A program made the position numbers and the translations under genes. The notes below the pieces were generated by a model. The model was not told the origin of the DNA and ran no database searches. It saw nothing but the letters and a program-made list of their open reading frames with translations. Positions 1-64,000 of a stretch of 64,000 nt of DNA are shown in pieces. The DNA is from Streptomyces sp. NBC_01216 (lineage in GTDB: Bacteria > Actinomycetota > Actinomycetes > Streptomycetales > Streptomycetaceae). The DNA is taken from the NCBI RefSeq assembly GCF_035994945.1, contig NZ_CP108678.1:124001-188000 (forward strand), written 5' to 3'. Numbering within the stretch: position 1 is the first letter of the stretch; every line of letters starts with the position of its first letter.

Positions 1-1299
1 TGCCCGTTCTTCTACGATTGGCGTGCGGTGCTCCGGAACGATTCGTAGGAACGTACTGGCTGCCAACTGGCAGGCCTCGGTCGGGCTGCCGTCGTGTGCA
101 AGGCAGAGGGCCGACTCAAGACTGAGCAAGGCCGGATCGATGCCGGTCTTCGAGGGGTAAAGGCGGAGGGCCGCCTCCTGGACGCGACGTGCCTGGCTCG
201 TTTTCCCGAGAGCCGTCAGGGTGCCGCTCTCGTAGAGCCTGAAGCGCCGCTCGGGGAAGCCGAAGGCATCGTTGTCGGCTGAGGCTCCGGCTCCGCTCTG
301 CTCGAACGCAGCGGTGGCGATCCTAAGTGCTGCCTCGGCTCCTTCTGCATCTCCCAGTTTGGCCAGTGCGCGTGCTTCGGCTGCCGAGGCGAAGGCAGCC
401 GTCGCGCTGGCACGTCCGCGGCTGATGATCCGGGCCTGCCGGGTCAGGGCGACCGCCTCCTCCAAGGGTCCGTAGTAGAATGGGAGCATCGCAGCTTGCG
501 CCCGCACCCGGGCGCGAAGTTCGGTGTTGCCGCTGTCGTCAGCGGCGTTCCGCGCCGTGGCGTACCAGGTCCGGGACCGGTACAAGTGACCGAGCTTCAT
601 GAGGGCGTCGGCGACCAAGGTGGCAAGCATGGCGGTCAGCTCGGACAGCCGGACCTGGACGGCGGCCGGCTGCCTTTGCGCCGCAAGGTCCTCGACCTCC
701 GCGAGTTGGTCCAAGAGTACTTTGATCATGGGCGCCGGAGCCGTGTATACGTACTGCTCTCGTGTCCAGAGCACCTGTTCGTCGAGCATGTCGAGCTGGG
801 TCGAGCTGATGGTGCCAGCCGCCAGGGTCCGGTCCACCGAGCGTCGGGCGGCGTCGACTTGCTGTTCCAACGCGTCGCCGGTGAAGGGCGCCCGCACTAC
901 ATTGGGCGAGGGCAGGAGGCGCCCCGTCATGACCAGGGCGGCTGATTGCGACGGCACCGCGGCCTCCGCGCTCGTGAACCCCAGATCCTCGGGTGCGCAG
1001 TAGCCGTAGAACTCGCACAGGAGCCTGAGGGTTGCCGGGCGCGGTTGGCGGCCCTTCTCCCAGTGTCCTAGCTGGTCGCCGTCCACCCGCGGGGCGTCGG
1101 CACGTCCGGCGCTGACCTCGTTCAAGCCCTGGGCTGCCTCCTGCAGCGTCAACCCGCGGGCAAGGCGCTGGGCCCGTAGGAGAGAGACCGCGCAGTGGGT
1201 ATGAATGACGTGGGCGATCTCGCCGTGTGACGCACCCCGCCGGGTGGCCTCTTGTCGTAACCGCTTGGCACAGGACGGGCCGTGCGGCGTGCGGTCCAT
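1..1299 (-). CDS. XRE-family regulator with TPR-like C-terminal half (truncated at window edge)
   Basis: Reading the minus strand from an ATG at 1299 gives 433 codons without a stop up to base 1, so the C-terminus lies outside the window. An AGGAGG-type ribosome site sits just upstream (about 1303-1309). Residues about 38-105 look like a Cro/C1 helix-turn-helix, including the stretch QLGHWEKGRQPRP typical of the recognition/post-helix segment. The rest is Ala/Leu-rich helical sequence with TPR-like spacing, as in the roughly 450-residue XRE/TPR regulators common in Streptomyces. It is divergent from the ATPase gene at 1618, and the palindromes between them are plausible operators. Its target genes are unknown. 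Confidence 0.85.
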   Translation of the reverse strand, partial: MDRTPHGPSCAKRLRQEATRRGASHGEIAHVIHTHCAVSLLRAQRLARGLTLQEAAQGLNEVSAGRADAPRVDGDQLGHWEKGRQPRPATLRLLCEFYGYCAPEDLGFTSAEAAVPSQSAALVMTGRLLPSPNVVRAPFTGDALEQQVDAARRSVDRTLAAGTISSTQLDMLDEQVLWTREQYVYTAPAPMIKVLLDQLAEVEDLAAQRQPAAVQVRLSELTAMLATLVADALMKLGHLYRSRTWYATARNAADDSGNTELRARVRAQAAMLPFYYGPLEEAVALTRQARIISRGRASATAAFASAAEARALAKLGDAEGAEAALRIATAAFEQSGAGASADNDAFGFPERRFRLYESGTLTALGKTSQARRVQEAALRLYPSKTGIDPALLSLESALCLAHDGSPTEACQLAASTFLRIVPEHRTPIVEERA

Positions 1300-1320
1300 C
1301 AGCACCTCCTCAGCCCGGAT

Positions 1321-1335
1321 CGATTTCTGAAATCG
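1321..1335. promoter_or_regulatory. perfect inverted repeat upstream of the XRE regulator
   Basis: CGATTTC-T-GAAATCG is a perfect 7-bp inverted repeat around a single central base, 22 bp upstream of the XRE start codon and AT-rich against a GC-rich background. The position suits an autoregulatory operator. That role is inference. Confidence 0.45.
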
Positions 1336-1377
1336 TAGTGACGAGCCGTCGACTACGCGTCAAAACCAGTGACTTCT

Positions 1378-1433
1378 TCACTGATCAGTGACCAGATCAG
1401 TTACTTCAGGTATCCGGGGTCACTGATCAGTCA
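1378..1433. promoter_or_regulatory. repeated TCACTGATCAGTGA palindromes in divergent region
   Basis: A perfect 14-bp palindrome TCACTGATCAGTGA lies at 1378-1391 and a one-mismatch copy TCACTGATCAGTCA at 1420-1433. A degenerate half copy (AGATCAGTTAC) lies at 1394-1403 between them. The palindrome centres are 42 bp apart, four helical turns, suiting cooperative binding of a dimeric regulator. The region is between the divergent XRE and ATPase genes. Confidence 0.5.
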
Positions 1434-1617
1434 ACCGTCGCGGTTGCCCTTCGCCAGCCTCAGGCGAATCCTGCTGATCTCGGAAGCCCGACAAGCCGTC
1501 CGTTGGCCGGAGGACCTGACGCCCCGGCAGGCGGACTCACGGCGGGCACCACCCGTCATGCGGCCTCGGAGCCGATGGCGGGTGGCGCCCGCCCACCAGA
1601 ACCGGGAGGTGGACGCG

Positions 1618-2133
1618 TTGACATCCTTGAAGAGCTGGGAATTCCTGGCGGTGCTGGCACACGGCGATGGGATTGAGCGAGTCGCCGTCGAGATCGAGAG
1701 CCGGGAAAGCAACGTCGGTCAGGCCCGCCGCTTCGTTCGGCGCCAGCTCGAGCTCTGGGGTCTGCCCGAGGATGACGACCTCGTCGACCGAGTGCTGTTG
1801 GTCATCAGCGAGCTGGTCACCAACGCAGTCGTGCACGGTCGAACCCGACCGCCGGAGGAGACCGAGTGCGTGGGGGTCACGCTCGCCTTCAAGCGGGGCT
1901 TCGCCCTCGGGGTCATGGTGACGGACAACTCCGGCAACATTCCGAAGGTGACGATCCGCCCGTCCCCCTCTGCCGTCTGCGGGCGCGGTCTGGTTCTCGT
2001 CAACGCAGAGTCCGATGGCTGGACCGCGGCCCCTCGCGGCGGCCAGCAGGGTGTCAGCGGGAAGGCGGTGTGGGCCTTCTTCCAGTGCCCGCAGCCGGCT
2101 GCCCTGCCCGAGCTGCTGCCCCAGTCGGCGTGA
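1618..2133 (+). CDS. ATP-binding protein, anti-sigma (RsbW-like) HATPase fold
   Basis: The protein has the GHKL/HATPase signature: an N-box SELVTNAVVHG near residues 64-74, a VTDNSG G1-type box near 101-106 and GRGLVLV near 125. Streptomyces carry dozens of such stand-alone ATPases, related to RsbW/SpoIIAB and usually acting as anti-sigma or switch proteins. I chose TTG at 1618 because GGGAGG sits 8 nt upstream; ATG 1558 and GTG 1369 are in frame, but the latter would put the palindromes inside the gene. With this start the protein is 171 aa, normal for the family. Its partner is unknown. Confidence 0.75.
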   Translation: MTSLKSWEFLAVLAHGDGIERVAVEIESRESNVGQARRFVRRQLELWGLPEDDDLVDRVLLVISELVTNAVVHGRTRPPEETECVGVTLAFKRGFALGVMVTDNSGNIPKVTIRPSPSAVCGRGLVLVNAESDGWTAAPRGGQQGVSGKAVWAFFQCPQPAALPELLPQSA

Positions 2134-2173
2134 CCGGGAGCGGACGTGGATTCGAGTGCTCACAGGAGAGTGC

Positions 2174-2719
2174 ATGATCGTCGCCTTAGGCGGCCGACCC
2201 TTCACCGGCAAGTCCACCCTCGCCCGTGCCTTGGCGGAGGCCTTGCCGGGGGTCTTGCTCGACACGGCCGCACTGCGGAAGGTCCTCTTCCCCAACCTGG
2301 TCGCGGCTCCTCCGGAACTGAACGACTGGTTGTACGAAGGAGTGCTGAAGGCGGCGTCGTGGAACCTCGACACGGCGCCAGGGACGATCATCGTGCTCGA
2401 CGGGCGCCCCCTCACTCGGAACCGAGACGTTCTGTCTCTGCGCCGATTCGCTTCGAGCCTTGGCCACGTACTGCACATCGTCGAGTGCGTATGCCCCGAC
2501 GAGGTGGCGTCGGCGAGGGCCAGATCGGCAGCAGCCGGCGTTCCGGATCCGCTACCCAGACCGAAGGATGCCGGCACGGATCCCATCCCGGAGCCGAAGG
2601 TCGTGGTGGATACCTGCCAGCCGCTGGAGCGGTGCGTATCGACCACCCTCGGCGCTGTGTCCAGCCCATCGAGGAGCGGGGCGGACTCCACTTTGCCGGA
2701 GTCCACGCACCCGACATGA
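2174..2719 (+). CDS. AAA/zeta-toxin-like P-loop kinase
   Basis: A 181-aa protein starting with ATG after AGGAGAG. A Walker A motif GRPFTGKS lies at residues 7-14, and a hydrophobic strand ending in LDGRPL follows near residue 76, as in small P-loop kinases of the AAA_33/zeta-toxin or nucleotide kinase group that phosphorylate small molecules. The substrate cannot be read from sequence. It starts 41 nt after the ATPase gene and may be co-transcribed with it. The C-terminal 40 residues are Ser/Thr/Pro-rich and probably disordered. Confidence 0.65.
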   Translation: MIVALGGRPFTGKSTLARALAEALPGVLLDTAALRKVLFPNLVAAPPELNDWLYEGVLKAASWNLDTAPGTIIVLDGRPLTRNRDVLSLRRFASSLGHVLHIVECVCPDEVASARARSAAAGVPDPLPRPKDAGTDPIPEPKVVVDTCQPLERCVSTTLGAVSSPSRSGADSTLPESTHPT

Positions 2720-2846
2720 CCAGGCCTTTGACAGCTGTTCACAGCTGTGAGCAAACGTCCATTTCGAACCGCTTACAGTCGTCGTCCCCTCAGGGCGCCG
2801 CTGGTGTTGCCGGCCGGCGATGTTCCGCACGAAGTAGGGCGAGGCG

Positions 2847-2984
2847 ATGGGACTGACGGCGGACGCAACGATTCTGCTGGTGGTCGTCGTGGGCGGGATG
2901 GGCGTTCTGGTGATCGTCGGGCCGCAGTGGAAGCGGTCACGGCCCGACGAACCAGAGCACGACGCAGAGGCAGGCGAGAAATGA
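2847..2984 (+). CDS. small single-pass membrane protein (45 aa)
   Basis: This 45-residue ORF begins with ATG. After seven residues it has a continuous hydrophobic segment (ILLVVVVGGMGVLVIVG) followed by a basic-then-acidic tail (KRSRPDEPEHDAEAGEK), the layout of a single-span membrane peptide. Its stop overlaps the ATG of the next ORF (AAATGA), so the two are probably translationally coupled and lie just ahead of the dehydratase gene. It might be a membrane tether or immunity peptide, which is speculative. Confidence 0.5.
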   Translation: MGLTADATILLVVVVGGMGVLVIVGPQWKRSRPDEPEHDAEAGEK

Positions 2985-3169
2985 TCAACAATCGCCCTCC
3001 GGCCCGACAGGCGGACGATCTCCGGCTTCAACACGCGGAGCGGGCAACCAACGACGGGCGCGAGACCGGGTCGCTTCTCCGGCGGATCGAAGTCTGTGAC
3101 GCGGTCGTGCCCGACACGGCCGACGCGCTCGACAGGTTCTTCCTCACGGGCCGCAGGTCGACCGTCTGA
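2981..3169 (+). CDS. small hydrophilic protein upstream of the stand-alone dehydratase (62 aa)
   Basis: The ATG overlaps the stop of the preceding membrane-peptide ORF by four bases, and the gene ends 55 bp before the LanB-type gene. The 62-residue product is charged and helical in its first half (QADDLRLQHAERATNDGRE), with one Cys and an FFLTGRRSTV tail. It resembles no precursor peptide I know: only three Ser/Thr lie in the last ten residues. Its position nevertheless makes it the nearest candidate substrate or partner for the dehydratase. Confidence 0.45.
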   Translation: MINNRPPARQADDLRLQHAERATNDGRETGSLLRRIEVCDAVVPDTADALDRFFLTGRRSTV

Positions 3170-3223
3170 GAAGCGGGGCCGGACGGCGGCACGGTAGCCA
3201 GAGTTCACGACAAAGGGAGAGGC

Positions 3224-6200
3224 ATGAGCACCGCCAGCAACAGACTGCGCTTCGTGAGCGCACCGCCCGCCTTGCTGCGGGCCGTCTGCCATCCGAGCGG
3301 GCGCTTTGCCCTGCCGCCGGTCCCTTCCGCGAGCGGCACACCGGACGAGGCCCAGGCCTGGATCCAGCAGGCGTGGGTGCTGACGGAGCTCCGCGACATG
3401 GTCCAGCACGCCAGCCCCGACCTGGCCCGGAGCCTCGACGCTCTCACCGCACAGGGCGGGGTCGATCCGGATCGGATCCGCGGCATGCTGCTGGCACTCG
3501 CGGCCTACTGCCAGCGCGCCGTGAACCGCCCTGTGCCCTTCGGGCTGTTTACAGGGGTGCTGGAGGCCAGTTTCGGCACCGCGCCGGTGGCCCAGTGGGG
3601 CGAGGAGCACCAGGCCGTGGCGCGGGCGGGATCGCAGTGGCTCACGGACATCATTGGCCGGTTGGAAGCGATGCCGCGCGTTCGTGAGCGGCTGTGGCTG
3701 GTGTCGTCGAATGTGGCTGCGCGCCGCGGCGGCCGGCTGGTCGTCCCCTGGCAGCAGCGGCGCCTGGACGTGAAGGGGACCGAGGTGCACGAGGTCTCGT
3801 TGCGTCTGGAGCCGGAGGTACGGGTGCTGACCGACCTCGCCGCCTCCCCCGTCCCCTACAGCGATCTGCTCCACAAGATCCGGGCCGAGTTCCCCGAGCA
3901 CTCCGAGTCGGCCGTGAGGGGACTGCTCGACGAGCTGGTCGCCCGGCGAGTGCTGATCACCTCTCTGCAGCCATCGGCTATGGAGATCGACGCCCTGGGG
4001 TACGTGCTCCGCGAGCTCGCCCGCGTGGACGCTGACCGCCTCCCCGAGGCCGCCGATCTCGTGGGCGCGCTGGCCAGCATCCACCGGCTCATGGCCGCCC
4101 ACAACCAGACTGCCGGCCAGGCCCAAGGCCCCCTGCGAGCCCAGATCCGGGAACGGATGGCCCCGCACGTACCAGGCGACGACCAACCCGTCGCGCTCGA
4201 CGTCCTGCTGGACGGGACGGTCGTCCTGCCTCACGAGGTGGCGCGAGAGGCGGAGAAGGCCGCCGAGATGCTCGCCCGGATCAGCCCGGAACCCGACGGA
4301 CACGAGGCCTGGACGGATTACTGCCGGCGGTTCCTGGACCACTACGGCCCCGGCATGCTGGTGCCCCTGCTCGAGCTGACCGGCCCCACCGGGTTAGGAC
4401 TGCCGGACGGCTACCACACCACACCAACGGCCGGCACCGCCTGGCACCGCATGTGCCCGCGCGATGCCGTCCTCCTGGCCACCGCCCAGCACGCGACGCT
4501 CACCGGGGAAGACATCGTCCTCGACGACGAGCTGGCCGAACGGATCGCGGTCGGCACGCCGGACGCCACGGACCTGCCCCGGCACCTGGAACTCCTCTTC
4601 GAAGTCCACAGCCCCTCCCTAGACGCCCTCACCTCCGGCACCTTCACGCTCGCCGTCCGCGCCGCCTCGCGAGGGTGGGGCTATTTGAGCGGGGGACGAT
4701 TCGCCGCGCTGCTCGCGACCCGGCCCTCCAGCCCCCTGCTGGACGAGCTGACCAACCGGCCGACCAGCACGGACGGCGCGCTGACCGCCCAGCTGTCCTT
4801 CCCGGGCCTTGCCCCCTCCGGAGTCCACATCACCCGCACCCCGCGGCTGATGCCCGCTGTCATCGCGCTGTCGGAGTACCGGGAGCCGGCCGACGACCTG
4901 ATCGAGCTGTCCGACCTGGCAGTCATGTGCGACGGGCAGGCCCTCCACCTCGTCTCTCGCTCTCGCCAGCAGGTCATCGAGGCAGGCACCCCGCACCCGC
5001 TCCAGATCGAGTGCCAGACCCCGGCCCTCGTCCGCTTCCTGGACGAGCTCGTCCGCGGCCAGGCCGTACGGATGACCGGCCCCGTGGGGACGCTGCGCCC
5101 CATGCACTGGGGAGCCGCCCGTCACCTGCCGGTCCTGCCCCGCGTCGTCACGGGGCGGAGCGTGCTGAGCCCCGCGATGTGGCGACTCAACTCCTGGGAC
5201 CTGCCCGGCCCCCGGGCCTCGATGGCACAGTGGGAGGACGCCATGGAGATCCTCCGCGAGCAACGCGGGATCCCCGACCGGGTGCTCGCGGAGCGCTTCG
5301 ACCAGCGTCTGTCCCTCGACCTCACCCGCCCCGGCGACCTCGCGCTGCTCCGCGAGCAGACCTCCGACCAGCAGTTCGGCCCCCTCCACCTCGTCGAGGC
5401 TCCCGCGCGCGATGCCCACGGCTGGGCCGGACGTCCAGTCGAGGTGGTCACGCTCCTGCGCGCGGCCGGCCCGCCCCGGCCCGCGCCGGACCTCAGCATG
5501 GTCATCGGCCTCTGCCCCCGGGCGCACGCCATCGGCGCCTCCCGGTACGTCCAGGCACAGCTTCACGGACCGATCCAGGGCCGGAGGGATCTGCTCGCCG
5601 ACCACCTGCCCGCGCTCCTGGCGGACCTTGGCGACGTGGCGTGGTGGGTTCGCCCGCAGAATGGGCTCGCCCCGTACCTGGAGCTGACCGTGCGGGTCGA
5701 CGACCCGGAGACGACCGGGGCAGCCGCAGGCCACATCGGTGCCTGGGCCGCCCCGCTCATGGGGTCCGGTGCGCTGCGCGACCTTATCCTCGTGCCCTAC
5801 CGCCCGCACCCCGGCCGGTGGGGCGACGGACCGCTGCTGGAGGCCGCGGAGGCAGTGATGGCGGCGGACTCCGCCGTCAGCGTCCACCAGGCGGCGGTGT
5901 CCCCTGGGGCCGGAGCCGACCTCCGAGCGGAGGCGGTCGTCGGGCTTCTCGGCATCGTGGAGGGATTCCTCGGAGGCCGGGAAGCCGGACACACCTGGTG
6001 GGTCGGCCGGCCGAAGGACAGTACGGGCGGCCGCCTTCCGCGGGACGTCCAGCAGGACATCGGCGGCCTGGTGGAAGCCGGGCCCGACAGCGCGGCGGTA
6101 CCGTACTGGGCCGCACGGCGGGACGCGCTCGCCGCCTACGCCGAGCTCGTCCGCGTCGACGACAGCATCGACGCCGACCGCGTGCTGGACGAACTCCTCC

Positions 6201-6328
6201 ACGAACACTGTCTGCGGACGTCCGGGCCGGACTCCCGTTTCGAGGTCATCGCCCGGCGCCTGGCCCGCGCGCACGCCATGACCGCCTTGGCGACGAAGTC
6301 GCGTCCCACGAAGGCCCCGCCGCCGTAG
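3224..6328 (+). CDS. LanB-type lantibiotic dehydratase, stand-alone
   Basis: The 1034-aa protein has the length and order of full LanB enzymes, which glutamylate Ser/Thr using Glu-tRNA and then eliminate glutamate to give dehydroamino acids. RPVPFGLFTGV at residues 102-112 matches the conserved R-x-[TV]-PFGLF segment of the N-terminal domain. The C-terminal part aligns by position with the elimination/thiopeptide-type domain, but where the other dehydratase here has FIRFRDP..HLRLR, this one reads WWVRPQNGLAPYLELTVRV, losing the usual charged residues. No cyclase or obvious precursor is adjacent. ATG follows GGGAGAGGC. It may act in trans, be a glutamylation-only enzyme, or be degenerate. Confidence 0.88.
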   Translation: MSTASNRLRFVSAPPALLRAVCHPSGRFALPPVPSASGTPDEAQAWIQQAWVLTELRDMVQHASPDLARSLDALTAQGGVDPDRIRGMLLALAAYCQRAVNRPVPFGLFTGVLEASFGTAPVAQWGEEHQAVARAGSQWLTDIIGRLEAMPRVRERLWLVSSNVAARRGGRLVVPWQQRRLDVKGTEVHEVSLRLEPEVRVLTDLAASPVPYSDLLHKIRAEFPEHSESAVRGLLDELVARRVLITSLQPSAMEIDALGYVLRELARVDADRLPEAADLVGALASIHRLMAAHNQTAGQAQGPLRAQIRERMAPHVPGDDQPVALDVLLDGTVVLPHEVAREAEKAAEMLARISPEPDGHEAWTDYCRRFLDHYGPGMLVPLLELTGPTGLGLPDGYHTTPTAGTAWHRMCPRDAVLLATAQHATLTGEDIVLDDELAERIAVGTPDATDLPRHLELLFEVHSPSLDALTSGTFTLAVRAASRGWGYLSGGRFAALLATRPSSPLLDELTNRPTSTDGALTAQLSFPGLAPSGVHITRTPRLMPAVIALSEYREPADDLIELSDLAVMCDGQALHLVSRSRQQVIEAGTPHPLQIECQTPALVRFLDELVRGQAVRMTGPVGTLRPMHWGAARHLPVLPRVVTGRSVLSPAMWRLNSWDLPGPRASMAQWEDAMEILREQRGIPDRVLAERFDQRLSLDLTRPGDLALLREQTSDQQFGPLHLVEAPARDAHGWAGRPVEVVTLLRAAGPPRPAPDLSMVIGLCPRAHAIGASRYVQAQLHGPIQGRRDLLADHLPALLADLGDVAWWVRPQNGLAPYLELTVRVDDPETTGAAAGHIGAWAAPLMGSGALRDLILVPYRPHPGRWGDGPLLEAAEAVMAADSAVSVHQAAVSPGAGADLRAEAVVGLLGIVEGFLGGREAGHTWWVGRPKDSTGGRLPRDVQQDIGGLVEAGPDSAAVPYWAARRDALAAYAELVRVDDSIDADRVLDELLHEHCLRTSGPDSRFEVIARRLARAHAMTALATKSRPTKAPPP

Positions 6329-6432
6329 GGCCTCTCGCCCTGCTTTCTGCTGATGAACGCGGCCAAGCCGCCCATACACCGTGCCCACCCGCAACCGCCC
6401 GGTCTCCTCCGGGCCCGTAGAGATCGGACACC

Positions 6433-8361
6433 ATGGAAAGCCGCCTCATGTCTCCGCACCAAGCCCTGCCTCTCGGGGCAGCGGTTGCCGGTGCGCTGAT
6501 CCCGACCCCCAGGAACGCTCTGGTGCGGCCCCGGCGAGTGAGACGGATCGAGGACCACGGCTTCATCGGGAACATGCGGACGGCCGCCTTGGTCGACCGT
6601 GACGGCGCCATCGACTGGATGGGCCTGCCCCGCTTCGACTCCCCGGCCCACTTCACGAGCCTGCTCGGGACCGAGACGCATGGGTTGTGGCGCATCGGCC
6701 CGGCCGGTGCGGACGGTGCCGCGCCCGCAGCCGCGGATCGGCGGCGCTACCTGGACGGCACGCTGATCCTGGAGTCCACCTGGATCACCCCGACGGGCAC
6801 GGTCCAGGTTCTCGACTTCATGCCGGCCACCGATGGGGCGCCGCAGCTGGTCCGCATCGTGCGCGGCGTCAGCGGCCGGGTGCCGATGCGGTCTCTCCTG
6901 CGGGCGCGCCCCGGGTACGGAATCCGCGTGCCGCGGATCGAGGTCGACGGCAGCCGCGCGAGCGCCGACCTCGGCGACGGCCGGCTCTGGCTCGACACCG
7001 CCGCCCCCACTCGTGAGGCCGACGGTGACCTGTCGTCGGAGTTCACCGTGTCCGCGGGCGAGCGCGTCGCCTTCACCCTGTCCTGGGAGCAGGGCCAGGA
7101 CGCCCCGCCGCCGCTGCCGGACGCGACCGGGCTGATGAAGGCGACCGCGGACTTCTGGAAGGACTGGATCTCCCAGTCCACCTACACCGGGCCCCACCGG
7201 GGAGCCGTCGAGCGGTCCCTCATCACGCTCAAGGCCCTCACCTACGCGCTGACCGGCGCCATCGTGGCCGCGCCGACGACGTCGCTGCCCGAAGAGATCG
7301 GCGGCGTGCGGAACTGGGACTACACCTTCTGCTGGCTGCGCGACTCCGCCCTCATCGTGGAGCAGTTCGTGGACTGCGGCTTCGTGCAGGAGGCCAGGGA
7401 CTGGATCGCCTGGCTCCGGATGGTCATCGGGGACCACCCCGAGAACTTGCAGGTCATGTACGGGGTAGGCGGCGAGCGCGACCTGCCCGAGACCGTGCTC
7501 CACTGGCTGCCCGGCTTCGAGAACTCGGCCCCGGTCCGAATCGGGAACGGCGCCGTCAAGCAGCTGCAGTTGGACATCTACGGCGAGGTCGTCAGCGCCC
7601 TGTACGCGGCGCAGCAGCGCGACCCGAGCCTGACGGCGGTTGTCGCGCCGCTGATCACGGACCTGGTGGGCTGCCTGGAGACGTGCTGGGAGGAGCCGGA
7701 CGAGGGGGTGTGGGAGGTTCGCGGCCCGCGCCGGCAGTTCGTCCACTCCAAGGTCATGGCCTGGACCGGCTTCGACCGGGCGGTGCGGCTCATCGAATCC
7801 GGGGCCTGCCAGGGTCCGGTGGAGCGGTGGCGGGAGATCCGGGACACGATCCACGAGCAGGTCTGTCACGACGGGTACGACGAGCAGCGGAACACCTTCA
7901 CGCAGTCGTACGGCTCGTCGGCACTGGACGCCTCCCTGCTGCAGCTGGCCATCACCGGCTTCCTGGCCCCGGACGACAAGCGGCTCATCGGCACGATCGA
8001 GGCGATCCAGCAGGAGCTGTCCATCAAGGGCGGGTTCCTGCTGCGCTACCACACCGAGGGCGAGGCGCCGGGTGTCGACGGCCTGCCCGGTGACGAGGGC
8101 GCCTTCCTCATCTGCTCGGGTTGGCTGGTCACCGCTCTCGCTCTCATCGGGCGCGTCGACGAGGCCGAGATCCTCCAGGACGGGCTGCTGCGGGCCCGCA
8201 ACGACCTCGGCCTGCTCGCCGAGGAGTGGGACCCCGTCAACGAGCGGCAGCTGGGGAATTTCCCGCAGGGCTTCTCGCATGTGGCGCTCCTCCAGTCCGA
8301 GCTGGCCTTGGAGGCCGCGCGGTGTGGCCGGGAGCTGGTCGGAGCGGGGGCCGGGCGATGA
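6433..8361 (+). CDS. GH15-family glycosidase (glucoamylase/trehalase-like)
   Basis: The 642-aa protein carries GH15 hallmarks: an N-terminal beta domain beginning GNMRTAALVDRDGAIDWMGLPRFDSPA, quoted here as GNMRTAALV and IDWMGLPRFDSP, then GGVRNWDYTFCWLRDS with the catalytic-domain arginine and tryptophan segment, and EEWDP near the C-terminus. GH15 enzymes are inverting (alpha/alpha)6-barrel glucoamylases, glucodextranases or trehalases; many actinobacterial ones without signal peptides act on trehalose. None is visible here, so it is probably cytoplasmic. ATG 6433 is used; ATG 6448 is an alternative. Its stop overlaps the next start, giving coupling to 8358. Confidence 0.88.
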   Translation: MESRLMSPHQALPLGAAVAGALIPTPRNALVRPRRVRRIEDHGFIGNMRTAALVDRDGAIDWMGLPRFDSPAHFTSLLGTETHGLWRIGPAGADGAAPAAADRRRYLDGTLILESTWITPTGTVQVLDFMPATDGAPQLVRIVRGVSGRVPMRSLLRARPGYGIRVPRIEVDGSRASADLGDGRLWLDTAAPTREADGDLSSEFTVSAGERVAFTLSWEQGQDAPPPLPDATGLMKATADFWKDWISQSTYTGPHRGAVERSLITLKALTYALTGAIVAAPTTSLPEEIGGVRNWDYTFCWLRDSALIVEQFVDCGFVQEARDWIAWLRMVIGDHPENLQVMYGVGGERDLPETVLHWLPGFENSAPVRIGNGAVKQLQLDIYGEVVSALYAAQQRDPSLTAVVAPLITDLVGCLETCWEEPDEGVWEVRGPRRQFVHSKVMAWTGFDRAVRLIESGACQGPVERWREIRDTIHEQVCHDGYDEQRNTFTQSYGSSALDASLLQLAITGFLAPDDKRLIGTIEAIQQELSIKGGFLLRYHTEGEAPGVDGLPGDEGAFLICSGWLVTALALIGRVDEAEILQDGLLRARNDLGLLAEEWDPVNERQLGNFPQGFSHVALLQSELALEAARCGRELVGAGAGR

Positions 8362-8891
8362 GGGCGGCGGCCGTCCGCCCGGCCGGGTTCGCGGCTGCTG
8401 GCCCCGGGGCCGTGTCGCCCTCGTACGGGGCCTGCCCCAGCACGCAGGAGATCACCGTCGACGACCTGTTCCCCCTGGTAGCGGCGGGTGAGCCGTGCGA
8501 GGCGGTGATCGGGGAGCACTTCGACACCCTGACGATGCCTCGCCGCGCCGCGCTGGAAGTCATCAGCCGCTTCGAGGGGTTCCGGCCTCACCCGGTGGGC
8601 GCCGCCGTGGCCCGCGCGCTCACCGACGAATGGGTCCTCATCCTCCCGCCCGGCTCCGGCTACGGCATGCACTGGAGCTGGCCGGCCGAGCACCGCGACG
8701 AGGGCCTCCTCGAGGTCCCGCCGCGCACGGCCGGACCGGACGAGGACCTGCGCTGGGCCCGCTTCGGCAACGCGCAGGGACGGGTCTTCAGCGCCCCGTT
8801 CCTCCTGATGGCCACCTTGTGTCCGCCGCACGCGACCCGCCCTCCGTACTTCCTACCTGCCCGAGACGACCGCACGCCCGTGGGGATCTGA
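8358..8891 (+). CDS. conserved hypothetical protein ahead of the conservon
   Basis: This 177-aa ORF overlaps the GH15 stop (ATGA), and its own stop overlaps the ATG of the sensor kinase at 8891, so it bridges the two units. The central segment DEWVLILPPGSGYGMHWSWPAEH followed by acidic residues resembles the Gly-rich, Trp-rich core seen in many uncharacterised Streptomyces proteins. I see no catalytic motif, signal peptide or membrane segment. Coupling on both sides suggests it is expressed with the conservon. Confidence 0.6.
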   Translation: MRAAAVRPAGFAAAGPGAVSPSYGACPSTQEITVDDLFPLVAAGEPCEAVIGEHFDTLTMPRRAALEVISRFEGFRPHPVGAAVARALTDEWVLILPPGSGYGMHWSWPAEHRDEGLLEVPPRTAGPDEDLRWARFGNAQGRVFSAPFLLMATLCPPHATRPPYFLPARDDRTPVGI

Positions 8892-10213
8892 TGAGCACTC
8901 TGATAGAAGCCGCAGCGGTCGCCGTGCCGTCGGCGCTGGCCCTGGCCGGCGGCGGCGCGGTCTGGCACTTGCGGGGGTCCCTGCGCGCGGAGCGCCGCCG
9001 GTCCGACAGGTTGCAGCGGCATGCCGAGAACCTGACCCGGCAGTTGCGGGCCGCCGAGCTGATCCTGGGGCAGGTGGCCGACGAGGTGGTGCCTGCGGTC
9101 CAGGCGGCCGTCGTGAGGCCTGGCGCCGGACAAGGCGTCGACCTCGCGCTGCCGGAAGCCCTGACGGGCACCGTGATCGCCGACCGGGTGCGATTCGTCG
9201 TCGATTCGGTGGCCGCGGCGATGCGGCAGGTGCAGTACGACGCGGAGACCGCCACCGGTGCTCAGGTGTCCCAGGTCAAGCAGGACGCCGAGGCAGCGGC
9301 CGCCGAAGCCCAGCGTGCTGCCGAGGAGGCCGCCCAGGCGGCGGTCCGCAGCTTCGCCGCGTCCATGGTGGTGATCGCGTCGAAGGTGAGCCGGCAGATC
9401 AGCGAGGGTGTGCGCCGGCACGCGGGCGGGGAGGCGTACGAGACGCTCGTCACCATCGACCGTCTTGTCCAGCAGTTGCTGCTGGTGGCGCAGAACTACG
9501 TGATTCTCGGCGGGGGGAAGTTGTCGAGGCGCTGGCCGGCCACCACGTTCACCGACGTGGTCCAGGCGGCGATGGGCCACCTGGAGGGGTTCGAGCGGAT
9601 CAAGCACGAGGAGTCCGATGTCGCCCTGACCAGCCGGGTGGTCGGGCCGGCCGTCCACACGATCGCGGTGCTCCTCGACAACGCGCTGAAGTACTCGCCC
9701 TCGTCGGCCTCCGTAGACGTGCGCCTGCTCAACGGGCACCACGGCCTCACGGTACGAATCGACGACGCCGGCCTGCAGATGAACTGCGAGGCCGTCATGG
9801 CCGCCCGCCAGACCCTGAACGGTCAGAAGACCGCGCCGGTCACCCAGCACGGGGCCCACCCGCGCACCGGGTTCGCGGTGGCCGCGGTCCTGGCCCGCGG
9901 GTACGGCTTCAGCGTGGACCTGGAGGCCCCCAACGCCTACCGGGGCACGAGCGTCCAGATCTTCTTCCCCAGCCACCTGCTCACCCACGTCCCCGAAGAG
10001 CAGGCCGCCAGCGCGCAGACCGCCCCGCCGGTGCCCGCGCCGACGACCACGTCTACCGGCCTGACCGTCCGCCAGCGCGGCGCGGCCCTCACACCGCGGC
10101 AGCCCGCCGCCAGCGCCGAGCACGCCCGGCCGGGCCGCGCGAGCGTGGTCGCCGCCTGGGCCACCGGCACCGAGCGCGCCCGCCAGAACCCTGACACCCC
10201 CGAAGGAGCCTGA
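8891..10213 (+). CDS. cvnA: conservon sensor histidine kinase-like ATPase (CvnA)
   Basis: First gene of a typical conservon. An N-terminal hydrophobic segment (residues about 6-25) anchors the protein in the membrane, followed by a long Ala/Glu-rich coiled-coil region around residues 110-160. The HATPase domain has VLLDNALKYSPSSASV as N-box, but no clear phosphoacceptor H-box, as usual for CvnA proteins. The tail is Pro/Ala-rich. Conservons are proposed membrane complexes in which CvnA works with a Roadblock protein, a DUF742 protein and a small GTPase. The ATG overlaps the upstream stop, and the stop is four bases from the cvnB start region. Confidence 0.88.
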   Translation: MSTLIEAAAVAVPSALALAGGGAVWHLRGSLRAERRRSDRLQRHAENLTRQLRAAELILGQVADEVVPAVQAAVVRPGAGQGVDLALPEALTGTVIADRVRFVVDSVAAAMRQVQYDAETATGAQVSQVKQDAEAAAAEAQRAAEEAAQAAVRSFAASMVVIASKVSRQISEGVRRHAGGEAYETLVTIDRLVQQLLLVAQNYVILGGGKLSRRWPATTFTDVVQAAMGHLEGFERIKHEESDVALTSRVVGPAVHTIAVLLDNALKYSPSSASVDVRLLNGHHGLTVRIDDAGLQMNCEAVMAARQTLNGQKTAPVTQHGAHPRTGFAVAAVLARGYGFSVDLEAPNAYRGTSVQIFFPSHLLTHVPEEQAASAQTAPPVPAPTTTSTGLTVRQRGAALTPRQPAASAEHARPGRASVVAAWATGTERARQNPDTPEGA

Positions 10214-10638
10214 TGTTCACCGACACGCACGCCAACACGCTCGGCTGGCTGCTCGACGAACGGCTCGCCACCCTCGACGGAGTCCACTGCGCTGTCCTGC
10301 TCACCACCGACGGCATGCTGCACTCCCGGACGTCCTCCATCGCTCACGACCAGGCCGAGCGGCACGCGGCCATCGCCGCCAGCCTGCGCGGCGCCGCCCG
10401 CACCTACGGCGAGGAGTTCCGCGGCGGCGGGCTGCGTCAGCTCCTGCTGGAGCTGCACGAGTACGTCTGCCTGATCACGCAGGCCGGCCCGAACGCGCTC
10501 CTGCTGGTGCAGTCCACCGGCCCGGACGTGGATCTCGCCGCGATCGCCCATCAGATGGGCGAGCTCGCGGTGAGCGTCGGTGGCCGGATGGCCGTGGAGG
10601 CCCGGACGCCGGTGCGGGACGCGCAGGCCGCGGGGTGA
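10213..10638 (+). CDS. cvnB: Roadblock/LC7-domain protein (CvnB)
   Basis: A 141-aa protein directly coupled to cvnA (TGATG overlap). Its start, LGWLLDERLATLDGVHCAVLLTTDGMLHS, quoted as LDERLATLDGVHCAVLLTTDG, fits the Roadblock/LC7 fold, and the C-terminal half has the expected alternation of strands. In conservons and in MglB-like systems this fold regulates a partner GTPase, here CvnD at 10969. It is cytoplasmic, with no membrane segment. Confidence 0.88.
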   Translation: MFTDTHANTLGWLLDERLATLDGVHCAVLLTTDGMLHSRTSSIAHDQAERHAAIAASLRGAARTYGEEFRGGGLRQLLLELHEYVCLITQAGPNALLLVQSTGPDVDLAAIAHQMGELAVSVGGRMAVEARTPVRDAQAAG

Positions 10639-10991
10639 GCGGGCCGCGGCGGGACCCGGACATGGTGCGGCCCTTCGTACGGACCGGAGGGCGTGACCGC
10701 CCCAGCCGGCCGGACGTGCGCCTGGAGTCCCTGGTCCTCGCCGCGACGGGCCCGGCCGACGGGCTGCGCCTGGACCACCGCCGGGTCCTGGCCCTGGCCC
10801 AGGGCGTACGGGGCGGCCTGGCGGTGGCCGAGATCGCCGCCGTCCTTCAACTTCCGCCGTCCACCGTCCTGATCCTCGTCTGCGACCTGATGGACAGCGG
10901 CCACCTGAGCAGCCCCGTCAACGCCCGCGACGACCAGCCCGACATCGACATCCTCAGGGAGGTGCTCCATGGTCTACGAACCAAGGTCTGA
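10635..10991 (+). CDS. cvnC: DUF742 protein (CvnC)
   Basis: 118 aa from a GTG overlapping the cvnB stop. It has the DUF742 pattern: an N-terminal RDPDMVRPFVRTGGR stretch, then a winged-helix-like core (LALAQGVRGGLAVAEIAAVL and SGHLSSP). DUF742 proteins invariably sit between the Roadblock and GTPase genes of conservons and may bind DNA or the other components. The gene overlaps cvnD by 23 bases. Confidence 0.88.
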   Translation: MSGPRRDPDMVRPFVRTGGRDRPSRPDVRLESLVLAATGPADGLRLDHRRVLALAQGVRGGLAVAEIAAVLQLPPSTVLILVCDLMDSGHLSSPVNARDDQPDIDILREVLHGLRTKV

Positions 10992-11571
10992 GATCCGACC
11001 CACCACCGCGGTGCACTCCGCGAAGATCGTTGTCGCGGGCGGCTTCGGCGTGGGCAAGACCACCTTCGTCGGGTCCGTGTCCGAAGTGCCGCCCCTGCAC
11101 ATGGACGAGCCGCTCACCCAGGCCGGCGCCAAAGTGGACGACCTCGCCGGCGCCCCGGAGAAGAAGACGACCACCGTCGGCGTCGACTTCGGCCGCATCC
11201 ACATCAGCGCGACTCGGGTGCTGTACCTGTTCGGGACGCCGGGCCAGACCCGGTTCCGGCCGCTGTGGCAGAGCCTGACCGAGGGCGCCCTGGGTGCCCT
11301 GGTCCTCGCCGACACGCGCAACCTCGATGCCTCCCACGAACACCTGGCTCTCCTGGAAGAGCACGCCGTCCCCTACGCCGTGGCGATCAACCGGTTCGAC
11401 GGCGCCCCCGCGTATCCGCCCGAGGAGATACGCCAGGCCCTCGCCCTGGACGCGGACACCCCGCTGACCGAATGCGACGCCCGCGTGGGCCGCTCCGGCT
11501 ACCTGGCCCTGATCGAGCTCGTCACCTACCTGACCTCCCGCCACCTCCACTCCCTGGAGCGCCGCCCGTGA
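10969..11571 (+). CDS. cvnD: small GTP-binding protein (CvnD)
   Basis: A 200-aa Ras-like GTPase. Walker A GGFGVGKT spans residues 24-31. The switch II/G3 region reads FGTPGQTRF in place of DTAGQ, which is normal for the MglA/CvnD branch. AINRFD serves as the base-recognition NKxD box. It is the presumed output of the conservon, with CvnB as its regulator. It overlaps cvnC upstream and the P450 gene downstream (GTGA). Confidence 0.9.
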   Translation: MVYEPRSEIRPTTAVHSAKIVVAGGFGVGKTTFVGSVSEVPPLHMDEPLTQAGAKVDDLAGAPEKKTTTVGVDFGRIHISATRVLYLFGTPGQTRFRPLWQSLTEGALGALVLADTRNLDASHEHLALLEEHAVPYAVAINRFDGAPAYPPEEIRQALALDADTPLTECDARVGRSGYLALIELVTYLTSRHLHSLERRP

Positions 11572-12770
11572 CCACCGCCCCCGGCACCGCCCCGCCGCCG
11601 ACCCGTATCGCGCTCTACGAGGCCGAGTTCGCCGCCGACCCGCACGCCGCCTACGCGGCGATGCGCCTGGCGTACGGGCCGCTCGTACCCGTCGACCTGG
11701 CGCCCGGCGTGCCCGCGACCCTGGTCATCGGCTACGACCAGGCCCGCCGCATCCTCAACGACGAGCTGCGCTTCCCCGCCGACCCCCGGGTGTGGGAGCA
11801 GGCGGTTCCCGACACCTGTCCCGTGCGGCCGATGATGGAGTACCGCCCCAACGCGCTGCGTTCGGCCGGCCCCGCGCACTCCCGCTACCGGGCGGCGAAC
11901 GCCTCCGCCCTCGACGCCGTCGACCAGCACCGACTGCACTCCCTCGTCCAACGGGTCGTCGCCGAGACGATCGCCGAGTTCCGCCCTGTCGGCCGTGCCG
12001 ATCTGCTGGCGCAGTTCGCGTGGCCGCTGGCGTTCCGGATCCTGAGCGCGCTGCTGGGCTGCCCGGACGAGCTCGGCCTGCGCATCGCGAACGGCATGGC
12101 CAAGATCTTCGACGGCGTGAACGCGGCGGCCGGCAACCAGATGCTGGCCCAGGCCGTGTCCGAGCTCGTCGCCCTGCGCCGCAGCCAGCCCGCCGAGGAC
12201 ATCACCTCCCGGCTCATCGCCGACCCGGCCCGGCTCGACGACACCGAGATGGCACACCAGCTCGTCACCCTGTACGGCGCCGGCATCGAACCCCTGACCA
12301 ACCTGATCACCAACACCCTGTTGAAGATCCTCACCGACGAGGACTTCTCCGCGACCGTGCACTCCGCCGGCGCCTCCGTGCGCGAAGTGCTGGACACCGT
12401 GCTCTACCACGACCCGCCGCTGGCCAACTACTGCATCACCTACCCGCCGCAGCCCGTCCGTCTCGACGGCATCCTGCTGCCCGCCCACCAGCCGGTCGTC
12501 ATCTCCATGGCCGCGTGCAACAACGACCCCGCCCTGGAAGGAGGCGGGTCCGGCGACCGGGCCCACCTGTCGTGGAGCACCGGCCCGCACGCCTGCCCGG
12601 CACGCTCCCTGGCCTACCTCATCGCCGAAACGGCCGTCACCGACCTGCTCGACGCGCTGCCCGAAATGGACCTCGACTGCCTTGTTGGCGAGCTGACCTG
12701 GCGCCCCGGCCCGTTCCACCGCGCGCTGACCCGGCTCCCGGTCCGCTTCCCCGCTCCCGCCGCAGCCTGA
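11568..12770 (+). CDS. cvnE: cytochrome P450 of the conservon, CYP157-like, without EXXR
   Basis: 400 aa from a GTG overlapping the cvnD stop. The haem-binding loop LSWSTGPHACPARSLA provides the cysteine ligand. The I-helix reads GAGIEPLTNLI in place of AGxDTT. The K-helix where ExxR is expected reads VREVLDTVLYHDPP, so the Glu-Arg pair is missing. Loss of EXXR is the known hallmark of the CYP157 family, found next to CYP154 genes in Streptomyces conservons. It may be a haem protein with a non-monooxygenase or regulatory role. Confidence 0.85.
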   Translation: MTTAPGTAPPPTRIALYEAEFAADPHAAYAAMRLAYGPLVPVDLAPGVPATLVIGYDQARRILNDELRFPADPRVWEQAVPDTCPVRPMMEYRPNALRSAGPAHSRYRAANASALDAVDQHRLHSLVQRVVAETIAEFRPVGRADLLAQFAWPLAFRILSALLGCPDELGLRIANGMAKIFDGVNAAAGNQMLAQAVSELVALRRSQPAEDITSRLIADPARLDDTEMAHQLVTLYGAGIEPLTNLITNTLLKILTDEDFSATVHSAGASVREVLDTVLYHDPPLANYCITYPPQPVRLDGILLPAHQPVVISMAACNNDPALEGGGSGDRAHLSWSTGPHACPARSLAYLIAETAVTDLLDALPEMDLDCLVGELTWRPGPFHRALTRLPVRFPAPAAA

Positions 12771-12785
12771 AGGAGAAGTTCTCCC

Positions 12786-14021
12786 ATGCCCCAGCCCGCC
12801 ACCCCGATCGTCCTCGACCCCACCGGCGCCGACCACCACGGCGAGCACAAGCGCCTCCGCGGCCACGGCGCCGCGGTCCGCGTCGACATCCTCGGCGTGA
12901 CCGCCTGGTCGATCACCGACCCCGCCCTGCTCAAGAGCCTGCTGAAGAACCCCGACGTCTCCAAGGACGCCCGAGCCCACTGGCCCGGCTACCAGGAGGC
13001 GATACAGACCTGGCCGCTCGCGCTGTGGGTCGCCGTCAAGAACATGTTCACCGCGCACGGCGACGACCACCGGCGGCTGCGGCGCATGATCGCCCCCGCC
13101 TTCTCCGCGCGCCGCATCGACGCCCTGGCCCCCGTCGTCGAGACCATCGTGGAGGCGATCCTCGACGACCTCGACGCCCTGCCCACCGGACAGAGCGTCG
13201 ACCTGCGCGAGCACCTGGCCTACCCGCTTCCGATCGCGGTCATCGGCCACCTCATGGGCGTCCCCGCCGACCAGCGTGCCCACTTCCGCAGCGTCGTCGA
13301 CGGCGTCTTCGACACCACCCTCACCGCCGACCAGGCCGCCACCAACACCACGAACCTGTACGAGGTCCTGGACCAGCTCATCGCCACCAAGCGCGCCGAC
13401 CCCGGCGACGACATGACCTCCCTGCTCATCAGGGCCCGCGACGACGACGGAGACGGGCGCGGCCTGTCCGACGCCGAACTCCGCGACACCCTCCTGCTGA
13501 TGATCAGCGCCGGATACGAGACCACCGCCAACGTGATCGACCAGGCCATCAGCCTCCTGCTGACCCACCCCGAACAGCTCGACCAGATCCGCGCCGGCCA
13601 CGCCGACTGGGCGGACGTCGTCGAGGAGACCCTGCGCCTGGAACCGGCCGTCAAGCACCTCCCGATGCGCTACGCCGTCAACGACATCGTGCTGCCCGAC
13701 GGCCAGACCATCGCCAAGGGCGAGGCGATCCTCGCCTCCTACGCCGCGGCCAACCGGCACCCCGACTGGCACGGCGAGACCGCCGACGCCTTCGACATCC
13801 GCCGACCCGCCAAGGACCACCTCGCCTTCGGGCACGGCGTGCACTTCTGCCTCGGCGCCCCGCTCGCCCGACTGGAGCTCGCCACCAGCCTGCGCAAGCT
13901 CTTCACCCGCTTCCCCCACCTCGAACTCGCCGTCCCCGCCGACCATCTCAAGCCGCTCAGCTCCCTGATCAGCAACGGCCACGAGCAGCTGCCCGTCCGC
14001 CTCCGCCCGTTCGCGGCCTGA
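12786..14021 (+). CDS. cvnF: cytochrome P450, CYP154-like, with canonical motifs
   Basis: A 411-aa class I bacterial P450. ISAGYETTAN is the I-helix oxygen-activation motif, EETLR the K-helix EXXR, and FGHGVHFCLGAPLARLE the haem-ligand loop. It follows the EXXR-less P450 by 15 bp with AAGGAGAAG as ribosome site. The pairing matches the CYP157-CYP154 pairs of several conservons. The substrate is unknown. No ferredoxin gene is adjacent, so redox partners must come from elsewhere. Confidence 0.88.
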   Translation: MPQPATPIVLDPTGADHHGEHKRLRGHGAAVRVDILGVTAWSITDPALLKSLLKNPDVSKDARAHWPGYQEAIQTWPLALWVAVKNMFTAHGDDHRRLRRMIAPAFSARRIDALAPVVETIVEAILDDLDALPTGQSVDLREHLAYPLPIAVIGHLMGVPADQRAHFRSVVDGVFDTTLTADQAATNTTNLYEVLDQLIATKRADPGDDMTSLLIRARDDDGDGRGLSDAELRDTLLLMISAGYETTANVIDQAISLLLTHPEQLDQIRAGHADWADVVEETLRLEPAVKHLPMRYAVNDIVLPDGQTIAKGEAILASYAAANRHPDWHGETADAFDIRRPAKDHLAFGHGVHFCLGAPLARLELATSLRKLFTRFPHLELAVPADHLKPLSSLISNGHEQLPVRLRPFAA

Positions 14022-14044
14022 CCATCACCCGACCAGGAATCCAG

Positions 14045-14554
14045 ATGACCACCACCGTCGCCGCCCCGATCACTCCGCTCACCCGGGCTCAGAAGCGGGT
14101 CGCCACCCACCTCGTGTGCGGGCTCACCAACCCGGAGATCGCGGGCGAGGAACACCTGTCCGGCGACACCGTGAGCTCCCACGTCCGGGTGATGCGCGAG
14201 AGCCTGCACTGCCCTCCGCGCTCCTCCCGCGCGGTTCTCGCCCACGCCCTCCTCAGCCACCAGCAGGTGCCCCCGCCCCCGCCCTCGCTGCTGCGCCGCG
14301 CCTTCGAGCCGGACGCAGACGACCAACTGCTCATCCGCGCCATCGCCGAGCACTCCCGGCCGGACGACATCGCCCGCGCAGCACGCATCCCGGCCGGCGA
14401 ACTCCGCACCCGGACCGACGGCCTCGTGCGCAGGGCGGGCGCCAGCAACGCCGCGCACCTCATCGGACTGGCCCACACCCACGCCATCCTCGGCGGCGAA
14501 GGATCCACCGCCGCTGAGCAGCCCCCGGCACAGCCCGCCGGAGCGGCGCGATGA
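14045..14554 (+). CDS. LuxR-type helix-turn-helix regulator
   Basis: A 169-aa protein whose first 65 residues form a LuxR/GerE-like HTH: LTRAQKRVATHLVCGLTNPEIAGEE, quoted as LTRAQKRVATHLVCGL, then GDTVSSHVRVMRESL. The C-terminal half (DDIARAARIPAGELRTRTDGLVRRAGASNAAHL) looks like a second degenerate HTH of the same type, so it may be an internal duplication. There is no receiver domain. It starts 24 bp after the P450 gene and its stop overlaps the next start, placing it in the conservon-linked transcript. Confidence 0.72.
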   Translation: MTTTVAAPITPLTRAQKRVATHLVCGLTNPEIAGEEHLSGDTVSSHVRVMRESLHCPPRSSRAVLAHALLSHQQVPPPPPSLLRRAFEPDADDQLLIRAIAEHSRPDDIARAARIPAGELRTRTDGLVRRAGASNAAHLIGLAHTHAILGGEGSTAAEQPPAQPAGAAR

Positions 14555-15201
14555 ACACCACCGCCCCCGCCGGCACGGCGGCCGACCGCGACGGCCGGGC
14601 GACGTGGGCGTACGAGATGCGGCCGATCGTGACGGCCGCCGACCGCGAGGCGGCCGCCGTTCTCGTCCAGGACCGCGGCCTGTGGCTCGCCCGGCGCGGT
14701 CACGACGCGCCCGCCCTCCACGTCGCCGCGTTCCGGGACCACCGTACGGAGGCGGTCGGCCTGTACGAGGACGACGGCGGGGACGAAGTCCTCGTCGGCT
14801 GCCTCCTCCTGCACCGGGAGCCGGATCTGCGGTCGTGGGCCGTCGACGACCCGGCTCCGGCCCTGAAGGTCTCATTGGCCTACACCGCGCCGGGCCGCAC
14901 CGACCGTGTCGGATGGCTGATGACGCTGTGGCTCGCCGCCTACGCGGCCCGTACCGGCATCGACTGGGTGTACGCCGAGGCACCGAGTTGGAGCACCGGG
15001 CCGGACGGAAGCGGCGGCCGGCTCCTGGAGTATCTGCGCGACCTCGGCTGGCACGTCCTCGGCTCCGGTCGTACCCCGGACGGTCACCGGGTCGCGCGGA
15101 TCCGCCTGCCTGCCGCTGCCTCGCCCGGTCTGGCTGCGCTGATCCACTCCACTGTCCCCGCCGTGACGCGACGCGGGCCCGAGGAGGACAGCGAGCGATG
15201 A
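14551..15201 (+). CDS. GNAT-like N-acetyltransferase family protein (tentative)
   Basis: 216 aa, coupled by an ATGA overlap to the LuxR-type gene. The layout recalls GNAT proteins: strands around DEVLVGCLLLHRE, a middle segment GRTDRVGWLMTLWLAAYAAR where the acetyl-CoA loop and alpha-3 would lie, then WVYAEAPSW and a C-terminal GWHVLGSGRTPDG strand. The classical R-x-x-G-x-G/A loop is not clear, so function is only suggested. The substrate is unknown. Confidence 0.45.
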   Translation: MNTTAPAGTAADRDGRATWAYEMRPIVTAADREAAAVLVQDRGLWLARRGHDAPALHVAAFRDHRTEAVGLYEDDGGDEVLVGCLLLHREPDLRSWAVDDPAPALKVSLAYTAPGRTDRVGWLMTLWLAAYAARTGIDWVYAEAPSWSTGPDGSGGRLLEYLRDLGWHVLGSGRTPDGHRVARIRLPAAASPGLAALIHSTVPAVTRRGPEEDSER

Positions 15202-15773
15202 GCACACTCACCCAGGCTCCCGTTCTCGTGCCGCCCCCAGGCCGCGTCCTGCCACCGCGAGCGCGGGTGCTCCGCCCGGCCCCGGCCGCGGCCCCGCCGC
15301 TGAAGGACCCTCACGCACTCGCCGCCTGGCGGGACAACATCAACCGGACTGCCCTCGCGCGCTCCGGCGAGGCCCTCTCCGTCGTGCTGTACGCGCTGAC
15401 CGGACCCGGCGAAGACCCGCACACCGACCTCGCCGCCGCCCAGCACTACGCCGAACGGCACCGGCTTCTCGTCGTGGACCGGATCGTCGACACCCTGGCC
15501 CGCGACGACCAGGCGAGCACCGACCAGCCGGAGCTCCGGCGCGGCTACGCCCGCACCTTGCACCTCTTGGGCGACCCGGCCTCCCCCGTGCGCGGGCTCG
15601 TCACTACCAGCCAGACCGCGGTCACCCGCGTCGGCCGCCTCTACGAAGCCCAGCTGGACAGGTACGCCGCACTCCGCGCCGCCCTCTTCCTCGTCCGTGC
15701 CGAGACCGAGATCTCAGCGATGCCGTCAACCACCCTCCTCCCTCTTCCTCAGGCCCTCGGAGGCGCACTGTGA
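15198..15773 (+). CDS. hypothetical protein, 191 aa
   Basis: Starts with ATG overlapping the previous stop, and its own stop overlaps the MFS transporter start, so it belongs to the same translationally coupled run. The first 35 residues are Pro/Arg/Ala-rich and probably disordered; the remainder is predicted helical (HALAAWRDNINRTALARSGE and others). No family motif, membrane segment or signal peptide was recognised. Confidence 0.55.
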   Translation: MSTLTQAPVLVPPPGRVLPPRARVLRPAPAAAPPLKDPHALAAWRDNINRTALARSGEALSVVLYALTGPGEDPHTDLAAAQHYAERHRLLVVDRIVDTLARDDQASTDQPELRRGYARTLHLLGDPASPVRGLVTTSQTAVTRVGRLYEAQLDRYAALRAALFLVRAETEISAMPSTTLLPLPQALGGAL

Positions 15774-17059
15774 CGACGGCCTCCGACACCGCCGCCAACC
15801 TCGCGGCACCGGGCGGAAGCTCGACCGCCCGGCAGGCCTTAGCCGCGCTCCTGGTCGGTGAGGGCACCAGCTACGCGGGGACCGCCGTCCACCAGGTGGC
15901 CCTGCCCGCCCTCGCCGTCCTGCAACTCCAGGCCACCCCCGGCCAGATCGCGCTCCTGGCCTTCGCCGCGAAGCTCCCGGCGCTGGTCGCCTCGCTGCCG
16001 GCGGGCGTCGTTCTGGACCGGTACCCGATACGCACCGTGCTGCTCGTCACCGACCTCGCCGCGGCCACCGTCGTTTTGGCGATACCCGCCGCTGCCGTTC
16101 TCGGCCAGCTCACGATGCCCGCCCTCTACGCCGTGGCCCTCACCCTGGGCACTCTCTCCGTCCTCCACAGCGCCGCCGCGATGGCGGCGCTGCCCCGACT
16201 CGCCGGACCCGGGCAGCTGCACCAGGCCCATGCACGGCTCACCGCGGCGATCACCGTCGCCGGAACCGCCGGGGCAGCGCTGGGGACCCTGCTCGTCGCG
16301 GCAGTCGGGCCCGCCCGGGCGATCCTCGCGAACGCGGCGTCCTTCCTCGTCTCCGCGTGGTGCGCGACCCGCACCCGCGTCCTGCCCGTCCCCACGGCAC
16401 GGGGCAAGAAGCCGCCGATGGCCGGCGAGATCCGCGACGGTCTCCTCCACAGCGCCCGCCACCCCCTGCTGAGCCCCCTGCTCCTGGCCTTGGCCGGTAC
16501 CGGCTTCGGCACCGGTCTGACCAGCACGTACCTGGCGTACTACCTGCTCACCACGGCGCAAGTCGGCGCGACGGGCCTCGGCATGATCATGGCGGCGAGC
16601 AGCTTTGGGGGCTTGACCGGAGCACTGCTCGCGCCCCGCCTCGTCCGCTGCCACGGCCCGGGCGTCGTGCTCAGCATCGGATTGACGGTCTACGCCCTCA
16701 CCCACGCGGCACCACTCTTCGCCGGACCTGGGCTCGTGTGGCTGGTGGCCCTCGCCGCCGCCGGGTGCGCGCAGCACGCCGCGGCGTGCGCCGTGGGCAC
16801 CACTCAGCGCTCCGTGCAGCAGTCCGTCAGCCCGCCCCATCTCGGCGCCCGGACCTTGCAGACCTCCTTCTGGGTCGTCGCCGGCAGCGAGACCCTCGCC
16901 GCTGGCGCCGCCGGTCCCCTGGCCACTCTCACCAGCGTGCCCACCACCATGCTGACCGGCCTCGTCCTGCTGGTCCTGTCGTCCTGGGTGCTGTGGCGCT
17001 CGCCCGTAGGCCGCTTGACCGTCATGCCCACGCCCGTGAACGCGAGGACCGGAGGCTGA
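15770..17059 (+). CDS. MFS transporter (MFS_3/EntS-like exporter)
   Basis: A 429-aa membrane protein with about twelve hydrophobic spans. GVVLDRYPIRTVLL occupies the loop 2-3 position where MFS proteins carry a G-x-x-x-D-R-x-x-R motif. It resembles the second MFS protein at 33354 over most of its length (for example LPxLAVLxLxAT and GPARAxLxxxxSFLxSA), so the two are paralogous. A GTG overlaps the preceding stop. The role is probably efflux of a small molecule or peptide. Position upstream of the NLR-like and FxLD genes gives no specific substrate. Confidence 0.82.
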   Translation: MTTASDTAANLAAPGGSSTARQALAALLVGEGTSYAGTAVHQVALPALAVLQLQATPGQIALLAFAAKLPALVASLPAGVVLDRYPIRTVLLVTDLAAATVVLAIPAAAVLGQLTMPALYAVALTLGTLSVLHSAAAMAALPRLAGPGQLHQAHARLTAAITVAGTAGAALGTLLVAAVGPARAILANAASFLVSAWCATRTRVLPVPTARGKKPPMAGEIRDGLLHSARHPLLSPLLLALAGTGFGTGLTSTYLAYYLLTTAQVGATGLGMIMAASSFGGLTGALLAPRLVRCHGPGVVLSIGLTVYALTHAAPLFAGPGLVWLVALAAAGCAQHAAACAVGTTQRSVQQSVSPPHLGARTLQTSFWVVAGSETLAAGAAGPLATLTSVPTTMLTGLVLLVLSSWVLWRSPVGRLTVMPTPVNARTGG

Positions 17060-17152
17060 CCTTCCACGCTGCTCGCGGCACCGGGCCGCGGCCGCCCGCG
17101 CGCGGCGAGAGCGAGATCTGACCTCCCACCGGACACGACGAAAGGCTTCTCG

Positions 17153-19291
17153 GTGATGACCGAGCCGACCCCCGGGGCCCCGCGCCCGCCCACGACGGTG
17201 ACCAACACGATCGCGGACTCCGGCCTGCACACGGCCGTTCAGGCCGGCACGATCGGCTCGGTCCATCTCCACCAGCCCCAGAACACCCCGCCGATCCCCC
17301 GCCAGGTGCGGCCGGTCCCGGCTTCGTGGACCGATCGCGAGCGGGAACTGACCGGGATCACCGCGTGGATCACGGCGCAGCCCGACTACGTCGTACCGGT
17401 CGTCCTCATCCACGGGCCCATCGGTGTCGGCAAGACGTCCTTCGCGGAGCGGCTGGTCCACAGCCTGACCAACCACTACCCCGGCGGCCAGCTCCATGCC
17501 GACCTCGGGGGCGCGGGAGGGCCGGCCCGCGTGAGCGACGTCCTGGGCCGCCTCTTGCGCGCCGTGCAGCCCGGTCCGCTGCCCGCCGGCGAGGAGCTCG
17601 CCAACTGGTGGAGGTCGGCGACCGCCGCCCGGTCACCGGTCTGCCTGCTGCTGGACGGCGTCACCCACGCCGACCAGATCCGCGCCCTGACGCCCGGCGG
17701 TGCGGGCCACCTCGTAGTGGCCACGAGCCACCGTCCGCTCCCGGAGCTCTCCGCCGAGGGCGCCGCCCTCCTCGCCCTCGGCCCGTTCGACCACGGCGCC
17801 GCCCGCGCCTACCTGTCCCGCTGCCTGGGCCCCGACCGGCTCCACCAGGAGCCTGAGGCGGTCACCAGGCTCATCGCCCTCACCGCCGGCCTGCCCGCAG
17901 GTCTCGCCCTGAGCGTCACCCAGCTCACCCGCAACCCCACCCGCCCTCTGTCCGCCGTCGTCGGCGCCCTCGACGCCAGCCGGGCCCGGACCGCCGCCAC
18001 CACCACCAGCCCTGGAGCCCTCGTGTCCGCCGCGCTCGACACCGCGTACTCCGACCTCGACCGCACCGCCGCCCGCCTCTACCGCAAGGGCGCGTTCCTG
18101 CCCGGCGACACGATCGACAGCCACCTCGCCGCCGCCATCACCGAGCGGACCCCCGCCGAAGCCAGTGCCGACCTCGCCGACCTCACCGCCTCGGGTCTGC
18201 TCGTCCGGGACACCGACCACCCCGTCCGCGGACCCGTCTTCAGGTACCCGGGCCCCGCCTTGGCCCACGCCCGCGAGCACGCCGCCCGGGAGGAGACCGA
18301 CGGCGCCGACACCGAAGCTCGAGTCCGCGCCACCGACTGGTACCTCGCCACCGCGACCGCGGCCGAGCGGCTGCTGACCCCCAGCCACCGGCACCTCGAC
18401 CGCACCTACGTCTACCCTCCCCAGCACCCCGCGGAGTTCGCCGACCGGCAGGCCGCCCGGTCCTGGCTCGACGCCCAGTCCGCCGACCTCATGGCCACCA
18501 TCCGCTCGGCGTACGCCGCCGGCCGGTACGGGGCGGTGTGGCAGCTCGTCCACGCCATGTGGCCCTGGTGGCGCGCCGCCAGGGTGTACGACCTGTGGAT
18601 CGAGGCGCACCGCCTCGGCCTGGAAGCCGCCCACCTCTACAACAACGCGCTCGCCGAGCAGGAGATGCGCAGCGCCCTCGGCGTCGGCCTGCGCGGCATC
18701 CACCGTTTCGACGAAGCGATCGGGTGCTTCACCGAGGTCCTCGCCGGGGCCCGTACTCGGGAGGACGCTCGAGGCGAGGCACAGGCGCTCCACGAACTGG
18801 GCGCGACCAACTTCGAGGTTGGCCGGGCCGAAGAGTCCGTCGGCTACCTGGAGCAGGCCCGCACCCTGCGCGAGCGCCGGGAGGACCGCCGCGGCGTCGC
18901 CCTCACCGACATCCTCCTCGCCCAGGTCCACCTCGGCCGCGGCAACGCCTCGACGGCCATCGCCGTCCTCGACGCCGCCCGCGCCGCCCTCATCGAGGTC
19001 GCCGACCCGCACGACGCGGCCCGCGCCCTGGCCTGGCTCGGCCGAGCGCACTCCCTGGCCGGTCATCACGAGGAAGCCGACAGGGCGGGGCGAAGGGCGC
19101 ATGGGGAGTTCGTCGAGCACGGCGCCCCGCAGTGGACCGCACGCAGCCTGGAGATGCTCGGCCAGACCGCGGCGGCTGCCGGGCGGGCGGAGGACGCGGT
19201 CTCCCTCTACACCCAGGCTCTGGAGCAGTACAGCGGCCTCAGCACCGTGGACGCGGAGCGCGTCCGCCGCCAACTGGAGGTGAGCCAGTGA
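17153..19291 (+). CDS. NLR-like NB-ARC/TPR protein with putative N-terminal amyloid-signalling motif
   Basis: 712 aa. Residues about 15-40 (TVTNTIADSGLHTAVQAGTI, then GSVHLHQ) resemble the bacterial amyloid signalling sequences, with a RHIM-like VQAG core, described at the N-termini of actinobacterial NLRs. Next is an NB-ARC/STAND ATPase: Walker A HGPIGVGKTSFAE near residue 86, Walker B VCLLLDGVTH near 164. TPRs fill the C-terminal 220 residues (EALHELGATNFEVGRAEES and similar). STAND proteins are ligand-triggered oligomerising switches in regulation or immunity. GTG 17153 is 7 nt from AAAGG; ATG 17156 is equally possible. Confidence 0.75.
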   Translation: MMTEPTPGAPRPPTTVTNTIADSGLHTAVQAGTIGSVHLHQPQNTPPIPRQVRPVPASWTDRERELTGITAWITAQPDYVVPVVLIHGPIGVGKTSFAERLVHSLTNHYPGGQLHADLGGAGGPARVSDVLGRLLRAVQPGPLPAGEELANWWRSATAARSPVCLLLDGVTHADQIRALTPGGAGHLVVATSHRPLPELSAEGAALLALGPFDHGAARAYLSRCLGPDRLHQEPEAVTRLIALTAGLPAGLALSVTQLTRNPTRPLSAVVGALDASRARTAATTTSPGALVSAALDTAYSDLDRTAARLYRKGAFLPGDTIDSHLAAAITERTPAEASADLADLTASGLLVRDTDHPVRGPVFRYPGPALAHAREHAAREETDGADTEARVRATDWYLATATAAERLLTPSHRHLDRTYVYPPQHPAEFADRQAARSWLDAQSADLMATIRSAYAAGRYGAVWQLVHAMWPWWRAARVYDLWIEAHRLGLEAAHLYNNALAEQEMRSALGVGLRGIHRFDEAIGCFTEVLAGARTREDARGEAQALHELGATNFEVGRAEESVGYLEQARTLRERREDRRGVALTDILLAQVHLGRGNASTAIAVLDAARAALIEVADPHDAARALAWLGRAHSLAGHHEEADRAGRRAHGEFVEHGAPQWTARSLEMLGQTAAAAGRAEDAVSLYTQALEQYSGLSTVDAERVRRQLEVSQ

Positions 19292-19490
19292 ACTGCGGAG
19301 TCGCGAAGTTCGCACGCCCCTTCGACTGGAGCGGACGGCAATGCGGCCATCCGGCCCATCCGGGAGCTCATCGCACTGGCCGGCCGGTTGTACGGGGTCG
19401 TCTACGGCCTGCTGGCCGAGTCCGGCGCGGCCTTCCGCACTCTGGCGGCGACCAGCGGTCCAAGCGTCACCGGACCGCGCGCTCAGCCTT
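19288..19490 (+). pseudogene. small frameshifted ORF before the lanthipeptide precursor
   Basis: A GTG overlapping the NLR stop starts VNCGVAKFARPFDWSG with strongly GC-biased third positions. After about 19330 that bias moves to the +1 frame, which reads DGNAAIRPIRELIALAGR and then LYGVVYGLLAESGAAFRTLA. Removing one base near 19330 would join them into one helical protein. So this is either a broken small gene or a sequencing artefact. Coding signal fades after about 19470, and the remainder to 19661 shows only the precursor leader region with the AAGGAG ribosome site. I see no clear promoter there. Confidence 0.4.
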
Positions 19491-19661
19491 CCTGCCCCCG
19501 GACCACCTGCCCTGGTGAAACCGGAAAAGCTTCCCGCCGCATTTTCGCGTCGGGTTGGCCAGAACCCGGCGGACGGAGCCAGCCCTCCGGCTACGCTCCG
19601 GCCGCCAGCCTCTGGCAGCGCCACCAAGTCAGCAACACTCGTTCATCAACAAGGAGTTGAC

Positions 19662-19835
19662 ATGACGCGCAACATCGCGCAGAGCACCACCCAGGTCCAG
19701 GAGCCCGTGGCCCAGGAGGACGGCTTCACCCTGAACGTCGGCCTGCTGGAGGTCTCCGACGCCGCCGGGCTGACCAACCTGACCGACGACAACTGCGGCA
19801 CCACCTGCGGCGCCTGCACCACCAACGTCGCCTGA
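19662..19835 (+). CDS. FxLD-family class I lanthipeptide precursor peptide
   Basis: 57 aa with AAGGAG 5 nt upstream of the ATG. The leader contains GFTLNVGLLEVSD, the family-defining F-x-L-D box, here F22-T-L-N25 with Asn replacing Asp. The core region after about residue 36 is rich in modifiable residues: TNLTDDNCGTTC and GACTTNVA, with Cys45, Cys49 and Cys52 and several Thr, allowing up to three (methyl)lanthionine rings. The DDN segment supplies Asp for the isoaspartyl-type methyltransferase encoded at 24284. It is followed by a strong hairpin and then LanB, LanC and the methyltransferase. Confidence 0.9.
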   Translation: MTRNIAQSTTQVQEPVAQEDGFTLNVGLLEVSDAAGLTNLTDDNCGTTCGACTTNVA

Positions 19836-19855
19836 CCTGGCCCATCCGGCCTGCT

Positions 19856-19894
19856 GGCCGGGGCCGCCACACCGATGGTGCGGCGGCCCCGGCC
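19856..19894 (+). terminator. hairpin between precursor and dehydratase (attenuator-like)
   Basis: GGCCGGGGCCGC at 19856-19867 pairs with GCGGCCCCGGCC at 19883-19894, with an inner CAC/GTG pairing. There is no U-tract, as usual in Streptomyces. It lies 20 bp after the precursor stop and 29 bp before the LanB start, suiting partial termination that keeps precursor mRNA in excess, or 3-prime end stabilisation. Confidence 0.7.
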
Positions 19895-19923
19895 GCCTTC
19901 CCACCCGGCTCAAGGAGGCATTC

Positions 19924-22900
19924 GTGACTGCACCACCGGCATTCCGGGCCGGCGCGACCGCCCTCGTGCGCGCCGTCGCTCGACCGGCCCAGGTCGAGGC
20001 TCCCTTCCCGGACTTCGACGACCGCCCCCTCCCCGACGCCGGTCAGGAAGACATCACCGCCAGCCGTCTCGCGTGGGTGCGCGCCGTCTGGAGCAACGCC
20101 GCCCTGGTCGAGGCCGTGCGGCACGCCAGCCCGGACCTGGGAGCCCAGGTCAAGACTCTGTGCGAATCCCCGGCTCCCTCCGGGCGCGACGTGCGGCGCG
20201 TCGGGCTCTCCCTGGTCCGTTACCTGCTTCGGGCAGGGCACCGGGCCACGCCGTTCGGTCTGTTCGCCGGCGTGACCACGGCCGCCTTCGGTGACAGGAC
20301 GGCCGCCGTCTGGGGCGAGGACCATGTGGTTGTCGCGCGGGCCGGCGCTGAGTGGCTGTCCCGGCTGGTCGAGCAACTGGAGGGGAGCGGAGAGCTGCTG
20401 CCGTGGCTGTCCGTCATGGTGAACAGCACGGCCTTCGTACGGGACGGGAACCTGATCGTCCCGTACCAGGACGACGGGCGACGGGCGGTGGAGGCGTCGG
20501 TCGAACTGTCCGCCCCGGTGCGCAGTGTCCTTGCCGCGGCGGGGACACCGATCCGGTTCGAGGACCTGGCCGGGAAGCTGGGGGCGGAGTTTCCCGGCGT
20601 GGTGCCCGAGCGGGTCCACGGACTGCTGGCAGGGCTGATCCGGCGTCGCGTGCTGATCACAAACCTCCAGGCGCCGGCCACCGAGACCGACGCCCTCGGC
20701 TACGTCCTCGCCCAGCTCGACGCGGCCCGGGCCGGCGCCCTCGTCCCGCTCGCCGGAACGGTCAGAGAGCTCCGCGCCATCCGTGCGGGACTGCACCAGT
20801 GCGCCTCGGCGGATGACCGGGAGGCGGTGGCCGCCCGGATGCGGCGACTGGTGCCGGGCCTTCACCGCCACCCCTTGGCGCTCGACCTCCGCCTCGATGC
20901 ACACCTCCGGCTCCCCGGCGAAGTGGCGCGCGAGGTCGAGCGGGCCGCCACCATCCTCACCCGGCTCAGTGCCCGCCCGTACGGGGGCCGCGGGCTGGGC
21001 GAGTATCACCAGCGGTTCTATGAGCGGTACGGCATCGGCACGATGGTGCCCCTCCTCGACGTCGTCGCCGACAGCGGCATCGGCTACCCCGACGGCTACC
21101 CCGGGGCCCCGGCCGGCGCCCACCGACGGCGGATCTCCCCCCGGGACGACGCCCTGGTCCGCCTCGCCCAGACCGCCGCGCTCGACGGGCACGACGAGAT
21201 CGTGCTCACCGACGAGATGGTGGACGCGCTGGACGTGGGACCGAAGGAACCGCGGGTGCCGCCGCACCTGGAGCTCGGCGTGCGGCTGCACGCGGCGAGC
21301 ATCGACGAGATACAGCGCGGCCGGTTCACCGTGGAGGTCACAAGCGTGTCCCGTGGCGCCGGGGTGAGCACGGGCCGCTTCGCCAGCGTCCTGGATCCCG
21401 CCGCGCGGGAGACGCTGTGCGCGGAGCTGGCCGACCTGCCCACCGCCGATTTCGGCACCGACCCCGCCCAGCTCTCCTTCCCTCCGCTACTGCCCGACAC
21501 CGCGCACGTCACCCGAACCCCCCGCATCCTGCCGCTGCTGATCAGCCTGCAAGAGCACCGGCCGTCCGCCCCAGACGTGCTCACTCCTGCCGACCTCGCG
21601 GTGGCCTGCGACGGCCGCCGGATGTACCTGGCCGCCCCGGGTCTCGGCCGTCGCATCGAGGCCGTGGGCATGCACGCGCTCAACCTCACCGAGCACACCC
21701 CGCCGCTGGCCCGGCTGCTCACCGAGCTCTCGCGCGGCCAGTGCGCCCAGGTGACCACCTTCGACTGGGGAGTTGCCGCGACGGCGCCGTTCCTCCCGCG
21801 CCTGCGCTACGGCCGCATCGTGCTCTCCCCGGCCCGGTGGCGGGTGGAAGCGGCCGACCTGCCCGGCCGGGACCGGCCCACGGCAGAGTGGAACCTCGCG
21901 CTCTCCGAGTGGCGCATCCGCCGACGCCTGCCGCAGCATGTGCAGCTCGTCCAGGGCGACCGGCTACTCCCCCTCGACCTCGACCAGGCCGCCCCCCGCA
22001 GTCTGCTGCGCCGGCAGCTCGACCGCGCCTCCTTTGTGGTGCTCACCGAGGCGCCGGGGCCGCAGGCGTACGGCTGGAGCCAGGGCCGGGCCCACGACAT
22101 CATCGTCCCCCTCAAGGCGACCCGGTCCGCCGAGTGGCCGCCGCTGCCCCAGCCGGCCCCGGCCCGCACCCTCGCGCGGGCCCAGACGCAGATGCCGGGC
22201 ATGTCCTCGGTGCTGCTGGCCGCCCTGTACGGGGACCTGCGCCGCCAGGACGCCGTGCTGACCCGGCACCTCCCCGACCTCCTTGGCCGGCTCGGCTCTC
22301 CCCCGTGGTGGTTCATCCGCTTCCGCGACCCCGACCAGCACCTTCGCCTGCGCATCGCTCTGGCGGACCCCGACAGCTTCGCGGACGCCGCCCGCACGGT
22401 GAGCGCGTGGGCCGACGAACTCCGCACGGACGGGCTGCTGGCGGACCTGCGCTACCCCACCTCCTACCGGGAGATGGGCCGCTGGGGCTCCGGGAGTGCG
22501 TGGGACGCCGCCGAGGAGGTGTTCCGGGCCGACTCGCGGGCCGTCGTCACCCAGCTCTCCCAGCCCCGGCGCCCGCAGCAGCGCACACTGGTGGCCGCCC
22601 ACACCTTCGCGATCACCTCGGCGTTCCTCGGCAGCCCGCAGGCCGGCGCGCGCTGGCTGATCGACCACATCCCGCACCGGGCGCCGAAGCCGATCCCAAG
22701 GCCGCAGTTCACCGAGGCCGTCCGCCTGGCCGACCCGCGCGACAACTGGGCTGCACTCCGTGCGGTCCCCGGCGGCGAGGCGATCGCCGCGGGCTGGGCC
22801 GACCGTAGCGCCGCGCTTGCCGCCTACCGCGAGCACCTGCCGGGCCCGGACACCGAAGGCATCGCCCTGGACGACGTCCTGACCTCCCTGCTGCACACCC

Positions 22901-23007
22901 ACTTCGTACGGCACGTCGCGGTCAACTTCCCCGAGGAGGAGATCTGCCTCCACCTCGCCCGCGCCGCCGCCCTGGCCTTCAACGCCCGCCCCGGGAGGAC
23001 CCGGTGA
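19924..23007 (+). CDS. lanB: LanB-type lanthipeptide dehydratase of the FxLD cluster
   Basis: A 1027-aa full-length dehydratase starting at a GTG preceded by AAGGAGG. RATPFGLFAGV at residues 107-117 is the N-terminal glutamylation-domain motif. The C-terminal elimination domain has the intact pattern WWFIRFRDPDQHLRLRI near residues 795-811. It should use Glu-tRNA to activate and eliminate Thr/Ser in the precursor at 19662. Its stop overlaps the LanC start (GGTGA), so the modification enzymes are made together. It is paralogous to the stand-alone dehydratase at 3224, whose equivalent elimination motif is degraded. Confidence 0.95.
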   Translation: MTAPPAFRAGATALVRAVARPAQVEAPFPDFDDRPLPDAGQEDITASRLAWVRAVWSNAALVEAVRHASPDLGAQVKTLCESPAPSGRDVRRVGLSLVRYLLRAGHRATPFGLFAGVTTAAFGDRTAAVWGEDHVVVARAGAEWLSRLVEQLEGSGELLPWLSVMVNSTAFVRDGNLIVPYQDDGRRAVEASVELSAPVRSVLAAAGTPIRFEDLAGKLGAEFPGVVPERVHGLLAGLIRRRVLITNLQAPATETDALGYVLAQLDAARAGALVPLAGTVRELRAIRAGLHQCASADDREAVAARMRRLVPGLHRHPLALDLRLDAHLRLPGEVAREVERAATILTRLSARPYGGRGLGEYHQRFYERYGIGTMVPLLDVVADSGIGYPDGYPGAPAGAHRRRISPRDDALVRLAQTAALDGHDEIVLTDEMVDALDVGPKEPRVPPHLELGVRLHAASIDEIQRGRFTVEVTSVSRGAGVSTGRFASVLDPAARETLCAELADLPTADFGTDPAQLSFPPLLPDTAHVTRTPRILPLLISLQEHRPSAPDVLTPADLAVACDGRRMYLAAPGLGRRIEAVGMHALNLTEHTPPLARLLTELSRGQCAQVTTFDWGVAATAPFLPRLRYGRIVLSPARWRVEAADLPGRDRPTAEWNLALSEWRIRRRLPQHVQLVQGDRLLPLDLDQAAPRSLLRRQLDRASFVVLTEAPGPQAYGWSQGRAHDIIVPLKATRSAEWPPLPQPAPARTLARAQTQMPGMSSVLLAALYGDLRRQDAVLTRHLPDLLGRLGSPPWWFIRFRDPDQHLRLRIALADPDSFADAARTVSAWADELRTDGLLADLRYPTSYREMGRWGSGSAWDAAEEVFRADSRAVVTQLSQPRRPQQRTLVAAHTFAITSAFLGSPQAGARWLIDHIPHRAPKPIPRPQFTEAVRLADPRDNWAALRAVPGGEAIAAGWADRSAALAAYREHLPGPDTEGIALDDVLTSLLHTHFVRHVAVNFPEEEICLHLARAAALAFNARPGRTR

Positions 23008-24269
23008 ACCACGACACCGCCCTCGGCCTGTCCGCGGGCATCGCCGACCGGCTCGCCCACCCCGACACCGCGCCCGCCACGGTGAGCACAGATACCGTCC
23101 GGCAGCACCTTGCTCTCGGGCCGATCGGCATCGCTCTGCTGCACATCGAGCGGGCCGCAGCCGGCCTCGGGCCCTGGCAGCGCGCCCACGACTGGCTCGC
23201 GGCCGCCACCCGCCGGCCGTTCACCAGCGGCGCCGACAGCCACCCCTTCTACGGCGCCCCCGCGCTCGCGCACGTCCTGGCCTGCGCCGCCGAAGGTCTC
23301 CCCGGCGCCTACGCACGCGACCTCGCCCTGCTGGACCGGCAGGTCCTCGACGACGTCCAACGCCGCCTGGACGCCGCGCACCGCCGGATCGACACCGGGC
23401 AGCTCCCGGTGCTCGCCGAGTTCGACGCGATCCGCGGGTTGACCGGCTTCGGCGGCTACCTCCTGCGCCGCGACCCGGCGGGCCCGGCCCTGCGATCGGT
23501 TCTCGACTACTGCGTACGCCTGACCGAACCGATCACCCATGAAGGGGACACCCTGCCGGGGTGGTGGACGCTCACCGGGCCTTCCGGGCGGCCGGACGAC
23601 CGTTTCCCCGGCGGCCACGGCAACTCCGGCATGGCCCACGGCATCGGCTCCGTCCTGGCCCTGCTCGCGCTCTGCGCCCGCCGCGGCACCGCGGTCAGTG
23701 GCCACCGCCAGGCTCTGCGCACCATCCTGGCCTGGCTCGACCGCTGGGAGACGACCAGCGCGCAGGACCGGACCTGGCCGTACTGGGTCATCCGCGACGA
23801 GCTGCGCACCGGTCGGCTCGCGCCCGCCGGTCCCCGGCGTCCCTCGTGGTGTTACGGCACCGCCGGCGTGGCGCGCGCCCAGCAGCTTGCCGCCCTCGCG
23901 CTCGGCGATCCCGCCCGCCGAGCGGTCGCCGAGAACGCCCTCCTGGACGCTCTCACCGACCCCGAGCAGTTGTGGGCCACCACGGACTTTGGCCTGTGCC
24001 ACGGCTTTGCCGGGCTCGCTCACCTCACCGTCCGTACCGCCGCCGACGCCGCGCCCGAGACTGCGAACCGGCTCCGTGCCGTTCTGCCCGACCTGCTGGC
24101 CACCCTGCTGCCGCTCGGCTCGAAACCCGAGGACGCGGGCGCGGCACTCGTCGATGGCCCCGGCGGCGCCGGGCTCCTTGACGGCGCCGCCGGTATCGGG
24201 CTCGGCCTCCTCGCCGCTTCCGGTACCGCCCCGCCCCGGACCCGCTGGGACTCCTTCCTGCTCGTCTGA
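23004..24269 (+). CDS. lanC: LanC-type lanthionine cyclase
   Basis: 421 aa from GTG, overlapping lanB. The LanC zinc site is complete: WCYG with Cys283, and LCHGFAG with Cys332-His333. GHGNSGMAHG is the preceding conserved Gly/His-rich motif. LanC enzymes add precursor cysteines to dehydroamino acids to form (methyl)lanthionine rings. It is cytoplasmic and probably complexed with LanB at the precursor leader. 14 bp separate it from the methyltransferase gene. Confidence 0.95.
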   Translation: MNHDTALGLSAGIADRLAHPDTAPATVSTDTVRQHLALGPIGIALLHIERAAAGLGPWQRAHDWLAAATRRPFTSGADSHPFYGAPALAHVLACAAEGLPGAYARDLALLDRQVLDDVQRRLDAAHRRIDTGQLPVLAEFDAIRGLTGFGGYLLRRDPAGPALRSVLDYCVRLTEPITHEGDTLPGWWTLTGPSGRPDDRFPGGHGNSGMAHGIGSVLALLALCARRGTAVSGHRQALRTILAWLDRWETTSAQDRTWPYWVIRDELRTGRLAPAGPRRPSWCYGTAGVARAQQLAALALGDPARRAVAENALLDALTDPEQLWATTDFGLCHGFAGLAHLTVRTAADAAPETANRLRAVLPDLLATLLPLGSKPEDAGAALVDGPGGAGLLDGAAGIGLGLLAASGTAPPRTRWDSFLLV

Positions 24270-24283
24270 CTTCCGAGAGGACC

Positions 24284-26362
24284 TTGATGCCCGCCGACCA
24301 CTGGCAGCAGCACCAGATCACCTTCCCCGACCGGCAGACCGCGCGCGCCGCCATCGCCGACCGTCTCGCCCCTGTACTGCGCGAGGCGGAAGCCGACCGG
24401 CAGCTCAGCGGCTGGTGGTTCATGAACAAGCAGCCCTGGCCGCTGCGGTACCTGGCCGACCACCCCGCTCCGGCCGTATCGGCGCTGCTGGACGACCTGG
24501 TCGCGGACGGCGTCGCGTCCTCCTGGACGACCGGGATCTACGAGCCGGAGACGGATACCTTCGGTGGCCGGCCCGCCATGGCGGCCGCGCACGACCTCTT
24601 CCACGAGGACAGCCGCCACCTCCTCGCCTACCAGGTAGGCCCCGGCCACCTGGACCGTCCGGAGATGGCCGTCCTGCTGCTGAGCAGCATGATGCGCGCC
24701 GCGAACCTCGACTGGTTCGAGCAGGGCGACGTGTGGAGCAAGGCCGCCGCCCTGCGCCCCGGCACCCCGGTTCCCGGCTTGTCCGAGACCCTGCTGCCGG
24801 CGATGCGGAAGCTGATGACCACCGAGGCACGCAGCCTGTGCCGGGCGGGCGGGCCGCTGGACGGCCACACGCAGTGGATCGCCGCCTTCGAACGGGCGGG
24901 CACGGCCCTCGCCCACCTCGCCGCGCGGGGCGAACTGACCCGCGGTCTGCGCGCCGTCATCACCCACCACGTGATCTTCCACGCCAACCGGGCCGGCCTG
25001 CCGGCCGCAGACCAGCACACCCTGTTCCACATCGCACGAGAGGCAGTCATGGGATCGAGTGACAACACCGCGTCCACCAAGGCCAACACCCCCGCCGCCG
25101 ATAGCGTCAGCGCGGTGAACACCGACACGCTCACCACACCCGAAGCCGACGCCGAGCGCCTCCGCAACGCGCTGGTCGACCAGATCAAGACCGAAGGCCA
25201 CGCCCGCACCCCCGCCGTCGAGGATGCCCTGCGCACCGTCCCGAGGCACCGGTTCGTCCCCGACGCGCCGCTCACCGACGCCTACGCCAACGCGCCGGTG
25301 AACATCAAGTACGACACCGACGGCACCTCGATCTCCTGCGCCTCCCAGCCCAGCGTCGTCGCCCTCATGCTCGACCAGCTCCAGGCCCAGCCCGGCGAGC
25401 GCATCCTCGAACTCGGTGCCGGCACCGGCTACAACGCTGCCCTGATCGGCCACCTCGTCGGCCCCGACGGACACGTCACCACCATCGACGTCGACGACGA
25501 CCTCGTCGAAGGCGCCCGCGCCCACCTCGCCGACACCGGCTTCACCAACGTCCAGGCACTCACTCGCGACGGCGCCCTCGGCCACGCCGAAGGCGCACCC
25601 TACGACCGGATCATCGCCACCGTCGGCGCACACGGCATCCCGCCCGCCTGGCTCGAACAGCTCGCCCCTGGCGGCCGGCTCGTCACCCCTCAGCGCCTCA
25701 AGGGCAGCGTCTCGCGCTCCATCGTCTACCAAGAGCGCGACGGCCGCTGGATCTCGTCCGGCTCGCAGATGAACACCTTCATGCCGCTGCGGCGCGGCAT
25801 CGCCGACGACGACCGCCGCGTCATCCCCCTCTCCACGCAGAGCACCGTGCGCCTCCAGGCTCCCGCCGGGCAACAGATCGACGCCGAAGCCCTCGCCGGC
25901 GTCCTGGAACAGCCGCGGACCGAGCAGTGGACCGGGATGAAGGTCCGCGCCATGGAGAGCCCGGAGTGGATGGAGCTCTTCGTCTCCTGCTCGCTGCCCT
26001 CCGGCCTGATCCGCATGCTGTTCCCCCAGACCGCCAAGGGCACCGTGCTCACCGAGGACCCCTACCCCTCCTCCACGGCCGCCGTGGACAAGGGCGCGCT
26101 CACCTACCTCACCCGGCGCCTGCTGGACGAGAAGACACCCGAGGGCGGCAAGCTCTGGGAGTTCGGCGTCGTCGGCCATGGCCCCGGCAGCGAGGAACTC
26201 GCTTCCCAGGTCGCCGACGCCATCCGCACCTGGGACCGCGAGTACCGCGGCCGGGAAGCCGCCTTCGAGCTCCTGCCGCTCGACGCGCCCCCCGTCGACC
26301 AGCCACCCGGCACGTTCGTCCTCGACACCCCGCTCAACCGCGTCCTCGTCACCTGGCAGTAG
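24284..26362 (+). CDS. FxLD-system methyltransferase (thiopeptide-type domain fused to isoaspartyl O-methyltransferase)
   Basis: 692 aa with two parts. Residues 1 to about 245 (HWQQHQITFPDRQTARAAI, then RPAMAAAHDLFHEDSRHLLAY) resemble the thiopeptide-type bacteriocin biosynthesis domain. Residues about 290-692 are a protein-L-isoaspartate methyltransferase: VPRHRFVPDAPLTDAY, then the SAM-binding ILELGAGTGYNAALIGHLVG near residue 375. A C-terminal extension is shared with the fusion at 38338. In related clusters such enzymes methylate Asp side chains, leading to aspartimide/isoAsp. The likely target is Asp42/Asp43 of the FxLD peptide. Confidence 0.92.
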   Translation: MMPADHWQQHQITFPDRQTARAAIADRLAPVLREAEADRQLSGWWFMNKQPWPLRYLADHPAPAVSALLDDLVADGVASSWTTGIYEPETDTFGGRPAMAAAHDLFHEDSRHLLAYQVGPGHLDRPEMAVLLLSSMMRAANLDWFEQGDVWSKAAALRPGTPVPGLSETLLPAMRKLMTTEARSLCRAGGPLDGHTQWIAAFERAGTALAHLAARGELTRGLRAVITHHVIFHANRAGLPAADQHTLFHIAREAVMGSSDNTASTKANTPAADSVSAVNTDTLTTPEADAERLRNALVDQIKTEGHARTPAVEDALRTVPRHRFVPDAPLTDAYANAPVNIKYDTDGTSISCASQPSVVALMLDQLQAQPGERILELGAGTGYNAALIGHLVGPDGHVTTIDVDDDLVEGARAHLADTGFTNVQALTRDGALGHAEGAPYDRIIATVGAHGIPPAWLEQLAPGGRLVTPQRLKGSVSRSIVYQERDGRWISSGSQMNTFMPLRRGIADDDRRVIPLSTQSTVRLQAPAGQQIDAEALAGVLEQPRTEQWTGMKVRAMESPEWMELFVSCSLPSGLIRMLFPQTAKGTVLTEDPYPSSTAAVDKGALTYLTRRLLDEKTPEGGKLWEFGVVGHGPGSEELASQVADAIRTWDREYRGREAAFELLPLDAPPVDQPPGTFVLDTPLNRVLVTWQ

Positions 26363-26368
26363 CCCCCC

Positions 26369-26406
26369 GGCGCGGGGCCGCCGCCGATCGGCGGCGGCCC
26401 CGCGCC
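26369..26406 (+). terminator. 38-bp perfect palindrome, transcription terminator
   Basis: The 38 bases form a perfect palindrome starting GGCGCGGGGCCGCC and centred on GATC, 6 bp after the methyltransferase stop. The 18-bp GC stem should act as a strong factor-independent terminator of the Streptomyces U-less type, closing the lanthipeptide modification operon. Confidence 0.8.
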
Positions 26407-26438
26407 TCCCCTCGCCGTTCCCTCCCCGGGAGTCCCAC

Positions 26439-27596
26439 ATGGACCCGTACGCCTCCATAGTCCGGCGCTTCCCCCTCGTCTCCCGCTTCCGCCCCGCCTG
26501 CCTGCCGCTCCCGCAACGCGTCCGCGCCCTGGTCGAACTCTCCGCCACGGCCCAGACGAAGGCGGACCAGGGCCTGGCGTCCGCGGTCTACAACCAGGCC
26601 GCGCTCCTCGCCTCCGACCTCGGCCTGCCCGACCTCGCCCGCCAGTGGTGCCACCAGCACGCCGCCGCCTACCTCCACGCCACCCCCCTCCCCGGCATGA
26701 CCGCGATCCGAGCCCTCGAACCCGTCGTCAACCTCGCCCGCCTCCAGATCCGCGCCGGCAACACCGACGACGGCCGCCACCGCCTCCTGAACCTCTACGA
26801 CGCCGTCAGCAACGCCGTCCCCGCCGAGTTCGAAGGCGTCCGCATCCCCGCAAAGCTGACCACCAGCGACACCGACCGCGACGAGGTACGCGCCTGGCTG
26901 TGGCGGGTGATCCTCGCCGACGGCACCCGCACCCTGACCACCGCCGGCCGCTGGACCGAGGCCCTGGCCCACATCGAGAAACACCACGGCCTCGGACTGC
27001 GAATGCTGGACGGCCGGCAGGTCGCCGTACTCGCCGCCCTCCACGGCGACCCCGACCACGCCACCGGCCTCGTCGCCCAGACGACACCCGGCGAACCCTG
27101 GGAGAACGCCGTCACCACCTGCCTGGCCGTGATGTGCCGCCAAGCCACCCACCGCCCCGTCGACGACCTGCTCCCCGAGCTGGTGAACAGCTACGTGCAG
27201 CGCGAACCCGATATCGGTACGACCGTCTTCGACACACGCCTCGGACTGACCGTCCTGGACCTCCTCAACCAGTCCGACAGCCCCTCAGCACACCTCGTCG
27301 CCGAGGAACTGCACCGCCGGACCATGGCCGCGACCGACGGCTACGCCGCCCGCGAGTGCCTGGCCAACCCCCGGTTCACCGCCCTCGTCTCCTCCGGGGA
27401 AAGGAACGCCGCCCGCGACCTGGTCCACGCGTGCGGGCTGGACGACGGAGGACTCCCTCAGACCTTGGCCGCCAGGTTGGTCCATGCGCTTCGGGCCAGC
27501 AGCGGAGTGATCCGTGAAAGCGTGGCGTCCTTACGACCCGTTCAGCAGATGCCCCAGAGCGAGGCGTTGCTCGACGAGAAGGGCGCCGCCCGATGA
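26439..27596 (+). CDS. TPR-like hypothetical protein downstream of the FxLD operon
   Basis: 385 aa with GGGAG ahead of the ATG. Helical hairpins rich in Ala/Leu, such as ASAVYNQAALLASDLGLPDLARQ and ALEPVVNLARLQIRAGNTDD, have TPR spacing. Such proteins recur in Streptomyces next to nucleotide-metabolism genes of the kind found downstream. No catalytic motif, signal peptide or DNA-binding domain. It is coupled by overlap to the EEP-fold gene, so both probably serve one function. Confidence 0.6.
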   Translation: MDPYASIVRRFPLVSRFRPACLPLPQRVRALVELSATAQTKADQGLASAVYNQAALLASDLGLPDLARQWCHQHAAAYLHATPLPGMTAIRALEPVVNLARLQIRAGNTDDGRHRLLNLYDAVSNAVPAEFEGVRIPAKLTTSDTDRDEVRAWLWRVILADGTRTLTTAGRWTEALAHIEKHHGLGLRMLDGRQVAVLAALHGDPDHATGLVAQTTPGEPWENAVTTCLAVMCRQATHRPVDDLLPELVNSYVQREPDIGTTVFDTRLGLTVLDLLNQSDSPSAHLVAEELHRRTMAATDGYAARECLANPRFTALVSSGERNAARDLVHACGLDDGGLPQTLAARLVHALRASSGVIRESVASLRPVQQMPQSEALLDEKGAAR

Positions 27597-28462
27597 GCGC
27601 CCCCACCGAGCAGCTCTCCCTGATCGCCCCGGAAGAACCCCCGCACGCCCCGGCCGACGACGCCGTACGGATGCTGCTGTTCAACGCCGAGCACGCCTCC
27701 CCGGAACGCTCCCGCCGTCAGGCCGCCTGGGTCGCCGCCCAGGAGGACGCGGACATCGCCGTCTTCACCGAGGTGTCTTCCACGCAGGGGGGTGCCGCTC
27801 TCGTCACCGCGCTGGGCGAGCGCGGGTACGCCACCGTGATCGCCCAGCAGCTGGCGGAAGCCGACTACCGCACGGTCATCGCCTGCCGCACCGCCGCCGC
27901 CCACCCGGTTCAGAGCCCCGTCGCCGTCACACCCCATCGCGCCCCGGCCGCCCGCGTCACGATCGGCGGCCACGACATCGGCGTCCTCGGCCTGTACGTG
28001 CCCTCCCGCGGCCCGAAGGACCAGCGCAACGTCGCCAAGCGCGCCTTCCAGGAGGCGGTCACCGAGAGCCTGCCGCAGCTACGCGCCGCCTTTCCGGACA
28101 TGCCCATCATCGTGGCCGGGGACCTCAACGTCATCGAGCGCGGCCACCAGCCCCCGCACAAGGTATTCGGCGAGTGGGAGTACTCCTTCTACGACTCCTT
28201 CCAGGCCGCCGGCCTCACCGACGCCTACCGGCATCTCCACCCCGACAAGGTCGCCCACTCCTGGTACGGACGCAGCGGTAACGGCTTCCGCTTCGACCAC
28301 CTCTTCATCTCCACACCCCACGCCGACCGCCTCCTCGCCTGCGACTACCACCAGGAAGCCCACGAAGAGGGGCTGACCGACCACGCGGTCATGACACTGG
28401 GCCTGGGGCTGCAGTCCACCCCAAGCGGACAGGGTGAAGCCCCAGCTACGAGCTCTGGCTGA
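27593..28462 (+). CDS. endonuclease/exonuclease/phosphatase (EEP) family protein
   Basis: 289 aa, ATG overlapping the preceding stop. EEP landmarks in order: LLFNAEH, FTEVSS with the metal-binding Glu, VAGDLNVIERG with the catalytic Asp-x-Asn, FRFDHLF and a terminal TDHAVM His. EEP enzymes cleave phosphoester bonds in nucleic acids, nucleotides or phospholipids with Mg2+. With no signal peptide, a cytoplasmic nucleotide or RNA substrate is likely. A second EEP protein lies at 45274. Confidence 0.85.
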   Translation: MSAPTEQLSLIAPEEPPHAPADDAVRMLLFNAEHASPERSRRQAAWVAAQEDADIAVFTEVSSTQGGAALVTALGERGYATVIAQQLAEADYRTVIACRTAAAHPVQSPVAVTPHRAPAARVTIGGHDIGVLGLYVPSRGPKDQRNVAKRAFQEAVTESLPQLRAAFPDMPIIVAGDLNVIERGHQPPHKVFGEWEYSFYDSFQAAGLTDAYRHLHPDKVAHSWYGRSGNGFRFDHLFISTPHADRLLACDYHQEAHEEGLTDHAVMTLGLGLQSTPSGQGEAPATSSG

Positions 28463-28674
28463 CCGCCAACCGCCGCAACGCCCGAACGTCGGCGTTTCGG
28501 CCAACCGCCCCCGAGCCGCGTGCCCTTACGCGGCAAGGGTCGGTGCACCGCGCACCTTCGGAAACCCGCTGAATCACAGGGTGCACAACCCGTCCGAAAG
28601 GAACAGGTGCTCGAAATCGCGCGGCGTCGTTGAACACGGCGACGCCACCACCACGTCCACGAGGGGGGAATACA

Positions 28675-30708
28675 TTGACGCCAGTCGAACCAGACAGCGA
28701 CAAGACCGCGAGCGGCCCGAAGGCCGAAGCCACGGACAACATCTCGGACGCCGAGCGTGAGCTGTACGGCGGCCGGCTGCGCTACGACCAGTCCTACGTC
28801 CGCCACGAAGGCCCACTGACCCGGCTGAAGTTCGGACACATGGCGGCCGCGCTGCCGCACATGGTCGGCATGGTGCTGCGCACCGGCTGGAAGGCGGACC
28901 GGCGCGCCCTGATGGGAGTCGTTGCGGCCGAGCTCGGGCAGGGCGTGACGGCCGGGTGGGGGCTGGTGGCGGTCAACGGCGTCCTCGCGCAGTTGTTCGC
29001 CGACGGTCCGACTGTGGACAAGCTCCGCGACGCTCTTCCGTCTCTGGTGGCACTCGCGATCGCGGCGGTGGCCGGCGCCGTCCTGACGGCATGGTCGACG
29101 GCCATGTCCGGCCGGCTGGAGCCGCAGGTGGAGCGGGCAGTCTCCGCCCGCTACTACACAGCCGTCACCGGTGTGGAGGTGGAGGCGACCGAGCGGCCGG
29201 AGGTCCAGCGGATCCTAGAGGCGGGGAAGTTCGGCACGGACTCGGCCCGCAGCATGCTGCGGCTGTCGGTCGGCGTCGGCAATGTGGTGATCGGCATGGC
29301 GGCAGCCGCGGTCGTGCTCGCGGCGCTGCACCCTGTGCTGCTGCCGATGCTGCTGGCGATCGCCCTTCCCAAGGGGTGGGGCGCGGTCCGCTCCGCGCGC
29401 CGGGACTACCTCTCCCGGATGAACTGGGTCGACCACCGCAGGGCGATCGCGTCCCTGCTGGCCTACCTCACCCGCCCGCACGCCGCCGGTGAGCTCCGCG
29501 TGCACGCCGCCGGCACGAAGCTGCTGTCCAGCTACGAGGAGATGTCCAGGCAGATGGAGGCGGAGCAGCGGCGCCTGGCCCGGGCCCAGGCATCGACGGA
29601 CCTGGTCGCGGGAGCGTTCGCCGGCGTGGCGTCGCTGGCCTGCTACGGCGTGCTGTGGTGGTTGCTGTCGACCGGCGGTCTCCCGCTCGCCGTCGGCGGG
29701 ACCGCGGTGATCGCCATCCGTACCTCGACGGCGCGGCTCACATCGCTGGTACAGCAGGTCAACCGGCTGTACGAGGAGCTGCTGTTCCTCACCGACACTG
29801 AGGACGCCATCGCAGTGGCGGGCGAGAACGCGATCCCGCTCACCGGCACGCCACTGCCCGTGCCGGTCCGGGAGGTGATGACGGAGGCGGTCTCGTTCAC
29901 CTATCCGGGCGCCGACGGCCCCTCCCTGAAGGACGTAAGCGTGCGCGTGCCGCGGGGAAAAGTGACGGCCCTGGTGGGCGCGAACGGGTCAGGGAAGACC
30001 ACACTCACCAAGGTGCTGGCCGGGCTATTGCTGCCCTCCGACGGGGACGTGTGGTGGGTGGGCGAGTCGGGCGAGCGGGTCGAGCTGCGTGAGGCGGACC
30101 GCACCCAGATCTTCGCTGAAGTCGGTGTGCTGGCGCAGGACTTCCCGCGTTGGGAGATGACGGCGGCCGCGAACGTAGCCATCGGGATCGGCGACCGTCC
30201 CCGGGACATGGACCGCGTCCGCAAGGCCGCCGGCGAGGCGGGCGTGCTCGAGCTGGTCGAGGGCCTGCCGCACGGCTGGGACTCGATCGTCTTCAAGGGC
30301 TACGAGCGCGGTGTCCAGCTCTCGGGAGGCCAGTGGCAGAAGCTGGGATCCGCTCGAACAAGGTACCGACAGGCGCCGTTCCTGCTGGTCGACGAGCCGA
30401 CCAGCGCCCTGGATCCCCACGCGGAAATCGCCGCGTTCGAGGGGCTGTGGTCCCTGGCCGAGGAGGGGCACGCGGTCGTGCTCGTCACCCACCGGCTCGC
30501 AGCCACCATGCACGCCGACCACATCTACGTCCTCGATCAGGGGTGTGTCGTCGAGGACGGCACCCACGAAGACCTGATGTCCCGCAAGGGCGGCCTGTAC
30601 CAGGGGATGTTCACCGCCCAGGCCGCGCAGTACGGGCTCGCGCCCACGGCCGACCCGGTTCCCCGGCCCCGGGGCACCCAGCCGTCCAGCCACGAGACGG
30701 CGAGCTGA
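28675..30708 (+). CDS. lanT: ABC transporter ATP-binding/permease protein, likely lanthipeptide exporter
   Basis: 677 aa when started at TTG 28675, which has GAGGGGGG just upstream; TTG 28630 is a weaker alternative. The N-terminal 350 residues hold a transmembrane domain with about 4-6 spans. The ATPase domain has Walker A GANGSGKTT near residue 435, Q-loop AQDFPRW, signature LSGGQWQ, Walker B FLLVDEPTSALD and H-loop LVTHRL. There is no peptidase-C39 domain, so leader removal must occur elsewhere. As the nearest half-exporter to the precursor it is the probable export route. Confidence 0.85.
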   Translation: MTPVEPDSDKTASGPKAEATDNISDAERELYGGRLRYDQSYVRHEGPLTRLKFGHMAAALPHMVGMVLRTGWKADRRALMGVVAAELGQGVTAGWGLVAVNGVLAQLFADGPTVDKLRDALPSLVALAIAAVAGAVLTAWSTAMSGRLEPQVERAVSARYYTAVTGVEVEATERPEVQRILEAGKFGTDSARSMLRLSVGVGNVVIGMAAAAVVLAALHPVLLPMLLAIALPKGWGAVRSARRDYLSRMNWVDHRRAIASLLAYLTRPHAAGELRVHAAGTKLLSSYEEMSRQMEAEQRRLARAQASTDLVAGAFAGVASLACYGVLWWLLSTGGLPLAVGGTAVIAIRTSTARLTSLVQQVNRLYEELLFLTDTEDAIAVAGENAIPLTGTPLPVPVREVMTEAVSFTYPGADGPSLKDVSVRVPRGKVTALVGANGSGKTTLTKVLAGLLLPSDGDVWWVGESGERVELREADRTQIFAEVGVLAQDFPRWEMTAAANVAIGIGDRPRDMDRVRKAAGEAGVLELVEGLPHGWDSIVFKGYERGVQLSGGQWQKLGSARTRYRQAPFLLVDEPTSALDPHAEIAAFEGLWSLAEEGHAVVLVTHRLAATMHADHIYVLDQGCVVEDGTHEDLMSRKGGLYQGMFTAQAAQYGLAPTADPVPRPRGTQPSSHETAS

Positions 30709-30783
30709 CCCACCGGAGCACCTTCCCCCCAGTCCGACCCGCCACCCCGCCCCCCCCACCACACCGAAGGCGAGACACCGCCC

Positions 30784-32253
30784 ATGCCACCCAGCTCCAC
30801 CGCGATCCGCAAGACCATCGAGGCGTACCTCGGCCGGCACTCTGGCGAGCGTGCCGCCCTGGGCGGCCTTCTTGCCGCTCTGGACCGGCCCGTCGACGCG
30901 ACCGCCCGGACGACGCTGCCCGGGCACGTCACGTGCAGTGCCGTCGTCATCGACCGGCAGGGCCGGGTCCTGCACATCCGGCACCGGGCCACCGGCGGCC
31001 TCGTACTCACCCCCGGCGGCCACATCGAGCCCCGCGACCGCACACTGCTCGCCGCGGCACTGCGCGAGGTGTCGGAGGAAGCCGGGATCGCGCCGGGCTC
31101 CCTGTGCCTGACCCGGCAACTGCTCGGGTCTCCGATCGACATCGACGTCCACGACATCGACGCCAACCCGGCGAACGGGGAACCGGCCCACCGCCACTAC
31201 GACTTCCGCTACGCCTTCTACCTCGCCGGCGAGGAGCCGCCCACAATCGCGCTACAGGACGAGGAGGTGTCCGACGCTCAGTGGCTCCCCCAGCCGGAGG
31301 TCACCTCGCCGACACTGCGCGCAAAGCTCCTCGCGGCACGGCTGAACGGCCAGCCCGAGCCGGTGAACGCTTCCGCGCTCATCCATGACGGGGCTGGCCG
31401 CTACCTGCTCCATCTGCGCGACCACAAGCCCGGCCTCATTTGGCAGTCGGGCGCGTTCGCTCTTCTCGGAGGCGGCCGCACGCACGATGACCAGAGCCTG
31501 AAGGACACGCTGCTGCGAGAGCTGTCCGAGGAGGCCCCCGACCTCCGCCTGGAGGGCCTGGAGCCGTACGCCGTGGAGGCGGCCACCAGCGTCGACGGCC
31601 TCAGCGTCCCGGTCCAGGTCTTCGCGGGCCGGTGGCGTGACAACCCCGACCGGCTCCGGCTGCATGAGGGCGTGTTGCTGAGGTGGTTCACCTTGGACGT
31701 TCTGGACCGGCTGCGTCTGAGCCCGGCGACGCGGGACTTGATTCGCCGGCACGCGGCCGAGAACGCGTCGGACGGCGGGCCGACTGTGGTCCCTGTTCCG
31801 TGGGCTGGGGGCAGTCGGACCGTGCTGAACGGTGTCGGTGTCCACCTCCATCTGGAGGACGACGAGGGCCGGGTGCTCCTGGGTTTGCGCCATCCCGACT
31901 CGGCGTACGCGGGAAACACGTGGCACTACCTGGCGGGGAAATGCGAACAGGAGTCCGCAGTCGCGTGCCTGGTGCGGGAGGCGCGGGAGGAAGCGGGGCT
32001 GGTGATCGAGCCTGAGGACGTGGATCTCGCGCACGTCGTCCACGTCGTCGACTCCCCGGATGGGCAGCCGTTGATGCAGCTCGTGTTCCGTGCCCGCCGC
32101 TGGAAGGGAGAGCCGAAGGTCCTCGAGGGCGACAAGTGCCTGACCTGGCAGTGGTTTCCGAACCATGAGCTCCCGGAGCGGCTCGTCCCCTACACCCGGA
32201 CGGCCCTGGCCGGAATCGCCGAAGGCCGTATCTACTCCCAGTTGGGCTGGTGA
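30784..32253 (+). CDS. triple Nudix-domain protein
   Basis: 489 aa with three Nudix-like domains in series. Domain 1 (about 45-175): GGHIEPRDRTLLAAALREVSEEAG, i.e. LREVSEEAG intact but the leading Glu of the box altered. Domain 2 (about 195-310): GGGRTHDD then LLRELSEEAPDL, a weaker box without the final Gly. Domain 3 (about 345-480): AGKCEQES then LVREAREEAGL, near-canonical. Nudix enzymes hydrolyse nucleoside diphosphates linked to other moieties. Three in one chain is unusual; some may be binding rather than catalytic. It opens the nucleotide/phosphoester gene run. Confidence 0.85.
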   Translation: MPPSSTAIRKTIEAYLGRHSGERAALGGLLAALDRPVDATARTTLPGHVTCSAVVIDRQGRVLHIRHRATGGLVLTPGGHIEPRDRTLLAAALREVSEEAGIAPGSLCLTRQLLGSPIDIDVHDIDANPANGEPAHRHYDFRYAFYLAGEEPPTIALQDEEVSDAQWLPQPEVTSPTLRAKLLAARLNGQPEPVNASALIHDGAGRYLLHLRDHKPGLIWQSGAFALLGGGRTHDDQSLKDTLLRELSEEAPDLRLEGLEPYAVEAATSVDGLSVPVQVFAGRWRDNPDRLRLHEGVLLRWFTLDVLDRLRLSPATRDLIRRHAAENASDGGPTVVPVPWAGGSRTVLNGVGVHLHLEDDEGRVLLGLRHPDSAYAGNTWHYLAGKCEQESAVACLVREAREEAGLVIEPEDVDLAHVVHVVDSPDGQPLMQLVFRARRWKGEPKVLEGDKCLTWQWFPNHELPERLVPYTRTALAGIAEGRIYSQLGW

Positions 32254-32329
32254 ACGGCGTGCGCACTTCTACCGGGAGCGGGGGGCGAGCCCTGTCCGTC
32301 CGCAGGTCGGCACCGTCGGGGGTGCCGGG

Positions 32330-33370
32330 ATGAGCGCCGAGTCCGACGTCATGGTCGTGGCCGGGATCCTGGCGCTGCTGTACCGGATCACGCCGGCCGC
32401 GGTCAGCGAGGGCCCCGCGGGAACGGCGACCCGCAACTACGTGGCCGGGGACCGTGCGGACAGGCGGTGGTTCGTGAAGGCGTACCCCCGTGGGACCGAC
32501 ATGGAGGCGGAGCGGAAGGCCCTGGCCCTGGGCGAGTCGGCCAGGGCGGCCGGGGTTCCGGTGCCGGCCGTGCGGCGGACGGTGACGGGCGAAGTGATCG
32601 CGTCGGCGGGCGGGCTGTCGGTATCCGTGACGGAGTACGTCGCAGACGCGGAGACAGCCGAGGGCGGGCTGTCCGGCGGCCGGTGGGATGCCGTCGGCGA
32701 GGCCGTCGGCTGTCTCCACCGAGCCCTGGCCCGCCACCCCGTCGGACCACCGCGCCCGGTAGCGGCCCGCGAGGTGTGCGACGTCGCACGAGCCGGGCGG
32801 CGGCTGAGGGAACTCCTCGCCCGCTGGGCCGCCGTGCCGCCTGCTCCGGGAGAATTCGCCTCCTGGTGCGCCCAGACCACGCAACAGCGGCTTGCCGCCC
32901 TTCCCGACGCGGCGGCCCGCCTGGAAAAGCTGCCGGCCACGCTGACAGCGCAGATCGTGCACGGGGACCTCGCCTCCCCCAACCTGCTGCTGCGTGGCGA
33001 GGAGGTCGCCGCAGTGATCGACTTCCGGCCCCCGGGGCATCGCAGCGCCGCCTGGGAGCTCGGCCGGATCGTGCTGGACCCGCGCACCGTACTGGCCCGC
33101 CCGGACGAATGGATCCCCGGCCTGGCCCGCGCCGTTGACGCCTACCGGGCGGCGAACCCGGAGCTTGCTGCCGAAGACCTCCTCGCCGTGCCGCGCGTCG
33201 CCGCCGGGTACCTGGCCTGCTCAGGCTTTCCCCTGTCCGAGCCGCTGGACGACCCCGCCTCGGTCACCCCGGCGCTGGAGGCGTACGGGCGCGCCCGGCA
33301 CGAGGCCGCGTGCGTGCTGTGGGAGCGCCTGGACGAAGCCGAGGAGGTGCTCCGTGACGTCCTGCGTTGA
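32330..33370 (+). CDS. APH-fold phosphotransferase
   Basis: 346 aa. The kinase active site is visible as IVHGDLASPNLLL (catalytic HGDxxxxN) and AVIDFRPPGH (metal-binding IDF). The N-terminal lobe has WFVKAYPRGTDMEAE with a candidate ATP-binding Lys and a downstream Glu. This fold phosphorylates aminoglycosides, choline, homoserine or other hydroxyls; neighbouring Nudix and HIT genes favour a metabolite over resistance, which is inference. It overlaps the MFS start by 17 bases. Confidence 0.8.
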   Translation: MSAESDVMVVAGILALLYRITPAAVSEGPAGTATRNYVAGDRADRRWFVKAYPRGTDMEAERKALALGESARAAGVPVPAVRRTVTGEVIASAGGLSVSVTEYVADAETAEGGLSGGRWDAVGEAVGCLHRALARHPVGPPRPVAAREVCDVARAGRRLRELLARWAAVPPAPGEFASWCAQTTQQRLAALPDAAARLEKLPATLTAQIVHGDLASPNLLLRGEEVAAVIDFRPPGHRSAAWELGRIVLDPRTVLARPDEWIPGLARAVDAYRAANPELAAEDLLAVPRVAAGYLACSGFPLSEPLDDPASVTPALEAYGRARHEAACVLWERLDEAEEVLRDVLR

Positions 33371-34760
33371 GCCCCCCGCCCCACCCGCCTCTTCCTCTGG
33401 TGACTCCCTGTGGCGGCACCGGGACTTCCGCCGGTACCTGACCGGCCAGACCGCGAGCGTGGCCGGCAGCTCGATCACCCAGATGGCGCTGCCGGTGCTG
33501 GCCGTGCTCCACCTGGACGCCACCACCGCCCAGGTCGCGTGGCTAGCGTTGCTCGGACAGCTTCCGCCCGCGCTGCTCGCCCTGCACGCCGGCGCGCTCG
33601 CCGACCGGTACTCCAAGCGCCGGCAGATGATCACCGGTGACCTGGTCAGCGCCGCCGTGCTCTCCACGGTGCCGGTGGCGGCCGCGCTGGGCACGCTGAC
33701 TCTGACGCAACTCATGATCGTCGCCGTGGTCCAGGGCGCGGCGAGCGTGCTGCACGACGCGGCGGCCATCAGCCTCCTTCCCAGCCTCGTCGACCGGTCC
33801 TTGATCCAGCGGAGCAACAGTCGCGTGGGCGCGTTGTTCGCGGTCGCCGCGACCGCCGGAAGCCACCTCGGCGCCACGCTGACCGCGGTGCTCGGCCCCG
33901 CCCGGGCCCTGCTCGGCGACGTCGTCTCCTTCCTGATCAGCGCCGGATGCACCGCCCGCATCCAGGCCCGCGAACCCGCCCCGCATCGCCCGGAAGCCCG
34001 CCGGCTGCGCGAGGAGATCGGCGAGGGCCTGCGGTACGTGCACGGTGACGAGCGGCTGCGGACCCTGACACTGGTCAACGCCAGCACCTCCTTCGCGCTC
34101 GGGCTGCTCAATACCCTGTGGGCCCTGTACCTGCTGCGGACGCTCGCGGTGAGCGCGACCGCCTTCGGTGTGCTTCTCGGCCTGGGCGCGCTGGGCGCGG
34201 CCGCCGGGGCACTGACCGCCCCGTCGCTCGCCCGCCGGTGGGGCCCGGGGCCGATGATGCTGACCGCGCTCGCGATCACCCCGCTGACCCAGATCCCGAT
34301 ACTGCTCGCCTCCCCCGGACGCGGCTGGCAGATCACGATCGGAGCGGCGCTGTTCCTGCAGCTCGCCTGCGCCGGCGCCGCGGGCACTACCCAGCGCTCG
34401 ATTCGTCAGATCATCACCACGGCCGGAATGCAGGCGCGGATGCAGGCCGTGAGCACGTGGCTGACGGCCAGCGCCCGCCCCCTGGCCGCGCTGCTCGCTG
34501 GCGGCCTGGGCACGTGGATCGGAGTGCGGCCCACCCTGACCGCCGGGACCATCCTGCTTCTCGTGCCGCTCGTAGTCCTCGCCCGCTCCCCGCTGCGCGC
34601 ACTGCGACACATGCCGGACCAGCCGCCCGCCGCGCCCCGGACCAGCAGCGAGCCCGTACCCTCGCCGCCCTTCCCGCGGACGGCCCCGCCGGCCGTGCCC
34701 ACGCCCGCACATACGGAAGACGCCCCTCACGGCCACTCGCCCGGAGGAGACGCCACGTGA
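33354..34760 (+). CDS. MFS transporter, paralogue of the one at 15770
   Basis: 468 aa from GTG with AGGAGG 6 nt upstream, overlapping the kinase gene. About twelve hydrophobic segments; GALADRYSKRRQMI matches the MFS loop 2-3 motif. MFS_3-type like its paralogue, probably a proton-driven exporter. The last 60 residues are Pro/Ser/His-rich and disordered. Placement inside the Nudix/kinase run suggests export of that run's product. Confidence 0.82.
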   Translation: MTSCVEPPAPPASSSGDSLWRHRDFRRYLTGQTASVAGSSITQMALPVLAVLHLDATTAQVAWLALLGQLPPALLALHAGALADRYSKRRQMITGDLVSAAVLSTVPVAAALGTLTLTQLMIVAVVQGAASVLHDAAAISLLPSLVDRSLIQRSNSRVGALFAVAATAGSHLGATLTAVLGPARALLGDVVSFLISAGCTARIQAREPAPHRPEARRLREEIGEGLRYVHGDERLRTLTLVNASTSFALGLLNTLWALYLLRTLAVSATAFGVLLGLGALGAAAGALTAPSLARRWGPGPMMLTALAITPLTQIPILLASPGRGWQITIGAALFLQLACAGAAGTTQRSIRQIITTAGMQARMQAVSTWLTASARPLAALLAGGLGTWIGVRPTLTAGTILLLVPLVVLARSPLRALRHMPDQPPAAPRTSSEPVPSPPFPRTAPPAVPTPAHTEDAPHGHSPGGDAT

Positions 34761-34928
34761 ACAAGGTGCCGAACACGGCGGCGGTGCCGCTTGCCGTGCC
34801 CGCCCGAGCCCCTGGAGTGCACTGGGCGCAGCGACCCCGCCCAGTTCGCCGCGCCCTTCCTGGCCCCGCAGCCCCCCGGCGACACCTTTGGGGCCGGGGA
34901 CGCCCGGCCGGGCTCGAAGAGAGCGTAG
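34757..34928 (+). pseudogene. small frameshifted ORF overlapping the MFS stop
   Basis: A GTG overlapping the MFS stop, with GGAGGAG upstream, starts VNKVPNTAAVPLAVPAR with coding-type third-position GC. From about 34810 the bias shifts to the +1 frame, reading PLECTGRSDPAQFAAPFLAP and then QPPGDTFGAGDARPGSKRA to a TAG at 34926. The joined product would be about 56 residues with one Cys. It may be a broken small protein gene, a peptide gene, or a sequence error. The unbroken reading (to 34999) is Arg-rich and unconvincing. The 192 bp beyond it to 35120 contain no convincing gene. Confidence 0.4.
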
Positions 34929-35120
34929 AGCTGTGCCCCGGGCGGCTGACCGGCCCGCGCGTATGGGCGCCGCGATCCACGGAGGGGTCTGCTACGTGAT
35001 GCGCGATCCGATACAGCGTCCCCTGGTGCTCTCGCACGCCGGTCTCGCCCCCAGCACTGCTGTGGGCCACGCCGGTCCGCCGCCTCACCACCATGCCGAC
35101 TTCCGTGAAGGACTCCGCTC

Positions 35121-36332
35121 ATGCCTCTCGACCTCCGTGAAACGACGAGCCGTCGGCGCGCCGACATGGCCGACCGGCTCACTGCCGACGGCGTCCTGAC
35201 CGACAAGCTGCTGCGCGACGCGCTGCTTCGCTTGCCGCGCGAGGCCCTGCTCCCGCACGCGTACGTCCGGGTCAGCGGCCCGGGTGCGGACCCGATCGAC
35301 TGGCGCCTCCTCGACGGCTCCCACCCCGACGACCAGGAGGAGTGGCTCGACCTCATCCACAGCGACGAGTCGATCCTGCTCCAGCGCGACGGTGAACCCC
35401 TCGACGCACTCCCCCACGGCCCGGTGACCGGGGGACACATGACGTCCATGTCCACCTACACCCCCGCCACCGTCGAAGCCCTCCAAGCCGTGGGACTCGG
35501 CCCCGGCCACTGGTATCTGGAGCTCGGCCCCGGCCCCGGCGTCTCTTTGGCGCTCGCCGCCGCCGTTACCGGCCCCGGACTCGCCACCGGCGTGGAGCGG
35601 GACGGACACATGACGGCCTTCGCCCAGCGGAACCTGGACCGGCTCGGTGTCGGCGCGACCGTTGTCGAGGGCGATGCGCTCGAAGGGCACGAGCCGCGGG
35701 CGCCGTACGACCGGATCCACTCGGGGATCGGCGTTCCCTGCGTCCCGGCGCCGTGGGTAGAGCAGCTCGCACCAGGTGGCCGGTTGCTGACCACGCTCGC
35801 GACCCGTACGCCGAGCTGGCCCGGGCAACTCCTGGTCACCCGTACCCCGGCCGGCACGGTCGAGGCGGTCCTGCGGGGTCGGCCACGCGGGTACCGGCCC
35901 GTGCTCGGCTACCGGTGGCTCAGTGCCCTGGGTCACCGCGCCCGCATCAAAGCCGACCCCGGCAGGGCACGACCGACCCGGCTCGCCCCGCCGCCGGACG
36001 ACGCCTACGGATTCTGGCTCGCCGCCGCCTATCTCGCGCCCGGTCTGGTCCGGGACTTCCAGGCCGAGAGCATGACCATCGTCGCGCCTGACGACGACTC
36101 CTGGGCCGTCGCCGGCCCCGGCGACGGGACTGTTCGCGTCTGCGGGCCGCGTGATGTGTGGGCTGAGCTCGAGGAGCTCCACGCCCGCTGGGAGGAAGCC
36201 GGCCGGCCGGAGTCGTACACCGTGGACCTCACCGCTGGCACCGGGGCCCAGACCGTCACGTCCGGTGCGGGGCCGAAGGCGCTGACCTGGACGCTCCCGG
36301 CCCTCGCCGGTATTCCCCGGCCGAGGCCGTGA
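35121..36332 (+). CDS. isoaspartyl-methyltransferase-like protein (second PCMT copy)
   Basis: 403 aa. LLRDALLRLPREALLPHAYV resembles the start of PCMT proteins. TSMSTYTPATVEAL sits where PCMT enzymes have the substrate loop, followed by the SAM-binding WYLELGPGPGVSLALAA near residue 135 and VVEGDALEG. The C-terminal part parallels the extension of the FxLD methyltransferase (DDAYGFWLAAAYLAPGL region). No thiopeptide-type domain is fused. It could modify a peptide or repair protein. Coupled by overlap or short spacing to the HIT gene. Confidence 0.75.
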   Translation: MPLDLRETTSRRRADMADRLTADGVLTDKLLRDALLRLPREALLPHAYVRVSGPGADPIDWRLLDGSHPDDQEEWLDLIHSDESILLQRDGEPLDALPHGPVTGGHMTSMSTYTPATVEALQAVGLGPGHWYLELGPGPGVSLALAAAVTGPGLATGVERDGHMTAFAQRNLDRLGVGATVVEGDALEGHEPRAPYDRIHSGIGVPCVPAPWVEQLAPGGRLLTTLATRTPSWPGQLLVTRTPAGTVEAVLRGRPRGYRPVLGYRWLSALGHRARIKADPGRARPTRLAPPPDDAYGFWLAAAYLAPGLVRDFQAESMTIVAPDDDSWAVAGPGDGTVRVCGPRDVWAELEELHARWEEAGRPESYTVDLTAGTGAQTVTSGAGPKALTWTLPALAGIPRPRP

Positions 36333-36391
36333 CCTCGCCCGCGCGAAACGCCCTTACCCCGCCCCCCAGCCGCTCAGCGAACGGAGTACGG

Positions 36392-36925
36392 ATGCCCCAG
36401 CATCACCACCCCCTTCCTCCCCAAGCCGACAGTTCCCCCGTGCTGGCCGGCTGGCCCGAGGACTTCCCCCGCCACCGCTCCGGCGACGGGTGCCCCATGT
36501 GTGCGAACGACTACGCCTCGGCCGACATCGGCTGGGGCGTGCTGCTTCGCCGCGGTGAGGTGGCCAACGCCTATCTGTGGCGCAGCGGGTGCGTTCGCGG
36601 CTACTGCGTGCTCATCCACCGCGGCGCCCCGCACGTCGCCGAGCCCACCGACCTGCCGGGAGCCGACGCCGCCGCCTACTGGCGCGACACCCTCGCGCTC
36701 GGCAAGGCCCTGACGGCCTTCTACGAGCCGGTGAAACTGAACTACTCCACCCTCGGCAACGTCGTACCCCACCTGCACAGCCATATCTGCCCCCGGTACG
36801 CCGGTGACACCGATCCGGCCCCGGGCGGGCCTCTGCCGTGGGAGTTCCTCGACGGCGGACGCCAGGACGAGGCACAGTTGCTGGCCGACGCCGCAGCGCT
36901 GCGGACCCTGTTGGGGGACGCATGA
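36392..36925 (+). CDS. HIT-family nucleotide hydrolase/transferase
   Basis: 177 aa from ATG 36392 (ACGGAG upstream); a GTG at 36329 overlapping the previous stop is in frame and would add 21 residues. The histidine triad is clear: VVPHLHSHICPRY (H-x-H-x-H). GCPMC in the N-terminal part resembles the zinc-binding variant of HIT proteins. HIT enzymes cleave AMP from adenylylated or dinucleotide substrates. Its four-base overlap with the Nudix-kinase fusion implies shared nucleotide chemistry. Confidence 0.85.
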   Translation: MPQHHHPLPPQADSSPVLAGWPEDFPRHRSGDGCPMCANDYASADIGWGVLLRRGEVANAYLWRSGCVRGYCVLIHRGAPHVAEPTDLPGADAAAYWRDTLALGKALTAFYEPVKLNYSTLGNVVPHLHSHICPRYAGDTDPAPGGPLPWEFLDGGRQDEAQLLADAAALRTLLGDA

Positions 36926-38304
36926 CCGGCGGCCAGCGGCACACCGAGCCGCTCGACGTTCACCTGATCGCCGTTCGCGACGGCGCGGCCGGGCCCGAGG
37001 TGCTGCTGTCCCGGCGGGCCGGAGACGTGTACGCGGCGGGATGCTGGCATCTGGTCAGCGGGCACCTGGACGGCCCGTGGGAGGACGTGGTCACGGCCCT
37101 GGTGCGCGAGACCCGGGAAGAGGCCAGCGTCATCGTCGATCCTGCCGACGTCCGCGCGGCCGTCACCGTGCACCACCGCTCCCCCGCCGGCGGCGCCCGC
37201 CTCGGGGTGTTCTTCGAGGTGAAGCGCTGGGACGGCATCCCGCAGGTCATGGAACATCGGGTCTGCGACGCCATGGAGTGGTTCCCGTTCGACAACCTGC
37301 CGGAGCCGATGGTCGCGTACTGCCGGGCCGGGCTGGACGCCTACCGGGCCGGCGCGCGGATGGCCGTGCACTTCCAGGAGCCCGGCGACCCGATCGCTTA
37401 CACCCCGGACGCCGACCGCACGGTCCTGGTCCCCGAACCCGGCAGCCCCGGCGCGATCCCGGAGGAGGAGGTGCGTGCCTTCGCCGAGCGGGCGGTGGGC
37501 CGGATCACCACCTGGACGGACGCGTCCTGGGCGCGTGAGGAGAGCCGCGTATGGCGGGCGCGCGGCGCCCAGGGCGGCACCTGGTACGTCAAGATCCACC
37601 AGAATGGCCGCTTTCACCAGCGCGAAGTCGCCGCACTCCGGGGCTGGGTCGCTGGCCTTGGCGAGGCCGCGCCCCGCCTGGTGGCCGCGGATGCGGATCT
37701 GCGGGCCGTCGTGCTCACCGTGGTGGGAGGCCGTTCCCTGCATGGCGCCACGTACTCGCCCGAGCAGCAGCGCCGGATCTTTCACCGCATCGGGCAGCTC
37801 GCAGCCGCCATCCACACCAGCGCCCCACCACGCCCGGCCGCCGGCACCCTGCCGCTGGGGAAGCTGGAGCGGCACCTGGACGGCGCCCGCATCCACCTCT
37901 CGCCCGGGGATGAGGACTTCATCCGCGCTATCGCCGAGAAGGCCACCGGCTTGCCCGCCTTGGAGGCGGTCCCCACCCATGGGGATCTCCAGCCCCGCAA
38001 CCTGCGATGGGACGAAGACGCCGATGCGCTCTACGTGATCGATTTCGAGCGGTCGGAGGAAGGCCCAGCCATCAGGGACTTCGTGCGGCTCTCCGATGTC
38101 TGGCACGGCCGCCCCGACCTCCTTCACGCCGTAATGGACGGCTACGGCCGCCCCTTCACCCCAGAGGAGGAGGCCCAGCTCACTGCCCTGTCCGTCCTCG
38201 ATTCCGTCTCCGGCATCGCCTACGGCACAGCCCACGGCGATCCCGAGCTCGTGGAGCGCGGCCGGCGCACCCTGGCCCGGCTCCGCGCCGCCCAACGCCC
38301 CTGA
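36922..38304 (+). CDS. Nudix-APH kinase fusion protein
   Basis: 460 aa. Residues about 10-150 are a Nudix domain: CWHLVSGHLDG, then TALVRETREEASVI (box RExxEE, with the G/E first half diverged). Residues about 195-455 are an APH-fold kinase: TWYVKIHQNGRFHQRE with the ATP-binding Lys, PTHGDLQPRNLRW as catalytic loop and LYVIDFERSE as metal-binding motif. A hydrolase and a kinase on one chain suggest sequential steps on one phosphorylated metabolite. Similar pairs occur as separate genes at 30784 and 32330. Confidence 0.85.
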   Translation: MTGGQRHTEPLDVHLIAVRDGAAGPEVLLSRRAGDVYAAGCWHLVSGHLDGPWEDVVTALVRETREEASVIVDPADVRAAVTVHHRSPAGGARLGVFFEVKRWDGIPQVMEHRVCDAMEWFPFDNLPEPMVAYCRAGLDAYRAGARMAVHFQEPGDPIAYTPDADRTVLVPEPGSPGAIPEEEVRAFAERAVGRITTWTDASWAREESRVWRARGAQGGTWYVKIHQNGRFHQREVAALRGWVAGLGEAAPRLVAADADLRAVVLTVVGGRSLHGATYSPEQQRRIFHRIGQLAAAIHTSAPPRPAAGTLPLGKLERHLDGARIHLSPGDEDFIRAIAEKATGLPALEAVPTHGDLQPRNLRWDEDADALYVIDFERSEEGPAIRDFVRLSDVWHGRPDLLHAVMDGYGRPFTPEEEAQLTALSVLDSVSGIAYGTAHGDPELVERGRRTLARLRAAQRP

Positions 38305-38337
38305 CCCCCACCTCTACTACGCACGAGGAGCAGCACG

Positions 38338-40710
38338 TTGACGTATACCACCCGCGACCAGTGGGAAGAGCACTTCAGCGAGGGCAAGGACTTCCGGCAG
38401 CTCGGTGAGCGCGAGCGGGAACTCCTCGCCGAGCACACCCCCGTCCCCGACGGCGGCGGCCGAGCGCTCGACGTGGGCTGCGGCACCGGGGAGCTGGCCG
38501 CCTACCTCGCCTCGCTCGGCTACACCGTGGACGCATGCGACTTCACGGACAGCGCGATCGCCCGGGCCCGTATGGAGCATGCCGACGTCGAGGGCGTGCA
38601 CTGGCTGCACCTGGACATCGAGCACGCCTACCCCGCCCCGCTGCACAACGAAAAGTACGACCTGATCACGCTCCGCCTGATGTACCCGTTCGTGCAGGAC
38701 AGGAGTCGCGTCCTTCACGGGCTGGGTGAGCGGCTGCGCGACGGCGGCGCTCTCGTCATCATCACCCCGGTGGCGGAGACCACGCCCGAAGAGCGGCGCG
38801 GCATCGCCCTGGACGAGGACGAGATCGCCGTGCTCGCCGTCGGATGGGAGACTGTGGAGCGGCTGGACGCGGACGGCCTGGCCTTCCTGGTCCTGCGCGG
38901 ACCCTGCCACACCGACACGAAGGCCGTCGAGAAGCGGCCGACCACCGCCCATGCCCTCACCGGCGCCCTCGCGGTCGTCACCGACGACGCCGGCCGGGTC
39001 CTGCTCGGCCGGTCCCGCCGCGGCATGCTCGAACTGCCCGGCGGTAAAACCCGCGGCCCGGAGGACTTCGCCGCCGCGGCCGTCCGCGAACTCGGCGAAG
39101 AGACCGGCCTGCTCGCCGAGGAGGCGGACGCGCACGTGGTGTCGATGCTGGTCGACGACAGCCACGGCATCCCTCGGCTCACGGCCGTCGTACGTGTCAC
39201 CAGCTGGTCCGGCCAGCTCGCCAACCCCGAACTTGACAAGTTCGCTCGCTGGGAGTTCCACGATCTGCACGCTCTGGCCTGCGTCGGGGACGTGTTCGTC
39301 CCTGCCGCGGCGGCGCTGGATGCCGTGTGGCCCGGGATCATTCCCGACCTGCCGCCCGTGGTCTCCTACCCCCTCGCCATCGAGCAGCCGCCCGTGCCGG
39401 GTGAGCCTGCCGAGGCAGTCCGGCTGCGACAGGCGATGGCCCAGACGGTGATCGACGGCGGCTGGGCCCCATCCGAGCCGGTCCAGCAGGCGCTGCGGAC
39501 CGTGCCCCGCCACCGTTTCGCCCCGGAGGTGAACCTCGAGGCCGCGTACGACGGCGGCGACCGCGCCGTCATCACCCGCCGCGACGAGACCGGCACGGCG
39601 ATCAGCTCGGTGTCCGCGGCCTGGCTCCAGGCCGACATGATCGAGCACCTCCACCTCAAGCCGGGCGCGATCGTGTTCGAGGCAGGCTCCGGCGGCTACA
39701 ACGCCGAGCTGATCGCCCACGTCACCGCCCCCGACGGTCGTGTGGTCACCGTCGACATCGACCCGTGGGTCGTACGCCGCACCCGCGCCTTCCTCACGGA
39801 GGCCGGCAGCGGCCGCGTCACCGCAGTCGAAGCCGACGCCGCCCTCGGCGCTCCCGCGCACCTCGTGCCCCGCGGCGGCTTCGACGGCAGCATGATCACC
39901 TACAGCTGCTGGGACATCGCCCCGGCCTGGCGCCAGCAGCTGGCTGAAGGCGGGCACCTGGTCCTGCCGCTGGAGATCGGCGGCTACAGCAGGGCAGTCA
40001 CCTTCGAGCGGCGCGGCCAGGTGCTGCACGCCCGCCACTTCACCTACTGCGGATTCGTCCGCGACCAGGGACAGCAGGCCCGCAGCATCCCGGTCGTGTC
40101 CCTCCTCGACGGCGGGCTGACGCTCCGCTTCGAGCACGGCACCGCCGCCAAGACGGCGGGCCTGGAGGAGGCACTGCGCGGGCCGCGGCATGAGCTCGCC
40201 ACCGGCGTGACGATGGGGGCGAACTCGTACTTCGGCTCCCTGCAGCTGTACGCGGCCACCACCCTGCCCGCCTTCTGCAGGCTGGCCGCTCACCAGGACC
40301 CAGCCGAAGGGGTGACCGTCATCGGGAAGGGCCGTGACGCGCCCGCGATCGTCGGCGACGCCTCGCTCGCCTACGTCACCCACGTCCAGACCCAGGACGG
40401 TGAACACCCCGACGGAAAGCAGTGGGAGTGGATCGTCCACGCCTTCGGCGAGCAGGGCCCTGAGCTCGCCGAGCGACTTGTGGCCACGGTCCGGGCCTGG
40501 GACCGCCACGTGCGCGCCGAGGACAACGACCAGCATGCCGATCCCGTCCTGACCGTCTACCCGGCCGGGACGCCCGACGATCTGCTCCCCGCCGGGGATG
40601 TCTTGGACAAGGAGCACTGCCGCCTGGTGTTCCGGTGGCCTGGGCGTGACGCCCTGCCGCCCCGCCCCGTTGGGCGCCTGGGGGCCGGCGTCGTGGCAGA
40701 GGGGGTGTGA
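38338..40710 (+). CDS. methyltransferase-Nudix-PCMT triple fusion
   Basis: 790 aa from TTG (GAGGAG upstream). Residues 1 to about 190: class I SAM methyltransferase, ALDVGCGTGELAAYL near 42-56. About 205-330: Nudix domain with LPGGKTRGPEDFAAAAVREL then GEETGLL, a near-canonical box. About 360-780: PCMT-type domain, VPRHRFAPEVNLEAAY then VFEAGSGGYNAELIAHV, with the same C-terminal extension as the FxLD methyltransferase (VRAWDRHVRAEDN). It is thus a paralogue of that RiPP enzyme in which the thiopeptide-type part is replaced by two other domains. Confidence 0.88.
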   Translation: MTYTTRDQWEEHFSEGKDFRQLGERERELLAEHTPVPDGGGRALDVGCGTGELAAYLASLGYTVDACDFTDSAIARARMEHADVEGVHWLHLDIEHAYPAPLHNEKYDLITLRLMYPFVQDRSRVLHGLGERLRDGGALVIITPVAETTPEERRGIALDEDEIAVLAVGWETVERLDADGLAFLVLRGPCHTDTKAVEKRPTTAHALTGALAVVTDDAGRVLLGRSRRGMLELPGGKTRGPEDFAAAAVRELGEETGLLAEEADAHVVSMLVDDSHGIPRLTAVVRVTSWSGQLANPELDKFARWEFHDLHALACVGDVFVPAAAALDAVWPGIIPDLPPVVSYPLAIEQPPVPGEPAEAVRLRQAMAQTVIDGGWAPSEPVQQALRTVPRHRFAPEVNLEAAYDGGDRAVITRRDETGTAISSVSAAWLQADMIEHLHLKPGAIVFEAGSGGYNAELIAHVTAPDGRVVTVDIDPWVVRRTRAFLTEAGSGRVTAVEADAALGAPAHLVPRGGFDGSMITYSCWDIAPAWRQQLAEGGHLVLPLEIGGYSRAVTFERRGQVLHARHFTYCGFVRDQGQQARSIPVVSLLDGGLTLRFEHGTAAKTAGLEEALRGPRHELATGVTMGANSYFGSLQLYAATTLPAFCRLAAHQDPAEGVTVIGKGRDAPAIVGDASLAYVTHVQTQDGEHPDGKQWEWIVHAFGEQGPELAERLVATVRAWDRHVRAEDNDQHADPVLTVYPAGTPDDLLPAGDVLDKEHCRLVFRWPGRDALPPRPVGRLGAGVVAEGV

Positions 40711-41573
40711 CGGTGGAACCGGCGGTACGCGAGGCAGTGTTCACCGCGCCAACGGAGCGCGGTGACCGTGAACGGATGAGGCGCGCGCACGCGACCGCCG
40801 CTCTTCAGTTCCAGGTGTCCGGCTCAGGGCCGGACGTGTGGGGGTGGCAGGGCCGCACCCTGGGACGCCGGGCCGGGAACTGTTGGCTGCGGGTGGTCTC
40901 CGCCGCGCCGGACAAGGCCGGCGGACGGCTGTGGGAGGGCACGGCGGCTGCGGACACGCTCGTGCCCAGGTCGGTACCGCGGCCGCGGCTTCGCGGCGTT
41001 CTCGATTGGACCGCGTCGGACGCCGCTTACCGGGCCGAGCTCACCGAGTACGTGCCTGTCCCAGCGGTCACCAGCGGCAGTCCCGCCCTCTCCCGGGACA
41101 TCGCACTGCCCGACGCCTGGTGGTCGGATCTGAAGACCGCGCTCGCCACGCTCGCGGCAGTGCCCACCGACCGGGAATCCGTACGGCAGGGCTGGGTCGA
41201 CCGGAACTTCCGCCGCTTCCTCGGCATCGACCCGGTGCGGGTCCGTGAGACGACGACCGGGCACGCCGACCTGCACTGGGCGAACGTCACCGGCGTACCC
41301 CTGGTCCTGCTCGACTGGGAAAACTGGGGGCGCCTACCTGTCGGCTACGACATCGGCCTTCTGCACGCGTACACGCTCGCCGCGCCCGCGACCGCCGCCC
41401 GCATCCGGCAGGAGTTCGCCCACGTGCTGAGCACAGATGCCGGCCGGACCGGCGAACTGGTAGCGCTCGCCCAGCTCCTCCAGGCCTGTGCCCGAGGCGT
41501 CCACCCCACCCTTGCCCCACTCATCGCCCGCCGGGTCGAGCACCTCACCGGCACCCCCGTACCCGCTCCCTGA
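40707..41573 (+). CDS. APH-fold phosphotransferase, small
   Basis: 288 aa, GTG overlapping the fusion gene's stop. TTGHADLHWANV is the catalytic loop (HADLxxxN) and LVLLDWENWG the metal-binding DxE-type motif. It is clearly homologous to the IS-interrupted kinase at 48240 (HADFNWANT, FDWEDWG). The weak N-terminal lobe lacks an obvious ATP-binding Lys, so activity is uncertain. Its repeated presence in this island points to a dedicated role. Confidence 0.75.
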   Translation: MTVEPAVREAVFTAPTERGDRERMRRAHATAALQFQVSGSGPDVWGWQGRTLGRRAGNCWLRVVSAAPDKAGGRLWEGTAAADTLVPRSVPRPRLRGVLDWTASDAAYRAELTEYVPVPAVTSGSPALSRDIALPDAWWSDLKTALATLAAVPTDRESVRQGWVDRNFRRFLGIDPVRVRETTTGHADLHWANVTGVPLVLLDWENWGRLPVGYDIGLLHAYTLAAPATAARIRQEFAHVLSTDAGRTGELVALAQLLQACARGVHPTLAPLIARRVEHLTGTPVPAP

Positions 41574-41600
41574 CCACCCCGCCCCTGCCCGGAGGCCCCT

Positions 41601-42395
41601 GTGACGCAATCGAGCACACCCTCCCTCCTCGGAGTCTTCGCACACCCGGACGACGAATCCCTCCTCGCCGGCGGAGTCCTCGCCCAGCACGCCGCCGCCG
41701 GCGCTCGCACCGCGGTCGTCACCGCCACCTGGACGGCCAGCAGCCATCGCGCCCCCGAACTCGCGGCCGCCTTGAACGCCTTGGGCGCCGGCACGCCGCG
41801 GCTGCTCGGCTACGCCGATGCGCGCAACCCCGACTCGGCACCCGGTGGTGCCGTACGCCTCGTCGATGCGCCCCTCGACGAGGCTGTCGGCCGCCTCGTC
41901 GCGCACATCAGGCACTTCCAGCCCGATCTCGTCGTCGGACACGATGCCTTGGGTCAGCTGACCGGGCACCCGGACCACCGGCGCACCCACCAGATCACGC
42001 TCCTCGCCGTCGAAGCCGCGGGCCTGCCGCACCTGTATCCGGAGGCCGGCGAGCCGTGGCAGCCCGCCGCCTTCTACGCGGCCACCCATCCTCAGTCCGG
42101 GATCGCCGACCTCGGTCCGCTGCTCAGCGGGGTCGGGAAGACCCTGCTGTCCATGCCCGACGAGTACGTGAGCGCCACCGTGGACGTGACGGCCTGGCTC
42201 GACCGCAAATGGGCTGCGATCAGCTCACACCGCAGCCAGCTCCACGGCGAGCGGCCGCTTCCCGCGCTGTTGTCCCGTGCCGACCCCGGGCGACGAGACC
42301 GCATCCTCGCCACCGAGTACTTCACCCGTCTCGGCCTCCCGCGCGGCGGCCAGGTCGCCTCAGCACTCACGGCCAGTCCACCGGGCCCACGGTGA
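41601..42395 (+). CDS. PIG-L family deacetylase
   Basis: 264 aa. FAHPDDESLLAGG is the zinc-binding A-H-P-D-D-E signature of LmbE/PIG-L enzymes, and GHPDHRRTHQ supplies the third zinc ligand His. These enzymes remove acetyl groups from GlcNAc-linked substrates such as mycothiol precursors, GlcNAc-inositol or antibiotics. In this setting it may act on a sugar-nucleotide-like intermediate. GTG at 41601 with GGAGG 8 nt upstream. Confidence 0.88.
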   Translation: MTQSSTPSLLGVFAHPDDESLLAGGVLAQHAAAGARTAVVTATWTASSHRAPELAAALNALGAGTPRLLGYADARNPDSAPGGAVRLVDAPLDEAVGRLVAHIRHFQPDLVVGHDALGQLTGHPDHRRTHQITLLAVEAAGLPHLYPEAGEPWQPAAFYAATHPQSGIADLGPLLSGVGKTLLSMPDEYVSATVDVTAWLDRKWAAISSHRSQLHGERPLPALLSRADPGRRDRILATEYFTRLGLPRGGQVASALTASPPGPR

Positions 42396-42463
42396 ACCCG
42401 CTTCACGTCACGACCCAACCAGTGGTATCGGCCGGGGCCGATGAAAGACGGACAAGGAGTCCC

Positions 42464-43078
42464 ATGCCCAGTTCAACCCACCATTCCGGCCAGACAGACC
42501 CTCCCGCCACCCCGAGCAGCCCGCCGCCGGGGAACACGAACCCGGCCGTCGATGCATCCGGCACAGCCGTCGCGCTCAGGACCGGACACTGCCCAACTTG
42601 CCCAGAATGCCAGGGAGATCACCTCGTGAACGCCACCCCAGCCGCCGACACCCAGGGAGCCGATACATCTGGGGAGCGCACCGGCGGCTGTCTCTGCGGT
42701 CGCATCCGCTTCACCACTCGGGGTCCAGCAGTTTTTGCCCACGCCTGTGCCTGTCCCCACTGTCAAAAGCTCGGCGGCACACCCGTGATGTGGTGGGTGG
42801 GCTTCGAGACGGTCACCTGGACAGGTGAGGGCGGCGAGCCGACCTGGTACGAGACCTTCGAAGGCGAGGCGAAACGCGGCTTCTGCCCGACCTGCGGCAG
42901 CCGCATCGCGGCGATCGACAGCGACATCCCGGAGATCGGCATCAACGTCACCGCTCTCGACGACACCAGCGGCCCAGACCTCGTGCCGATCCACGCGTCC
43001 TTCCGCGACGAGGCAGTGCCTTGGATGACCATCGTCCTCGCTCCCGAACCGCCCGCTTCGCAGCCCGCCTCGCCATGA
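42464..43078 (+). CDS. GFA-type (CENP-V fold) protein with N-terminal extension
   Basis: 204 aa from ATG 42464 with AAGGAG upstream. GTG 42626 (GGGAG upstream) would give only the 150-aa catalytic domain. The GFA domain has CLCGRIRF, HCQKLGG and CPTCGSRI, three zinc-binding Cys motifs of glutathione-dependent formaldehyde-activating-like proteins. The 54-residue extension is Ser/Thr/Pro-rich and ends in GHCPTCPECQGD, an extra Cys cluster that is not part of the family. The true start is unresolved. Confidence 0.72.
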   Translation: MPSSTHHSGQTDPPATPSSPPPGNTNPAVDASGTAVALRTGHCPTCPECQGDHLVNATPAADTQGADTSGERTGGCLCGRIRFTTRGPAVFAHACACPHCQKLGGTPVMWWVGFETVTWTGEGGEPTWYETFEGEAKRGFCPTCGSRIAAIDSDIPEIGINVTALDDTSGPDLVPIHASFRDEAVPWMTIVLAPEPPASQPASP

Positions 43079-43222
43079 CGTCTTCACACCGCCGACGGCA
43101 CGCCTTCGCAGCCGGTGGACCCGGCCACTCGTACACGACAACGACGCCGATCTCACCGCGCAGGACAGCGAGGCGGCAACTGCCCCCGCAGCAGCCCGAG
43201 CCCACGACCTGATCGGAATGAG

Positions 43223-44317
43223 ATGACGACGACCTCACCTGACGAACCACCCAGCGTGGCGATGAACGAAGAGGCATACGGAGCCCTGCGCGCCTCGCAC
43301 GCCCTGTGGGCCGGCACCTCTGTGCTGATCACCGACCGGCGAGGACGGGTCCTGCTTCAGAGCGTGACCTACCGGCCCACCCGTCTGCTAACCGGGGGCG
43401 CCGTCGACAAGGGCGAGTCCCCCGCTCAGGGCGCCACCCGCGAGATGGAAGAAGAGCTCGGCGTCCTGGCGCCCGTCACCTGCGGGCTGGCCGTCGACTG
43501 GGTCTCCCCCACCGGCCGCACCACGCCGCCCGCCATGCGGTTCCCCGGCGAGCTCTTGCACGTCTTCGACGGCGGCGTCTGGGACGAGGACCAGATCGCG
43601 GCGATCCGGCCCCGCCCGGGCGAGATCGACGGCATCGACTTCGTCGAGCCCGCTGAGCTGCCCGCTCTGATGTCTCCCGGCGACGCCCGACGGGCCCTGT
43701 CCGCGCTCCGCGCCCGCATCAACGGCGGCGGCCCCGCATTCCTGGAGGACGGGCTCCCCATCGCCCCCACCGTCCTGGACCGGGTCGGCGTTCTGCGTAC
43801 CGCCCGAGCCCGCCACCACTTCCCCTTCCACCACGCCCGCCGCGTCCCCGACGGCCTCGCGGTCCGCCAGTCCTGGGCCTGGGCCTTCGCCCCGGACGGG
43901 CGCGTCCTCGTGCTCCTCGAACCGGACACCGGCGCAGCGTGCCTGCCCGGCGGCACTCCAGAACCCGAGGACCGCGCAGACCCCGAGACCACGTTGATCC
44001 GTGAAGCGCGCGAGGAGGCCGCCGCCGAGCTGACCGGCATCCGGTACCTCGGATACCTGTCCGACCCCGGCGACCCCTGCGCGCGCGTGCGCTACGCCGC
44101 CGCCCTCACGAGCCTCGGCTCCACCACCGCTGACCCAGCGACCGGTCGCACCTACGTCCGGATCCTGGCCACCCCGGAGCAGGCCGTGGAGTTCTTCGAC
44201 TGGGGGCTACCCGCGGCCGAGCAGCTCCAGGCGGTCCACCAGGCCCGCGTCATCCTCGGCATTCCCCGGGCCGGGCGCCAGCCCGTCACCGAGGTCAGCG
44301 CCCCGATCGCCTGGTAG
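43223..44317 (+). CDS. tandem Nudix-domain protein
   Basis: 364 aa with two Nudix domains. First (about 30-170): GGAVDKGESPAQGATREMEEELG is a complete Nudix box, followed by Nudix-like strands with TTPPAMRFPGELLHVFDGG. Second (about 210-345): PGGTPEPEDRADPETTLIRE then AREEAAAEL, box with a longer loop. The protein belongs to the same multi-Nudix theme as 30784. ATG with GGAATGAG upstream. The substrate is unknown; the first domain is likely to be active. Confidence 0.85.
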   Translation: MTTTSPDEPPSVAMNEEAYGALRASHALWAGTSVLITDRRGRVLLQSVTYRPTRLLTGGAVDKGESPAQGATREMEEELGVLAPVTCGLAVDWVSPTGRTTPPAMRFPGELLHVFDGGVWDEDQIAAIRPRPGEIDGIDFVEPAELPALMSPGDARRALSALRARINGGGPAFLEDGLPIAPTVLDRVGVLRTARARHHFPFHHARRVPDGLAVRQSWAWAFAPDGRVLVLLEPDTGAACLPGGTPEPEDRADPETTLIREAREEAAAELTGIRYLGYLSDPGDPCARVRYAAALTSLGSTTADPATGRTYVRILATPEQAVEFFDWGLPAAEQLQAVHQARVILGIPRAGRQPVTEVSAPIAW

Positions 44318-44546
44318 CCCAGCACCACCCGAAGCGAAACCAGCTGAATCGAGGAACCCCCATTCCCGACACCGTTCCTTCCGCCGACCGGCCATCTGCA
44401 CCCCGGCGCCCGCTCAGGAAGAGGCGGCGCCACCGGGGCACCGTTCCTGGCCGGCGCGGGCGACTGCACTACCGCGCCGCCGAGCGTGGAGACACGCCCC
44501 ACCAGCCGCGCGGGTCCGCGCGCTGCCGACGAATCAAGGAGCCCTG

Positions 44547-45221
44547 TTGAACACGAACCCGCGGGATACCGGCAGTCCCCTCATCTTGATGAGCGACCCG
44601 CGCGTGGCCGCCATCCCCGTCGTGGACTGCGGCGAGCCGCTCGTCGACGTTCGCGGGACGACCCTGCTGGTTGACGAGCGCAGGTCCGACCCGGCGGGCG
44701 CTTTCGCACATCTTCGCCAGGGAGTTCTCGACCGGCTCCTTCACGCCCAGTCGCTCCTGCCCGCCGGCCTGCGCCTGCTGTTTGTCGAGGGCTACCGCCC
44801 GCCCGACCTACAACAGCGCTACTTCGAGGAGTACGCGGACGAGCTCCGTGTAGCCAACCCGGCCTGGACACAGGACCAGGTGCACGAGGCCGCCAGCCGG
44901 TACGTGTCCCCGCCGCAGATCGCACCGCACAGCGCCGGCGCCGCCGTTGACCTCACCCTCGTGAACGCCGACGGAACCGAGCTGGACATGGGCACACGGG
45001 TGAACGCCAGCCCGGAGGAGTCCGACGGCGCCTGCTACATGCACGCGGCCTCGATCAGCAGCCACGCCCGGACGAACCGGGCCACTCTCGCCGCCGCCCT
45101 GTCTGCCGCCGGCCTCGTGAACTACGCAACCGAGTTCTGGCACTGGAGTCACGGCGACCGGTACTGGGCCCTGATGACCAACCAGCCGGCGGCCCTGTAC
45201 GGGCCGCGCACCCTTCCGTGA
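44547..45221 (+). CDS. VanX/DdpX-like D-Ala-D-Ala dipeptidase (M15)
   Basis: 224 aa from TTG with AAGGAG upstream. M15D zinc site: PHSAGAAVDLTL (His and Asp ligands) and EFWHWSHGDRYWA (catalytic Glu and His ligand). RPPDLQQRYF is the Arg-containing substrate segment (VEGYRPP). VanX enzymes cleave D-Ala-D-Ala or similar dipeptides. No VanH/VanA ligase is adjacent, so it may instead process a peptide made by this region. No signal peptide. The 229 bp before it show no gene. Confidence 0.85.
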   Translation: MNTNPRDTGSPLILMSDPRVAAIPVVDCGEPLVDVRGTTLLVDERRSDPAGAFAHLRQGVLDRLLHAQSLLPAGLRLLFVEGYRPPDLQQRYFEEYADELRVANPAWTQDQVHEAASRYVSPPQIAPHSAGAAVDLTLVNADGTELDMGTRVNASPEESDGACYMHAASISSHARTNRATLAAALSAAGLVNYATEFWHWSHGDRYWALMTNQPAALYGPRTLP

Positions 45222-45273
45222 CCGGGCCGCGTTTGCCCGCGGTCACAGCCCCTCGAGCAAGGAGAAGTCGAAG

Positions 45274-46233
45274 GTGTCACGCTCTATACGGTTTGCCAAC
45301 CTCAACGCCTACAAACTCGGGCACAGCCTGATCGGCGGCGACTCGTGGAATGCCCGGGTCAACACCATCCGGGAGATCGCCCCGGACGTCCTCGCGCTTC
45401 AGGAAGTGGTGGTGGACGAGACCCGGCCGCCGTCGGAATGGGCGGTCGAGGCGTCCGCCGTCGTCCAACAGCTGGCCGCCGAGTGCGGCCTGAGCGCGGC
45501 CACCGTCCGCGCCGACGGGACGCCGGGCCCGACGGCCATGGCCAGCAACGTCCACCGTGGCTGGTACACGGCGCTGCTATGGAACCCGGAGACTGTGGAG
45601 CCGGCACCGGGAGGGTTTCGGCCGCTGGGTGCTCCGGACTTCTGGCACGGGTACACCACCTGTGCGTTCGACGTCGGCGCCGCCGAGCCGGTCATCGTCG
45701 GCTCGTACCACGGGGACCCGTTCCGCGGTGACCTCCGCCGGCACGAGGCCTTCCGCGTCAAGAGCGTCTTCCGTACGACCGGGGGCGCCAAGCCGGGCCT
45801 GCTGCTCGGCGACTTCAACGCTCTGTCTGCGGCGAAGGTCCCCGGCTCGGACGGCGAGCGGTACTACGACGCGGAGCCGTATCTCGACCACGACCACGAC
45901 GACCTGGAGTACCAGCTCCTCGACAGGACGATCGGCGGCGAGCAGCTGGCCGATCGCCGGCAGACCGAGGTCCTGCTGCGCCGCGGGTTCATGGTGGATG
46001 CCGCCGCTCACCTGGGGGTGCCGTGGCAGCCGACCGTCGGGCACTGGGAGGACGGGCGGGGGGACCCGGACCCGTGGGGCCCGCGCCGTATCGACCTGGT
46101 GCTCGCCACCCGGCCCGTGGCGCCCGCGCTCGTCGACTACACCACGCACAGCAGCCCGGCCGCCAGGGATGCCTCGGACCATCTGCCGGTGATCTGCACG
46201 ATCGACCCGTCCAAGATCAGTGAGGAGCGGTGA
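45274..46233 (+). CDS. EEP-family endonuclease/phosphatase
   Basis: 319 aa from GTG. EEP motifs: FANLNAYKLG, LALQEVVVDE (metal-binding Glu), GSYHGDPFRGDLRR, LLLGDFNAL (catalytic DxN), RRIDLVLAT and SDHLPVI (terminal Asp-His). It belongs to the same superfamily as the protein at 27593 but is not a close copy. The stop overlaps the start of the 2H phosphoesterase, so the two phosphodiester-acting enzymes are co-translated. Confidence 0.87.
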   Translation: MSRSIRFANLNAYKLGHSLIGGDSWNARVNTIREIAPDVLALQEVVVDETRPPSEWAVEASAVVQQLAAECGLSAATVRADGTPGPTAMASNVHRGWYTALLWNPETVEPAPGGFRPLGAPDFWHGYTTCAFDVGAAEPVIVGSYHGDPFRGDLRRHEAFRVKSVFRTTGGAKPGLLLGDFNALSAAKVPGSDGERYYDAEPYLDHDHDDLEYQLLDRTIGGEQLADRRQTEVLLRRGFMVDAAAHLGVPWQPTVGHWEDGRGDPDPWGPRRIDLVLATRPVAPALVDYTTHSSPAARDASDHLPVICTIDPSKISEER

Positions 46234-46901
46234 TGCGCCGGTTCATGGGGCCTACCCGGCTCTGGGGCAGCGAGGACGGACCGGACGAGGACTGGATCAA
46301 ACCGCACGTCCTGTGGCTCCCACAGGACCAGCCGCAGGTCATGGCCTACTTCGCCCGGATACGGGAGGTCGTGTCCCGCTTCCCGGACGTGATCACGCCG
46401 ATCGCGGACGAGGACCTGCACATGACGATCCAGTCCGTGCGCCAGCTCAACACCGACGGCATCCGGGTGGACGACGCGCAGCTTGCCGCAGCGGCCCGCT
46501 CGGTCCAGGCGGAGCTGGACCAGATGGCCCCGTTCGACATCGAGATCGGGCCGGCCCGGGCGTCGGGCTCGGCCGCGATCGTGGAGATCTGGCCCGAAGA
46601 AGGCCCGGCGGAGCTCAACCGCCGCGTGCGCGCGAGGTTGGAGGCGGCCGGGATGGTCCTGCCACCCGTCGAGGAGTACTTCTGGCCACACATGTCCGGG
46701 GGCTACGGCGCGCGCGACAGCGATACCCCGGAACTGGCCGCACGCTCAGACCAGTTCGCCTCCGCCATCGGCAAGGGCATCCGCCCGGGCCTCCGCACGT
46801 CGGCGACCGTGAGGGCGGTGTGGCTGGTGTGGGAGCGGCAGCGGCCTGAGCTGAACACCTACACCTTCTCGCGCGAGCACGCGTTGTACCTGAGGGGGTG
46901 A
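46233..46901 (+). CDS. 2H phosphoesterase (2'-5' RNA ligase-like)
   Basis: 222 aa; ATG 46233 has GAGGAG 5 nt upstream. The two His motifs are DLHMTIQSV (H-x-T) and WPHMSGGYGA (H-x-S), about 135 residues apart, as in 2'-5' RNA ligase/ThpR-like cyclic phosphodiesterases. These act on 2',3'-cyclic phosphates, ADP-ribose 1'',2''-cyclic phosphate or 2'-5' linkages. Relatives lie at 57728 (intact) and 59481 (fragment). A weak hairpin CGCTCC-CGG-GGAGCG at 46928-46942 may end the transcript. Confidence 0.85.
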   Translation: MRRFMGPTRLWGSEDGPDEDWIKPHVLWLPQDQPQVMAYFARIREVVSRFPDVITPIADEDLHMTIQSVRQLNTDGIRVDDAQLAAAARSVQAELDQMAPFDIEIGPARASGSAAIVEIWPEEGPAELNRRVRARLEAAGMVLPPVEEYFWPHMSGGYGARDSDTPELAARSDQFASAIGKGIRPGLRTSATVRAVWLVWERQRPELNTYTFSREHALYLRG

Positions 46902-47043
46902 CTCCGACAGCCGGTCGCGGTGTCGCTCGCTCCCGGGGAGCGGGCGGCACCGACCGTGCGCACCGTACCGGGCCTTGAGAAGGCTGTTCGCCGGAGCCAC
47001 GCCGCCCTATGCCTTGGGCGCTGATGCCATGCGACGCCCGTCT

Positions 47044-47955
47044 TCACCTGCCGATCAGGTAGCGGACGCCCTGGTTGTCGTCGGGGTTGGTCCACAGGCT
47101 GTTACCGAACACGGCCTTCGCCTTCGCCGTCTCGCCAAGACGCCGCCACGTCAGTCCCAGGCCGTGCAACGCCCGGTGGAAGGGTCGGTTGTCCAGTTCG
47201 CCCCAGGCCAGCACGCCGTGGAACGCCGGCGGCAGCGACAGCTCCGCAACGGCGACGGCCGTTTGGTAGAAGCCCAAGGCCTCGGACAGCGCGGAGTCGT
47301 CGGACCCGCCGCGCTCGAACGCGTGGCTGCCCAGATGAGCCCAGCAGTCGACCTGCCGCAGGTCCTCGCGCACGGCCTCGAGCAGCGCCTCGCGGTAGGC
47401 GGTGTCGTTCCCCGTGCGCTCCCGCAGGTCGAGTGCGCGGTCCACGGGTGGAGAGCCTTCCCCGACATACGGGTCGGGCATCCGGTAGTACGGGCGCGGT
47501 CCGGCCTCACGCACCGCGCGCCACCAAGTCCAGGACGGCTTGTCGCCGTGATCGGCCGCGGAGGAGGGGCGAGCGCCCCACCCGCTCTCTGAGCGCGGGT
47601 CGTAGTCCTCGCCGCCGAAGGCGGGGCCGGCTGGAGTGATACCGGCGCGCTGGATGCGTTCGAGGATCCGGCGGGTGTCGCACCGCTCGTAGCGGTCGGT
47701 GATCTCGGACAAGTACACGTATCCCCGCCGGCGGTCATCCTGTCCGTCCTGCACAGGCGGCGGCACTACACGGCGCAAGCTGTCGAGCAGGCCGGACAGC
47801 ACCTCCTCGGCCTGCTTCCCGGTCAACGGCCACGACAGCCCGGACACGCGCACCGCGTGAAACACGGGAGACCAGAGCGCGTCCTCGTCCAAGCCGCTGC
47901 GCTTGGCCAGTATCGTTCGCAGCTCGCTCTCGCTCACCGAAGTAGTGGCTGGCAC
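47044..47955 (-). CDS. hypothetical protein with TPR-like C-terminus
   Basis: 303 aa when started at GTG 47955, which has AGGAGG 6-7 nt upstream; longer readings lack a ribosome site. The N-terminal part (ESELRTILAKRSGLDEDALW) is helical. The centre contains YVYLSEITDRYERCDTRR and WTWWRAVREAGPRPYYR. The C-terminal 90 residues (ALGFYQTAVAVAELSLPP, then HGLGLTWRRLGETAKAKAVF) have TPR spacing. Family not recognised. It converges with the preceding + strand operon. The 284 bp upstream to 48239 hold no gene I can support. Confidence 0.6.
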   Translation of the reverse strand: MPATTSVSESELRTILAKRSGLDEDALWSPVFHAVRVSGLSWPLTGKQAEEVLSGLLDSLRRVVPPPVQDGQDDRRRGYVYLSEITDRYERCDTRRILERIQRAGITPAGPAFGGEDYDPRSESGWGARPSSAADHGDKPSWTWWRAVREAGPRPYYRMPDPYVGEGSPPVDRALDLRERTGNDTAYREALLEAVREDLRQVDCWAHLGSHAFERGGSDDSALSEALGFYQTAVAVAELSLPPAFHGVLAWGELDNRPFHRALHGLGLTWRRLGETAKAKAVFGNSLWTNPDDNQGVRYLIGR

Positions 47956-48201
47956 AACGACCTCCTCGCTTGTTCGTGGTGTGCAATGAGCGGGTGATTC
48001 ACCGGGAGCGTGCCCACCTGCCATTGCCCGAACGACCGTAGCGGCCCAGGCTCCTGGCCAGGGGCGAATCTGTCACCTTCACGCTCCCGAGCAGGACCTT
48101 GTGCGCGCGTCATGGGACGGGCCGAGGGCGCAAGAGGTTGGCCAGCGGTTCACGGTGGAGGTGGCGGCCTGCGCCACCAACGGCGCAGTACAGTGGTGGA
48201 C

Positions 48202-48232
48202 TTAGCGTGCTGCGATTGGGACTTGGTACGTT
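48202..48232 (+). promoter_or_regulatory. candidate promoter for a leaderless transcript
   Basis: TACGTT at 48227-48232 is a good -10 hexamer, with TTAGCG at 48202-48207 as a loose -35. The ATG at 48240 follows the -10 by 7 bases and has no ribosome site, which fits a leaderless mRNA for the interrupted kinase gene. This is a prediction only. Confidence 0.4.
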
Positions 48233-48328
48233 CAGGCGTATGACGCTGCGCTCGGTGGATCTGCGTAAAGAGCCTGTGGAAGCCGTGCTGGACCGTGTCG
48301 AGCGGTCGCTGGGGGTGCGCCTGGCTCA

Positions 48329-48354
48329 GTAGCTGTTGTCGTTCCGATCTTGAG
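48329..48354 (+). repeat. left terminal inverted repeat of the IS
   Basis: Begins GTAGCTGTTGTCGTTCCGAT. The match to the right end is 22 of 26, with identical outermost GTAG. Confidence 0.85.
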
Positions 48355-48468
48355 GGGTGGGCGTCGAACGGGAGTCTCGATCGGGTGATCGCGGCTGGCC
48401 GTGGGCATGAAAGCAGGGCCTCTTGGTAGCTCGGGGTTGCGAAGCCGACCGAGATCCAGGAGACCCTG

Positions 48469-49386
48469 TTGCCGCAGTTGTACGTGCTCATGCCGGTGGA
48501 GTTCAACTCGGCTGCTCCGTCGTGTGATTGTGTCGCTCACCGGTTCGGGAATGCGGCCGATCACCCGGAACGTGTTCGGCGGTATCCCTCGGACATGACG
48601 GACGAGGAGTGGGCCGTGGTCCGGCCGCTGCTGCCGGTGCCGGGCTGGCTGCGGGGCCGGGGCGGGCAGCCGGAGGCGTACTGCCACCGGGCGATACTGG
48701 ACGCGGTCCGCTATCTCGTGGACAACGGGATCAAGTGGCGGGCGATGCCGGCCGACTTCCCGCCGTGGGACCGGGTCTACGCGTTCTTCCGCCGATGGCG
48801 CGACCATGCCCTGGTCAAGGAGTTCCACGACCGGCTTCGCGGCCGGGTCCGCCAGGAGGCGGGCCGGGATGCGGAGCCGACGGCAGGTGTGATCGACTCG
48901 CAGTCCGTCAAGGCGGACGCGGTCGTCGGCGCCGACAGCCGCGGCTTCGACGGCGGCAAGCTGATCAACGGACGCAAGCGGCACGTCGTGGTCGACACCC
49001 TCGGCCTGCTGCTTGGAGTGATGGTCACCGCGGCGGACATCGGTGACCGCGCCGCCGCGAAGGTGCTGCTCGCCAAGGTGGCCGACGCGCAATACCGGCT
49101 GGAACTCGTCTGGGCCGACGGCGGCTACACCGGCAGCCTCGTCGAGCACTGCCTGGCCACGCTCGCCCTGGTCCTCGCGATCGTCAAACGCAGCGACGAC
49201 ACGCGCGGCTTCGTGGTCCTGCCCAAGCGGTGGATCGTCGAGCGCCTCTTCGCCCACCTGATGCGCACCCGCCGCCTGGCGCGCGACTACGAACGCTCCA
49301 CCAACAGCGCCGAGGCGATGATCTACTGGTCGATGACAATGATCATGACCCGTCGCCTGGCCCGGTCGCATCCTGCGCGAGCGTGA
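48469..49386 (+). CDS. IS5-family DDE transposase
   Basis: 305 aa from TTG 48469 (CCAGGAG 5 nt upstream); ATG 48595 would give 263 aa starting at TDEEWAVVRPLLP. The characteristic opening YPSDMTDEEWAVVRPLLP lies near residues 39-56. DDE residues: GVIDSQSVK, VWADGGYTG, and VERLFAHLMRTRRLARDYER for the Glu with the Y-(2)-R-(3)-E-like context. KWRAMPADFPPW is also typical. It catalyses transposition of the element at 48329-50000. Confidence 0.92.
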   Translation: MPQLYVLMPVEFNSAAPSCDCVAHRFGNAADHPERVRRYPSDMTDEEWAVVRPLLPVPGWLRGRGGQPEAYCHRAILDAVRYLVDNGIKWRAMPADFPPWDRVYAFFRRWRDHALVKEFHDRLRGRVRQEAGRDAEPTAGVIDSQSVKADAVVGADSRGFDGGKLINGRKRHVVVDTLGLLLGVMVTAADIGDRAAAKVLLAKVADAQYRLELVWADGGYTGSLVEHCLATLALVLAIVKRSDDTRGFVVLPKRWIVERLFAHLMRTRRLARDYERSTNSAEAMIYWSMTMIMTRRLARSHPARA

Positions 49387-49888
49387 ACCGGCCCGGCTGA
49401 CGCTCGGCCAGCCAGCCCCGCGCGACCAGGCGTTTCGCCTTCGACCGCAACGCCTCCACCTTCGACGGCACGGTGTCCAGGCCGAACAAGACGGCCATCT
49501 CCTGGCAGGTCAGCGGCCCTTGATGGAGGCGATGCCGGTCCGAGAGGGCCTGCAGGATGCGCTGGTAGTCCATCGACAGCACCGACGCGTCCAGCCCCTC
49601 GCGCCACACCGGCACCTGCGACTTCGGCTTCGCTGCCATTGACGCCGGTGCTGCCTCCTCGGCCTGCCCCTGGGCCGGCATCGCCCGTTCGGTCCGGGCG
49701 TGATCTCCGGTCCCGTCCACCGGACCCAGCACCTCGCCGACCCGCGATCGGGCGATGACCCACTCCTTCCAGTCCCGCTCGGCCGCGGCCAGCTCGGCCT
49801 GGACGCGGTCGGCCTCCTCCCGCAGCTCGTCCACACGACGACGGGCACCCAACTCACGCTGTTCGAGCAACCCCACGACCGACGGCAT
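49343..49888 (-). CDS. IS-associated accessory protein
   Basis: 181 aa from ATG 49888, GGGGAGG upstream; GTG 49942 is in frame. The N-terminal half is a coiled coil (RRRVDELREEADRVQAELAA). The C-terminal half looks like a winged helix: MDYQRILQALSDRHRLHQGP, then TCQEMAVLFGLDTVPSKVEA and LRSKAKRLVARGWLAE. Proteins of this type recur with Streptomyces IS elements. It may regulate transposition or bind the ends, which is inference. Its 3-prime end overlaps the transposase gene by 44 bases. Confidence 0.75.
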   Translation of the reverse strand: MPSVVGLLEQRELGARRRVDELREEADRVQAELAAAERDWKEWVIARSRVGEVLGPVDGTGDHARTERAMPAQGQAEEAAPASMAAKPKSQVPVWREGLDASVLSMDYQRILQALSDRHRLHQGPLTCQEMAVLFGLDTVPSKVEALRSKAKRLVARGWLAERQPGRFTLAQDATGPGDGS

Positions 49889-49974
49889 CCACGGCCTCCC
49901 CAGGAACGATGACACGACAGGCCACCACTCCCACGGGAGCACCGAACCTATGCCTGACCAGCGAAAACACCGGT

Positions 49975-50000
49975 CTCAGGTTCGGTACGACAACACCTAC
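49975..50000 (-). repeat. right terminal inverted repeat of the IS
   Basis: Read on the minus strand it begins GTAGGTGTTGTCGTACCGAA. It is directly followed by the TCA target-duplication copy at 50001-50003. Confidence 0.85.
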
Positions 50001-50741
50001 TCACGACACTGTGGTGCGTAAGCGCCGGTCGGTGGGAGCGCGTACGGACCGCGGTACGTGGGTGCGTGTCGAGCGGCGAGGGCTCGACCGGATCGGGGTC
50101 CAGGGCGGGGACGGTACCTCGTCCGCGGAGGCCCTGTCCGGGATCGCGAAGCCTCCCTGGTTCGCCGGCGTGGTGTGGCGGGACGAGACGGAGCCGGTGA
50201 TGTGGCGGGCGGACGAGACGGAGCTGCTGCCGGCGGCGCCGGTGGGCAGTGCCGTGGTGGCGAAGGACCCGCAGCTGCCCGAGGAGTGGTGGGCCGCGAT
50301 GAACGCCTCCCTGGATGCCCTCGGTGCGCAGCGCACCAACCGGATCGCGACTCCGGACACCGAGACCATCACGCCGGAACTCGTCACGGAGACGATCCAC
50401 GGCGTCTTCCCCGGCGTCGACGCGGCCCTGGGCGAATGGCGTCCGGCACACGCCGATTTCAACTGGGCGAATACGACAGCGCCGGCATTCTGCATGTTCG
50501 ACTGGGAGGACTGGGGCATGGCCCCCCGCGGCCTGGACGCGGCGAGCCTGTGGGGTGCCTCTCTCGCCGTCCCCGCCCTCGCTGACCGAGTCCGCAGCGA
50601 GCGGCGTGACGATCTGGAGAGCCGGGACGGCAAGCTGATGACGCTGTTCGTCGCGGCGAAGATCCTCGGTCCCTACGCCGACCCTGACGACTTCCGGCTG
50701 GAGGCCGCCCGGGAGACGGCGGAGCGAGTGGTGAAGGAACT

Positions 50742-50900
50742 TCAGACGCGCTGACGACGGGCTTGGAGGAGCTGCCGGACCATCTGGTCATCAACCTCGT
50801 ACGACAGGGCGCCAACCAGCTCGTGCAGGTGGTCGACGTTGTCCGTCCCGACCGCGATCGCGTCGACCGGGGGGCAGGCGAAAGGGAGAGGTTGGCGGTC
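50742..50900 (-). pseudogene. C-terminal remnant of an aldo/keto reductase-like gene
   Basis: The minus strand encodes VDAIAVGTDNVDHLHELVGA, then LSYEVDDQMVRQLLQARRQRV, before a stop at 50742. This resembles the C-terminal end of aldo/keto-reductase-like proteins. An in-frame stop at 50901-50903 cuts it off from any N-terminal part, and no start codon is in place. The remaining bases to 51121 show no supported gene. It is probably scar from an insertion or deletion. Confidence 0.35.
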
Positions 50901-51121
50901 TCACCTGCCGTCGGCGGCCGATCCGGCTCGGTCGTCGACGGCACGGAACGCGTGGCCGAGGCCCTCGACTCCAGCTCCTCGTGAAAGGCGAGTGGTGTAG
51001 TCGGTCCCACGCCCGGCGCGGAAGGCCAGGGGGCTCGCCACCGCGCTGCCGCGTCCAGGTCTGGGCTCGGCAGCGCGGTGAGGCCGCTAAGCCGGCGGAT
51101 CCACCGGGGCCGGGCGGCCGG

Positions 51122-51427
51122 TCAGCGGTCCGTCCACGGTGTGGTGATGTGGCCGACCAGCTCGTACCACTGCTCGATCGTGATGACGAGCGTCTGCTCG
51201 CGATGCGAGGACATGCGCAGGGAGATCTCCTCGCCGCCGGGCAGCAGGGCGAACTCGACGTGGTCCTCCTCCCGGGTCCCGACGGGGTAGTACCAGTCGA
51301 GGCCGTCGGTGTCCTTCACCGTGGCGACGGTGCGGACCTCCACGGCTGCGGCCAGCGCCTCCAAGGCGGCCTTCGGGATCCGCAACTCCGCCTTCTCGGG
51401 CCCGGGTATCTCCGGCACGATGAACAC
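51122..51427 (-). CDS. small hypothetical protein, 101 aa
   Basis: Start taken at GTG 51427 with GGGAG 5 nt upstream; GTG 51418 is also possible. The sequence has a regular strand/helix pattern: AELRIPKAALEALAAAVEVR, VATVKDTDGLDWYYPVGTRE and EEISLRMSSHREQTLVITIE, ending in EQWYELVGHITTPWTDR. It is acidic and cytoplasmic. I do not recognise the family. It is isolated between remnants. Confidence 0.55.
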   Translation of the reverse strand: MFIVPEIPGPEKAELRIPKAALEALAAAVEVRTVATVKDTDGLDWYYPVGTREEDHVEFALLPGGEEISLRMSSHREQTLVITIEQWYELVGHITTPWTDR

Positions 51428-51522
51428 TCCCTCTCCCGGCTCGGGTTCTGGCGCGTCACGCCGCCGACCTGCGCTGTGCAGTCTCGCAGACCGCGGCATT
51501 CGCCGACCGGTGGCTGCTGGCC

Positions 51523-51701
51523 TGGGGCCGGACGACCAGCCCACGGAACGGCCAGAGCAGGCTCAGGCACTCGCCGAGGCGCTACTCCGGCACGATCAGG
51601 ACCACACCGCAGCGAGCGCGGCACTGAGCAGCGTGCCCGACGCTTGGGCTTCTCGTTCCTATGCGCATGAGCAGTACGCCCTCTGGAGGGCCACGGCCTG
51701 A
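51523..51701 (+). pseudogene. possible C-terminal gene remnant
   Basis: The + strand frame ending at 51701 gives LGPDDQPTERPEQAQALAEA, then LLRHDQDHTAASAALSSVPD and AWASRSYAHEQYALWRATA, with moderately GC-biased third positions but no convincing start. It may be the end of a decayed gene. The rest of 51428-51751 shows no gene I can support. Confidence 0.25.
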
Positions 51702-51751
51702 CGCTCCGGTCGCCGAGTCACCGAGTCCCCTGGCATAGCGCCTCGGTCGGC

Positions 51752-52159
51752 TCAGGCCGTCGCTGGCGTGGCCGATCCGGTGGCGCGCAGGTGCTCGATG
51801 GCGCGCGCGGCGAGCCCTGCCCCGTTGTCGGCGTCGTAGCCGGTGATGTCGACCGCGTCGTCGTCGAAAACCAGCTTGAGCGAGTGCCCCCACAGGTAGT
51901 CGATGGTCAGGGTGCCGTCGAGCTCGATGTACAGGGTGTCGCGGGTCGGGGCCTCGCGGATGCTCCGCGTCTTCGCGGCGTCGATGAACACCTGGGCGTC
52001 GGCAGGGGTGACGGTTTCCAGCGCAAAGGGCGCCAGCTGACCTGCTGCTCCGAAAGGCTTCGTGTGATTGTGCAGCACGGCCAGCGCGTCGGCTCGCTCC
52101 AGGCCGGCGATGTTGATCCGCGTCCTCGATCCGACGGTCTGGCTGGATGAATCCGGCAT
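51752..52159 (-). CDS. hypothetical protein, 135 aa
   Basis: Start chosen at ATG 52159 (GGGGAT upstream); ATG 52171 is in frame. The N-terminal part reads RTRINIAGLERADALAVLHN, with HTKPFGAAGQLAPF following. The middle has TLYIELDGTLTIDYLWGHSL then KLVFDDDAVDITGYDADNG, a beta-rich acidic stretch. I do not recognise the family. No membrane segment or signal peptide. It is divergent from the large gene at 52348. Confidence 0.6.
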   Translation of the reverse strand: MPDSSSQTVGSRTRINIAGLERADALAVLHNHTKPFGAAGQLAPFALETVTPADAQVFIDAAKTRSIREAPTRDTLYIELDGTLTIDYLWGHSLKLVFDDDAVDITGYDADNGAGLAARAIEHLRATGSATPATA

Positions 52160-52347
52160 CGATCCCCACATCTCAAGGCGGTTGGCTTCATGGACTCTAA
52201 TGGAGCCGCGTGGCCGCGCCGCCTGGTTCACGCCAACTTCGCAGGCCGCCCGGCTGGCGACCGTCCTCGCCTCTGCGTAGGGCGGCGGACCACGGCACTA
52301 GGGTGACGTCGAGGACACGTAGCGCGAAGAGGGAGACGGGGTCGGCA

Positions 52348-54525
52348 ATGGGGGCACACGAGCACGGGCCGGTGGAACTCCCCGGGGGCCCGGTGGACAC
52401 CGAGGGGCGGGCGGTCAACGAGCCGCTGCTCGCGGCGTTGACGGGAGCAGCGGTGGGCGGCTGCACGGAGTGTGTGCAGCGGCTGCTGGAGGAGGTCGCG
52501 GCCGACCCGGCGTGTGTGGCGCGCCTGGTGGAGGTGACCCGGCTGACCGCGATCCGCACGAACGGTGGCGAGCTCCCCGGATATATGACCGACGACGGTG
52601 ATCCGTCCGGCCCGGCCGTACCGGAGTTCAAGCGTCTGGTGCGCGCTGTGACCGCCGCCGAGCCGGTGACCGTGGTGTGCGAGCAGATGACGAGTGCCGA
52701 GCGGCGCGCGGCGGCCGGCACCGCCATCGAGATGCTTGTGGGGCAGCTGACGGTCGCGAACTCGTTCGGACTCGATGACAGCGAGACCCTGGCCGAGATG
52801 TGCTGCGCGGTCGCCGCCATGCTGGTCGAGTGGTGGTTCTCCAAGGCGCCCCTGGCCCGCCGGGAGTTCACCGAGGCGTGGAAGAAGCACGCCTTCGGCC
52901 ATCGGGAGGCAGGGCTGCCGGGCGACGGCACGAACGCGCTGGCGCTGCTGCTGGGCGCGCTCCTGCACCACCAGGCCCGTCAGGACCAGGTGGTCGTCGA
53001 GGACTTGAGGCCGCTGGTATTCACCCGCGTCCTGCCCACGCTGGAGAGCCCAGAGCAGGCCGGAGCCGTGCTGGCCGCGTTCGTCGCACCGCCCCACACC
53101 GACACAGTCACCGTGCCGATCAAGCGCTACGCCCGCGGCAACCCGGAGTTCCTCGTCGAACTGTGCCGCTACCTTCGCTCCGCGATCGCCGTGCACGTGA
53201 AGGACTGCCCGCACGGTCTGCGTGAGAGTGGCCACGCCTGCACCCTGGCGCACCGCGGGCCCGCCCTGGGCCAGGACGCGGGCCCGCAGGTCGCCACACC
53301 GACGCCGGAGGAGGGCATGCGGGTCGCCCTGCCCTGGATCGGCTTCCACGAGGACGAGCCGGCCGAAGACGCGCCCGCTGGCCACGACGCCCGCCACGTG
53401 TGGCAGATCAACGTCGACCGGATCGTGCTGAAGCGGTGGGACGCGGACGCCGCGCACTGGAACGAGGCGATTTCCGAGGACTCCTCGATCAGCGAGCCGA
53501 ACTACCGCCACGAAGTCGGCCTGGAACCCTTGTGCTGCCCGTCCTGCGGCAGCCACGGCCCGTTTCTCGCCGAAGGCTCCTGGGGCGATCCACTGACGCT
53601 GCACTGCCGCTGCGGTGTGACCACGATGTCGCCGCTCGACGCCGGCCCTGACGACCTGGGCCGGCGTCTGCTGAAGCGGCTGATCTTGTGCGAGGCGGAT
53701 CCTGCCTACGCGGCCCGCCGACTGCTCGCGCCCCTGGCGGAGTACCGGGAGCGCGAGCGGAGGAATCGGGAGAGCAGCTGGTACCGCGGCCCGGACGAGG
53801 AAGCCGTGACGATGGCCAGGACGGTCGACCAGGACAGCGATGACCTCGTGACGACCCTGACCGACGCGCTCAAGCCCCGCCTGCCCAAGCGACACGAGGG
53901 AGGCACCCTCACCCTGCTGCTCCTGCAGATCCTGGAGGCTCTGTCCGCCCCCGTCGTCCGCGACAGTCCAGATGGCCAGCACCTCGCCGAAGCCGTACGC
54001 GACTTGCTGTCCGATCTGAAAGAGGAGAGCGACCGGTGGGCCCCGACCCGGGCGCCGGTCGTGGACCGTCTGCGGACCTGGCAGGCCGAAGGCGGCCCGC
54101 AGCTGTGGCAGGACGCCTGGGTGCGCACCCTGGAGATGGCCCAGCGCTACTTCGCCCGCAACCGGGTCGGCGACGGCAAGATCGTTGACGGCTGCGCCAG
54201 CGTGACCCTCGCCCAGTACCTCCTGGCGGGCGAAGCCGGATGCGGCGTCGACCAGGTCACATCGGACGACGTACGCGGTCTGATGCGGCCGGGCGAAGGG
54301 CAAGAAGCGGACCGGGATCCCGCACCGATCACGCACCGGTGGGCCGAAGGCCTCCGGGCACTGGGCCACGACCTCGATGCCGCCGACGACCCGGTCGCCA
54401 GGCTCTGGCAGCACCTGAAGGCCGACGGGCCCACCGGCATGTTCGACGAGCAGCGGGAACCCGCCCTGATCGTCGGCTTGGATCTTCTCCTTGGCGAGCG
54501 GTCCTTCTACCGCGTTCACCTCTGA
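52348..54525 (+). CDS. large hypothetical protein with zinc-ribbon-like motif (725 aa)
   Basis: ATG 52348 with GAGGGAGA upstream. Mostly helical. Near residue 395 it has CCPSCGSHGPFLAEGSWGD followed by TLHCRCGVTT, four to five Cys arranged as a possible zinc ribbon. VWQINVDRIVLKRWDADAAH precedes it. There are further single Cys pairs in the N-terminal half (GGCTECVQRL). No nuclease, ATPase or membrane motif was recognised. It may be a nucleic-acid- or protein-binding protein of mobile regions. GTCCACC/GGTGGAC arms near 54532-54594 could form a terminator. Confidence 0.65.
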   Translation: MGAHEHGPVELPGGPVDTEGRAVNEPLLAALTGAAVGGCTECVQRLLEEVAADPACVARLVEVTRLTAIRTNGGELPGYMTDDGDPSGPAVPEFKRLVRAVTAAEPVTVVCEQMTSAERRAAAGTAIEMLVGQLTVANSFGLDDSETLAEMCCAVAAMLVEWWFSKAPLARREFTEAWKKHAFGHREAGLPGDGTNALALLLGALLHHQARQDQVVVEDLRPLVFTRVLPTLESPEQAGAVLAAFVAPPHTDTVTVPIKRYARGNPEFLVELCRYLRSAIAVHVKDCPHGLRESGHACTLAHRGPALGQDAGPQVATPTPEEGMRVALPWIGFHEDEPAEDAPAGHDARHVWQINVDRIVLKRWDADAAHWNEAISEDSSISEPNYRHEVGLEPLCCPSCGSHGPFLAEGSWGDPLTLHCRCGVTTMSPLDAGPDDLGRRLLKRLILCEADPAYAARRLLAPLAEYRERERRNRESSWYRGPDEEAVTMARTVDQDSDDLVTTLTDALKPRLPKRHEGGTLTLLLLQILEALSAPVVRDSPDGQHLAEAVRDLLSDLKEESDRWAPTRAPVVDRLRTWQAEGGPQLWQDAWVRTLEMAQRYFARNRVGDGKIVDGCASVTLAQYLLAGEAGCGVDQVTSDDVRGLMRPGEGQEADRDPAPITHRWAEGLRALGHDLDAADDPVARLWQHLKADGPTGMFDEQREPALIVGLDLLLGERSFYRVHL

Positions 54526-54682
54526 CACGCCCGGTGGACGCCCGTGCCGCCGCGGACGCCTGGGACGCCGGACATCGGCGTCCACCCGAAAGCAGCCCGC
54601 CCCGGTCTAGCCGAACGCGCTGGCAAGTTCGGGGAGTTCATCTTCTAGGATCACGTACCGACCGACCGTCAGGAGCCAGCCC

Positions 54683-55840
54683 ATGCCCCCTCGCGCACCG
54701 GCCCCCGATACGTGGGACGCCGCCGTCCGGCGGGCCGCCGACGTGACCGCCGCGCACAGCATCGGCGGCATGGACGAGAACTGCTGGGACGATGTCGCGA
54801 TCCGTGGCATTCTCGCCATCACGCTCTACGCCCTGCACCAGCGCGATGGACACCCCGTCGACGCCGTCCGCTGGCAGCAGGTGCTGTGGCAGCTGCGCGA
54901 CGACCAGCGGGTGACCGAGCTGGCGACCTCCGTACTGCCCGGTGCCGGGCACGATCTGGCCCGCACCGCGGCTCCCGGTGATCCGGTGGCCGACTGCTGG
55001 ATGTGGCTGACCCGGACCTGGAACCCCCACGCCCCCAGGATTCCCGTCGCGGAGAAGCGGCAAGCCGTCCCGGCGGCGACCGTGCCGTCGGACCTGGCGA
55101 AGCTGCCGCAGGCCCCGGAGCTCCGGTGGGGCGGTATGACGCGAGGGATCGGGCGGGGCCTGCCCGACCCCGCGCTTGAGGTCTGCACGGACTGGGCGGC
55201 GGACGTCGTGCAGCGGGCGATCACCGCCGACGCCTACGGTCACCACCGCCATGACCGCGTCGCGGTTATCGCTGGGGCGCACGCCGGCCGCCGCGGGTAC
55301 GTCGTCGAAACCGGCTGGCACTTCGACGACGCCACCGAGACCGTCCAGGGCCCGGCCGGCTTCGTGCTCGACCTCGACGACGTGGAGGGCACCATCCGCG
55401 CCGACGCCGACGCCGTGACGGGCTCCTCGGACCGTAACTGGCCGCGCCGCCCCGCTGGCTGCCTCAAGGACGCGCCTCCCCCGGATCTGCATGACCCACT
55501 CCCTCCGGCGAAGAACAGCGCCGAGGACCTCGCGGACATCCTCGCCCGGGCGGCCGACCCCGGCATCGTGCCCGAGCCCCTCCGAGCGAAGATCGCCGCC
55601 GCGTACGCGGACCATCACCTGGAGCTGGACCGACAGGCCCGGCCCGCCCCCGGCCGGGTCAGCTGGCAGGTCCTGCACCACTGGTACCAGCTGACCGAGC
55701 ACTACGCGGACGACCAGCGCGTCGACCTGTACGAGGTCGTCGTCACCCGGCACCTCCACGATCCCGAACCCGCCCACCACCTCGCCCTGAGCGAGGACGA
55801 CCTGCCGGACCTGATCGCGCGCTGCACCGCCAGGGAGTGA
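54683..55840 (+). CDS. hypothetical protein with KOW-like segment (385 aa)
   Basis: ATG 54683 with CAGGAG upstream; a TAGGAT -10-like hexamer at 54646-54651 suggests its own promoter. The N-terminal 110 residues are helical (ENCWDDVAIRGILAITLYAL). The centre has RVAVIAGAHAGRRGYVVETG then FVLDLDDVEGTI, close to the KOW motif pattern of ribosome/RNA-associated proteins. The C-terminal part (LRAKIAAAYADHHLELDRQA) is helical. The family is not recognised; RNA binding is a guess. Confidence 0.6.
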   Translation: MPPRAPAPDTWDAAVRRAADVTAAHSIGGMDENCWDDVAIRGILAITLYALHQRDGHPVDAVRWQQVLWQLRDDQRVTELATSVLPGAGHDLARTAAPGDPVADCWMWLTRTWNPHAPRIPVAEKRQAVPAATVPSDLAKLPQAPELRWGGMTRGIGRGLPDPALEVCTDWAADVVQRAITADAYGHHRHDRVAVIAGAHAGRRGYVVETGWHFDDATETVQGPAGFVLDLDDVEGTIRADADAVTGSSDRNWPRRPAGCLKDAPPPDLHDPLPPAKNSAEDLADILARAADPGIVPEPLRAKIAAAYADHHLELDRQARPAPGRVSWQVLHHWYQLTEHYADDQRVDLYEVVVTRHLHDPEPAHHLALSEDDLPDLIARCTARE

Positions 55841-56079
55841 GCCCGACCGGCCTCCCGGTCGTACGGCTGTGCGCTACGTTGGGCGCGGCGCAGGACATGC
55901 ACGCGCCGAGACCGCCCGGCGCCGCGCCCACGCCGCACCGCCCGGACAGGGTCGAAGGCTCGCCGGATACGGTCCGGCACCCGGACCGGTGTCCGGCGAG
56001 GGCCCATGATGCTTCGCTCTGACCAGACACGGACTTCAGGGCGGGACGGCGTGGGCACCCCGCCCGCTGGGAGTCGGTC

Positions 56080-56922
56080 ATGACCAAGCGCGGAAGCAAC
56101 GACCGCAAGGCCAAGGCACGCCGCATTGCCAAGGCACGCGGCATCCGAGTCACCGAGGCGCACAGCCTCCTGCTCCAGGCCAAGAACCGAAACGACCCCC
56201 CGCCGGCCGACGCCCCGGCCGGGAAGCCGGCGGCCACCGGTGAGACGCACGAGCTGAGGATCCACCGCACGGCCGCCGACGGCACGGCGGAAGTCCTCGA
56301 CGGCGACGCCGCCGCCCGCGCGGTGTGGTCGGACGGCACCGGCGCCCTGACGGCCGGATGCCGGTGTGGCTGGGTCAACCCCCATGCCGGGCCTCGGTTC
56401 CCGGGCCTGCCCGCTCCCCACGGCGTGGAGCCCAACGAGCAGAAGCACTGGCGGTGGTACCAGCTGGTGGCCTGGGCCGAGCACGCCGGCGACGCGGAAG
56501 GGGAGCCGTCCTCGGACGAGTTCGTCCAGGACCCCAGCGTCACGGTCAACGACGTGACCCGCCAGGTGATCTTCGACCTGCGGCTGCTCCTGCACCACGC
56601 CCAGCACGACCGCGAGGCCGTGGCCACCGCCTACGAGTCGATCGAGACCCTGCTGCGGAACGCGCGAGTGAGCGTCGCCCACGAGCGAGCGCGAAGTTCC
56701 GTCCACCAGCCGGATGCCGACCGGGCGGAGCAGGACGGGGCCGCGGTGGTGTCCGGGCAGATCCCGGTGAGCCTCAGCGTCCTCCTTCGGCGTACGGATT
56801 CGGGGCGCAGCGGCGGGTACTGGGAGCTGCTCGCCGTCGAGTTCGCTGCCGCGGAACTGCGCCGCCTGGTCCTGCAAGAGAGCCGGCGCCCGGTGCCGAC
56901 CGTTTCCGATGGGCCGGCGTGA
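56080..56922 (+). CDS. hypothetical protein with basic N-terminus (280 aa)
   Basis: ATG 56080 with GGGAG upstream. It opens with a strongly basic segment TKRGSNDRKAKARRIAKARG that might bind nucleic acid. The centre has CRCGWVNPHAGPRFPG and HWRWYQLVAWAEHAGD, and the C-terminal 100 residues are helical and Arg/Glu-rich. No enzyme motif is seen. The 239 bp before it contain no supported gene. It converges with the gene at 56929. Confidence 0.6.
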   Translation: MTKRGSNDRKAKARRIAKARGIRVTEAHSLLLQAKNRNDPPPADAPAGKPAATGETHELRIHRTAADGTAEVLDGDAAARAVWSDGTGALTAGCRCGWVNPHAGPRFPGLPAPHGVEPNEQKHWRWYQLVAWAEHAGDAEGEPSSDEFVQDPSVTVNDVTRQVIFDLRLLLHHAQHDREAVATAYESIETLLRNARVSVAHERARSSVHQPDADRAEQDGAAVVSGQIPVSLSVLLRRTDSGRSGGYWELLAVEFAAAELRRLVLQESRRPVPTVSDGPA

Positions 56923-56928
56923 TGGCGG

Positions 56929-57429
56929 TCAGGCCGTGGCGGGCAGACGGCGAGCATAGAGGTCGTGTCCGGTGACCGCAGCCAGCTGCGGTTCCAGGGC
57001 GGCCAGCCGCTCGGTGAGCGCGGCGGAGCGCTGACGGGCCGTCTCGTAGCGCGTCCAGGCCCGTACGCGGTCCGGGTCGGGGAACTCGCGGTCCAGGGCG
57101 AGGACGGCGTCGTCGGCGCCCGGCCGCGCCGTCTCGGCGCAATGGGCGGCCCAGCTCTCGTGGAGCAGGGACACCTCGGCGCAGGCGCGGTTCGCCTCGA
57201 AGGCCGGGAAGGTCAGCTGGTGGGTCGGGCCGAGGACGTTGAGCAGCGTGGTGAGCGCGGCCTCGATGTGGACGCTGTGCTCGACGGTCGCGCCGACGAC
57301 GCTGTCCGGCTCGGCGGCGGTGGGCCGGGCGGGGCTGCGGGTGGCGAGTACCAGCTGGGCCTGCCACACAGCGCTACGGATCTGCTCCTCGAGCGCCCTC
57401 GTGCTGCGCCGCTTCACGTTCCACCGCAT
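56929..57429 (-). CDS. helical hypothetical protein, 166 aa
   Basis: ATG 57429 with GGGAGGGGG upstream. The basic start RWNVKRRSTRALEEQIRSAV is followed by long Ala/Glu/Arg-rich helices (RVRAWTRYETARQRSAALTE, RLAALEPQLAAVTG), probably a coiled-coil or helical bundle. No catalytic motif, signal or membrane segment. Family not recognised. Confidence 0.6.
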   Translation of the reverse strand: MRWNVKRRSTRALEEQIRSAVWQAQLVLATRSPARPTAAEPDSVVGATVEHSVHIEAALTTLLNVLGPTHQLTFPAFEANRACAEVSLLHESWAAHCAETARPGADDAVLALDREFPDPDRVRAWTRYETARQRSAALTERLAALEPQLAAVTGHDLYARRLPATA

Positions 57430-57456
57430 CCGCGGCCCCCTCCCGGTCGTTGCCTG

Positions 57457-57717
57457 GTGATCGCCGTGGCCACTCTGCCAGCCCGTCCGGTGCGGTACCA
57501 GCGGCCGTTTCCGTCATCCCGCGAGGTGCCGAGGCTGGGCACGGGATCCACCGCCCTGTTCACACTGGTCGCTCAGGTTCCGGCGGCGATCCTGGCGCGC
57601 ATGCTGGGCATCCACGGCGCGGTAGCCGTGCAGTGGCGGCAGGCCAGCGGCGGGGACTGGGCGGCATACGCGGCCGACGTCGCCGGCCGACCGGTACCCT
57701 CACGCCCGGCGGACTGA
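57457..57717 (+). pseudogene. C-terminal remnant of a Streptomyces recombinase/integrase-like protein
   Basis: An 86-codon ORF from GTG 57457 reads REVPRLGTGSTALFTLVAQV, then PAAILARMLGIHGAVAVQWR and SGGDWAAYAADV. It resembles the C-termini of plasmid-type integrase-like proteins of Streptomyces (LGIH helix then a D-W-A-x-Y end). The upstream frame does not extend to a catalytic domain. A truncated remnant of a mobile element is the simplest explanation, recalled from family pattern only. Confidence 0.4.
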
Positions 57718-57727
57718 GCGGCGATCC

Positions 57728-58363
57728 TCAGCTGCCGCCGCTGAGCGGGATCGTCGCGACGTGGTCCCACGTGATCGTCTTGGCCTGCGCGTCCGCGGTG
57801 ACGTCCACGAGGTGAACGGCGTCCACCCGCATCGGGGCGTGTCCCGGGCGAACTCCGTTGCGCAGCTTCCTCTGCACGTGGTCGGAGTCGCATTCCTCGG
57901 CCGCGTATCCGAGCGTGAGGTGCGGGACCTTGGCGGGATAGCCCGTCGCGTTGGGCCCGCGCATCGTCTGGATCGCGGCGCGGACGGTGGTGTGGAGGTC
58001 GTTGAGGGGCTCGTCGGGATGGACGTCGGCGATCACTCCGGTCGCGTACGACTCAAGCGATCCGATCATGATGTCGAACGGCTCGACGTCCGCGAGGCGC
58101 TTGCCCAGCTCCGCTACGAGGGCGTCGCGTTCGGCCAGTGTGATCTCTGCTCCCACGCGGTCGGTGATCTGGTCGACGGTGATGTGAAGCCAGCGGTCCT
58201 CCACGCAGGTGATCGGAAACTCCCGCAAGACCGCCCGTCCCCGGGCGACAAGCGCCGCCAGCTCGCGGTCCTGATCGTGTGGGGTGAGATACACGTGGAG
58301 CAGGGTCTCGCCCTCTGGCCACACGTCCTGGGCATGCTGGAACACGAACGGCTTCATGACCAT
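57728..58363 (-). CDS. 2H phosphoesterase (2'-5' RNA ligase family)
   Basis: 211 aa from ATG 58363 (GAGAGG upstream); ATG 58357 is possible. The two His motifs are RWLHITVDQI and VPHLTLGYA, both H-x-T, about 100 residues apart. GETLLHVYLTPHDQDREL is the N-terminal strand. The C-terminus ends AQAKTITWDHVATIPLSGG, which matches the fragment at 59481. These enzymes act on cyclic phosphates or 2'-5' linkages. It faces away from the AmcA-like precursor, with about 130 bp between. Confidence 0.82.
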   Translation of the reverse strand: MVMKPFVFQHAQDVWPEGETLLHVYLTPHDQDRELAALVARGRAVLREFPITCVEDRWLHITVDQITDRVGAEITLAERDALVAELGKRLADVEPFDIMIGSLESYATGVIADVHPDEPLNDLHTTVRAAIQTMRGPNATGYPAKVPHLTLGYAAEECDSDHVQRKLRNGVRPGHAPMRVDAVHLVDVTADAQAKTITWDHVATIPLSGGS

Positions 58364-58495
58364 GCACCGTAGCCTCTCGCCCCTGAACGCGCGCCGCTTG
58401 TGGCCGAGTTGGACCACCGTGACCAGGGCCTGCCGGGTCTCCCGGCAGGCCCTGGTCACGGCCCTGTCCACGCTCGCAACCAAGGAGGCTGTTGT

Positions 58496-58688
58496 ATGAA
58501 GATCCTGGACCGACTCGCCACATCCGGCACCCCCGTCGTGATGGAGTTGATAGCCACGCACGACGCCCCGCCCCCCGGTGATCGTTGAAGGAGCGTGGGA
58601 CAACCGGCCCACGTGGGACAACTGGGCGAAGAACCCGGCTTCCTTCGACAACCGCCCGACCTGGGACAACTGGAACAAGAGGAAGTGA
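58496..58688 (+). CDS. amcA: AmcA-like multiple-cyclophane (triceptide) precursor, frame broken at a C-run
   Basis: ATG 58496 has a strong AAGGAGG site. The leader frame reads MKILDRLATSGTPVV then MELIATHDAPP, and stops at 58588. The core lies one frame away: VEGAWDNRPTWDNWAKN then PASFDNRPTWDNWNKRK, ending TGA 58686-58688. Deleting one base from the six C at 58571-58576 joins them to 63 residues. The core has four aromatic-Asp-Asn motifs (WDN, WDN, FDN, WDN), matching the three-residue cyclophanes installed by radical SAM/SPASM enzymes in AmcA-type RiPPs. No radical SAM gene is in the window. Confidence 0.75.
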
Positions 58689-58738
58689 GTCGTCCCCGCT
58701 GCTGGCACGCCCCTGGGCGTGCCAGCAGCGGGGACGAC
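58689..58738 (+). terminator. 24-bp-stem hairpin after the AmcA-like precursor
   Basis: GTCGTCCCCGCTGCTGGCAC plus GCCC at 58689-58712 pairs perfectly with its complement at 58715-58738, two bases apart in the centre, directly after the core stop codon. It suits a strong terminator or a stabiliser that keeps precursor transcript abundant relative to downstream genes. Confidence 0.8.
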
Positions 58739-58764
58739 CGAGCCGCTGTGCTGAAAGGCTGTTG

Positions 58765-59451
58765 ATGGACACCCGCACGATCCGCCGTACGAGCGTCACG
58801 CTCCCTGCCCTGAACGAGCCGGGCCTCTACCTCTCCAGCGTCACCTCGCTGGAGGGCGGCCGTGGCCGGGTGGCGGAGTTCCACTACGCCGACGCCGACC
58901 TGCGGGACCTCAACCTGGCCGACACCCACCTGATGGACGGGCGGATCACCGGCCTCAAGGCCCAGCGCGCCCGGCTGGAGAAGCTCCGCGTCGACTCCGT
59001 GGAGTTCACCGGCTGCGACCTGGCCTCCCTGCAGTGGACCGACAGCAAGATCACCCGGACTGTCTTCCGCGACTGCAAGCTCATGGGCGCCGCACTCGAA
59101 GACGTCACGCTCGACAACGTCCTGTTCGAAAACTGCAAGATCGACTACAGCACCCTCACCCGCGTCCGGGCCATTGGCCCCGTGATCTTGGCCAAGTGCT
59201 CGCTGCGCGAAGCCACCTTCGCCGCCGCTGACCTCGCCGCCGCCCTGATCAACGACTGCGATCTGCGCCTGACCGAGTTCGACGGCGGGAAGTACTGCGG
59301 CCTGGACCTCCGGGGCAATGACCTCTCCCAGCTCTGCGGCCTCGCCTCGCTCAAGCAGGTCGTCATCGACCGCGCCCAGACGCTCCAGCTGGCGGAGGCC
59401 CTCGCCGTCGAGCTCGACGTCACCTTCGGTGAAGACCTCGACGACAAGTAG
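58765..59451 (+). CDS. pentapeptide-repeat protein
   Basis: 228 aa from ATG 58765. Runs of A(D/N)LxX-like repeats: FHYADADLRDLNLADTHLMD, FTGCDLASLQWTDSKITRTV and LFENCKIDYSTLTRVRAIGP, with C-terminal CDLRLTEFDGGKYCGLDLRG. The repeats form a right-handed quadrilateral beta-helix. Such proteins can mimic DNA (MfpA, Qnr) or act in immunity to RiPPs. Lying after the AmcA-like precursor and its hairpin, it may provide immunity; this is inference. Confidence 0.85.
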   Translation: MDTRTIRRTSVTLPALNEPGLYLSSVTSLEGGRGRVAEFHYADADLRDLNLADTHLMDGRITGLKAQRARLEKLRVDSVEFTGCDLASLQWTDSKITRTVFRDCKLMGAALEDVTLDNVLFENCKIDYSTLTRVRAIGPVILAKCSLREATFAAADLAAALINDCDLRLTEFDGGKYCGLDLRGNDLSQLCGLASLKQVVIDRAQTLQLAEALAVELDVTFGEDLDDK

Positions 59452-59480
59452 CCCCATACCTGCCCCAAGGAAGCACGGCC

Positions 59481-59720
59481 ATGGGCCCGCGACTCGTATT
59501 CGACACGTTCGATGACATACGAGGCCGGTGCGACACCGCACCGGCCCGGCAGGCCGGCAGCGAGCTCGGCTACGACCACGGCGCCATCGTCCCCAGCGAC
59601 GACTGGGTACCCCTCACCACCGACCCGGTGAACAAGACCATCACCTGGGAGCGCGTCGCCCCGCCGGTCCCCCTCGCGGGCCGCTCCCGAGCCCTGGAAG
59701 GAAGCACCGAGAGCCCGTGA
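59481..59720 (+). pseudogene. fragment of a 2H phosphoesterase-like gene
   Basis: A 79-codon ORF. Its segment [20 protein letters not shown] matches the end of the 2H protein at 57728 (AQAKTITWDHVATIPLSGG), and the preceding [18 protein letters not shown] aligns with that protein's last strands. No H-x-T motif remains, so only the C-terminal quarter survives, with an unrelated short N-terminus. The stop overlaps the Nudix gene start. It may still be translated. Confidence 0.45.
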
Positions 59721-60880
59721 GCGCCCCCAGCGACGTGCAACCCGTCTACACCGGGGAGGAGCCTCCCCAGATCTACACCGCGAGCCTCTACCTGGCCAGC
59801 GCCCCACTCGATCCGGAGTCCTGCCGGAACGTCCTCCGCGAGGCGGTGCTCCAGTGGCGACAGCCCGGCACACTCGTGGTGCTGCTTCCCCACCCCCGCG
59901 GTGACGCCTCCCACCCGGACACCGCACGCCGACTCGCCTGGGAACGGACCCAGCGCGACCGCGCCGACGAGATCATCCACTGGCACCCCCATCCCGGCCC
60001 CGCGGCCGAAGCCTGGCCGGGTGATGACCTGGACGACGGCCGCTCCGTCCTCGGCTGCCCCGACAGCACGGCCGACGCCCGGCGCCTCCGTCTACTCGCC
60101 GACGATCTCAAGGTCCCCACCGCCGAGACCCTGCACCGGGCCGTCGCCCTCGCCCTGGCCCGCATCGGCCCCGGCGCCCCTCGCGCCGCCGGACAGCGCG
60201 ATGTTCCACTCCTGCTGTGGCGAACCCGCTCCTTCCGGGCCTGGCTCGCCGCCCAGGAGGACGCCGGCAACACTCTGCTCGGCGGCCGGACCTCTTGGAC
60301 CTTCCGCGTCGGCCCCGACCGCTCCCACGTCCTGCTGTGGGCGTACGCCGCCCGCATCCACGTCGCGGCCGAGGATCGCGTGAAGGACAACGAAGTTGTC
60401 CTGGGACGGCCGGACCTCACCAGTGTCGTCGCCTACCGGCCCGCGCCCCGCTGGCAGGACACCGAGGTCGTGCTCGTCCGCGAGTTCCGCTCCCCCGCCC
60501 GCACCCCGGATGCCTACATCCGCGAAGTCCCCGGAGGATCCAGCGCCAAGCCCGGTGACCCCAGGCTGGTGGCTGCTGCCGAGTTCACCGAGGAGACCGG
60601 CCTGCCCCTTTCCCCGGCGCGGCTCCACCTCGTCGGCACCCGCCAGGCGGCTGGCACCCTGTCCGCCCACACCCAGACCGTGTACGCCGTCGAACTCAGC
60701 GCGGGCGAGCTCGAGCAGCTGCGGGCCGACACGATCCGCCACGGCAACGCTGAGGAGAGCGAGCACACCTACGTGGAAGTCGCCCGTCTCGCCGGCATCC
60801 TGCGCCCGGACGGCCCCCATGCCGTGGACTGGGCGACGCTGGCCGTCATCCTCCAAGCCGTACAGCCGCTGATGCGGTAG
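59717..60880 (+). CDS. nucleoside 2-deoxyribosyltransferase-like domain fused to Nudix hydrolase
   Basis: 387 aa from GTG 59717, overlapping the fragment's stop. Residues 1-150: [29 protein letters not shown] and [10 protein letters not shown], resembling the nucleoside 2-deoxyribosyltransferase-type fold. The Nudix domain (about 215-385) reads [20 protein letters not shown] then [10 protein letters not shown]; the first Glu of the box is replaced and the R-E pair reads E-F, so it is divergent. The fused pair suggests acting on a nucleoside or nucleotide derivative. Confidence 0.75.
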
Positions 60881-60974
60881 CCAAGATCACCAGTCCCGTC
60901 ATCCACGGGATGTACCCGGTCGGCCACTGATAGCGTCGGTGTGAGCCAGCCGACGCCAACAGGGGGCGGGAAAC

Positions 60975-61844
60975 GTGAATATGAGCGACGTGATGGGCCA
61001 GCTTCCTCGACCGATCGTTGAGCGGATGGGCCGCATGAGCGGCATGGCCATGCGCGCCATCATCGCGCTGATCGACGAAGAGCCGGACACCTTCGCCGCC
61101 CTGGTCGAGCGAATCGGCACCTGGGACGACGATCCCGGCAGGGCCCCGTACCCGATGGCCCGCTACGAGTTCCCGATCAAGGAAGTTCTGCGGATCGTCA
61201 ACGACTGCTTCACCGCCATCGAGGAGCGCGGTCCCCTGCCCAACGAGGCGGTGGCGGAAGGCGCTCGCGGCATCGTCGAGCGCCTCACGCCCGAGGAGTA
61301 CCGCGCGCAGGCACTGGCCAGGCTGACCGAGTTCCCCCCGGGCAGGGAGCCGATGGACCTCTCCGGCGGCGAGGGCGGCGGCCCCGTGGACTTCGTCATC
61401 GCAGCGGCAGCAGGCGCGTGGCTGTGCGGCGGGGCCGGCGGGCGCATGGCGACGCTGGAGAACATCCGGCTGATGCTGCTGCAACAGGCACGCCAGGCGG
61501 AGAGCATGGCCACCGGCGCCCCGGAGCGCGAACAGGTCAACAAGATCAGCGACGACGACGCCCTCGCGCTGCTCGCCGACCTGTACGACGAGGACTACGC
61601 CCGCCTCATCCCCGGCCCGCGGCAGCGCGGCCCGTGGGAGTGGGACATGCTCGCCGTCCTCAAGACCCACCTGCTGGAGACACCGGCGGACGCGACCACC
61701 CCCGAGCAGCGCGAAGAGCTGAAGACCAAGCTCCTCACCATCTTGCAGGCTGCCGCGGCCACGCAGACCAGGAGGCCGAAGCCCACGGTCCGGCCGGTCG
61801 GAAAGCGGGTCCAGCCCAAGCGCCGGCCGAAGAGGAAGCGCTGA
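60975..61844 (+). CDS. hypothetical protein, 289 aa
   Basis: GTG 60975 with GGGGGCGGGAA upstream; TAGCGT at about 60929-60934 is a possible -10. The protein is helical: ERMGRMSGMAMRAIIALIDE, VLRIVNDCFTAIEE. In the middle, GGGPVDFVIAAAAGAWLCGG is Gly/Ala-rich. It ends with a very basic tail (RPVGKRVQPKRRPKRKR) that may contact nucleic acid. Family not recognised. Confidence 0.6.
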   Translation: MNMSDVMGQLPRPIVERMGRMSGMAMRAIIALIDEEPDTFAALVERIGTWDDDPGRAPYPMARYEFPIKEVLRIVNDCFTAIEERGPLPNEAVAEGARGIVERLTPEEYRAQALARLTEFPPGREPMDLSGGEGGGPVDFVIAAAAGAWLCGGAGGRMATLENIRLMLLQQARQAESMATGAPEREQVNKISDDDALALLADLYDEDYARLIPGPRQRGPWEWDMLAVLKTHLLETPADATTPEQREELKTKLLTILQAAAATQTRRPKPTVRPVGKRVQPKRRPKRKR

Positions 61845-61906
61845 TCCGGACTGGCGGAGAAGGACGCGGGCGCGTCCGCGCCCGCGCAGCTCCGCGTTGC
61901 CCGCGT

Positions 61907-62425
61907 TCAGGCGAGGGTGTCGAGCCAGCGCTCGCAGTCGGCCCTGAGGGAGGACAGTTCCTGGTCCAGACTCTCGGACAGCTGCGGCACGCCGCTCGCC
62001 GCAGCGTCACGGAGCTGGGTGACGAGCCGAACGGCCTGCTGGGCGGGCATGAGAGCAACGAGCCCACCGAAGAGGCCGAACCGCAGCGCCTCCTCCAGGG
62101 CGTCGAGGTCGCGTCGCATCTCTGCGTGCTTGACGGCCTCGGGGTACTCGAAGAAGAGCCGGATGGGAGAAAGCCGGCGGCAGACCGTGGTGCAGGCGCG
62201 CCGGATCAGCCGCAGTCCCAGGCTTGTGAGCGCGATCGCGGCGATGACGGTCCCGCTGACGACGACCCCGTAGATGAACGAGGGCTCCATGATCATGGCG
62301 AGAACCGCCGCGATCCCGAGGAGCACCAATCCGACCGCAGCGGGCAGCAGCGCGATTCTCCGAAGCCGGGCGCGTATCACGGTGTGATCGCCGCTGTGCC
62401 GTTTCTGCAGGTGGGAGCCAGTCAC
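61907..62425 (-). CDS. two-span membrane protein, 172 aa
   Basis: Start chosen at GTG 62425 (GGAGTG context); longer readings are unsupported. Two hydrophobic segments, about 28-45 (IALLPAAVGLVLLGIAAVLA) and about 52-73 (YGVVVSGTVIAAIALTSLGL), then a cytoplasmic-looking helical domain ending QELSSLRADCERWLDTLA. Function unknown. Divergent from the HPr-kinase-like gene at 62563. Confidence 0.6.
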   Translation of the reverse strand: MTGSHLQKRHSGDHTVIRARLRRIALLPAAVGLVLLGIAAVLAMIMEPSFIYGVVVSGTVIAAIALTSLGLRLIRRACTTVCRRLSPIRLFFEYPEAVKHAEMRRDLDALEEALRFGLFGGLVALMPAQQAVRLVTQLRDAAASGVPQLSESLDQELSSLRADCERWLDTLA

Positions 62426-62562
62426 TCCAGCACCATACCTGCCGACTGGCCTGCCCCATGGCGTACGTTCGTCAGTTGGTGACCTGGTGTACCCACGTGT
62501 TCGCCCTGAGTCGGGGCGGGGTTGCGTTCGGGTCCTTTCGTGCCCGAGAAGGGGGCTCATTG

Positions 62563-63696
62563 ATGGTCGTTGACGCTGCACTTGGTGCCACGGGCCCTGC
62601 TGGCGGTCTCTCATCACCGAAGAGACGGAGCGCTTTGGTACTTGAGGGGTGGCGGTTACAGGTGGTGGCACCGTCGAACAGTGTTCTCGGGTCCGTCGTG
62701 GGGATGCTGGTTCCGGCGTGTTCCGTGGAGGCGTCGGGCGTGGGTGCGCAGTGGAGGCTCGAGGTCGAGTGGGGTGTGCTGCCGCGGGGGGTCGAGCATG
62801 CGTCTGGTGCCGGAGGGCTGGTTCTGGAGCTTCCGTACGGAGGTCGCCGCTTGGCGGTGGTCGGGATGGCGGAGGGCGTGATGAGGCTGGTGGCGTGCTA
62901 TCGGCCCGGGGCGCCGCCAGCCGTGATGGAGGTCGATGCTGTCGCGGGTGTGACTCGGTTGGTCGTGTCGCCTGGTGACACGGTGGAGCTGCGGTGGGCG
63001 GACTGGCTGGCCCGGGTCTTCTTCGCCTCCCGGCTGCTGGCGTCAGGGTGGCGGATGCTCCACGCTTCGGCGGTTGAAGTGGAGGGGAAAGCGCTAGTGT
63101 TCCTGGCCGGGCGGTGTGGGGGGAAGTCCACGCTCGCCCACCGTGCGGTGCGGGAGCTGGGTGGCCGGTTCCTGGCCGACGATCTGGTTCTGATCGGTCC
63201 GGGCGGCGTGGTGGTGGGCTGGCCGACCCGTGTCGCTGTGCCTGCGTCGCTGGTAGGGAGTGCCACCGGCGGGCGGCGTGACCGTTCGGTGGTGGCCGGG
63301 GTGGTGCGTGAACGGATTTTGTTCACTCCGATCGAGCACCGCGCTGCCCTTGGGATCTCGTACTCGCCGCCCGTCCGGCTCGGTGCAGTGGTGGTTGTCG
63401 ACGGTTCCGGCGCGGCCGGGGAGGGCGTTCGGGTGCGCGAGGCGGGGGACGGTGTGCTGGAGCTGGCGGTGGTCGGGGCGGCGGACATCACGGAGCAGAT
63501 GGTGTACGTGAGTGACCCGCTGGGCGTGATGGGGGGAGCGCGGCTGGCGGACCAGTCGGCCGGGATGGGGCCTGTGGAGGGGTTGTTCTCCGGAGTCCCC
63601 GCCGCCGTGCTGCGGGTAGCGGTGGAGCAACTGCCGACGGCGCCGGTGTGGCGGGCTCTGGAAGGCGTTGTCCCCGGGGTCGGCCGATGCCGGTGA
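62563..63696 (+). CDS. HPr kinase-like P-loop protein
   Basis: 377 aa from ATG 62563, with AAGGGGG upstream; ATG 62458 would add 35 residues. The typical pairing is present: LHASAVEVEGKALVFLAG then GRCGGKSTLAHRAV (Walker A GRCGGKS), and FLADDLVLIG downstream as Walker B. HPr-kinase-like proteins with this layout occur near RiPP loci, where some phosphorylate the peptide. Codon use is richer in G-ending and T-containing codons than the genes to the left, suggesting different ancestry. Confidence 0.75.
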   Translation: MVVDAALGATGPAGGLSSPKRRSALVLEGWRLQVVAPSNSVLGSVVGMLVPACSVEASGVGAQWRLEVEWGVLPRGVEHASGAGGLVLELPYGGRRLAVVGMAEGVMRLVACYRPGAPPAVMEVDAVAGVTRLVVSPGDTVELRWADWLARVFFASRLLASGWRMLHASAVEVEGKALVFLAGRCGGKSTLAHRAVRELGGRFLADDLVLIGPGGVVVGWPTRVAVPASLVGSATGGRRDRSVVAGVVRERILFTPIEHRAALGISYSPPVRLGAVVVVDGSGAAGEGVRVREAGDGVLELAVVGAADITEQMVYVSDPLGVMGGARLADQSAGMGPVEGLFSGVPAAVLRVAVEQLPTAPVWRALEGVVPGVGRCR

Positions 63697-64000
63697 ACAC
63701 CTTCGTGGAGCGGGTGTACGAGGTGGTGAGCGCCGGACGGGTGCTTGAGGTGAGAGCGGGTTCGGAGTTCGTCTCCCGGTGGGACGAGATCGCGCGGCAC
63801 TTGCCCGGTGTGCCCCGTGACGGCCTGGGGCCCGGCTCGGATACGTCGACGACCGCAGTACGGCTGCCCCGAGGGGCGCGGGTCGGCGATGTGCGCCGGC
63901 TGTTGAACGCCCAGCTGCATCTGCTGCACCTCGCCCATGGAACGCTGTGCCTCCACGCCGTTGCTCTTCGGGACCCGGCCGGCGGCCGGGTGGTGGTGCT
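63687..64000 (+). CDS. second HPr kinase-like protein (truncated at window edge)
   Basis: ATG 63687 overlaps the end of the preceding gene by ten bases, and the frame is open to base 64000 (104 complete codons). The sequence ends HGTLCLHAVALRDPAGGRVVVL, the same segment that precedes the P-loop in the upstream protein (LHASAVEVEGKALVFL), so a Walker A motif should follow just outside. The N-terminal VNTFVERVYEVVSAGRVLEV is strand-helix. It appears to be the partner of the upstream kinase. Confidence 0.6.
   Translation, partial: MPVNTFVERVYEVVSAGRVLEVRAGSEFVSRWDEIARHLPGVPRDGLGPGSDTSTTAVRLPRGARVGDVRRLLNAQLHLLHLAHGTLCLHAVALRDPAGGRVVV

Follow-up and report, generated by a model that had tools for sequence, protein, structure and literature searches.

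A broken AmcA gene in a probably decayed AmcA/AmcB-type RiPP cassette on a plasmid-like contig of Streptomyces sp. NBC_01216

AmcA is defined in NCBIfam as a "multiple cyclophane-containing RiPP" (NF041721, cut-off 40 bits), and its partner AmcB as a cyclophane-forming radical SAM peptide maturase (NF041718, cut-off 425 bits). A literature search for AmcA or AmcB with radical SAM by name found no paper on them. Described systems with which they can be compared are the triceptides (XncB, OscB, MscB and similar), for which passages of a published account describe Trp-/Phe-X-Asn motifs that are cross-linked between residues i and i+2 (PMC11002830). AmcB, a radical SAM/SPASM enzyme, would be expected to read the AmcA leader of intact relatives and to cross-link residues 1 and 3 of each aromatic-Asp-Asn motif. 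In S. bluensis and its kin, the genes follow the order AmcB, AmcA, a pentapeptide-repeat protein and a 241-aa protein, and in S. bluensis a 501-aa gene and a NUDIX gene lie upstream of AmcB. An intact relative AmcB scores 510.6 bits on NF041718, and four intact relatives of AmcA score 71-78 bits on NF041721 (77.0 bits for S. bluensis AmcA, to whose gene that of genome G352 is identical). The 241-aa fourth protein (L129:5717-6439) is conserved, with strongly conserved stretches such as HDGST; it matched no Pfam or NCBIfam family, and its structure, predicted from a 9-sequence alignment, has a mean pLDDT of 40.8.

The window analysed here is a 64-kb stretch (bases 124001-188000) of a 338-kb plasmid-like contig, in a 7.7-Mb genome of four contigs with 99.97% completeness. 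The locus within it is read here as a broken member of this known RiPP family inside a decayed cassette (Table 1). A preliminary description had noted an AmcA-like leader and core in different frames, parted by six C, and re-reading of the sequence bears this out exactly: frame 1 from 58496 reads MKILDRLATSGTPVVMELIATHDAPPPGDR up to the stop TGA at 58586-58588, and the adjoining frame reads ...VIVEGAWDNRPTWDNWAKNPASFDNRPTWDNWNKRK up to the stop TGA at 58686-58688. The four aromatic-Asp-Asn motifs described at the same time are found in the core frame, in the order WDN, WDN, FDN, WDN; all follow the aromatic-X-Asn pattern of three residues and include the Trp- or Phe-X-Asn motifs of triceptides, from which the locus differs in that its genome has no maturase of the AmcB kind. 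The proposed family identity likewise holds in a profile search, since the core piece alone, aligned to model positions 21-54 only, exceeds the NF041721 cut-off (50.5 against 40 bits). Core motifs, motif spacing and 27 leader residues identical to those of S. bluensis AmcA are shared with the family; unlike its members, this gene has its leader and core out of frame, and the window has no AmcB.

The 36-aa core piece matches 22 of 392 genus genomes, its own included, and in all 21 others the precursor N-terminus and the core lie in one open frame, which is not the case here; thus, the peptide of the split gene is not a product of chance. With the AmcA model, damaged copies were found in two further genomes, G044 (40.5 bits, positions 2-38) and G389 (23.3 bits, positions 38-53, below the cut-off). 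A search of the S. bluensis precursor against 5.8 billion proteins returned 168 relatives, of which 120 were listed. Among AmcA-family entries, P0071, P0076 and P0087 keep the core with the leader replaced or absent. In viral contigs, 57 nt of the window's core DNA found no exact match. Elsewhere in the window, a set of class I lanthipeptide genes at 19662-26362 includes an FxLD-system methyltransferase (TIGR04364, 448 bits), a likely 57-aa precursor (19662-19835), a dehydratase (19924-23007) and a protein weakly matching the C-terminal part of lanthipeptide synthetases (23004-24269). Another large protein, at 3224-6328, has a domain for thiopeptide-type bacteriocin biosynthesis (TIGR03891, 79.0 bits), and a weak match to HprK-related kinase A (25.6 bits against a cut-off of 200) lies at 62458-63696.

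Table 1. Features of the AmcA locus and its flanks (window coordinates).
Feature	Position	Strand	Basis or detail
Flank, 2'-5' RNA ligase family protein	57728..58357	-	PF13563, 58.3 bits
Deletion junction	58412..58413	.	blastn vs S. bluensis L046
AmcB 3' relic	58413..58493	+	residues 355-381 of 382-aa query, 85% identical (tblastn)
First perfect inverted repeat	58417..58461	.	21-bp arms, 3-nt loop
AmcA leader frame	58496..58588	+	30 codons + TGA
Six-C run, point of frame separation	58571..58576	+	
AmcA core frame, from GTG	58578..58688	+	NF041721 positions 21-54, 50.5 bits
Second perfect inverted repeat, directly 3' of core stop	58689..58738	.	23-bp arms, 4-nt loop
Pentapeptide-repeat protein, intact, 228 aa	58765..59451	+	PF13599, 77.1 bits
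Fourth-gene relic	59481..59636	+	residues 1-52 of 241 aa, 77% identical
Flank, homologue of NUDIX-hydrolase-annotated gene on NBC_01456 plasmid	59717..60880	+	no Pfam match

The surroundings of the split gene, which the preliminary description did not cover, comprise an AmcB tail, a truncated downstream gene, an intact pentapeptide-repeat gene and, on other plasmids, differently decayed cassettes. By blastn, the window at 58315-58412 corresponds to S. bluensis L046 4389-4486 and the match then jumps to L046 7797, a loss of about 3.3 kb. As a result, only about the last 27 codons of AmcB survive upstream of AmcA, and in contrast to NF041718 proteins the catalytic body is missing. Downstream, the open frame of the fourth-gene relic continues through unrelated sequence to 59720. 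The RNA-ligase flank is syntenic with the NBC_01456 plasmid at 86.5% nucleotide identity. The radical SAM partner had been reported as absent from the window, and a search for it across the genome had been proposed; for AmcB, which adjoins AmcA in relatives, the absence extends to the whole genome (99.97% complete), where no protein passes the cut-off and the best reaches 129.8 bits against 425. The main contig of this genome holds 23 other radical SAM domains.

Among the four explanations first offered for the frame split, a dead gene fits best, given the loss of the maturase gene, and the AmcA gene here is most likely dead; a programmed frameshift and a phase switch are unsupported, and a sequencing error is possible. 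We therefore regard the locus as probably a decayed AmcA/AmcB-type cassette on a plasmid-like contig, with the maturase deleted and the leader split from the core. In the history that we propose, the deletion of about 3.3 kb would have removed AmcB and two upstream genes, a second truncation would have removed most of the fourth gene, and a one-base change in the length of the C-run would have parted leader from core, in an order that is itself conjectural. A precursor left without its maturase would have no known use, and the strain would presumably make no modified peptide; the pentapeptide-repeat gene has kept its open frame and might still be expressed. Two observations speak against decay: the core retains all four motifs, and the relic core on the NBC_01456 plasmid is in frame although that plasmid has no AmcB.

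Comparison with S. bluensis bears on the age and the reality of the frame break. The 1213-bp alignment has 62 mismatches and two single-base gaps; one of these lies at the C-run, the sole gap in coding sequence, and the other is intergenic. The first 80 nt of the leader are identical (80/80) up to the C-run, and over 108 nt the core shows three nonsynonymous and no synonymous differences. Given this identity of the leader, any decay of the precursor would be recent, unless the frame break reflects a base-calling error. The latter reading, in which the C-run length is an error of base calling or assembly and AmcA is really in frame, still without AmcB, is unlikely yet deserves serious consideration: the break lies in a homopolymer, directly after an unchanged leader, and is the sole coding indel of the aligned block. 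Against it, of the 23 other runs of at least six C or G in the window, 12 are crossed without loss of frame, judged by third-codon-position GC being highest on each side of the run; 11 are uninformative, four lying outside called genes, four near gene borders and three giving an unclear signal. Three of the 12 lie inside one full-length dehydratase domain match. The high completeness of the genome argues in the same direction, as does the finding that none of the 120 listed homologues, out of 168, combines in frame the two core residues by which the window's allele is recognised. Whether the break is decay or a base-calling error, a cross-linked product is not to be expected after the loss of AmcB.

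The remaining explanations would make the split functional. At 11 related loci, in all of which leader and core share a frame, the C-run at the site reaches five in six loci, four in five and six in none; thus, neither a programmed frameshift nor a phase switch is supported. Slippage at proline codons is a known phenomenon, and a +1 shift at CCC-CCC-G is what would be needed here to join leader to core. However, such programmed frameshifting is extremely improbable, as the frame is uninterrupted in the 21 genus relatives, the related loci offer four or five C and an intact frame rather than a conserved shift site, and there is no AmcB to use the product. That the C-run acts as a phase-variable on/off switch is almost certainly wrong. 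A mononucleotide run does lie at the leader-core border, and more than half of the related loci carry five C there, but in the others the run is broken to four C, the maturase is gone, and with 23 other comparable C or G runs in the window such a length is not special here. A very improbable reading is split translation by design, with the core made as a leaderless peptide by coupled reinitiation at a GTG that overlaps the leader frame. The GTG at 58578 sits 8 nt ahead of the leader TGA, and database entry P0087 is a 36-aa core-only AmcA; however, no ribosome-binding site is seen before the GTG, and the arrangement is absent from the 21 genus relatives. Thus, real decay most likely accounts for the frame split, with a base-calling error as the alternative, and not a new mechanism.

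A perfect inverted repeat with a short loop lies on either side of the relic, and among such repeats (loops of 3-12 nt) these two are the longest in the 64-kb window; 4 nt separate the first of them from the deletion junction. Among ten relatives checked, none has perfect arms of at least 9 bp at the site of the first repeat, and at the site of the second the arms are 12-15 bp in eight and shorter than 9 bp in two. The left arm of the first repeat differs from S. bluensis at five positions, each of which creates pairing, and the predicted folding energy of the repeat is -51.0 kcal/mol in the window against -27.2 kcal/mol in S. bluensis. Correction of arms by template switching is described for imperfect palindromes in two papers (PMC7202029, PMC8604942), and the resemblance of the arm pattern here suggests a similar process. 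It may be that the deletion, the repeats and the change in the C-run share one error-prone replication history.

A differently decayed form of the same cassette is present on two Streptomyces plasmids, NZ_CP109456 and NZ_CP109462, whose sequences agree completely over the 2.8 kb compared. They share both flanks with the window, the RNA ligase and, at the opposite end, the NUDIX-annotated gene, and a search of both plasmids gave no AmcB match. Their breakpoints are unlike the window's: the AmcA core is joined in frame to the beginning of the 501-aa gene from upstream, which places MKSVRAGLRAFEARAGEHDV ahead of the core, so that the annotated amcA of NBC_01456 (L127:7951-8130, NZ_CP109456) is a chimera of the two. 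The plasmids keep only residues 176-240 of the 241-aa protein, and the pentapeptide-repeat gene is whole on both. In a tree of 32 repeat proteins, the plasmid protein does not group with the window's, whose sister is the S. bluensis protein (support 96/85). The simplest reading is that AmcB was lost separately in the window and on the plasmids, with recombination as a possible alternative.

To place these losses in the genus, the families were counted across the 392 genomes, with AmcB scored on at most five candidates per genome. AmcA passes its cut-off in 23 genomes, of which 18 also have AmcB over cut-off and five do not (G000, G027, G037, G044 and G339), counts in which draft assemblies may hide genes. 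Pieces of AmcB are kept in G027 and G037, and the repeat gene is near full length in G000 and G037 and damaged in G027, G044 and G339. At E <= 1e-30, 32 genomes have the pentapeptide-repeat protein, 18 with AmcB over cut-off and 14 without. Nine of these 14 align over at least about 218 residues (G000, G037, G061, G155, G201, G230, G275, G331 and G389), and the other five are partial or split (G027, G044, G185, G257 and G387). On the above-mentioned tree of 32 repeat proteins, 12 of them from loci without a whole AmcB, at least nine changes of AmcB state are needed, which may also mean transfer of the repeat gene alone. The idea that AmcB, AmcA and the repeat protein form a fixed set was rejected, as eight of the 26 genomes with AmcB over cut-off match neither the AmcA model nor, at E <= 1e-30, the repeat protein (G016, G023, G052, G074, G296, G305, G380 and G385).

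The PENTAPEPTIDE-repeat gene at 58765-59451, that is, the pentapeptide-repeat gene, is the only whole gene of the window's cassette, and its protein is 94% identical to that of S. bluensis over 228/228 residues. Pentapeptide-repeat proteins can mediate resistance to gyrase poisons (PMC7897471), and passages on the cystobactamid cluster, in which AmcA is not mentioned, describe pentapeptide-repeat genes as serving self-protection (PMC9231227). These parallels make an immunity role plausible. The window protein belongs to the same repeat family as the gyrase-related MfpA and Qnr, and the solved chains closest to it in sequence include 2w7z and MfpA 6zt4; in contrast to those proteins, it falls far below the Qnr/MfpA cut-offs, at 37.9 of 240 and 32 of 360 bits. 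A literature search on pentapeptide repeats with cyclophane and RiPP found no paper on such a role. It is a doubtful, speculative proposal that the repeat protein might be the immunity protein of the cassette, acting as MfpA and Qnr do on gyrase or on another target of the matured peptide. The signal of selection on the gene is weak and gives no clear backing to immunity: of its private changes in the window, five are synonymous and six nonsynonymous (P = 0.125 against neutrality), counts that are few and noisy, and some sequences with intact AmcB also show a nonsynonymous excess among their private changes. Relative to S. bluensis, omega is 0.33 for the window, 0.13-0.28 for 11 sequences with intact AmcB, and 0.19-0.36 for seven others that lack a whole AmcB, including two identical ones.

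In summary, the odd frame split is explained as decay or a base-calling error and not as a new expression mechanism, and the strain can be recognised as a probable non-producer that should not be picked for chemistry. Moreover, the repeated loss of AmcB, with the pentapeptide-repeat gene often left open, points to a testable role for this cassette gene. If the immunity reading were true, it would predict a target for AmcA peptides as well as a route to resistance, and loss of AmcB with an open repeat gene would mark producers turned resistant bystanders.
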